DNA of 32,181 nt from Actinomycetes bacterium (lineage in GTDB: Bacteria; Actinomycetota; Actinomycetes; Mycobacteriales; Mycobacteriaceae): positions 1 to 32,181 of the forward strand of contig JAJYRZ010000007.1 of the NCBI GenBank assembly GCA_021793835.1, written 5' to 3'. Position numbers and translations under genes: made by a program. Below the pieces are notes generated by a model. The model had not been told where the DNA came from. It was given only the letters and a program-made list of their open reading frames with translations, and made no database searches. Below, piece after piece: positions 1-32,181 of this stretch. Position 1 is the stretch's first letter. Every line of letters starts with the position of its first letter.

Positions 1-1
1 T

Positions 2-331
2 ATCGACGTGCTCACCTGCTTCATCGTCGGTGTGTCCAACGCCAAGGAGTCCGGTGAGGCGGCCTTCGGCGGCGGCCAGCCGGGACTGAACCTGTCCTCG
101 ACCTTCCTGCCGGGTGCACCGGCGTACAGCTACCCGGAGAACCTGCCGAAGGTCAACGCCAAGAACGCGCCCAACTGCTACGGCCTGCCCTGGCGGGACG
201 AGAGCACCTGGGCCCCGTACGTGGTCACCGACTCGGGTGTGAACCCGTCCTTCACCGGGGAGATGCGCATGACCGACACCTCGCTGTGGGCCTTCCTGAT
301 CGGCCCGCCCCCGCCCGGATTCTCGTGGTGA
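2..331 (+). CDS. MceA-family protein, C-terminal fragment (probable Mce4A)
   Basis: This is the last ~109 codons of a gene that begins left of the window; the open frame runs from base 2 to TGA at 329-331. The piece is a Pro/Gly-rich tail without an MCE domain. It contains two cysteines (near the start and in NAPNCYGLPWR), as is usual for the variable C-terminal region of actinobacterial MceA proteins. The identity rests mainly on position: it is immediately followed, six bases later, by mceB, and mceA precedes mceB in all standard mce operons. MceA is one of six secreted or membrane-anchored MCE subunits thought to form a lipid-conducting structure in the cell envelope. The MCE domain and signal anchor lie outside the window, so neither can be checked here. 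Confidence 0.75.
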   Translation: MDVLTCFIVGVSNAKESGEAAFGGGQPGLNLSSTFLPGAPAYSYPENLPKVNAKNAPNCYGLPWRDESTWAPYVVTDSGVNPSFTGEMRMTDTSLWAFLIGPPPPGFSW

Positions 332-337
332 TGTGAG

Positions 338-1384
338 ATGAAGAAGACTTCCTTCGCGCTGACCTCGGTCAAGCTGCTGGTGTTCACGGTCGTGATGGCC
401 CTGATCTTCGCCGGCCTGGTTGTGGTGTTCAGCCAGTACCGCACCGGATCGACCGAGGACTACAAGGCGGTGTTCACCGACGCCTCCGGCCTGGAGACCG
501 GCGACAAGGTGCGCATCGCAGGGGTCGTGGTCGGCGCCGTCGACGAGGTGAGGATCACCGACGACTCGCTCGCCCAGGTCAAGTTCAACGTCGACGACGA
601 CCAGACGCTGCGGCACAACACGCACGTCAACGTGCGCTACGAGGACCTGGTCGGCAACCGCTTCCTCGAGATCGTCGAGGGGGAGGGGGAGACGACCCCG
701 ATCGAACCGGGTGATCTGATCCCCGTCGATCGCACCGAGCCGGCCCTGGACCTGGACATCCTGCTCGGCGGGTTCAAGCCGCTGTTCCGCAACCTCGACC
801 CCGACGAGGTCAACGTTCTCGCGGCCTCGCTGCTCGACAGCTTCCAGGGCCAGAGTCAGACCCTGGTCTCGCTGCTGAGCTCGTCGAGCTCGTTCGCCAC
901 CACGATCGCCGACCGTGACGCGCTGGTCGGCGAGGTGATCGACAACCTCAACGCCGTGCTGGCCACGATGGACGATCACCGCGACGAGTTCTCGTCGATC
1001 GTTGACAACGTGGAGAAGGTCGTCGAGGAGCTCGGCGGCAACAGCGTGGCCGTGGTCGACGCGATCGGCAGCCTCGACGGTGCGGCCGGCGAGATGGCCG
1101 GTCTGCTCACCGAGAAGCGCGGCGAACTGCACAAGGACATGGTCGAGCTCGACCGGCTCTCCGAACTGTTGGACGAGGAGGAGACCAGCGAACGCCTCGA
1201 GTGGGTGATGGAGAACATGCCGCCGGTGTTCGCCCAGCTGGTGCGCGTGGGCACCTACGGCGCGTTCTTCAACTTCTACATCTGCGGACTGGTCTTCAAG
1301 CTCGACGGCCCCGGTGGCAACCCCATCCGGATCCCGTTCCAGGATCAGCGAGACGGAAGGTGTGCGCCGGTCGATGCTTACTAG
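338..1384 (+). CDS. MCE family protein MceB (probable Mce4B)
   Basis: 348 residues. One N-terminal membrane anchor (about residues 10-32) is followed by an MCE/MlaD domain (about 42-120) with the diagnostic pattern GLETGDKVRIAGVVVGAV at 51-68. A long, mostly helical C-terminal region comes next, ending in a conserved-looking FFNFYICGLVF segment. MceB subunits pair with the other five Mce proteins and the YrbE permeases to import lipids across the envelope. The ATG at 338 lies six bases after the mceA stop, so translation is probably coupled. An upstream ATG at 331 is followed at once by TGA and cannot be used. The gene is the second of an eight-gene co-directional run. The Mce4 assignment comes from the downstream convergent otsA and not from this protein itself. 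Confidence 0.9.
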   Translation: MKKTSFALTSVKLLVFTVVMALIFAGLVVVFSQYRTGSTEDYKAVFTDASGLETGDKVRIAGVVVGAVDEVRITDDSLAQVKFNVDDDQTLRHNTHVNVRYEDLVGNRFLEIVEGEGETTPIEPGDLIPVDRTEPALDLDILLGGFKPLFRNLDPDEVNVLAASLLDSFQGQSQTLVSLLSSSSSFATTIADRDALVGEVIDNLNAVLATMDDHRDEFSSIVDNVEKVVEELGGNSVAVVDAIGSLDGAAGEMAGLLTEKRGELHKDMVELDRLSELLDEEETSERLEWVMENMPPVFAQLVRVGTYGAFFNFYICGLVFKLDGPGGNPIRIPFQDQRDGRCAPVDAY

Positions 1385-2570
1385 AATCCGCTCGATCCCG
1401 CGTTTCCGGGACATGAACCCGCTGCCGATCGCGATAGTGGGCATCGTGCTCACCGCGCTGGTGGTGTTGGTGGCGCTGCAGTACGACAAGGTGCCGGTGA
1501 TCAACCAGCAGCAGACCTATAAGGCCCAGGTCTCCGATGCCGCCGGGCTGCGCGTGGGCGACGACGTCCGCGTGGCCGGCCTGGAGGTCGGCAAGGTCGA
1601 GAAGATCGGTCTGGAAGACGATCACGTGCTGGTGACCTTCACGGTGAAGAAGTCGGTGCACGTCGGCGACAAGACCGGTGCCGACATCAAGACCGAGTCG
1701 CTGCTGGGCAAGCGCGGACTGACCGTGCGTCCGGCCGGGGAACGCGACCTGGGTAAGAACGGGGTCATCCCGCTCAGCCGCACCACCACCCCGTATGCGC
1801 TCACCGACGCCCTCGACGACATCGGGGGCAAACTCGAGGAGACCGAGACCGAGGTGCTCGGCGATGCCATCGGCGCCTTCGCGGGGGCCCTGGAGGAGAC
1901 GCCGCCGGAGCTGGCCGAGACCCTCGACGCGGTCTCGCGGCTGTCGGAGACGATCAGTTCGCGCGACACCGAGTTGCGCGATCTGCTCACGAACGCCGAC
2001 TCGATCACCGATGTGCTCGCCGAACGCAGCGACCAGCTCAACCAGCTGGTGCTCGACTCCGATGCGCTGTTCGCGCAGCTGGACGAACGTCGCCAGATGC
2101 TCGGCGACCTGATCGTCAACATCGGCGCGGTGTCCACGGCGCTGACCGACTTCATCCGCGACAACGACACCGAGTTCGGCAACTCGCTCGACCAGCTCGA
2201 CGGGGTGCTCGACATCCTGATCCGCAACCAGGAGAACATCCAACTCGCCCTGGACGGGGTGTCGCGCTACATGTACGCGCTCGGCGACTCGGTGAGTAAC
2301 GGCCCGTACTTCACGGCCTACATCCAGAACTTCCTGAACCTGTCGCCGCTGTTTAACACCTCCGACGTCATCACCTCGGTGCTGGACTACCTGGCTGCGA
2401 ACACCGAGCCCGGCACCGGGTTCGAGCGGATCGTGGCCGGCGCCCCGGCCATGCCCGATCTGGACGATCCGGACGGCCCGCTGGCCGGGATGCTCGACGA
2501 CCCGGCCGCCGGCATCGAAGGGCTGCTCGGCCTCGATTCGGGCGCCGACGGACAAGGCGGTGAGAACTGA
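1374..2570 (+). CDS. MCE family protein MceC (probable Mce4C)
   Basis: 398 residues from the ATG at 1374, which overlaps the end of mceB by 11 bases. A purine-rich GGAAGG lies at 1355-1360. The frame is open further upstream, but those codons lie inside mceB and encode no recognisable anchor. A single membrane segment (about 15-36) is followed by the MCE domain (about 48-125), with GLRVGDDVRVAGLEVGKV at 58-75. A helical region of about 200 residues and an acidic, Gly/Asp-rich tail follow. The role is as one of six MCE subunits of a lipid importer. GTG 1362 and ATG 1413 are possible alternative starts: the first is almost on top of the purine run, and the second would remove the basic pre-anchor residues. 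Confidence 0.88.
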   Translation: MLTRIRSIPRFRDMNPLPIAIVGIVLTALVVLVALQYDKVPVINQQQTYKAQVSDAAGLRVGDDVRVAGLEVGKVEKIGLEDDHVLVTFTVKKSVHVGDKTGADIKTESLLGKRGLTVRPAGERDLGKNGVIPLSRTTTPYALTDALDDIGGKLEETETEVLGDAIGAFAGALEETPPELAETLDAVSRLSETISSRDTELRDLLTNADSITDVLAERSDQLNQLVLDSDALFAQLDERRQMLGDLIVNIGAVSTALTDFIRDNDTEFGNSLDQLDGVLDILIRNQENIQLALDGVSRYMYALGDSVSNGPYFTAYIQNFLNLSPLFNTSDVITSVLDYLAANTEPGTGFERIVAGAPAMPDLDDPDGPLAGMLDDPAAGIEGLLGLDSGADGQGGEN

Positions 2571-3877
2571 TGCGTCAGTCCAAACTCCTGCGCGGCGGAT
2601 TGGCCGCCGTGCTCGCGGTGATGCTGATCGTCGCCGGTTTCCAGGCCTGGCCCGGGACCAACGGCTACACGGTTAAGGGGCAGTTCACCAGCGCCGTCGG
2701 CATCTACGAGGGCGATGAGGTCGCGGTGCTCGGCGTGCCGGTCGGCCGCATCACCTCCATCGAACCGCAGGGCACCTTCACCACGGTGTCGATGCGGATC
2801 GACGAGGGCGTGGAGATCCCGGCCGAAGCCGATGCGATCATCGTCGCCCAGTCGCTGGTGACCTCACGGTTCGTCCAGCTCACCCCGGTGCACACCGGTG
2901 ACGGCCCGACCTTGAAGGACGGCGACGAGATCCCGCTCGAGCGCACCGCGGTGCCGATCGAGTGGGACCAGATCAAGACCGAACTGGGCAAGCTCACCAC
3001 CGCGCTCGGCCCCGACGACGAAGACGAGGTCGGTTCGCTCAACCGCTTCCTCGACGTCGCGGCGGAGAACCTCGACGGCAACGGCCAGCGGGTGCGCGAC
3101 ACCCTGCGCGAGCTGTCGGCGGCGATGAACACCCTGTCCGACGGCAGCGAGGACCTGTTCTCCACGGTGCGGAACCTGCACGTGTTCGTCAACGCCCTGT
3201 CCGACAGCAACGAGCAGATCGTCTCGGTCTCCGGCCATATGGCTCGGGTGTCGGACGTGCTGGCCAACTCCACGGCCGAACTCGACTCGTCGATGCAGAG
3301 CCTGGACGTTGCGGTGCGCGAGATCGAACGGTTCCTGACCGATCACCGCGAACGCACCGGTGAGACGATCCACGAGGTCTCCGAGGTGGTGCAGACCCTG
3401 GCCGAGAAGCGCGACCGCTTCGGCGAGCTGCTGCACGTCGGGCCGACCGGGCTGGTCAACTTCTTCAACATCTATCAGCCCGCCCAGGGCACGTTCACCG
3501 GCAACATCGGTCTGGACAACTTCTCCAACATGACCGACGTGGTGTGCGGCGCGATGGGCGGTATCGACGGGGTCGGCGAGTTGCGCACGGTCAACCAGTG
3601 CGTGGACATGCTCGGACCGCTGCTGAGCCAGTTCGCGATGAACTATCCGCCGATCGGCGCCAACCCGATCACCGGTGTGACCGCCTACCCGGATCAGGTG
3701 CTGTACACCGACCCGTCCATGCACGACGTGCCGGGCATCCCGCCGCAGAAGCCGGAACCGGGCACCACGCCGCTGTGGGACGCCGATGTGCGGATGGACT
3801 CCGAGCCCGCGCCCGACAACGGCGCGCCGGCGGACGGACTCGAGGGCCTGCTGCGTCCCGGCGGTGGAGGTAACTGA
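2570..3877 (+). CDS. MCE family protein MceD (probable Mce4D)
   Basis: 435 residues. The ATG shares one base with the TGA of mceC (TGATG), so translation is coupled. An N-terminal hydrophobic segment (about 8-25) anchors the protein. The MCE domain (about 33-110) contains GIYEGDEVAVLGVPVGRI at 44-61. A helical middle part follows, then a Pro-rich C-terminal tail with the NYPPIGANPITG segment that is common in MceD proteins. Two cysteines flank the central region (VVCGAMGG and VNQCVDML). It is the fourth MCE subunit of the importer. Nothing suggests truncation, and length and order match the family. Confidence 0.88.
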   Translation: MRQSKLLRGGLAAVLAVMLIVAGFQAWPGTNGYTVKGQFTSAVGIYEGDEVAVLGVPVGRITSIEPQGTFTTVSMRIDEGVEIPAEADAIIVAQSLVTSRFVQLTPVHTGDGPTLKDGDEIPLERTAVPIEWDQIKTELGKLTTALGPDDEDEVGSLNRFLDVAAENLDGNGQRVRDTLRELSAAMNTLSDGSEDLFSTVRNLHVFVNALSDSNEQIVSVSGHMARVSDVLANSTAELDSSMQSLDVAVREIERFLTDHRERTGETIHEVSEVVQTLAEKRDRFGELLHVGPTGLVNFFNIYQPAQGTFTGNIGLDNFSNMTDVVCGAMGGIDGVGELRTVNQCVDMLGPLLSQFAMNYPPIGANPITGVTAYPDQVLYTDPSMHDVPGIPPQKPEPGTTPLWDADVRMDSEPAPDNGAPADGLEGLLRPGGGGN

Positions 3878-5118
3878 TGACCGTTGACGATTCGACCCCG
3901 CAGGCCCCGCCCGCGGTGCGGCGCAGAAGGCGCACCGCCACCGCGGTCACCGGCCTGGCGCTGTCGGGCGCATTGCTGTCGGGCTGCACGTGGAACGGAC
4001 TGAACTCCCTGCCGCTGCCCGGTGCACAGGGCACCGGCTCGAGTGCGTACGAGATGACGGTGCAGGTGCCCAACGCGGGCACGCTGACCGCGAACTCGCC
4101 GGTGATGATCGATGAGGTCACGGTCGGCTCGATCCGCAAGATCTCGGTGCAGCCGGACTGGACGGCGGAGATCAAGATCGGCCTGAACGAGGGCACCGAG
4201 CTGCCCTTCGGCACCGCCGCCAACGTCGGCCAGGTCTCACTGCTGGGCTCGGAGTACCTCGAGCTGATCCCGCCGGAGGGCGAGGAGCTGGCGCAGGCGC
4301 GCATCCTGGAACCGGGCGAGACGATCCCGCTGTCGGACGGCGGGCACTACCCGAACACCGAGAAGACCCTGTCCTCGCTGTCGGTGGTGCTCTCGGGCGG
4401 CGGCATCGCCCAGCTCAACGACATCATCACCGAGACCAGCGCGGCCTTCGAGGACGGCGACAACGTCGCGGACCTGCTGCCCGAGCTCGAACAGCTGATG
4501 GGGACGCTGGACTCCCAGCGTGGCGACATCGTCACCGCGATGGAGGGCATGAACACCCTCGGCCGGACGGTGCGCGATCAGACCGACGTGCTCGAGGCGG
4601 CCTTCACCGGGCTGGACCCGGCGATGGAGGTACTCGCCGACCAGCGCGAGGAACTGCTCGACGCGGTGCTCTCCCTCGGCTCGTTCTCCGAGGTCGCCGA
4701 CCGGATCCTCACCGAGGCCGGGGGCGATCTGCGCACCACGATCGATTCGATCGGCCCGATCCTGCAGGCCGTGGCGGATTCGGGCAACGCGCTGACCGAG
4801 TCGTTGACGCTGCTGTTCACCTTCCCGTTCCCGATGGAGACCACGCTGAACGCGATGCGCGGTGACTACACCAACCTGTTCGACGAGGTCGACCTGACCT
4901 ACGACCGGCTGGCGGGCTCGCTGTTCCTCGGCCACGAGGGGGCGAACTTCGATTTGAACGCGCAGGCCGACAACATGATGTCCGGACCGGAGGGTGCGAT
5001 GGGCATGTACGCCGGCCCCACGGGGCAGAAGGGCGATCCCTTCGCGCCGCCGCTGCGCGGCGATCAGCCGCCGGCCGATGAACTCTACGGGCCGCAGTCG
5101 AAGGGAGCGGGCTCATGA
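3877..5118 (+). CDS. MCE family lipoprotein MceE (LprK/LprN-like)
   Basis: 413 residues. The start codon overlaps the mceD stop by one base, with a GGTGGAGG ribosome-binding sequence just before it (3862-3869). A basic stretch at 15-19 (RRRRR) and a hydrophobic segment lead to the lipobox LLSGC, so Cys37 should be lipidated after cleavage; this marks MceE as the lipoprotein of the set. The MCE domain (about 52-130) carries the usual turn (SPVMIDEVTVGSI) and LLGSEYLELIP. A long helical region follows. In the known mce4 operon the equivalent is LprN. The lipid anchor should hold the protein on the outer face of the plasma membrane, in line with the other five subunits. Confidence 0.9.
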   Translation: MTVDDSTPQAPPAVRRRRRTATAVTGLALSGALLSGCTWNGLNSLPLPGAQGTGSSAYEMTVQVPNAGTLTANSPVMIDEVTVGSIRKISVQPDWTAEIKIGLNEGTELPFGTAANVGQVSLLGSEYLELIPPEGEELAQARILEPGETIPLSDGGHYPNTEKTLSSLSVVLSGGGIAQLNDIITETSAAFEDGDNVADLLPELEQLMGTLDSQRGDIVTAMEGMNTLGRTVRDQTDVLEAAFTGLDPAMEVLADQREELLDAVLSLGSFSEVADRILTEAGGDLRTTIDSIGPILQAVADSGNALTESLTLLFTFPFPMETTLNAMRGDYTNLFDEVDLTYDRLAGSLFLGHEGANFDLNAQADNMMSGPEGAMGMYAGPTGQKGDPFAPPLRGDQPPADELYGPQSKGAGS

Positions 5119-6518
5119 TGCTCACCCGTTTCGTCCGCATCCAGCTGGCGATCTTTCTGGTGCTGTCGATCGTCGGCGTGCTGGTCATGGCGATCAAATA
5201 CGTGCAGCTGCCCGCGATGATGGGCATCGGCCGCAACACCGTGACCCTGCAGATGGACTCCACCGGCGGGCTCTACCGGCACGGCAACGTCACGTACCGC
5301 GGCAAGGAGGTCGGCAAGGTCACCTCGGTCTCGCTGACCCCGCACGGGGTGGAGGCCAAGCTGTCGGTCGACTCGGGGGTGAAGATCCCGGAGGACACCC
5401 GGGTGGAGATCCGCTCGGTGTCGGCGATCGGTGAGCAGTACGCCGAGTTCGTGCCGCAGTCCGACGGCGGCCCCTACATCGACAACGGCTTCCGCGTGCC
5501 CACCGGGCAGATCGACATGCCGACCGCGATCGGGCCGATCCTCGACGAGGCCAACGCGATGCTGCAGATGGTGCCGCAGGACAAGCTCGACCTGGTGGTG
5601 GACGAGACCTTCCTGGCCTTCGACGATTCCGCGGCCGACCTGCGGCAGCTGATCGTGTCGACCAAGGAGGTGCTCCAGCGCGCCCAGGCCGATGTGGATC
5701 CGACGATGGAGCTGATCCGTCAGCTCGGCCCCCTGCTCGACACCCAGGTCATCTCGGCCGACGACCTGCGGGCGTGGGTGGGGAACCTCGCGGACTTCGT
5801 CGGCCAGGTCAACGCCAACGATCCGCAGGTGCGCTCGGTGCTGGCCAACGCGCCGGCCACTCTGGACCAGGCGACCCTGCTGTTCGACGACATCAGCCCG
5901 ACGATGCCGGTGATGATGGCCAACACCTTGAGCCTGGGCCAGGTGGCGCTGACCTACAACGATTCGATCCAGCAGATGCTGGTGGTCTACCCGGCGCTGA
6001 TGGGGTCGCTGCAGACGCTGACCCAGCGCGCGGAGCGAGACGACAACAAGCTGCCGCTGGACTTCCACCTGCAGCTCAACGCGCCGCCGGCCTGTTCGGT
6101 CGGCTATCTCGCCCCGGATCAGCGACGCCCACCGAACGACGTGGAGATCCCGGTGACCCCGGACGGCATCTACTGCCAGTTGCCGCAGGACTCGCCGCTG
6201 TCGGTCCGCGGTGCGCGCAACGCGCCCTGCCCGGGCCAGCCCGGTAAGCGGGCGCCGACGCCCGCCCTGTGTGAGGACCCGGAGGGCTTCGTGCCCAAGG
6301 GCGACCAGCCCACCCCGTTCGGTCCGCCGCAGCCGGAGGTCGAGGGCGAGGTGCCGTCGATCTACCAGGAGCGTCTGGGGGAGATGGACACCGCCGCCTA
6401 CGATCCGGCCTCGGGCACCTACGTCGGGCCCGACGGCAACTCCTACCAGGACCAGAGCCTGGTCCATGACGCGCCCGCGGAGGGGTGGCAGGGCATGCTC
6501 ACCGGGCCGACCCGGTGA
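5115..6518 (+). CDS. MCE family protein MceF (probable Mce4F)
   Basis: 467 residues. Its ATG overlaps the mceE stop by four bases, and a second ATG follows immediately at 5118 that could also serve. A membrane anchor lies at about 8-27. It is followed by the MceF hallmark LPAMMGIGRNTVTLQ at 32-46 and TGGLYRHGNVTYRGKEVG at 50-67 at the front of the MCE domain. The C-terminal third is Pro-rich with several cysteines (PPACSVGYL, IYCQLPQ, APCPGQPG, PALCEDPEG), typical of MceF tails. The protein is the last of the six MCE subunits. The following mas gene starts inside its stop codon. Confidence 0.9.
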   Translation: MMLTRFVRIQLAIFLVLSIVGVLVMAIKYVQLPAMMGIGRNTVTLQMDSTGGLYRHGNVTYRGKEVGKVTSVSLTPHGVEAKLSVDSGVKIPEDTRVEIRSVSAIGEQYAEFVPQSDGGPYIDNGFRVPTGQIDMPTAIGPILDEANAMLQMVPQDKLDLVVDETFLAFDDSAADLRQLIVSTKEVLQRAQADVDPTMELIRQLGPLLDTQVISADDLRAWVGNLADFVGQVNANDPQVRSVLANAPATLDQATLLFDDISPTMPVMMANTLSLGQVALTYNDSIQQMLVVYPALMGSLQTLTQRAERDDNKLPLDFHLQLNAPPACSVGYLAPDQRRPPNDVEIPVTPDGIYCQLPQDSPLSVRGARNAPCPGQPGKRAPTPALCEDPEGFVPKGDQPTPFGPPQPEVEGEVPSIYQERLGEMDTAAYDPASGTYVGPDGNSYQDQSLVHDAPAEGWQGMLTGPTR

Positions 6519-7093
6519 CGGGGCCCGCAGCCGACGCCTCGGCCGGGCCCGCGCAGCCGGACGCACCGGGTTCCGGTGATCCGCAGCGTCCCCTGCTGAT
6601 CGCGATGGTCGTGGTCTCGGCGCTCGCCCTGGTGGCGGTCGTCGCGCTGCTCACGATGGCGATCCTCAACCTCCGGCAGGACCGGATCACCGGGGATCGC
6701 AACGAGCGGGATCTGGCACTGATCGAGGACTTCCGACAGATGGGCGCGCAGGTGGCCGAGGACTATCTCGACTTCTCGTATCTGACGATGGACGAGGACG
6801 TCCAGGCCATCGCCGACAACGTCTCCGGCATCGCACACGACCGGTTCGTCGAGTCCCGCGACCAGTGGACCGAACTGGTACACCTGATGGAGACGGTCTC
6901 CGAGGGCGAGGTGCTCTACTCCGGGGTCCAGGACTTCGACCGGGACCAGGCCATGGTGCTGGTGCTGGGGCGGGCGATGGTCAGCAACAAGGAGGAGCCG
7001 GTGCCGCACGAGGGGTACTTCACGCTGCGGATGCTCGTCGAACGCGACGGCGACGGCTTCACGGTGACGAACATGGACTACGCCAACCGATGA
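6515..7093 (+). CDS. Mce-associated membrane protein (Mas), first copy
   Basis: 192 residues from GTG 6515, which overlaps the mceF stop (GTGA). The frame is open up to GTG 6485, but that would run deep into mceF. A short Ala/Pro/Gly-rich cytoplasmic part is followed by one membrane helix (about 27-51) and an extracytoplasmic domain of about 140 residues. That domain has the SNTF2-like layout of Mce-associated proteins: a helical start, then strands ending in FTLRMLVERDGDGFTVTNMDYA. Mas proteins flank mce operons and are reported to stabilise or assist the transporter. The domain call is from layout and position, not from a diagnostic motif. Confidence 0.8.
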   Translation: MTGPAADASAGPAQPDAPGSGDPQRPLLIAMVVVSALALVAVVALLTMAILNLRQDRITGDRNERDLALIEDFRQMGAQVAEDYLDFSYLTMDEDVQAIADNVSGIAHDRFVESRDQWTELVHLMETVSEGEVLYSGVQDFDRDQAMVLVLGRAMVSNKEEPVPHEGYFTLRMLVERDGDGFTVTNMDYANR

Positions 7094-7719
7094 GCGAAGA
7101 CGACCACCAGACCGGACCCGGCGCCGAGTCGGCGGAGCAGGACACCGGCGCCCACAACGGGCCCGACCCGGCGGCCGCTGCGGCCGCGGCCGAGGCGGCG
7201 CTCGCCCAGCGGCGCACGCTGCTCACCCGCACCCTGCTGATCGCAGGCGCCGTGCTGGCGATCGCCGTGGGCCTGCTGGCCTGGCAGACGGTCGCCTACC
7301 TGGACGGGCGCGATGCACCCGATGAGGGCAGCTCGCAGGTCCAGGAGCGCCGCGCCGAGGTCGTCGACGCCACCCACGCGCAGATGAAGCGGATGTTCGG
7401 CTACGACCATCGCGACATCGAAGACGACATGGATTCGGTGCTCGGCGGGCTGACGCCCGAGTTCGCCGAGGAGTATGAGCAGGTGCTGCGCGGCGGGCTG
7501 ATCGACGACGTGCTCGAGACCCAGGCCACGGTGCGGGTGACCACCCTGGACATCGCCCCGATGGAGGTCTCGGGCGACTCCGCGCAGGTGCTGGTGTTCC
7601 TCAAGCAGGTCAGCAACACCAACGAGCAGACCGCCGCGGTGACCTGGCGCAGCCGCGCCGTGGTCGATCTCGAGAAGGTCGACGGCCGCTGGCTGGTCGG
7701 CGGCATCGACACGGTGTAG
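7090..7719 (+). CDS. Mce-associated membrane protein (Mas), second copy
   Basis: 209 residues; the ATG overlaps the stop of the preceding mas gene (ATGA). The first 40 residues are acidic and Ala-rich, with an eight-alanine run, and are probably disordered. One membrane helix follows (about 44-64), then an extracytoplasmic domain ending in WRSRAVVDLEKVDGRWLVGGIDTV, the typical last strands of Mce-associated proteins. This is the last gene of the operon; a hairpin and the convergent otsA follow. Two mas genes after mceF is the arrangement I recall for the M. tuberculosis mce4 locus (Rv3492c-Rv3493c). Confidence 0.8.
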   Translation: MSEDDHQTGPGAESAEQDTGAHNGPDPAAAAAAAEAALAQRRTLLTRTLLIAGAVLAIAVGLLAWQTVAYLDGRDAPDEGSSQVQERRAEVVDATHAQMKRMFGYDHRDIEDDMDSVLGGLTPEFAEEYEQVLRGGLIDDVLETQATVRVTTLDIAPMEVSGDSAQVLVFLKQVSNTNEQTAAVTWRSRAVVDLEKVDGRWLVGGIDTV

Positions 7720-7784
7720 ACCCCGCCCCGCGCAGCTGAACCTGCGGGGTCCGTGCCGGGTACGGGACGCCGGAACGGCGGGGT
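7719..7784. terminator. Possible terminator between mas and otsA
   Basis: A perfect 8-bp inverted repeat, GACCCCGC (7719-7726) and GCGGGGTC (7744-7751), overlaps the last base of the mas stop codon. An alternative pairing uses GGCGGGGT at 7777-7784. There is no T-tract. The location between convergent genes supports a termination role. Confidence 0.4.
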
Positions 7785-7802
7785 GAGCGCCTCGGCGCCC
7801 GA

Positions 7803-9248
<1,446 letters not shown>

Positions 9249-9313
9249 GGCCCCTCCTTCAGATGATCCGGCCGGCGCGGTCGCGCAGGCCGGTCGGGGC
9301 CTATTCTGCCAGG

Positions 9314-9475
9314 TCAGTCCTCGTCGGTGGCGGGGCCGATGCCGAGCATGTCCAGAAGCATGCGGCAGTCCTCGGCGTCCTCGGAGAACGCGGCGACCAC
9401 GCGCTGGGCCTGGCGAGCGGTGTCGTCGCCCAGATCGTTCAGGTCGTCGTCGGTGATGTCGGCGGTCTCGGTCAT
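9314..9475 (-). CDS. Small acidic protein of unknown function upstream of otsA
   Basis: 53 residues from ATG 9475, with GAGGAG six bases before the start. The frame could extend 11 codons to 9508, but that part is basic and lacks a ribosome-binding site. The product is strongly acidic at its N-terminus ([11 protein letters not shown]). A predicted amphipathic helix ([15 protein letters not shown]) and a hydrophobic helix ([10 protein letters not shown]) follow. No motif gives a function. It ends 65 bases before otsA on the same strand, so the two may be co-transcribed. A small ORF is also annotated beside otsA in M. tuberculosis (Rv3489, from memory), which would support it being real if the sequences match. 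Confidence 0.6.
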
Positions 9476-9583
9476 GGTGGGCTCCTCGTGGCGGCGCCGG
9501 AAGATCATCGCTTCCGGGCGGACGGTCCGGGCGTCGCGGGCATCGGCGCCGTAAGGGGGGCGGTGCCCGCGAAAGACAAGCCG

Positions 9584-9589
9584 ACTCTA
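9584..9589 (-). promoter_or_regulatory. Putative -10 element upstream of the small protein and otsA
   Basis: On the minus strand TAGAGT fits the actinobacterial TANNNT -10 pattern. It would start a transcript with a leader of about 100 bases before the 53-residue protein. No clear -35 is seen. Apart from this I see nothing definite in the gap 9476-9646. Confidence 0.3.
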
Positions 9590-9646
9590 AACATGGCGCG
9601 CGCCCGGCGCCAGGGCGGCCGGTGTGAGATCGGGTACCCCGCCGGG

Positions 9647-11167
9647 TCAGGCGGGCGGCGTCGGCGTGGCCGGCGGCGTGGTGGGGCCCTGCGGGGGCCG
9701 CGGCGGGCGCAGGTGGGGCAGGCGCGGGCGCCGGGTGGGCAGCGCCGGGATGCGGATGGGGATCGGGGCGCCCGAGAGCATCCGCGGGCGGCGCAGCAAC
9801 CGGGCGACCCATTCGCCCAAGACCACTCCCGACGCCAGGGCCGCACCGATGGTCAGCGCCGAGCCCATGTGGCTCATGCCGGTCACCGGATCCTCGTTGA
9901 GCATCGCGTACAGACCCCGGTAGATCGCCAGACCGGGCAACAGCGGGGTGATGCCGGACATGTCGACGATCATCGGCGGGGTCAGTGCCAGGCGGGCGAG
10001 CAGACCACCGGCCAGACCGACCACCGCGGCCGCGGCCCCGGCCGCGACGACCACCCCGGCGCCGAGATAGCCGGCGACGACGAAGATGGTGATGCCCACG
10101 GCCCCGGCCAGGGCGGAGACCAGCAGGGCGCGGGTCTGGGCGTAGCAGGCCACCGCGTAGGCGGTGGCCGCGACGGCCCCGGCGGTCACCTGGATCGGCA
10201 GGGCCGTCAGGTCCCCGGTGTACTGCGCGGGGGCGATCGCGGGCAGGGGATAGCCCAGTGCGGCCGCGGCGCGCAGTCCCAGCGCCACGCCGGCGATGAT
10301 GCCGCCGGTCATCACCAGCAGTTCGAAGAATCGGCCCACGCCGGTGATCGGGGCGCCGGTGATCGCGTCCTGCACCGAACCGACCAGCGACAGTCCCGAC
10401 AGCAGCACGATCACCCCGGCCGCGATGATCAGCGAGGGCCGGACCGAGATGTCGAGTTGGCTGCGCAGCGCGTACAGCACCGCGGCCGGGACCGTGGCGA
10501 TGAATCCGCCCACGACCTGCTGGAAGAACGCGGGCAGGCCGATGCGGCCGAGGAAGATGTTGACCCGGTCGATCACCACGGTGGTCGCGAACGCCACCAG
10601 GGTGACCAGGGCGCCCGCGCCGAGCAGCGCCGCGATGGCCCCGGCGAGCCCCGCCCAGCCCAGGGTCGCCACCCATCGCGGGTAGGCGTGGGGGCTCTCG
10701 CTGATCCGTCCGATCTGATCCAGCGCCTCGGCCGGGTCGATGCCGCCGCGCAGGATCGTGCGCACCAACCTGTCGGCCTGGGAGATGCGCGTGAAGTCGT
10801 GTGCGCGGGACTTGACGATGCGGATCGCACCGATCGGCGGCAGGTTCTCGCCGCGCAGCGCACTGATCGCGATCGAATCGTAGGTCGTGTTGACGTCGGT
10901 GTTGTACAGGCCGTAGGCGGCGGCGATCTGTCCGACCTGGGTCTCGGTGTCGATCGCGGCGGTGCCGGAGGCCAGCAGCACCTCACCGATCCACAGGGCG
11001 ACGCGCAGCACCTCGGTCACCGCGGCGTCGTCCGCCAGGTCGATCGGCTGCAGCGGCGACGGCGGCGGGGCGACCCGGTCCACCGTCGCCCGGGCGAAGC
11101 GCCGGGTGCTCCAGCCCTGCCGGATGCGCTCGATCAGGCCGGGTGCCTGGTCGTCGGCCTCAGCCAC
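9647..11167 (-). CDS. Threonine/serine exporter family protein (ThrE-like)
   Basis: 506 residues. The N-terminal half (about 45-300) matches the ThrE/DUF1212 layout: a soluble start with [22 protein letters not shown], then about five membrane helices. The C-terminal half (about 320-455) has the DUF3815-type helices with [17 protein letters not shown]. In all about ten hydrophobic helices are visible. The tail is Pro/Arg-rich and probably cytoplasmic. Family members export threonine and serine by proton exchange. GTG 11167 is chosen because GGGAGG lies five bases upstream; GTG 11173 would be directly attached to that sequence. A -10-like TAGATT (11202-11197) is nearby. The protein could transport other small amino acids. 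Confidence 0.85.
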
Positions 11168-11507
11168 GGGCACCTCCCGAAGAACTCATGGGTACGAATC
11201 TATCGCCGACACCGTGTGCGCGGCGACGGGTGGGGAAAGGCCCGTGGGCGCTCGGGCGCGCCCCGATGGGCGGCCTCGACGCCGATCGATGCCCTGCTCT
11301 CACGTACGGCCCGTTTCGCCCCAGGTCAGACGGTCCGATGATGCCCCCGCGCCACCGGTTCCAGCGGCGTGGTTTCCAGTGTATGGGTCGGCCCCGTTCG
11401 GGGCCGTGGCGGGGCACGTTGGATGGGCCCGCGCGCCTGCGGTGCCGATCGCAGGCGGTGCGGGCCAGTCGCATGGCCGACCGGCGCCGAGAGCGTGGTC
11501 GGGGTCG
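11168..11507. other. Gene-free stretch between thrE-like gene and tRNA-Thr
   Basis: I see no convincing gene in these 340 bases. At the left end is a promoter for the exporter gene (TAGATT on the minus strand, 11202-11197). At the right end are two hairpins that could end the tRNA transcript: CGGCCCC/GGGGCCG at 11389-11406 (4-base loop) and CGCCTGCG/CGCAGGCG at 11434-11457 (8-base loop). The open frames here lack ribosome-binding sites and have arginine-rich, low-complexity translations. Confidence 0.5.
11389..11457 (-). terminator. Two hairpins downstream of tRNA-Thr
   Basis: Perfect 7-bp (11389-11406, loop GTTC) and 8-bp (11434-11457) inverted repeats follow the tRNA 3' end on the minus strand. 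They are GC-rich without T-tracts. A role in ending the tRNA transcript is inferred from position. Confidence 0.35.
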
Positions 11508-11583
11508 TGGAGCTGGAGACGAGACTCGAACTCGCAACCGTCCCATTACAAGTGGGGTGCGCTACCAATTGCGCCACTCCAGC
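11508..11583 (-). tRNA. tRNA-Thr (anticodon TGT)
   Basis: 76 bases including an encoded CCA end. The acceptor stem is GCTGGAG/CTCCAGC (7 pairs). The D stem is GCGC/GCGC with loop AATTGGTA. The anticodon loop is CTTGTAA with TGT at 11550-11548. The variable loop is CGGTT, and the T stem is GCGAG/CTCGT with loop TTCGAGT (one G-T pair). The discriminator base is T. The anticodon stem CCCCA/TGGGA has one C-A mismatch at its base (27-43). A -10-like TACGAT lies upstream at 11625-11620 on the minus strand. Confidence 0.95.
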
Positions 11584-11673
11584 GCGGCCGCCGGCCTTGT
11601 GGGCCGACAAGCCGTGCACATCGTAGCCGGGGCACGGGCGGGACCGCGCGTCGCCCGGGCCCCACAGAACGGC

Positions 11674-11699
11674 TACAGTATTAGGTAAGGCTAACTTAC
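11674..11699 (+). promoter_or_regulatory. Promoter and DtxR/IdeR-type iron box of the siderophore-interacting gene
   Basis: TTAGGTAAGGCTAACTTAC at 11681-11699 agrees with the 19-bp iron-box consensus TTAGGTTAGGCTAACCTAA at 16 positions. A TANNNT -10 (TACAGT, 11674-11679) sits directly in front, so a bound regulator would cover the transcription start. Iron repression of the next gene is the expected outcome. Confidence 0.8.
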
Positions 11700-11714
11700 C
11701 GATGGAGGTCATCT

Positions 11715-12497
11715 GTGGCACGTGCTGAAACGACGCTGGTCGTCCTGCGTACCGAGCGGCTCTCGCCGGATCTGGTCCGGGTCCATCTCGGCGGTCCGGG
11801 GCTGGCGGACTTCCAGCCCAACGGTTTCACCGATGCGTACGTCAAGCTCGCCTTCCCGGGCGCGGACGGCGAGGATCCGGTGCTGCGCACCTACACCGTG
11901 CGCTCCTACGACCCGCAGGCCGGCGAGCTGGCGATCGACTTCGTCGTCCACGGCGACGCCGGCGTGGCCGGTCCCTGGGCGCGTGAGGCGCGCGAAGGGC
12001 AGACCCTGGTGCTGCGCGGCCCCGGCGGGGCCTACCGGCCCGACCCGGACGCCGACTGGCATCTGCTGGCCGGCGACGAGTCGGCGCTGCCCGCGATCGG
12101 CGCTGCGCTCGAGGCGCTCGGCGCCGATGCGCGCGGTCAGGTCTTCGTCGAGGTCTCCGGTCCCGAAGGTGAGATCGCGCTGCCCGCACCCGCCGGGGTG
12201 GAGGTGACCTGGCTGCACCGCGGCCACGCGGCCGCCGACGCGCCGGAGGATCGGGCCGGCCGGCAGGCGCCGCTGGTGTCAGCGGTGCGCGAGGCGCCCT
12301 GGTGGGGCGGACGCGTCCAGGTGTTCGTGCACGGCGAAGCCGAGGCGGTGATGAAGGGTGTGCGGCCCTACATCCGGCGCGAGCGCGCGGTGCCGGCCGC
12401 CGACGCCTCGATCTCCGGCTACTGGCGCCGCGGACGCACCGAGGAGGGCTTCCGGGTGTGGAAGCGCGAGCTCGCCGTCGCCGAGGCGCCCGCCTGA
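11715..12497 (+). CDS. Siderophore-interacting protein (FAD-dependent ferric-siderophore reductase)
   Basis: 260 residues. The start is GTG 11715 with GGAGG six bases upstream. The N-terminal half is a FAD-binding barrel with RTYTVR at 58-63 and the family signature FVVHGDAGVAGPWA at 76-89. The C-terminal half is the NAD(P)H-binding SIP domain, with LLAGDESALPAIGAALEAL and the terminal ISGYWRRGRTEEGFR. Such enzymes reduce the iron of imported ferric siderophores so it can be released in the cytoplasm. The iron box directly upstream supports this role. No siderophore biosynthesis or permease gene is in the window, so the substrate is unknown. The gene converges on bacterioferritin, with a strong palindrome between. 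Confidence 0.9.
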   Translation: MARAETTLVVLRTERLSPDLVRVHLGGPGLADFQPNGFTDAYVKLAFPGADGEDPVLRTYTVRSYDPQAGELAIDFVVHGDAGVAGPWAREAREGQTLVLRGPGGAYRPDPDADWHLLAGDESALPAIGAALEALGADARGQVFVEVSGPEGEIALPAPAGVEVTWLHRGHAAADAPEDRAGRQAPLVSAVREAPWWGGRVQVFVHGEAEAVMKGVRPYIRRERAVPAADASISGYWRRGRTEEGFRVWKRELAVAEAPA

Positions 12498-12517
12498 GCG
12501 CAGCCGGGTCGACAGGA

Positions 12518-12571
12518 AGACGCCTGCGGCCGGCCGGACCCGTCGACGGGTCCGGCCGGCCGCAGGCGTCT
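12518..12571. terminator. Perfect 54-bp palindrome, bidirectional terminator
   Basis: The 27-bp half-sites are exact reverse complements centred on GTCGAC (12542-12547), with the core CCGGCCGGACCCGTCGACGG. It lies 21 bases after the siderophore gene stop and 23 bases beyond the bacterioferritin stop. Transcripts from both directions would fold into a very stable stem. No T-tract follows on either side. Confidence 0.75.
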
Positions 12572-12593
12572 CGCTCGAGCGTCCGGCCTGCGG

Positions 12594-13064
12594 TCAGGCC
12601 TCGATCTGCTGCGCCAGGTAGCGCTCCTCGCCCAGGTTCTCGATGAGCTGGAGCTGGGTCTCGATGTAGTCGATGTGCTCCTCCTCATCGGCGAGGATCT
12701 CCTCGAAGATCCGGGCGGAGGTGATGTCGCCGACCGTGCGCATGTGCTCGATGCCCCGGCGCAGTCGATCGACCGCCGCGACCTCGATCTCCATGTCGGC
12801 CTGCAGCATCTCCACGATCGTCTGCCCGATCGCGATGGTGCCCAGGCGCTGGTAGTTCGGCAGTCCCTCGAGGAACAGGATCCGCTCGGTGAGGGTCTCG
12901 GCGTGCCGCATCTCGTCGATCGACTCGCTGCGGGTGTAGGCGGCGAGCTTGGCCCAGCCGCGGTCCTGCTGCATCTTCGAATGCAGGAAGTACTGGTTGA
13001 TCGCCGTGAGCTCGGCGGTGAGCTGCTCGTTGAGGAACTCGATGACCTTCTTGTCGCCCTGCAT
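12594..13064 (-). CDS. bfr: Bacterioferritin
   Basis: 156 residues, the full family length. All diiron ferroxidase ligands are present: Glu18, Glu51, His54, Glu94, Glu127 and His130. The haem ligand Met52 (DEMRHAE) is also present. It should assemble into the 24-subunit haem-containing shell that oxidises and stores iron in the cytoplasm. Bfd, the ferredoxin that reduces stored iron for release, is encoded just upstream on the same strand, so the pair is probably one transcript. The start is ATG 13064 with AGGAGGC upstream. There is no encapsulin-loading peptide at the C-terminus (it ends LAQQIEA), so it is not obviously cargo of the encapsulin found further on. Confidence 0.96.
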   Translation of the reverse strand: MQGDKKVIEFLNEQLTAELTAINQYFLHSKMQQDRGWAKLAAYTRSESIDEMRHAETLTERILFLEGLPNYQRLGTIAIGQTIVEMLQADMEIEVAAVDRLRRGIEHMRTVGDITSARIFEEILADEEEHIDYIETQLQLIENLGEERYLAQQIEA

Positions 13065-13117
13065 GACGCCTCCTGTGTGCCGACGGTGTCTAGGTGCCTC
13101 ACGCGTGGCCGGAAGGG

Positions 13118-13315
13118 TCAGCCGGCGATCGGCAACTCCATCGTGCCATCGTCGACCGGAGTGCTCAGCACGATGGCCTTGATCCGGTGCACGCAGCGGC
13201 CGCAGTCGGTGCCCGCCCCGCAGGCCCGACCGACCTCATTGACCGATCGGGCGCCGTCGCGCACGTGCTCGACGATCTCGTCGACGGTCACGCCGCGGCA
13301 GATGCAGGCATACAC
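13118..13315 (-). CDS. bfd: Bacterioferritin-associated ferredoxin (2Fe-2S)
   Basis: 65 residues. The four cluster ligands are in the family arrangement: Cys4 and Cys6 (MYACIC) and Cys38 and Cys41 (DCGRC). An extra Cys32 is present. Bfd docks on bacterioferritin and passes electrons to the stored ferric mineral so iron can leave. The start is GTG 13315 with GGAGG nine bases upstream. The gene ends 53 bases before bfr. The paired iron-box-like sites 69-113 bases upstream indicate iron control of both genes. Confidence 0.93.
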   Translation of the reverse strand: MYACICRGVTVDEIVEHVRDGARSVNEVGRACGAGTDCGRCVHRIKAIVLSTPVDDGTMELPIAG

Positions 13316-13383
13316 GTCAGGGGACCTCCAGCTCCAGGGGTGCCCGCCGTCCGATGCACTGGCGCCGAACGGCGGCGGTAGCT

Positions 13384-13428
13384 AAAGGTTAGGCTGCCCA
13401 AACCCATTAGTGCAATAGGCTTGCCTAT
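13384..13428 (-). promoter_or_regulatory. bfd-bfr promoter with two iron-box-like sites
   Basis: On the minus strand a -35 TTGCAC (13415-13410) and a -10 TAACCT (13391-13386) are 18 bases apart. The plus-strand sequence 13384-13402 (AAAGGTTAGGCTGCCCAAA) matches the iron-box consensus at about 14 of 19 positions and covers the -10. The palindrome ATAGGCTTGCCTAT at 13415-13428 lies just upstream of the -35 and resembles the box core. Binding by an IdeR/DtxR protein is inferred. Confidence 0.6.
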
Positions 13429-13445
13429 GTGATTTTCGTCTCACC

Positions 13446-14261
13446 TCAGTGGCGCGTGTGGCGATCGCGTGGCGGCCAGTCCTCGTCGTCGATCTGGGTG
13501 TAGACCTCACTGCCGCGGATCGGGCGTCGCCGGGCGCGGGTGCCGGGGATGCGCCCGGCCAGGTCCGACAGCGGCACCACGGCCGCGTTGAGCACCTGCA
13601 CCGCGTCTTGGAGGCGATCGATGGTGTCGCCGAGTGCGACCAGCTGATCCAGGGTGCCGCCTTCGGCGGTGAGCTTCTCCAGAAAGCCGCCCTCGGCCAG
13701 CAGGGTCTCGGCCAGCCCGCCCTCGGTCAGCAGCCGGTCGATCGGCCCGCCCGGTTCGGTGAGCCGGTCCAGCGCCCCGTCCTCGGAGAGCATGCGGTCC
13801 AGCGGGCCGGCCTCGGCGGTGATCCGGTCGAAGGCCCCGCCCTCGGACAGCAGTCGCTCCAGCGGTCCGCCCGGGGCGATGAGCGTCTCGAGCATCCCGC
13901 CCTCGTCGAGCAGCCGGTCGATCGGCCCGCCGGGCTCGGTGAGCCGGCCGGCCACCCCGTCCTGGTCGAGCATGTGGTCCAGGGCGCCGCCCGGGGCCAT
14001 CGCCTGGCCGAGCGGACGGTCGTCGGCGGTCACCGCGGCCAGACGCTGGAGCAGTGCGACGGGCCCGTTGGGGTCGGACAGCAGCTTGGTGATCTGCTCG
14101 GCCAGCCCGCCCGGGCCCACGAGCGCGGCGAACTGGTCGGCATAGCCGCCCGGCCGTCGGATCGGCCCGCTCGGCGCCGCGAGCTGACCGATCTCCAGGG
14201 TCGCTCGGGTGGCGGCGACCGAGAGCCGGTACGGCAGCGTCAACACGTCGGTGAACCCCAT
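13446..14261 (-). CDS. Unknown protein built of thirteen 10-residue Gly-Gly repeats
   Basis: 271 residues from ATG 14261. I do not recognise a family. Residues 1-88 include an amphipathic start (LTLPYRLSVAATRATLEIGQL) and two weaker repeat-like stretches. Residues 89-218 are thirteen decapeptides with no insertion or deletion. The consensus is (E/P)-G-G-x-(L/I)-(D/E)-R-L-(L/T)-x, with GG or a variant at 91, 101, 111 and so on to 211. A hydrophobic segment (VQVLNAAVVPLSDLAG) follows, then a basic patch (TRARRRPIRG) and an acidic end. There is no signal peptide or membrane helix. TAACCT at 14274-14269 followed by seven bases and the ATG suggests a leaderless message. bfd lies 130 bases downstream on the same strand but has its own promoter. 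Confidence 0.75.
   Translation of the reverse strand: MGFTDVLTLPYRLSVAATRATLEIGQLAAPSGPIRRPGGYADQFAALVGPGGLAEQITKLLSDPNGPVALLQRLAAVTADDRPLGQAMAPGGALDHMLDQDGVAGRLTEPGGPIDRLLDEGGMLETLIAPGGPLERLLSEGGAFDRITAEAGPLDRMLSEDGALDRLTEPGGPIDRLLTEGGLAETLLAEGGFLEKLTAEGGTLDQLVALGDTIDRLQDAVQVLNAAVVPLSDLAGRIPGTRARRRPIRGSEVYTQIDDEDWPPRDRHTRH
13608..13997 (-). repeat. Thirteen in-phase 30-bp coding repeats
   Basis: This region encodes residues 89-218 of the unknown protein. Each unit is 30 bp, degenerate at DNA level but exact in length. The closest pair is the CTCGGTGAGCCGG-type unit near 13759 and 13939. It is a protein repeat and not a spacer array. Confidence 0.85.
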
Positions 14262-14268
14262 GGCAGTG

Positions 14269-14274
14269 AGGTTA
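14269..14274 (-). promoter_or_regulatory. Putative -10 of the repeat-protein gene (leaderless)
   Basis: TAACCT on the minus strand is followed by exactly seven bases and the ATG at 14261. No Shine-Dalgarno sequence is present. This fits a transcript that begins at the start codon. Confidence 0.5.
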
Positions 14275-14353
14275 GCCTGTCTCGCCCGGCCCCGGAACCG
14301 GTCGGGCGAGAGCCGATCGGCGACCGTCCCACCGGGCCCGGCCCGGCTGCGGA

Positions 14354-14782
14354 TCAGGCGTCGGCGACGGTGGCGCCGTGGCCCTGCTCGCGCAGGGCGG
14401 CGCGGATGCGCGCCGCCGCGTCGTCCATCACCTCGGCCGGGGCGTTCGGGTCCGCGATCGACAGGTCGAAGCCGGACATGTCGGCCGCGGGGAAGACGTG
14501 CAGATGCAGGTGCGGGACCTCGAAACCGGCGATCAGCATCCCGGCGCGCGGGGCGTCGAACGCTGCGGTGACCGCGCGCCCGATGTGCTGAGCGACGGCG
14601 GCGCACCGGGTGAACAGGCCCGATTCGACCGCCTGCCAGTGGTCCACCTCGGCCCGCGGCACCACCAGGGTGTGGCCGGGGGCGACCGGCGCGATGGTCA
14701 AAAACGCCACGACCTCGTCGTCGGCCCAGACGAAGCGGCCCGGCAGTTCGCCGGCGATGATCTTTGTGAACACGGAAGCCAT
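14354..14782 (-). CDS. HIT family protein (nucleotide hydrolase/transferase)
   Basis: 142 residues. The histidine triad is HLHLHV with His91, His93 and His95. The rest also fits the Hint/HIT fold: [21 protein letters not shown] near the start and [18 protein letters not shown] at 32-49. HIT enzymes cleave nucleoside phosphoramidates or dinucleotides; the specific substrate cannot be read from sequence. The start ATG 14782 gives the family-typical N-terminus (SVFTKII); ATG 14794 would add four residues without a better ribosome-binding site. It is divergent from purD, with 60 bases between the start codons. Confidence 0.92.
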
Positions 14783-14830
14783 GCCTTGCAGCATCGTCGA
14801 TACGGTGCGCGGGCGCCAGTGCCGACACTC

Positions 14831-14842
14831 TAGGGTGGAGTC
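14831..14842 (+). promoter_or_regulatory. purD promoter -10, probable leaderless start
   Basis: TAGGGT (14831-14836) is followed by six bases and GTG 14843. A short GGAG (14837-14840) is too close to the start for normal ribosome binding. Confidence 0.45.
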
Positions 14843-16129
14843 GTGCGCGTACTCGTCATCGGTTCCGGGGCCCGTGAACACGCCCTGGCCGTCGCTCTGC
14901 GACGCGATCCCGCCGTCACCTCCGTCTTCTGCGGCCCCGGCAACGCCGGCACCGCCGCGGTCGCGGAGAACCGTCCGGTCGACGCCGCCTCCCCGGAGGC
15001 CGTGACCGCCCTGGCCCGCGAGGTCGAGGCCGACCTGGTCGTCGTCGGCCCCGAGGTGCCGCTGGTGCTCGGTGTGGCCGAGGCGGTGCGCGAGGCCGGC
15101 ATCGACTGCTTCGGCCCGTCGGCCGCGGCCGCGCAGATCGAGGGCTCGAAGGCCTTCGCCAAGGACGTCATGGCGGCCGCCGGGGTGCGCACCGCGCACG
15201 CCGAGATCATCGACAACCCGGCCGAGCTCGACGCCGGGCTGGACCGGTTCGGTCCGACCTGGGTGGTCAAGGACGACGGTCTGGCCGCGGGCAAGGGCGT
15301 GGTGGTCACCACCGACCGCGCCGAGGCCCGCGCGCACGCCGCCGCCCTGCTCGAGGACGGGCACCCGGTGCTGCTGGAGAGCTTCCTGTCCGGCCCCGAG
15401 GTGTCGCTGTTCTGCCTGGTGCACGGCGAGACCGTGGTGCCGCTCGCCCCGGCCCAGGACCACAAGCGCGTCGGTGACGACGAGACCGGGCCGAACACCG
15501 GCGGCATGGGTGCCTACGCGCCGCTGCCCTGGCTGCCCGCGGCCACCGCCCAGCGCATCGTCGACGAGGTCGCCCGCCCCGTGGCGAAGGAGATGGTCGC
15601 GCGCGGGGTGCCGTACACCGGTCTGCTGTACGCGGGCCTGGCCGTCGACGCCGAGGGCCCGGCGGTGATCGAGTTCAACTGTCGCTTCGGCGATCCCGAG
15701 ACTCAGGTCGTCCTGCCGCTGCTCAAGACCCCGCTGGGCGGACTGCTCAAGGCGGCCGCCGACGGTTCGCTCAGCGATCGGACCGTGCTGGAGTGGAACG
15801 ACGACGCCGCGGTGACCGTGGTGCTGGCCGCCGAGCACTACCCGGACACCCCGCGCACCGGTGACGAGATCACCGGGGAGCTGACCGGGGAGCAGCCCGG
15901 ACCGGTGGCCGGATCCTCCTCGGTGGTGCTGCACGCCGGCACCGCCCGCGACGGGCAGGGCCGCCTGGTCTCCGCCGGCGGCCGGGTGCTCAACGTCGTC
16001 GGCGTCGGGCCGGACCTCGCGGCCGCGCGCGCCGCCGCCTACGACCGGATCGGGAAGATCTCGCTGCCCGGCGCCCACCACCGCACCGACATCGGCGGCA
16101 AGGCCGCCGACGGCGAGATCCGCATCTAG
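14843..16129 (+). CDS. purD: Phosphoribosylamine-glycine ligase (GAR synthetase)
   Basis: 428 residues, full length. The enzyme joins glycine to phosphoribosylamine with ATP, the second step of de novo purine synthesis. The N-terminal dinucleotide-like fold begins [14 protein letters not shown] (2-15). The ATP-grasp domain has the loop [12 protein letters not shown] (144-155), [11 protein letters not shown] (217-227) and the metal-binding [12 protein letters not shown] (277-288). The C-terminal domain is complete. The start is GTG 14843. The gene is monocistronic or leads the next gene, which starts 11 bases after its stop. It is split by several genes from purB, purC and purL in the same window, an arrangement reminiscent of Rv0772-Rv0803. 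Confidence 0.97.
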
Positions 16130-16140
16130 CGGCGGACCCG

Positions 16141-17301
16141 GTGCCTGCGATCACGCCGTCCCGGCGTTCCACGATCGAGCCCTTCCACGTCATGGAGGTG
16201 CTCGCGGCGGCCGAGCAGCGGCGCCGCACCCACGGCGACCTGGTGTCGCTGGCCGCCGGTCAACCGTCCACCCCGGCGCCCGCGCCGGTGCTGGCGGTCG
16301 CGCGCGCAGCGCTGGACACCGAACTGCTCGGCTACACCGAGGCGCTGGGCATCGCCGAGTTGCGGGCCACGATCGCCGACCACCACGCCCGCGAATACGA
16401 CATCGACGTCACGGCCGACGACGTGGTGGTCACCACCGGTTCCTCGGGTGCGTTCACGCTGCTGTTCCTGGCGGCCTTCGACGTCGGCGACACCGTGGTG
16501 ATGGCCCGGCCCGGCTACCCCGGCTACCGCAACACCCTCGCCGCCCTGGGGGTGCGCGTCCGTGAACTCGACTGCGGGCCCGAGACCCGTTATCAGCCGA
16601 CGGTGGCGATGCTCGAAGCCCTGGACCGTCCGCCGGCCGGGCTCATCGTGGCCAGCCCCGCCAATCCGACCGGCACCATCATCGACCCGGACGAGCTCGC
16701 GGCGTTGGCGCGCTGGTGCGCAGAGAACGGCACCCTGCTGATCTCCGACGAGATCTACCACGGCATCGCCTTCGGTGATCAGCACGTGGCCAGCGCCTGG
16801 CAGACCTCACGGGATGCGGCGGTGATCGGCTCGGTGTCGAAGTACTTCTCGATGACCGGGTGGCGCCTGGGCTGGATGCTGGTGCCCGAGACGCTGCGCG
16901 ACGCGGTCGACCGGCTGACCGGCAACATGACGATCTGTCCGCCGGCCCCCGCCCAGCACGCCGCGATCGCCGCCTTCGGACCGGACTCGCGCGCCGAACT
17001 CGACGGGCACGTCGACCGCTACGCGGCCAACCGGCGACTGTTGCTCGACGGCCTGCCGCGGATCGGCATCGACCGGCTCGCCCCGGCCGACGGCGCCTTC
17101 TACGTCTACGCCGACATCGGGCATCTGACCGACGACTCGCTGCGCTGGTGCACCGAGATGCTCGCACGCACCGGAGTGGCGATGATCCCGGGCGTGGATT
17201 TCGACACCGCCCGCGGCGGACAGACCGTCCGATTGAGTTTCGCCGGAGCAGGGGCCGACATCACACAGGCTCTGACCAGGCTCGATGCTGCACTGAAATG
17301 A
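16141..17301 (+). CDS. Class I/II PLP-dependent aminotransferase
   Basis: 386 residues, fold-type I aminotransferase. The PLP lysine is Lys234 in [15 protein letters not shown]. Other cofactor contacts are SPANPTG (172-178), ISDEIYHG with Asp203 and Tyr206, and the substrate-carboxylate arginine Arg364 (TVRLSF). The AAGQPS motif at 38-43 is the usual AxGxPD variant of aspartate-like aminotransferases. The amino-acid specificity cannot be set from these motifs; aspartate, alanine or an aromatic amino acid are all possible. GTG 16141 lies 11 bases after purD, so co-transcription is likely, though no metabolic link to purines is obvious. A TetR gene follows 43 bases after the stop. Confidence 0.9.
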
Positions 17302-17344
17302 ACTCCTCACGCGAAGTGACGGCCCGATGTGTGAAGATCAGGCC

Positions 17345-17956
17345 ATGGCGACGGGAACGACGGCTAAAGGGGAACAGCGCCGCAGGAAGATCACCGATGC
17401 TGCGGTAGAGCTGTTCCGAGAGCAGGGGTTGGCGGCGGTGCGGCATCGCGCCGTGGCCAAGCGCGCGGGGGTCCCGCTGTCGGCGACGACCTATTACTTC
17501 TCCTCCATCGACGACCTGTGGTCGGTCGTGGTCCAGGAGAGCACCCTGCAGGAACACCGGGCGATGCAGGACCGGGTCGACCGGATCGCGGTGCGCAAAC
17601 GCGGCGCCGAGGCGACCGCGGACCTGCTGGTCGAACTGGTCGTGGCCGGGCCCGGCGAGCTCGATCGCACCATGCTCATGGCGCGGGCCGAACGGATGTC
17701 GGCGGCCGCGCGCATCCCGTCGCTGCGCGCGGTCCATCAGGAGCTGGCGCCGGACTACACCCGGCTGGTCAAAGACGCGCTGCGCAAGTCCGGCCGGACC
17801 ATCTCGTCGCTGTCGGTGGGCAGCTTCGCCGCCCTGGTCAACGGCTGGGTGATGACGGCGATGCTGTACGAGGACATCGATCCGCGGGTGACCATCCGGG
17901 CCGCGCTGCTCGAACTGATCGACGTGCTCGCCCCCGCGGCCGGCGACGACGAATAG
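17345..17956 (+). CDS. TetR family transcriptional regulator
   Basis: 203 residues from ATG 17345; ATG 17327 in the same frame would add six residues. The N-terminal DNA-binding domain (about 15-60) has the family pattern KITDAAVELFREQGLAAVRHRAVAKRAGVPLSATTYYF..IDDLW. The remaining part is a helical ligand-binding domain that is specific to each regulator, so the effector is unknown. It lies between the aminotransferase and purB on the same strand. A weak dyad TCAC-GCGAA-GTGA at 17307-17319 in front of it might be its own operator. In M. tuberculosis a TetR gene (Rv0775, from memory) also lies between purD and purB. Confidence 0.9.
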   Translation: MATGTTAKGEQRRRKITDAAVELFREQGLAAVRHRAVAKRAGVPLSATTYYFSSIDDLWSVVVQESTLQEHRAMQDRVDRIAVRKRGAEATADLLVELVVAGPGELDRTMLMARAERMSAAARIPSLRAVHQELAPDYTRLVKDALRKSGRTISSLSVGSFAALVNGWVMTAMLYEDIDPRVTIRAALLELIDVLAPAAGDDE

Positions 17957-18009
17957 CCCGCCCCGGCGCTGCGGGGGACCGGGCGGGGGCGGCGGTGGGC
18001 CGCGCGGGC

Positions 18010-18022
18010 CATAATGGGATCC
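18010..18022 (+). promoter_or_regulatory. purB promoter -10, probable leaderless start
   Basis: CATAAT (18010-18015) followed by seven bases places the transcription start at GTG 18023. No Shine-Dalgarno sequence is present. The -10 includes the ATG at 18014, which argues against that codon as the translation start. Confidence 0.55.
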
Positions 18023-19456
18023 GTGCCTGCTAACAAGAAGCCCGTGCCCAATGTCCTGGCCACCCGTTACGCCAGCGCCGAACTGGCCCGGCTGTGGTCG
18101 CCGGAGAACAAGATCGTCCTCGAGCGTCGCCTGTGGCTGGCGGTGCTGCGCGCCCAGTCGACCCTCGGCATCGAGGTGCCCGCCGACGCGCTCGCCGACT
18201 ACGAGGCGGTGCTGGAAAAGGTGGACCTGGACTCGATCGCCGATCGGGAGCGGGTGACCCGCCACGACGTCAAGGCCCGCATCGAAGAGTTCAACGCCCT
18301 GGCCGGCCACGAGCACGTGCACAAGGGCATGACCAGCCGCGATTTGACCGAGAACGTCGAGCAGCTGCAGATCCTCGAGTCGCTGCGCCTGGTGCGCGAC
18401 CGGGCCGTGGCGGTGCTGGCCCGGCTGACCGAGCGGGCCGCGCAGTATCAGGAGCTGGTCATGGCCGGCCGCAGCCACAACGTCGCCGCCCAGGCCACTA
18501 CGCTCGGCAAGCGCTTCGCCTCCGCCGCGCAGGAGCTGCTGCTGGCGATCGAACGGGTCGAGGAACTGCTGGCGCGCTACCCGCTGCGCGGGATCAAGGG
18601 GCCGATGGGCACCGCCCAGGACATGCTCGACCTGCTCGGCGGCGACGCCGACAAGCTCGCCGACCTCGAATCGCGGGTCGCCGAACACCTCGGTTTCACC
18701 CGGGTGCTCGACTCGGTGGGGCAGATCTATCCGCGCTCGCTCGACCACGACGTGCTCTCCGCGCTCGTGCAGATCGGCGCCGCCCAGTCCTCGCTCGCCC
18801 AGACCATCCGGCTGATGGCCGGCAACGAGCTGGTCACCGAGGGCTTCGCCCCCGGCCAGGTGGGTTCGTCGGCGATGCCGCACAAGATGAACGCCCGGTC
18901 GTGCGAGCGGGTGGACGGCCTGCAGGTGGTGCTGCGCGGCTACGCGTCGATGGCCGCCGAACTGGCCGGGGCGCAGTGGAACGAGGGCGACGTGTTCTGC
19001 TCGGTGGTGCGCCGGGTCGCACTGCCCGACGCCTTCTTCGCCGCCGACGGCCAGATCGAGACCTTCCTGACCGTGCTCGACGAGTTCGGCGCCTTCCCGG
19101 CGGTGATCGCCAAGGAACTCGCCCGCTACCTGCCCTTCCTGGGTACCACGAAGATCCTGATGGCCGCGGTGCGCGCCGGGATGGGCCGGGAGGCGGCCCA
19201 CGAGGTGATCAAGGAGCACGCGGTGGCGGTCGCCCTGGACATGCGCGAGCAGGGCCGCGAACCGGACCTGCTCGACCGGCTCGCCGCCGACGACCGGCTG
19301 CCGCTCGACGCCGCAGCGCTCGAGGCCGCGCTGGCCGACGAGCACGCCTTCGTCGGCGCGGCCGGCGCCCAGACCGCCGCGGTGATCGCGGCCGCCACCG
19401 AGGTGCTCGAGCGGTACCCCGAGGCCGCCGCCTACCACCCGGGCGCCATCCTGTGA
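18023..19456 (+). CDS. purB: Adenylosuccinate lyase
   Basis: 477 residues. The enzyme removes fumarate from SAICAR in IMP synthesis and from adenylosuccinate in AMP synthesis. The signature [10 protein letters not shown] lies at 281-290, with the catalytic serine in the GSS pair. The conserved His152 is in [12 protein letters not shown], and TSRDLTEN is at 104-111. GTG 18023 is preferred because the protein then starts close to the conserved [10 protein letters not shown] and because of the promoter position. ATG 18014 would add three residues. A large GC-rich hairpin follows the stop, so purB is probably transcribed alone. Confidence 0.96.
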
Positions 19457-19461
19457 CGGTT

Positions 19462-19526
19462 CCGCGCGGCGGGGCGGGCGGGTGGACCCGGGCCCACCCC
19501 GCCGCGCGGGGACCGGTTTCGGTCCC
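19462..19526 (+). terminator. Tandem hairpins between purB and purC
   Basis: The first has perfect 13-bp arms CCGCGCGGCGGGG (19462-19474) and its complement (19497-19509). The second has GGGACCG/CGGTCCC with loop GTTT (19509-19526). They share a boundary base and lie between the purB stop and the purC promoter. Confidence 0.55.
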
Positions 19527-19558
19527 ACCGCGCGCCACCCCGGACGGCCGCTGAGCGA

Positions 19559-19571
19559 TATGCTGGGGCGC
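19559..19571 (+). promoter_or_regulatory. purC promoter -10, probable leaderless start
   Basis: TATGCT (19559-19564) is followed by seven bases and GTG 19572, the codon that matches the conserved PurC N-terminus. Confidence 0.5.
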
Positions 19572-20465
19572 GTGCGTCCATCACTGTCTGATTACCAGCA
19601 TCTGAGCGCCGGCAAGGTCCGGGAGCTCTACGAGATCGACGAGAAGACCCTGCTCATGGTCGCCTCGGATCGGATCTCCGCCTACGACCACGTGCTCGCC
19701 ACCCCGATCCCGGACAAGGGCCGGATCCTCACGGCGATGAGCGTGTTCTTCTTCGACCACCTGGCGCTGCCCAACCAGCTCGCCGGGGACGCGGTCGACG
19801 AGCGGATCCCCGAGGAGGTGCTCGGCCGCGCCCTGGTGGTGCACAAGCTGGACATGGTGCCGGTCGAGTGCGTGGCCCGCGGATTCCTCACCGGCTCGGG
19901 CCTGGCCGACTATCAGGCCACCGGCGCGGTGTGCGGGGTCGAACTGCCCGAGGGCCTGGTCGAATCGAGCAGGCTGGCCGAACCGATCTTCACCCCCGCC
20001 CGCAAGGCCGCGGTCGGCGATCACGACGAGAACATCTCCTTCGAGGCGATGATCGACGTGGTCGGCCGGGATCTGGCCGTCAAGCTGCGCGACGACACCA
20101 TCGACATCTATTCGCGCGCCTCGATGCTGGTCGCCGACCGCGGGGTGCTGCTGGCCGACACCAAGTTCGAGTTCGGCCTGGACCCGGCCGGCAACCTGGT
20201 GCTCGCCGACGAGGTGCTCACCCCCGACTCCTCGCGCTTCTGGCCCGCCGAGGGCTACCAGGAGGGGCGCACCCAGCCCAGCTTCGACAAGCAGTACGTG
20301 CGCGACTGGCTCACCGGGCCCGAGTCCGGCTGGTCGCGGGACTCGGGCACCCCGCCCCCGCCGCTGCCCGAGCACGTGGTGGAGGCGACCCGTCGCCGCT
20401 ACATCGAGGCCTACGAGATGATCTCCCAGCAGTCCTTCGACGACTGGCCGGGCGGCGACGCATGA
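19572..20465 (+). CDS. purC: Phosphoribosylaminoimidazole-succinocarboxamide synthase (SAICAR synthetase)
   Basis: 297 residues. The enzyme adds aspartate to CAIR with ATP; its product is the substrate of PurB, encoded just before. The family signature [16 protein letters not shown] (95-110) and LADTKFEFG (194-202) are present, along with GDHDENISF at 149-157 and the N-terminal [10 protein letters not shown] at 12-21. GTG 19572 is chosen because RPSLSDYQH is the usual start; the longer open frame upstream runs through the terminator hairpins and ATG 19560 overlaps the -10. Its TGA overlaps the ATG of the following peptidase gene by four bases. Confidence 0.96.
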
Positions 20466-22576
20466 CCGCCCGCCCGCCGATCGCCGCGCGCCGCCCGGCC
20501 CCGCGCGTCCACCACGGCGACACCTTCGTCGACGACTACGAGTGGCTGCGCGCCAAAGACGACGCCGAGGTCATCGCGCACCTGGAGGCGGAGAACGCCT
20601 ACACGACCGCGCGCACCGACCACCTCGCCCCGCTGCGCCGGGCGATCTACGACGAGATCGATGCGCGCACCCTGCAGACCGACCTGTCGGTGCCGGTGCG
20701 CCGCGGCCACTGGTGGTACTACGCCCGCACCGTCGAGGGCAGCCAGTACCCGCTGCAGTGCCGGGCCGCGGCCGAGCCGGGGCAGTGGACCCCGCCGGTG
20801 CTCGAGCCGGGCGTGGCCGTGCCGGGCGAGCAGATCCTGCTCGACGGCAACGTCGAAGCGCAGGGCCACGCCTTCTTCGCGCTCGGCAGCTTCGACGTCT
20901 CGGCCGACGGCGACCTGCTCGCCTACGCGGTCGACACCACCGGAGACGAACGCTACGAGCTGCGCATCAAGGACCTGCGCACCGGTGAGCTGCTGCCCGA
21001 CCGGGTGGAGAACACCTTCCCGGGCGCGCTGTTCTCACCCGACGGGCGGTACGTGTTCTATCCGACCGTCGACGAGTCCTGGCGCCCCGACACCATCTGG
21101 CGCCACGAACTGGGCACCGGCGCGGAGTCGGACGTCGCGGTGTTCACCGAACCGGACGAGCGCTACTGGGTGGGCGTGGGCAGTACCCGCAGCGGGCGCT
21201 ACCTGATGATCGAGGTCGGCTCGAAGATCACCTCCGAGGTGCTGCTACTGCCCGGCGACGAGCCGACCGGCGAGTTCACCCCGGTGCTGCCGCGGCGCGA
21301 AGGCGTGGAATACGAGATCGACCACGTCGTCGTGGGAGGTGAGGACCGGCTGCTGATCCTGCACAACGACGGCGCCGAGAACTTCCAGCTCGACATCGCC
21401 CCGGTGAGTGATTCGACGGCGCGGACCACGGTGCTTGCGCACCGCGACGACGTGCGGATCGAAGAGGCCGAGGCCTTCGCCGGATTCGTGGCGGTGGGCT
21501 ACCGGTCCGGTGCGATCCCGCGGGTGGGCGTGCTACCGGTGACGGGCAACGGCCTGGGCGCGCTGACCGAGATCGGCTTCGACGAGGAGCTGTACACCGC
21601 GGCGATCGGGGTGAACCCCGAGTGGGACGCCCCGCTGCTGCGCCTGGGCCAGGCCTCCTTCGTCACCCCCACCCGGGTCTACGACTACGACGTGGCCGCC
21701 GGCGCGCTGGCGCTGCGACGCAGCCAGCCGGTGCTCGGCGACTTCGATCCGGCCCGCTACACCCAGCGCCGTGAATGGGCGAGCGCCGCCGACGGCACCC
21801 GTGTACCGATCTCGCTGGTCTACCGCACCGACGCGGTACCGGCCGACGGTCCGGCCCCCACGCTGCTCTACGGCTACGGCTCGTATGAGATCAGCATCGA
21901 CCCGGCATTCTCCATCGCCCGGCTGTCCCTGCTCGACCGCGGGGTGGTGTTCGCGGTCGCGCACGTGCGCGGCGGCGGCGAGATGGGCCGGCACTGGTAC
22001 GAGAGCGGTAAGACGCTGACCAAGCGCAACACCTTCACCGACTTCGTCGACTGCGCCCGCCACCTGATCGACACCGGGGTCACCGCCCCCGACCGGCTGG
22101 TCGCCGAGGGCGGCTCGGCCGGCGGGATGCTCATGGGCGCGGTCGCCAACCTCGCCCCGGAACTGTTCACCGGGATCCTGGCGGCGGTGCCGTTCGTCGA
22201 CCCGCTGACCTCGATCCTGGATCCGTCGCTGCCGCTGACGGTGATCGAATGGGACGAGTGGGGCGATCCGCTGCACGACGCCGAGGTCTACCGGTACATG
22301 CAGGGCTACAGCCCCTACGAGAACATCCGGGCGACCGAGTATCCGGCGATCCTGGCGGTGACGAGCCTGCACGACACCCGCGTGCTGTACGTCGAACCTG
22401 CCAAGTGGGTGGCCCGGCTGCGCGAGGTGCTCGGCGCGGCCGAGATCGACTCGTCGGAGATCCTGCTCAAGACCGAGATGCACGCCGGACACGGCGGGGT
22501 GTCGGGCCGCTACGACAAGTGGCGCGAGACCGCGTTCGAGTACGCCTGGATCCTGGGCACTCTCGGACTGGACTAG
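20462..22576 (+). CDS. ptrB: Oligopeptidase B (S9 family, prolyl-oligopeptidase type)
   Basis: 704 residues, full length. The N-terminal seven-bladed propeller spans about 70-410, and the C-terminal alpha/beta-hydrolase domain about 430-704. The catalytic triad is Ser552 (EGGSAGGM), Asp638 (SLHDTRV) and His677 (HAGHGG). The enzyme cuts short peptides after basic residues in the cytoplasm, and the propeller excludes folded proteins. It overlaps purC (ATGA), so the two are translated together. In M. tuberculosis H37Rv the same position is annotated as two pieces (ptrBa/ptrBb, from memory), whereas here the gene is unbroken. Confidence 0.95.
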
Positions 22577-22607
22577 CGCAGGCGGCGCCTTCGCGCTGCG
22601 CCGGCAC

Positions 22608-22651
22608 ACACGGCCCGCTTCCCACCTCGCAGCGGGGGGAGCAGGCCGTGT
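22608..22651. terminator. Hairpin between convergent ptrB and modA-like genes
   Basis: ACACGGCC (22608-22615) and GGCCGTGT (22644-22651) pair perfectly. The stem continues with mismatches through CGCTTCCC and GGGGGAGC. There is no T-tract. Confidence 0.5.
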
Positions 22652-22677
22652 CGTCTGTCCGCCGGGACCGGGGCGGG

Positions 22678-23439
22678 TCAGCGGAAGCCGGCCGCGCGCA
22701 GCGCCTCGCGGCCGCGTTCGGAGCACACCAGCTCGACGAACTCGGCGGCGCCGCCCGGGTTGCGGGCCTCGGCCAGCGGTGCGATCGGATAGTCGTTGAC
22801 CGCCGCGACCTCGGCCGCGGGGACGATCATGCGCACCGCGTCCCCGGCCGAGTAGGCGTCGGTGCGGTAGACCAGGCCCGCATCGGCCTGACCGCTGACG
22901 ACCTTGGCGAGCACGTCGGTGACCGCGTCCTCCTCGGAGACCGGATGCAGGTCCAGGCCCGCGTGTCCGGCCAGCCTGGCGGTGGCCGCCCCGCACGGCA
23001 CCGCCGGGGCGCACACCACCAGCCGCAGGTCCGGATCCGCCAGATCCGCCGCCTCCGAGATCCCGGCCGGATCATCCGCCGGGGTGACGACCACCAGATC
23101 GTTGGCGGCGAAGACCTCCGGGTCGGCGGCGGTGAGCCCGGCGCCGGCCGCCCGGGCCATGGTCGCGGTGTCGGCGGTGGCCAGCACATCGGCCCGCGCC
23201 CCGGCGATCACCTGCTCGGCGAGTGCGTTCGACCCGGCCAGGTTGAGTGTCACCGTCGCACCGGGATGTGCGGCCTCGTAGTCGGCGGCCAGCTCCGCGA
23301 ACACCTCGTGCAGGGAGGCGGCGGCGAAGACGGTCAGATCGTCCGGATCCCCGCCCGCACCGCAGCCGGCGACGCTAAGCCCCAGCACCGCGGCACGGGC
23401 CGCAGCGGCCACGATGCCCAGGGGCGAGCGCATGGTCAT
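22678..23439 (-). CDS. ModA-like molybdate-binding lipoprotein (ABC transporter substrate-binding protein)
   Basis: 253 residues from ATG 23439. A hydrophobic signal sequence ends in lipobox SVAGC, so Cys26 should be lipidated and the protein held outside the membrane. The mature part has the ModA landmarks: DLTVFAAASLHEVF at the start, NLAGSNALAEQV, a middle DLVVVTP, and the closing segment GQADAGLVYRTDA. Such proteins capture molybdate or tungstate for a ModBC transporter. No permease or ATPase gene is adjacent; the neighbours are unrelated, so the partner must be elsewhere. A -10 TAATCT at 23452-23447 is seven bases from the ATG. Confidence 0.87.
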   Translation of the reverse strand: MTMRSPLGIVAAAARAAVLGLSVAGCGAGGDPDDLTVFAAASLHEVFAELAADYEAAHPGATVTLNLAGSNALAEQVIAGARADVLATADTATMARAAGAGLTAADPEVFAANDLVVVTPADDPAGISEAADLADPDLRLVVCAPAVPCGAATARLAGHAGLDLHPVSEEDAVTDVLAKVVSGQADAGLVYRTDAYSAGDAVRMIVPAAEVAAVNDYPIAPLAEARNPGGAAEFVELVCSERGREALRAAGFR

Positions 23440-23491
23440 GGCATCCAGATTAGCGGCCGCGCGCCCCGGCCCGGAGCGGTAGCGTCGAGGC
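23440..23491. promoter_or_regulatory. Compact divergent promoters of modA-like and gpx genes
   Basis: Only 52 bases separate the two start codons. On the minus strand TAATCT (23452-23447) is seven bases from ATG 23439. On the plus strand TAGCGT (23480-23485) is six bases from ATG 23492. Each promoter's upstream part must therefore overlap the other gene's start region. No ribosome-binding site is visible for modA; a GAGG lies at 23487-23490 before gpx. Confidence 0.5.
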
Positions 23492-23983
23492 ATGAGTACC
23501 GACATCCTGGATCTGCCGATCGCCCGCCTCGACGGGACCGCCACCACGCTGCGCGACCTGGGCGGGAAGGCCTACCTGCTGGTCAACGTCGCCTCGCGCT
23601 GCGGGCTGACCCCGCAGTACGCCGGTCTCGAACAGCTCGCGCGCGACAAGTCCGACGCCGGGCTGACCGTGGTGGGGTTCCCGTGCAACCAGTTCATGGG
23701 CCAGGAGCCCGGCTCGGCCGAGGAGATCGCCGAGTTCTGCTCGACCACCTACGGCATCAGCTTCCCCATGACCGAGAAGATCGAGGTCAACGGTGAGGAC
23801 CGGCACCCGATCTACCAGCAGCTGACGCAGACCGCCGACGCCGACGGCGAGGCCGGGGACATCCAGTGGAACTTCGAGAAGTTCCTGGTCTCCGCCGACG
23901 GCGAGGTTCTGGGCCGTTTCCGTCCGCGCACCGAGCCGGGCGCCGCCGAACTGGTCTCCGCGATCGACAACGCCCTGGCGTAG
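23492..23983 (+). CDS. Glutathione peroxidase family protein (thiol peroxidase)
   Basis: 163 residues. The peroxidatic Cys37 is in NVASRCGLTPQY, with the rest of the catalytic set at Gln67 in GFPCNQF, Trp126 and Asn127 (WNFEKFLV). Cys65 and Cys83 (EFCSTT) are also present; Cys83 is in the region where thioredoxin-dependent members carry the resolving cysteine. The enzyme reduces hydroperoxides in the cytoplasm. Mycobacteriales lack glutathione, so thioredoxin or mycothiol-linked reduction is more likely than the family name suggests. A long hairpin follows the stop. Confidence 0.92.
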   Translation: MSTDILDLPIARLDGTATTLRDLGGKAYLLVNVASRCGLTPQYAGLEQLARDKSDAGLTVVGFPCNQFMGQEPGSAEEIAEFCSTTYGISFPMTEKIEVNGEDRHPIYQQLTQTADADGEAGDIQWNFEKFLVSADGEVLGRFRPRTEPGAAELVSAIDNALA

Positions 23984-24004
23984 GCCCGGCGCCGCACACG
24001 ACCA

Positions 24005-24058
24005 CCGCGCCCCGTCCCCGCGCCGCCGATCTCGGCCGGTGCAGGGGACGGGGCGCGG
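24005..24058. terminator. Long hairpin between convergent gpx and MBL genes
   Basis: Arms of 15 bp pair perfectly: CCGCGCCCCGTCCCC (24005-24019) with its complement at 24044-24058. The 24-base interior can pair partly as well. The hairpin lies midway between the two stop codons. Confidence 0.7.
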
Positions 24059-24075
24059 CCGTGTGTGGGGCCCGG

Positions 24076-24741
24076 TCAGCTCAGCGGATCGACCGGTTCG
24101 CCGTGGGCCAGCGGCAGGAACCGGGACCCGGCCGGGCCGTGCGCGGTCAACTGCCCGAAGTACAGGCCGCGGCCGGCGTCGGAGACGATCGCGTCGTGGA
24201 TCGGCACCGCCACCTCCGGCGCGACCGCGCGGTAGTAGTCGATGGTCTCCTCGAGCTTGGACCACGGCGCGGTCGCCGGCAGGGCGAGCACCTGCACCGG
24301 GACCCCCGGCGGGGACAGTTCGTCGCCCGGATGCAGCAGCAGACCGGGCCGGTCGGCGGTGCCGAGCAGGAAACCGGCGTTGTCGATCGCCGGGATGTCC
24401 GGATGGATCACCGCATGCCGGCCGCCGACCACCTCGGCCTCGACGGGGCCGACGGTGAATCGGTCACCGGTGCGGCAGGCGGTGAACCGGCCGGCCCACG
24501 GCCGGTCGGCCCACACCTGCGGGCTCTGCGGATCGCAGTAGCCGGCCGCCTGCGGGTTGGCCGCGAGCAGCGGGCCGAGGCGGGCGGGATCGGCGTGATC
24601 GGGATGCTGATGGGTCACCACGATCGCGTCCAGGTCGGTCAGCGATTCGAAACCGTGGGAGAACACGCCCGGATCGAACAGGATGCGGACCCCGTCGATC
24701 TCGGCGAGCAGGCAGGAATGGGCGAAACTTGTCAGGCGCAT
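24076..24741 (-). CDS. MBL-fold metal-dependent hydrolase
   Basis: 221 residues from ATG 24741; the frame is open further upstream but crosses the next promoter. The metal-binding motif HQHPDH is clear in VVTHQHPDHADPARL. Further likely ligands are the histidines in GGRHAVIHPD, LLLHPGDEL and PIHDAIV, as in UlaG/YtnP-like members of the beta-lactamase fold. The substrate cannot be inferred. The start codon lies in a perfect inverted repeat together with the -10 element, implying specific control. It is divergent from the purQ homologue. Confidence 0.87.
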   Translation of the reverse strand: MRLTSFAHSCLLAEIDGVRILFDPGVFSHGFESLTDLDAIVVTHQHPDHADPARLGPLLAANPQAAGYCDPQSPQVWADRPWAGRFTACRTGDRFTVGPVEAEVVGGRHAVIHPDIPAIDNAGFLLGTADRPGLLLHPGDELSPPGVPVQVLALPATAPWSKLEETIDYYRAVAPEVAVPIHDAIVSDAGRGLYFGQLTAHGPAGSRFLPLAHGEPVDPLS

Positions 24742-24758
24742 ACACCCGAGTATGCGCC
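24735..24758 (-). promoter_or_regulatory. Inverted repeat covering -10 and start codon of the MBL gene
   Basis: GGCGCATAC (24735-24743) and GTATGCGCC (24750-24758) are perfect complements with a 6-base gap. Read on the minus strand the repeat contains a -10-like CATACT (24754-24749), a seven-base spacer and the ATG at 24741. It could be a repressor operator, or an RNA hairpin only if transcription starts further upstream. Confidence 0.55.
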
Positions 24759-24781
24759 CCGGGCCCGCCGGCGGGGGCCGG

Positions 24782-24787
24782 TAACAT
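24782..24787 (+). promoter_or_regulatory. Putative -10 of the purQ homologue
   Basis: TAACAT fits TANNNT and would give a leader of about 50 bases before ATG 24845. A GAGG nine bases before the start may serve as the ribosome-binding site. Confidence 0.35.
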
Positions 24788-24844
24788 CGGCTCCGAGAAA
24801 GCCCGGTGGGCACGGGGCCGACGGCGGAAGCGAGGTTGCGCGGG

Positions 24845-25525
24845 ATGGACACGCGGATCGGGGTGGTGACCTTTCCGGGCACTCTCGGCGAGGGCGATGT
24901 GGCGCGCGCGGTGCGCACGGTCGGCGCCGAGGCGGTGGCCGTGACCGCCGCCGAGACGGATCTGTCGGGGCTCGAAGCGCTGATCCTGCCCGACGGACGC
25001 TCCTACGGCGACAAGCCCACGCCGGGGCTGCGCGCGGCCGCCGCGCCGGTCGGCGCGGCGATCGTCGCCGCGGCCGGCCAGGGGCTGTCGGTGCTGGGCA
25101 TCGGCAACGGCTTCCACATCCTGTGCGCGCTCGGGCTGCTGCCCGGCGAGTTCTCCGCCAACGCCTCGGGGCGCTCGGTGTGCGTGGACCAGTGGGTACG
25201 CATCGAGCGCGGCGACACCGCGTGGACCTCACGGTTCGACACCGGGGCCGAGGTGCTGATCCCGCTGCGCACGGCGGCCGGGCGGTACCACGTCGACGCC
25301 GCGACCGAGGAACGGCTCACCGGCGCGGGCCGGGTCGTCGCCCGCTACGCCGGGGACGATCCGACCGGCTCGACCGGTGCGATCGCCGGCGTCAGCTCTG
25401 CGGACGGGCGGGTGGTCGGGATGACCGTGGCCCCCGAATACGCGATCGGACCGCTCACCGGTCCCAGCGACGACGGGCTCGGGGTGTTCTACTCGATGCT
25501 CGATACGGCCGCCGCGGCCGGCTGA
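24845..25525 (+). CDS. PurQ homologue lacking the glutaminase active site
   Basis: 226 residues, the normal PurQ length. The family frame is intact: RIGVVTFPGTL at 4-14, SYGD at 53-56, NGF at 88-90, AWTSRFDTGAEVLIPL at 126-141 and LTGPSDDGLGVFYS at 204-217. The class I glutamine amidotransferase active site is not. The nucleophile in GICNGF is Gly87 (GIGNGF), the catalytic histidine of HPEH is Ala196 (APEY), and the PGGFSYGD oxyanion loop reads PDGRSYGD. Only Glu198 of the triad remains. Active PurQ hydrolyses glutamine and delivers ammonia to PurL. This product should not do so. No frameshift or stop is present. It occupies the usual purQ position before purL, but no purS is adjacent. A pseudoenzyme with a regulatory or structural role is possible. 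Confidence 0.85.
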   Translation: MDTRIGVVTFPGTLGEGDVARAVRTVGAEAVAVTAAETDLSGLEALILPDGRSYGDKPTPGLRAAAAPVGAAIVAAAGQGLSVLGIGNGFHILCALGLLPGEFSANASGRSVCVDQWVRIERGDTAWTSRFDTGAEVLIPLRTAAGRYHVDAATEERLTGAGRVVARYAGDDPTGSTGAIAGVSSADGRVVGMTVAPEYAIGPLTGPSDDGLGVFYSMLDTAAAAG

Positions 25526-25608
25526 CCGACGCGCACACCGCCCCCTGACGGTGGGGGACCGGTCACCTCCCGGAGCGGCTGCGACGGGCCGAGCGGCGGG
25601 CCGATCAT

Positions 25609-25645
25609 TAGGGTGGAGGGCCGGAAGCGGCAGATCCGATCTGCC
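25609..25645 (+). promoter_or_regulatory. ytoQ promoter with palindromic operator-like site
   Basis: A -10-like TAGGGT (25609-25614) is followed by a 17-bp dyad GGCAGATCCGATCTGCC (25629-25645) that would lie at about +8 to +24. The arms are perfect 8-mers with one central base. GAGGAGG before ATG 25675 provides ribosome binding. Confidence 0.45.
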
Positions 25646-25674
25646 CGCACGCTTCGATCGAGGAGGTCCACACG

Positions 25675-26115
25675 ATGAGTTTCTCCGTCTACCTGTCCGG
25701 TGAGATCCACACCGATTGGCGCGACGAGATCGCCCGCGGCGCGAAGGAGGCCGGGCTGGACGTGGAGTTCACCGCCCCGGTGACCGACCACCCGGCCAGC
25801 GACGCCGCCGGCGACCACCTGGGCGCCAACGACAGCGGTTTCTGGCGTGACCACCAGTCCGCGAAGGTCAACGCGATCCGCACCCGGCACCTGATCGGCA
25901 AGGCCGACCTGGTGGTGGTGCGCTTCGGCGACAAGTACAAGCAGTGGAACGCCGCCTTCGACGCCGGCTACGCCGCGGCGCTGGGCAAGCCGTACATCAC
26001 CCTGCACGACGAGGACATCGTGCACCCGCTCAAGGAGGTCGACGCCGAGGCGCAGGCCTGGTGCACCACCACCGACCAGGTGGTCGAGACCCTGCGCTAC
26101 GTGCTCGAGGCCTGA
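25675..26115 (+). CDS. YtoQ family protein (nucleoside 2-deoxyribosyltransferase-like fold)
   Basis: 146 residues from ATG 25675, with GAGGAGG upstream. The start SFSVYLSGEIHTDWRDEI and the later LIGKADLVVVRFGDKYKQWNAAFDAGYAAALGKPYITLHDEDIVHPLKE fit the YtoQ family. That family is related in fold to nucleoside 2-deoxyribosyltransferases (the AxxxGKPxI segment). No experimental function is known to me for the family. A nucleoside or nucleotide substrate is a reasonable guess, and the surrounding purine genes are compatible with it but prove nothing. It is a single gene with its own promoter and a strong terminator. Confidence 0.85.
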   Translation: MSFSVYLSGEIHTDWRDEIARGAKEAGLDVEFTAPVTDHPASDAAGDHLGANDSGFWRDHQSAKVNAIRTRHLIGKADLVVVRFGDKYKQWNAAFDAGYAAALGKPYITLHDEDIVHPLKEVDAEAQAWCTTTDQVVETLRYVLEA

Positions 26116-26168
26116 GCAGACCTTCTCGCCGCCCGGCCCGGCAGATCGGTCGGTCGGATCCACATCGA

Positions 26169-26219
26169 ATGCGACGGCGCCCGGTCCCTCTACCGAAGAG
26201 GGGCCGGGCGCCGTCGTAT
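26169..26219. terminator. Strong hairpin between convergent ytoQ and encapsulin genes
   Basis: Arms of 23 bp (26169-26191 and 26197-26219) pair with only two G-T wobbles around loop ACCGA. The core is GACGGCGCCCGG and its complement. It should end transcription from both sides. Confidence 0.75.
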
Positions 26220-26238
26220 GTCTGGTGCGGCCGGACGG

Positions 26239-27036
26239 TCAGCGGGTGAGCGCGACCGCCGCCTCGTCGGAGTAGACGACGAAGGTGAACGACTCCTCCA
26301 GGTACAGCTCGATCGTCTCGGCGTCGTGGCTGTGGTAGCCGATCGACAGGTCCTGGCCGATGTGCAGGGCGAAGTCCCCGCCGCGGGTGGTCAGCACCAC
26401 CGCACCGTCCAGGCCCGGGGCCCAGATGATGTCGCCGTCGATGATCCGGCGCAGGTGCTCGCGCACCGGGTAGCCGTGGTCGCTGGTCTCGGAGACCGCG
26501 GTGTAGGTCTCGGCGTCCATCAGCACCGAGTACGGCCCGTCCACACCGTCCAGGCGCAGCGTGCTCAGCGCCTCCGACAGTGCGGCCGGAGCGGCCAGCG
26601 GGTCGGCCGGCAGCGCGGCCACCGGATGCGAGGAGGCCTGCTTGATGCCGGTGATCTGCGCGGCCTGGTAGCCCTCGAAGATCGCGCGGTCCTCGGCCAT
26701 GGCGATGGTGGTCGCCGCCTGCTTGACCGGATCCCAGTCCGAGTCCTGCGAGCCGCGGGCCACATCGTCGACCGCGGCGCGGGTGACGGTGAACGGCACG
26801 CGCAGCTCGACCACCGGCAGCGCGGTGCGCAGCCGGGCGGTCACCCCGTCGGCCGGGGAGTCGATGCCCGCGGTGTGGCCGGTGCCCACCGCGGCCAGGC
26901 CGAGCCCGGACGGGCCGACGACGTCGACCACGCGGCGCCCGGCGATGTTGCGTTTGAAGGTGCGGGTGGCCTCCTCCTCGATCTCCGCCCAGGCGGCCGG
27001 GGTGATCGGGGCCAGTTCGCGATGCAGATTGTTCAT
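26239..27036 (-). CDS. Family 1 encapsulin shell protein
   Basis: 265 residues, the size of T=1 encapsulins with the phage HK97 fold (linocin M18/Cfp29 group). Recognisable parts are MNNLHRELAPITPAAWAEIEEEATRTFKRNIAGRRVVDVVGP at the start, the middle WDPVKQAATTIAMAEDRAIFEGY, and the closing LHIGQDLSIGYHSHDAETIELYLEESFTFVVYSDEAAVAL. Sixty copies should form a shell of about 24 nm that encloses cargo carrying a loading peptide. The DyP gene ends 14 bases upstream and its stop overlaps the AAGGAG ribosome-binding sequence of this gene, so shell and cargo are translated from one message. Confidence 0.96.
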   Translation of the reverse strand: MNNLHRELAPITPAAWAEIEEEATRTFKRNIAGRRVVDVVGPSGLGLAAVGTGHTAGIDSPADGVTARLRTALPVVELRVPFTVTRAAVDDVARGSQDSDWDPVKQAATTIAMAEDRAIFEGYQAAQITGIKQASSHPVAALPADPLAAPAALSEALSTLRLDGVDGPYSVLMDAETYTAVSETSDHGYPVREHLRRIIDGDIIWAPGLDGAVVLTTRGGDFALHIGQDLSIGYHSHDAETIELYLEESFTFVVYSDEAAVALTR

Positions 27037-27050
27037 CTCTAGCGGTCTCC

Positions 27051-28106
27051 TTACTTCAGGGCGCCGATACCCAGCGACCCGTCGGGGGCGCCGGTCGGTT
27101 CCGGTTCGGTGGTCTCGGGCGGATCGGTCACGGTGTCGTCGGCGGCGGTGATGTCGCCGCCGGGTCCGGCGGCGGGCGGGTCGTCGAGGAAGTCCTGGGA
27201 GGGGACGAAGAACAGGTTGCCGGTCACCGCGGTGGAGAAGTCCAGCAGTCGGTCGTAGTTGCCCGGCGGGTCGCCGAGGAACATGTTGCGCAGCATCTCC
27301 TCGAGCACCTCGGCGCGGTTCGCGTAGCCGATGAAGTAGGTGCCGCGCTCACCGCCGGCCGAGCCGAACGGCATGTTCGCCCGGTAGATGTCGAGCTCCT
27401 CGCCGTCGGCGCCGTCGATGTCGGTCAGCGCGACGTGCGAGTTGGTGGGCATCTCGTCCTCGCCGAGTTCGACGTCGTCGAGCTTGGTCCGGCCGATCAC
27501 CCGCTCCTGCTCCTCGACCGAGATCTTCGCCCAGGCGTCGAGGTCGTGCAGGTACTTCTGCACGATCACATAGCTGCCGCCGGCGGTGTGGTCGTCGGCC
27601 TCGATCACCGTGGCGGCCGCGATGTCGTCGCCCTCGGGGTTCTCGGTGCCGTCGACGAAGCCGAGCAGGTTGCGCCGGTCGAAGTACTGGAAGCCGTGCA
27701 CCTCGTCGACGGTGACCACGGCATCGCCGAACAACCCCATGACCTTGTCGGCGAGCTCGAAGCACACCCCGGCGTCGCGCGCCTGGACGTGCAGCAGCAC
27801 ATCGCCCGGGGTGGACGGCGCCTGGTGGCGGCCGCCGTCGAGGGCGATGAACGGATGGAGCTCACCGGGCGCGGGGGCGTCGAACAGCCGCGACCACACC
27901 GCCGCACCGAAGCCGATCACCACCTCGGGGGCGGCGTCGGGGCGCCGGAAGGTCAGCGAACGGCGCAGTCCGGCGATCTCACCGAGCGCGTCGCGCACCC
28001 GCTGCTCGCCGTCGGCCTCCACGGTCAGCACCAGGAAGATCGCGGCGGGCGTGAGCGGGGAGGTCACCGCCTGCGGGGCGGGGACGGAATCGGTGGCACC
28101 GGCCAT
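27051..28106 (-). CDS. Dye-decolourising peroxidase, encapsulin cargo
   Basis: 351 residues from ATG 28106 with GAAGGAG upstream. The DyP motif GFVDG is at 149-153 with catalytic Asp152. The proximal haem ligand is His224 (NSHVAL) and the distal arginine Arg242 (YRANMPFG). The C-terminus has a flexible Pro/Thr/Glu/Asp-rich linker (about 309-341) and ends in DGSLGIGALK, matching the encapsulin-loading consensus GSLxIGxL. The enzyme uses peroxide to oxidise varied substrates; inside the shell its natural substrate is unknown. The shell gene follows in the same transcript. M. tuberculosis has the same pair (Rv0799c-Rv0798c, from memory). Confidence 0.96.
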   Translation of the reverse strand: MAGATDSVPAPQAVTSPLTPAAIFLVLTVEADGEQRVRDALGEIAGLRRSLTFRRPDAAPEVVIGFGAAVWSRLFDAPAPGELHPFIALDGGRHQAPSTPGDVLLHVQARDAGVCFELADKVMGLFGDAVVTVDEVHGFQYFDRRNLLGFVDGTENPEGDDIAAATVIEADDHTAGGSYVIVQKYLHDLDAWAKISVEEQERVIGRTKLDDVELGEDEMPTNSHVALTDIDGADGEELDIYRANMPFGSAGGERGTYFIGYANRAEVLEEMLRNMFLGDPPGNYDRLLDFSTAVTGNLFFVPSQDFLDDPPAAGPGGDITAADDTVTDPPETTEPEPTGAPDGSLGIGALK

Positions 28107-28172
28107 GAACGCACTCCTTCGATCGGCGGTCGCATCGTCACGAGGGGAGCAGACCGTGCCCCCCACACCCTC

Positions 28173-28178
28173 ATCGTA
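28173..28178 (-). promoter_or_regulatory. Putative -10 of the DyP-encapsulin operon
   Basis: TACGAT on the minus strand fits TANNNT and would give a leader of about 60 bases before ATG 28106. No convincing -35 is seen. Confidence 0.35.
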
Positions 28179-28259
28179 TCGCCGCCGGTACACGGCCGGG
28201 TGTGACCTCTGTCCGACCCGACCGGGGCCGCAGGACGGTCCGGTCACAGGCGGCGGTGC

Positions 28260-28271
28260 CATGATGGGGCC
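28260..28271 (+). promoter_or_regulatory. Putative -10 of the M18 aminopeptidase, possible leaderless start
   Basis: CATGAT (28260-28265) is followed by six bases and ATG 28272. No Shine-Dalgarno sequence of normal spacing is present. Confidence 0.35.
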
Positions 28272-29585
28272 ATGGGCACCGATTCCTTCCTCATCGACAC
28301 GGATTTCGACACCGGCGCCGACGCCGCGGGGCTGTGCGAGTTCATCGACGCCTCCCCGTCGCCGTTCCACGCCTGCGCCACCGTGGCCGCGCGGCTGACC
28401 GCCGCCGGGTTCACCGAGATCGTCGAGACCGATCCGTGGCCGCGCGAGCCGGGGCGCTACCTGCTGCGCCGCGCCGGATCCCTGGTGGCCTGGGTGTCGG
28501 CCGGCGACGACCCGACCCGGCCCTTCCGGGTGATCGGCGCGCACACCGACAGCCCGAACCTGCGCATCAAGCAGCATCCGGACGCCGAGCGGGCCGGCTG
28601 GCAGATGGTCGGCCTGGAGCCCTACGGCGGGGCGCTGGTGGCCACCTGGCTCGACCGCGACCTGGGGGTCTCGGGCCGGCTGGCCGTGCGCACCGACGCA
28701 GGTGTCGAGCACCGTCTGGTGCGCATCGATGACCCGGTGCTGCGGGTGCCGCAGCTGGCCATCCACCTGGCCGAGGAGCGCGGACAGTTCAAGCTCGATC
28801 CGCAGCGGCACCTGGACGCCGTGTGGGGCCTGGGCGCAGCCCCCGAGTCCTTCATCGGTCACCTGGCCGCGCAGGCCGGGGTGGCCGAGTCCGCGGTGCT
28901 CGGCTGGGAGGTGATGACCCACGATCTGACCCCCAGTGCGGTCACCGGGGTGTCGGGCGAACTGGTCTCCGCCCCGCGGCTGGACAACCTGGCCACCTGC
29001 TACGCCGGGCTCGAAGCCTTCCTGTCGGCCGCCGACCGGGCCGCGGCCGGGGAGACGACGGCGGATCCGGTGCTGGTGCTGTTCGACCACGAGGAGGTCG
29101 GCTCGATGTCCGAGCGCGGCGCCTTCTCCGACCTGCTCACCTCCACCCTGGAACGCACCGTGCTCGCCCGCGACGGGGACCGGGAGGACTATCTGCGGGC
29201 CCTGGCCGGCTCGCTCACGGTCTCCGGCGACATGGCGCACGCCACCCACCCCAACCACGCCGAACGGCACGAACCGGCGCACCGGATCGTCGCCGGCGGC
29301 GGACCGGTGCTCAAGGTCAACCAGAACCTGCGGTACGCCTCCGACGCCACCGGCGCGGCCGCATACGCGGCGGCCTGCGACAAGGCCGGGGTGCCGCTGC
29401 AGCGCTACGTGCACCGGGCCGACCTGCCGTGCGGATCGACGATCGGGCCGATCGCGGCCTCGCGCACCGGCATCGTCACCGTCGACGTCGGCGCCCCGCA
29501 GCTGGCGATGCACTCGGCGCGCGAGCTGATGGCGGCCGCGGACGTGCCGATGTACGCCGCATCACTGGCGGCGGTGCTGGTGTAG
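28272..29585 (+). CDS. M18 family aminopeptidase
   Basis: 437 residues. The two-zinc site of the M18/M42 fold is recognisable: His91 in IGAHTDSPN, Asp238 in APRLDN, Glu274-Glu275 in DHEEVGS, Asp320 in [11 protein letters not shown] and His414 in QLAMHSARE. The enzyme should form a large tetrahedral dodecamer that removes acidic or other N-terminal residues from peptides. It is divergent from DyP with a 165-base gap. The Rv0800 pepC gene in M. tuberculosis has the same neighbour. Whether the link to the encapsulin operon is functional or just conserved order is open. Confidence 0.93.
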
Positions 29586-29634
29586 CGGTGAGCACACCGC
29601 CGCGGTGAGGTGCGAGCGACGGGCCGGGCACCGC

Positions 29635-29768
29635 TAAACTGACGGGTGCCACCGCACCGGCTTCTCGGGCGTCTCGGCGCACCGAGGCACCCGGCCCCCG
29701 GTGTCGGCCGCGGTGGCGGCGCAGCCGCCGCGCTGCGCACCACCCGCGAACGGAAGGGACACCACCCC
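29635..29768 (+). promoter_or_regulatory. purL promoter and 120-base leader
   Basis: A -10 TAAACT (29635-29640) precedes a leader of about 120 bases. The leader holds an 8-bp hairpin (29713-29720 with 29724-29731, loop GCA) and a purine-rich GGAAGGG (about 29753-29759) near the start. GTG 29646, five bases after the -10, opens a frame that runs without a stop into purL. It adds 41 Arg/Pro/Gly-rich codons whose third-position GC is lower than in purL, so I do not treat it as coding. Confidence 0.4.
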
Positions 29769-32060
29769 GTGTCATCTGCAGACTCCTCCGCATCCCCCGC
29801 CGTGCCCGACACCGTCGACAACGCCGCGGCGACGCCGGATCAGGAGCAGCCGTACCTGCAGCTCGGACTCAAAGACGACGAGTACGCCCGGATCCGCGAG
29901 ATCCTCGGGCGCCGTCCGACCGAGTCCGAATTGGCCGTCTACTCGGTCATGTGGAGCGAGCACTGCTCCTACAAGTCCTCCAAGGTGCACCTGCGCTACT
30001 TCGGTGAGACCACCACGAAGGAGATGGGCGAGAAGATGCTCGCCGGCATCGGCGAGAACGCCGGGGTGGTCGACATCGGCGACGGCTGGGCGGTGACGTT
30101 CAAGGCCGAGAGCCACAACAGCCCGTCCTACATCGACCCGTATCAGGGTGCGGCCACCGGCGTCGGCGGGATCGTGCGCGACATCATCGCCATGGGCGCC
30201 CGCCCGATCGCGGTGATGGACCAGCTGCGCATGGGGCCGGCCGAGGCGGAAGACACCCGGCGGGTGCTGCGCGGCGCGGTCGCCGGCATCGCCGACTACG
30301 GCAACACCCTCGGGGTGCCCAACATCGGCGGCGAGACCGTCTTCGACGCCTCGTACGCCGGCAACCCGCTGGTCAACGCGCTGTGCGTCGGTGCGATGCG
30401 CGCCGAGGACCTGCATCTGGCCTTCGCCTCGGGCGTGGGCAACCGGATCGTGCTGTTCGGCAAGCGCACCGGCCGCGACGGCATCGGCGGGGTGTCGGTG
30501 CTGGCCTCGGAGTCCTTCGACGAGGATCCGGACGAGGTGCCCGAGATCCAGAAGGGCGACCCGGCGCTGGAGAAGCTGGTGATCGAGGCCTCGCTGGAGG
30601 CGTTCGCCGCGGATCTGGTGGTCGGCATCCAGGACCTGGGCGGTGCGGGCCTGGCGTGCGCGACCTCGGAACTGGCCGCGGCCGGTTCGGGCGGGATGCA
30701 CATCGTGCTCGACCGGGTGCCGGTCAGCGCCGAGAACATGACCGACGCCGAGGTGCTGTGCGCCGAGACCCAGGAGCGCATGTGCGCGGTCGTCGCGCCG
30801 GAGAACCTGGACGCGTTCCTGGCGATCTGCGACAAGTGGGGCGTGGAGGCCACCGACATCGGTGAGGTCACCGACGGGAAGACCCTGGTGGTGGAGTGGC
30901 ACGGGCAGATCGTGCTCGACGCCCCGGCCCGCACCATCGCCGACGACGGCCCGGTCTACGAGCGCCCCATGACCCGCCCGGCCTACCTCGACGCGCTGAA
31001 CGCCGACACCACCGCCGCGCTGGCCCGCCCGGCCGGGGGCGAGAAGCTGCGCGAGACGCTGCTGACGATGATCTCCGCGCCGCAGCTGGCCTCGCGCAAG
31101 TGGATCGTCGACCAGTTCGACCGGTATGCGCGCGGAAACACCGTGCAGGCCGAGGGCGCCGACGCCGGGGTGGTGCGCGTGGACGAGGAGACCGGGCGCG
31201 GCATCGCCGTCTCCGCGGACGCCTCGGGCCGCTACACCCAGCTCGACCCGTACCGCGGGGCGCAGCTGGCACTGGCCGAGGCCTACCGCAACGTCTCGGC
31301 CACCGGCGCGGAGCCGGCGGCGGTGACCAACTGCCTGAACTTCGGTTCTCCGGAGGATCCGGAGGTGATGTGGCAGTTCGCGCAGGCCGTGCGCGGGCTG
31401 GCCGACGGCTGCGCCGAGCTCGGCATCCCGGTCACCGGCGGCAACGTCTCGTTCTACAACCAGACCGGCGACACGGCGATCCTGCCGACCCCGCTGGTCG
31501 GTGTGCTCGGGGTGCTCGACGACGTGGCGCGCTCGACCCCGGTGGGGCTGGGCACCGAGCCGGGCGAATCGCTGATCCTGCTGGGGGAGACCCGCGACGA
31601 GTTCGACGGGTCGATGTGGGCGCAGATCGCCCACGACCACCTCGGCGGCACCGCCCCGCAGGTCGATCTGGCGTGCGAGAAGCTGCTCTCCCAGGTGCTG
31701 ATCGCGGGCAGCCGCGACGGCATGGTCTCCGCGGCCCACGACCTGTCCGAGGGCGGCCTGGCCCAGGCGGTGGTCGAGGCGGCGCTGGCCGGACAGACCG
31801 GGGTGCGCCTGGTGCTGCCCGAGGGCTCCGACCCGTTCACCATGCTCTTCTCCGAATCGACCGGGCGCGCCCTGGTCGCGGTGCCGCGCACCGAGGAGCC
31901 GCGCTTCACCGCGATGTGCGAGGCGCGCGGCCTGCCTGCGGTGCGCATCGGCGTGGTGGATCAGGGCTCGACCGAGCTCGAGGTGCAGGGCCAGTTCACC
32001 GTTTCGCTCGACGAGCTGCGCGACCGGCACGAAAAGACCCTGCCGGCGCTGTTCGACTAG
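29769..32060 (+). CDS. purL: Phosphoribosylformylglycinamidine synthase, large subunit
   Basis: 763 residues, the size of the small-type PurL that works with separate PurQ and PurS. It turns FGAR into FGAM using ATP and ammonia. His65 in [11 protein letters not shown] is the conserved catalytic residue. Also present are [20 protein letters not shown], the [16 protein letters not shown] glycine-rich segment, [21 protein letters not shown] and the closing [16 protein letters not shown] 29769 is chosen because the [16 protein letters not shown] segment is close to the usual N-terminus. Both AIRS-like halves are complete. The purQ homologue 4 kb upstream has a dead active site, so the ammonia source is uncertain. 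Confidence 0.96.
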
Positions 32061-32063
32061 ACG

Positions 32064-32181
32064 GTGGCACGCGGTCAGGCGCCCGACCCGGCGCAGACGC
32101 GGGAGGCGGTGGCGGCCGTGGCCGACAGGCTGCGCGGCGACACCGTCCCCGCGCCGCCGACCGTCCCACCGCGCTGTGACC
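32064..32181 (+). CDS. Start of an unidentified gene coupled to purL (partial)
   Basis: From GTG 32064, three bases after the purL stop, 39 codons run to the window end without a stop. The translation starts VARGQAPDPAQTREAVAAVADRLRG, a plausible helical N-terminus, and codon third positions are almost all G or C. No Shine-Dalgarno sequence is seen, so translation would depend on purL. In several actinobacteria a sterol-carrier-family gene follows purL, and this could be its start. That is memory-based and cannot be tested in this fragment. Confidence 0.45.
   Translation, partial: MARGQAPDPAQTREAVAAVADRLRGDTVPAPPTVPPRCD

Follow-up and report, generated by a model that had tools for sequence, protein, structure and literature searches.

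The promoter region of the bacterioferritin genes bfd and bfr in the DNA analyzed here (termed the window: a 32,181-nucleotide stretch from a member of the Mycobacteriaceae) carries two predicted sites for the iron regulator IdeR: a 19-bp iron box covering the predicted -10 element and, immediately upstream, a half-site that touches the predicted -35 element and would be expected to hold a single IdeR dimer. Similar site pairs occur in related genera and hence the two-site layout looks real; support for the pair, as judged from sequence, comes from this conservation in other genera rather than from the window's own genus. A candidate CRP/GlxR-like site, missing from the first-pass annotation of this DNA and thus new here, adjoins the half-site. 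The reading favored below, which stands at about an even chance of being correct, is that iron exerts net repression on bfd-bfr and that the predicted upstream site reinforces it.

Two predicted IdeR sites in the gap upstream of bfd

The two genes are separated by 53 nucleotides, bfr lying downstream of bfd (Table 1). Both sites fall within a 130-base gap (positions 13316-13445, minus strand) between bfd and the gene upstream of it, whose stop codon occupies positions 13446-13448 and for which no Pfam or NCBIfam match was found. On the other side of the locus, a perfect 54-base palindrome at positions 12518-12571--the sole even palindrome of at least 18 bases in the window--lies between bfr and the convergent siderophore-interacting-protein gene and is possibly a two-way terminator.

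Table 1. Genes, predicted promoter elements and candidate regulatory sites at the bfd-bfr locus.
Feature	Position	Strand	Details
bfd, bacterioferritin-associated ferredoxin	13118..13315	-	65 aa, GTG start; Pfam Fer2_BFD 48.3 bits (cut-off 26)
bfr, bacterioferritin	12594..13064	-	156 aa; TIGR00754 218 bits (cut-off 125.55)
Siderophore-interacting-protein gene	11715-12497		SIP and FAD_binding_9 domains
Iron box before siderophore-interacting-protein gene	11681..11699	+	27.2 bits, window rank 1; 3 mismatches to consensus
Predicted iron box (19-bp IdeR/DtxR operator) covering predicted -10	13384..13402	-	PWM 15.75 bits, window rank 2
Predicted upstream iron half-site ATAGGCTTGCCTAT	13415..13428	-	PWM 11.25 bits for 13415-13433, window rank 4
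CRP/GlxR-like site TGAGA-N6-TCACA	13428..13443	-	One mismatch to TGTGA-N6-TCACA; adjoins half-site
Predicted -35 TTGCAC (alternative TGCACT, one base on)	13410..13415	-	
Predicted -10 TAACCT, 18-bp spacer	13386..13391	-	TAACCT invariant in 5/5 genus members

Sites were scored with a matrix derived from all 40 predicted Corynebacterium glutamicum DtxR sites in Table 1 of PMC1382209, and not just from those with measured effects. Only four positions in the window reach 11.2 bits: 11681 (27.2), 13384 (15.8), 13389 (13.4) and 13415 (11.3); shifted registers aside, the next site scores 8.1 bits, and 20 shuffled windows contained no match of at least 11.2 bits. The predicted box at 11681 serves as the window's internal positive control for the IdeR regulon. 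Because an IdeR orthologue is encoded in the genome (1fx7, 353.7 bits; NF053665, 332.7 bits, with a cut-off of 290) and an iron box precedes the siderophore-interacting-protein gene, IdeR is the likely regulator of the bfd-bfr stretch. The same genome, which is 81.3% complete, also encodes a CRP/GlxR orthologue (3h3u, 436.6 bits) and two further DtxR-family proteins (L002:1024-1692 and L003:1015-1695), whose best match is an MntR model at scores far below its cut-off.

The downstream box, AAAGGTTAGGCTGCCCAAA, shares 14 of 19 bases with TTAGGTTAGGCTAACCTAA (counted by eye) and matches TTAGGTTAGSCTAACCTAA beyond chance, its score being reached in 96 of 20,000 dinucleotide shuffles of positions 13316-13446. 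A second, overlapping register lies 5 bp on (13389-13407; 13.39 bits, window rank 3), as expected of two overlapping dimer sites, and the CTAACCT part of the box is invariant in all five genus members. The first-pass annotation had proposed two iron-box-like sites at this promoter, one of them over the -10; both are indeed present (13384-13402 and 13415-13428), and the former does cover the -10 of the predicted promoter (13391-13386). That promoter, with a start guessed to lie near 13379, is a weak-consensus call, inasmuch as a stricter sigma-70 consensus scan of positions 13050-13600 found neither promoter nor terminator. Folding of the 31- to 72-nucleotide leaders of five genus members was no better than that of shuffled sequences, and therefore no leader hairpin or attenuator is claimed.

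The upstream palindrome had been placed just upstream of the -35; it does lie against that element but, overlapping the predicted TTGCAC by one base (ATAGGCTTGCCTAT; half-site center at about -42.5 from the guessed start), it is not wholly upstream of it. It has a perfect AGG-N4-CCT core (six of six core bases), a half-site score of 15.8 bits and, by eye, eight of the ten fixed bases of the one-dimer IdeR consensus TTAGGNNNNCCTAA. The other half of the upstream site offers no second dimer site, with mismatches at five of six core positions and a score of 3.3 versus 15.8 bits. A one-dimer site of this type has a precedent in Saccharopolyspora, whose IdeR is reported to bind a half-site as a single dimer, at about 78 nM, TTAGGNNNNCCTAA being the consensus proposed (PMC8464063).

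Alone, the upstream site is weaker evidence than the pair: its score is reached in 665 of the 20,000 shuffles and both scores together in a single one. Of 2,000 shuffles of the intergenic sequence, 21% contain a perfect palindrome with 6-bp arms and a gap of at most 6, the site's own shuffle p in the survey described below is 0.045, and within the whole assembly ATAGGCNNGCCTAT (with at most one mismatch) matches once, at this position, as does, also once, a reversed control pattern. A scoring half-site is absent from all four congeners, L008 having only a degenerate form. These frequencies and this absence are what would be expected if only the -10 box works and the palindrome is here a chance match or a decayed site; the perfect core, the location against the -35, the second boxes in eight other genera and the rarity of both scores together speak against that explanation, which is accordingly regarded as improbable.

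In three of the congeners (L009, L010 and L011) a different palindrome is found at about the place where the window has its half-site; this reads GCCCATACTTgttaAAGTATGGGC in L009 and is near-identical in the other two. If the palindrome in the window were the site of another regulator--an MntR-like paralogue, for example, or some other factor--then the two additional DtxR-family proteins would supply candidates, and the occurrence of a different palindrome in three congeners would be understandable. That the palindrome fits the one-dimer consensus of PMC8464063 at eight of ten fixed bases, and at all six core bases, makes this very improbable.

Recurrence of the two-site layout among relatives

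Bfd was searched for in 61 genomes and in 251 family genomes, with 40 loci from the latter taken out of a longer list of matches. Outside the set L043-L121, 84 bfd loci were processed, and the 60 with bfr downstream on the same strand constitute the denominator for the counts given here. The other 24 loci were left out (in 23 of these no bfr was found and in one it lies on the opposite strand); in 4 of the 24 a box scoring 12 bits or more was seen. Excluded before the count were L013 (no bfr was found and the Bfd match had an internal stop), L036, L040 and L041 (a Bfd-like stretch inside frames of 652-878 aa), and the duplicate loci L042, L122-L125, L129, L131, L133, L134, L136 and L139-L142. 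The set L043-L121, consisting of 79 loci from Streptomyces and kin, was kept out of the two-site counts: in 75 of them bfd and bfr are on opposite strands, 74 of these 75 having a box that scores at least 12 bits, and the rest are three loci with bfr on the same strand (two from Rhodococcus) and one that is too short.

In each of the 60 bfd-bfr operons examined, a box scoring at least 11 bits begins 28-91 nucleotides before bfd. A second box was defined as one scoring at least 8 bits, with p ≤ 0.05 in 200 shuffles, 14-50 bp upstream of the first; such a box occurs 19-34 bp upstream of the first in 37 of the 60 operons, that is, in 37 of 53 within the family (9 of 16 genera) and, by the same definition, in none of the seven outside it. 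Three genera, denoted here g23, g9 and g27, have a second box in every operon examined (11/11, 14/14 and 6/6, respectively), g9 and g23 together accounting for 25 of the 37 two-site operons. Rhodococcus aetherivorans belongs to g27: the 120 bases immediately upstream of bfd in L185 recur in L052. The window's own genus has a second box in one of five operons, the remainder being spread over eight other genera; none was found in the nine family operons from g2, g14, g15, g17, g25, g26 and g31. A different tandem layout, in which two iron boxes lie just 15 bp apart, was observed at L027, L029 and L031; the tandems of L027 and L029 fall outside the second-box definition, and at L031 no bfr was found downstream.

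The two members of a pair mostly differ in kind. A perfect AGG-N4-CCT core is present in 28 of the 37 upstream sites (in six of the nine genera) as against one of the 37 downstream boxes, and in 6-19% of background 19-mers of similar score. By the 19-mer score, on the other hand, the downstream box is the higher in 36 of the 37 two-site operons, and its best half is the better one in 31 of 37. The window departs from this latter trend: its half-site, at 15.8 bits by the one-dimer score, exceeds either half of its downstream box, at 11.8 and 8.6 bits.

The positions of these sites relative to the predicted promoter are also shared, in part. In g9 and g23, 23 of the 25 operons have, among their two best promoter pairs, a TTG -35 separated by 17-18 bp from a -10 that lies inside the box. 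This TTG is formed by the final three bases of the upstream box; thus, in these two genera the upstream site covers the predicted -35. The spacing between boxes is shorter in g27 (25-26 bp) and in g22 (19 bp), so that the tie of the upstream site to the -35 is not general. Moreover, a rival -10 (TAAGGT or TAAAGT) scores in L008, L010, L011 and some g27 operons, for which the geometry would shift.

An alignment of the window's genus has as its invariant blocks TGAGA and ATCACA, TGGGCA and CTAACCT (the box), and TGGAGG ahead of the start codon; the half-site falls outside these blocks. The first two blocks belong to the CRP/GlxR-like site. The CRP/GlxR consensus of actinobacteria is TGTGA-N6-TCACA, and it is on the strength of this consensus that positions 13428-13443 are presumed to be a CRP/GlxR-like site. 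With at most one mismatch the consensus occurs in 12 of the 60 promoters, compared with 0.17% of shuffled stretches: in five of five members of the window's genus (the window included), in six of six g27 operons (five of them perfect) and, farther upstream, in one case from g24. It is absent from the other 48 promoters, including all those of g9 and g23.

Repression, activation or both

According to the reading favored here, iron-loaded IdeR would read the bfd-bfr operator at two places. At high iron, IdeR on positions 13384-13407, as one or two dimers, would block RNA polymerase, while one further dimer would occupy the half-site at 13415-13428, against the -35. Because the half-site both overlaps the -35 and adjoins the CRP/GlxR-like site, the dimer bound there would strengthen the shut-off by keeping polymerase and activator off the promoter. 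When iron falls, IdeR would leave and CRP-cAMP could support the promoter; Bfd and Bfr, presumably co-transcribed, would then be made together, so that stored iron is released and rebalanced. In the window, 14 bp separate the center of the CRP-like site from that of the half-site and, given this distance, joint binding at the two may be hindered.

The first-pass annotation had taken the -10 site to be repressing. A box over the -10 is, according to PMC10317159, the described geometry of IdeR-repressed genes, and the claim is credible to that extent, though the -10 in question belongs to a predicted and weak promoter. The upstream site had been supposed to activate, and both sites together to switch with the iron level. 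In its more explicit form this idea has IdeR on the half-site activating at moderate iron through contact with polymerase and IdeR on the -10 box repressing at high iron, so that the promoter would behave as a band-pass. Several features are consistent with it: the half-site is centered at about -42.5 and touches the predicted -35; activation of Corynebacterium diphtheriae ftn is reported to require no more than a DtxR site one base away from the -35, several sites being needed for optimal expression (PMC13001254); within the window the half-site outscores either half of the -10 box; and Mycobacterium tuberculosis BfrA is made at both low and high iron (PMC5218490). More generally, multiple boxes tend to be found at IdeR-activated genes and a single box at repressed ones (PMC10317159), so that several boxes and a site next to the -35 tend, by analogy, to fit activated genes and to count against repression.

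Physiology points the same way. Bfr is the only Ferritin-family (PF00210) match in two near-complete congeners, G001 and G003, which would need iron storage at high iron and for which a high-iron shut-off therefore looks odd, as storage itself would be shut down. (In both, the predicted core promoter of the gene for this bfd-linked Bfr has an iron box on it or close by. At other ferritin-type genes of the genus--L200 and L201 in the window's own genome and the four congener loci L206-L209--no iron box above 5.4 bits was found.) Against the switch stands the relative strength of the sites: since the -10 box is the stronger in most two-site relatives, IdeR should there occupy it before, or at the same time as, the upstream site, and the promoter should be shut. 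It is for this reason that net repression is favored over a switch. Nor was any other, unblocked promoter seen between the downstream box and bfd in the window, where this region was inspected by eye only. The switch is thus considered possible but doubtful, and activation from the upstream site, though the site has the geometry that activates C. diphtheriae ftn, is conjectural.

Relation to known systems

That IdeR controls bacterioferritin genes, that it activates or represses according to position, and that M. tuberculosis bfrA has two promoters is known (PMC9132128, PMC5218490, PMC1382209, PMC10317159). What is new relative to the literature matches listed is the predicted and recurrent occurrence of a one-dimer half-site next to the -10 box at bfd-bfr, together with the adjoining CRP-like site: none of those matches (titles and starts of abstracts, supplements excluded) concerns an IdeR half-site or a CRP site at bfd-bfr, and none pairs a CRP/GlxR site with an IdeR half-site.

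The layout resembles several described systems in part. In C. diphtheriae ftn, as here, a DtxR/IdeR site lies directly by the -35 of an iron-store gene and more than one site is present; there, however, DtxR sites 1-3 are all described as upstream of the promoter, activating in high iron (PMC13001254), whereas here the predicted -10 is covered by a second box, a half-site takes the upstream position and the operon begins with bfd. Likewise, at ftn, dps and sdhCD of C. glutamicum, iron-store genes whose expression falls in a dtxR mutant, the DtxR sites are upstream of the -35, but PMC1382209 lists one full-type box for each and, in its account of these sites, reports none over the -10. The nuo half-site of Saccharopolyspora erythraea (C23S1) is, like the present one, a one-dimer palindrome of the TTAGGNNNNCCTAA type (PMC8464063); here, by contrast, a box over the predicted -10 accompanies the half-site, and second boxes of the half-site type recur across genera. 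The CRP-like site is of the same TGTGA-N6-TCACA type as other actinobacterial CRP/GlxR sites, in five of five and six of six operons of two genera.

Mycobacterial bacterioferritin had been invoked as the precedent for activation. The shared element is IdeR control of bacterioferritin, with M. tuberculosis BfrA produced under both iron regimes. According to the accounts in PMC9132128, PMC5218490 and PMC10317159, however, M. tuberculosis bfrA is served by two promoters, Plow and Phigh (PMC5218490), and not by a single promoter with a pair of boxes, bfd is divergent, and bfrB has four upstream boxes and is subject to Lsr2 antagonism; here, bfd and bfr are in tandem on one strand behind one predicted promoter. 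M. tuberculosis bfd is itself reported to be IdeR-regulated and up in low iron (PMC5218490, citing Gold 2001).

A 2023 review of IdeR regards the role of half-sites and the mode of activation by IdeR as open questions, and half-sites in other species as something to be investigated (PMC10317159). The half-site-type second boxes described here, whose core is perfect in six of the family's genera, answer the question of occurrence in silico, and the bfd-bfr layout offers a simple reporter test of half-site function, with possible cAMP input as an extra. A more speculative proposal, and a rather unlikely one, is that a single IdeR dimer on the half-site would act as a class-II-type activator, opposed by the -10 iron box and combined with the CRP site, so that bfd-bfr expression would be highest at intermediate iron, and then only if cAMP allows it. 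If class-II-type activation is true, then half-sites and IdeR activation--both of the questions raised by the review--would meet in one testable promoter.
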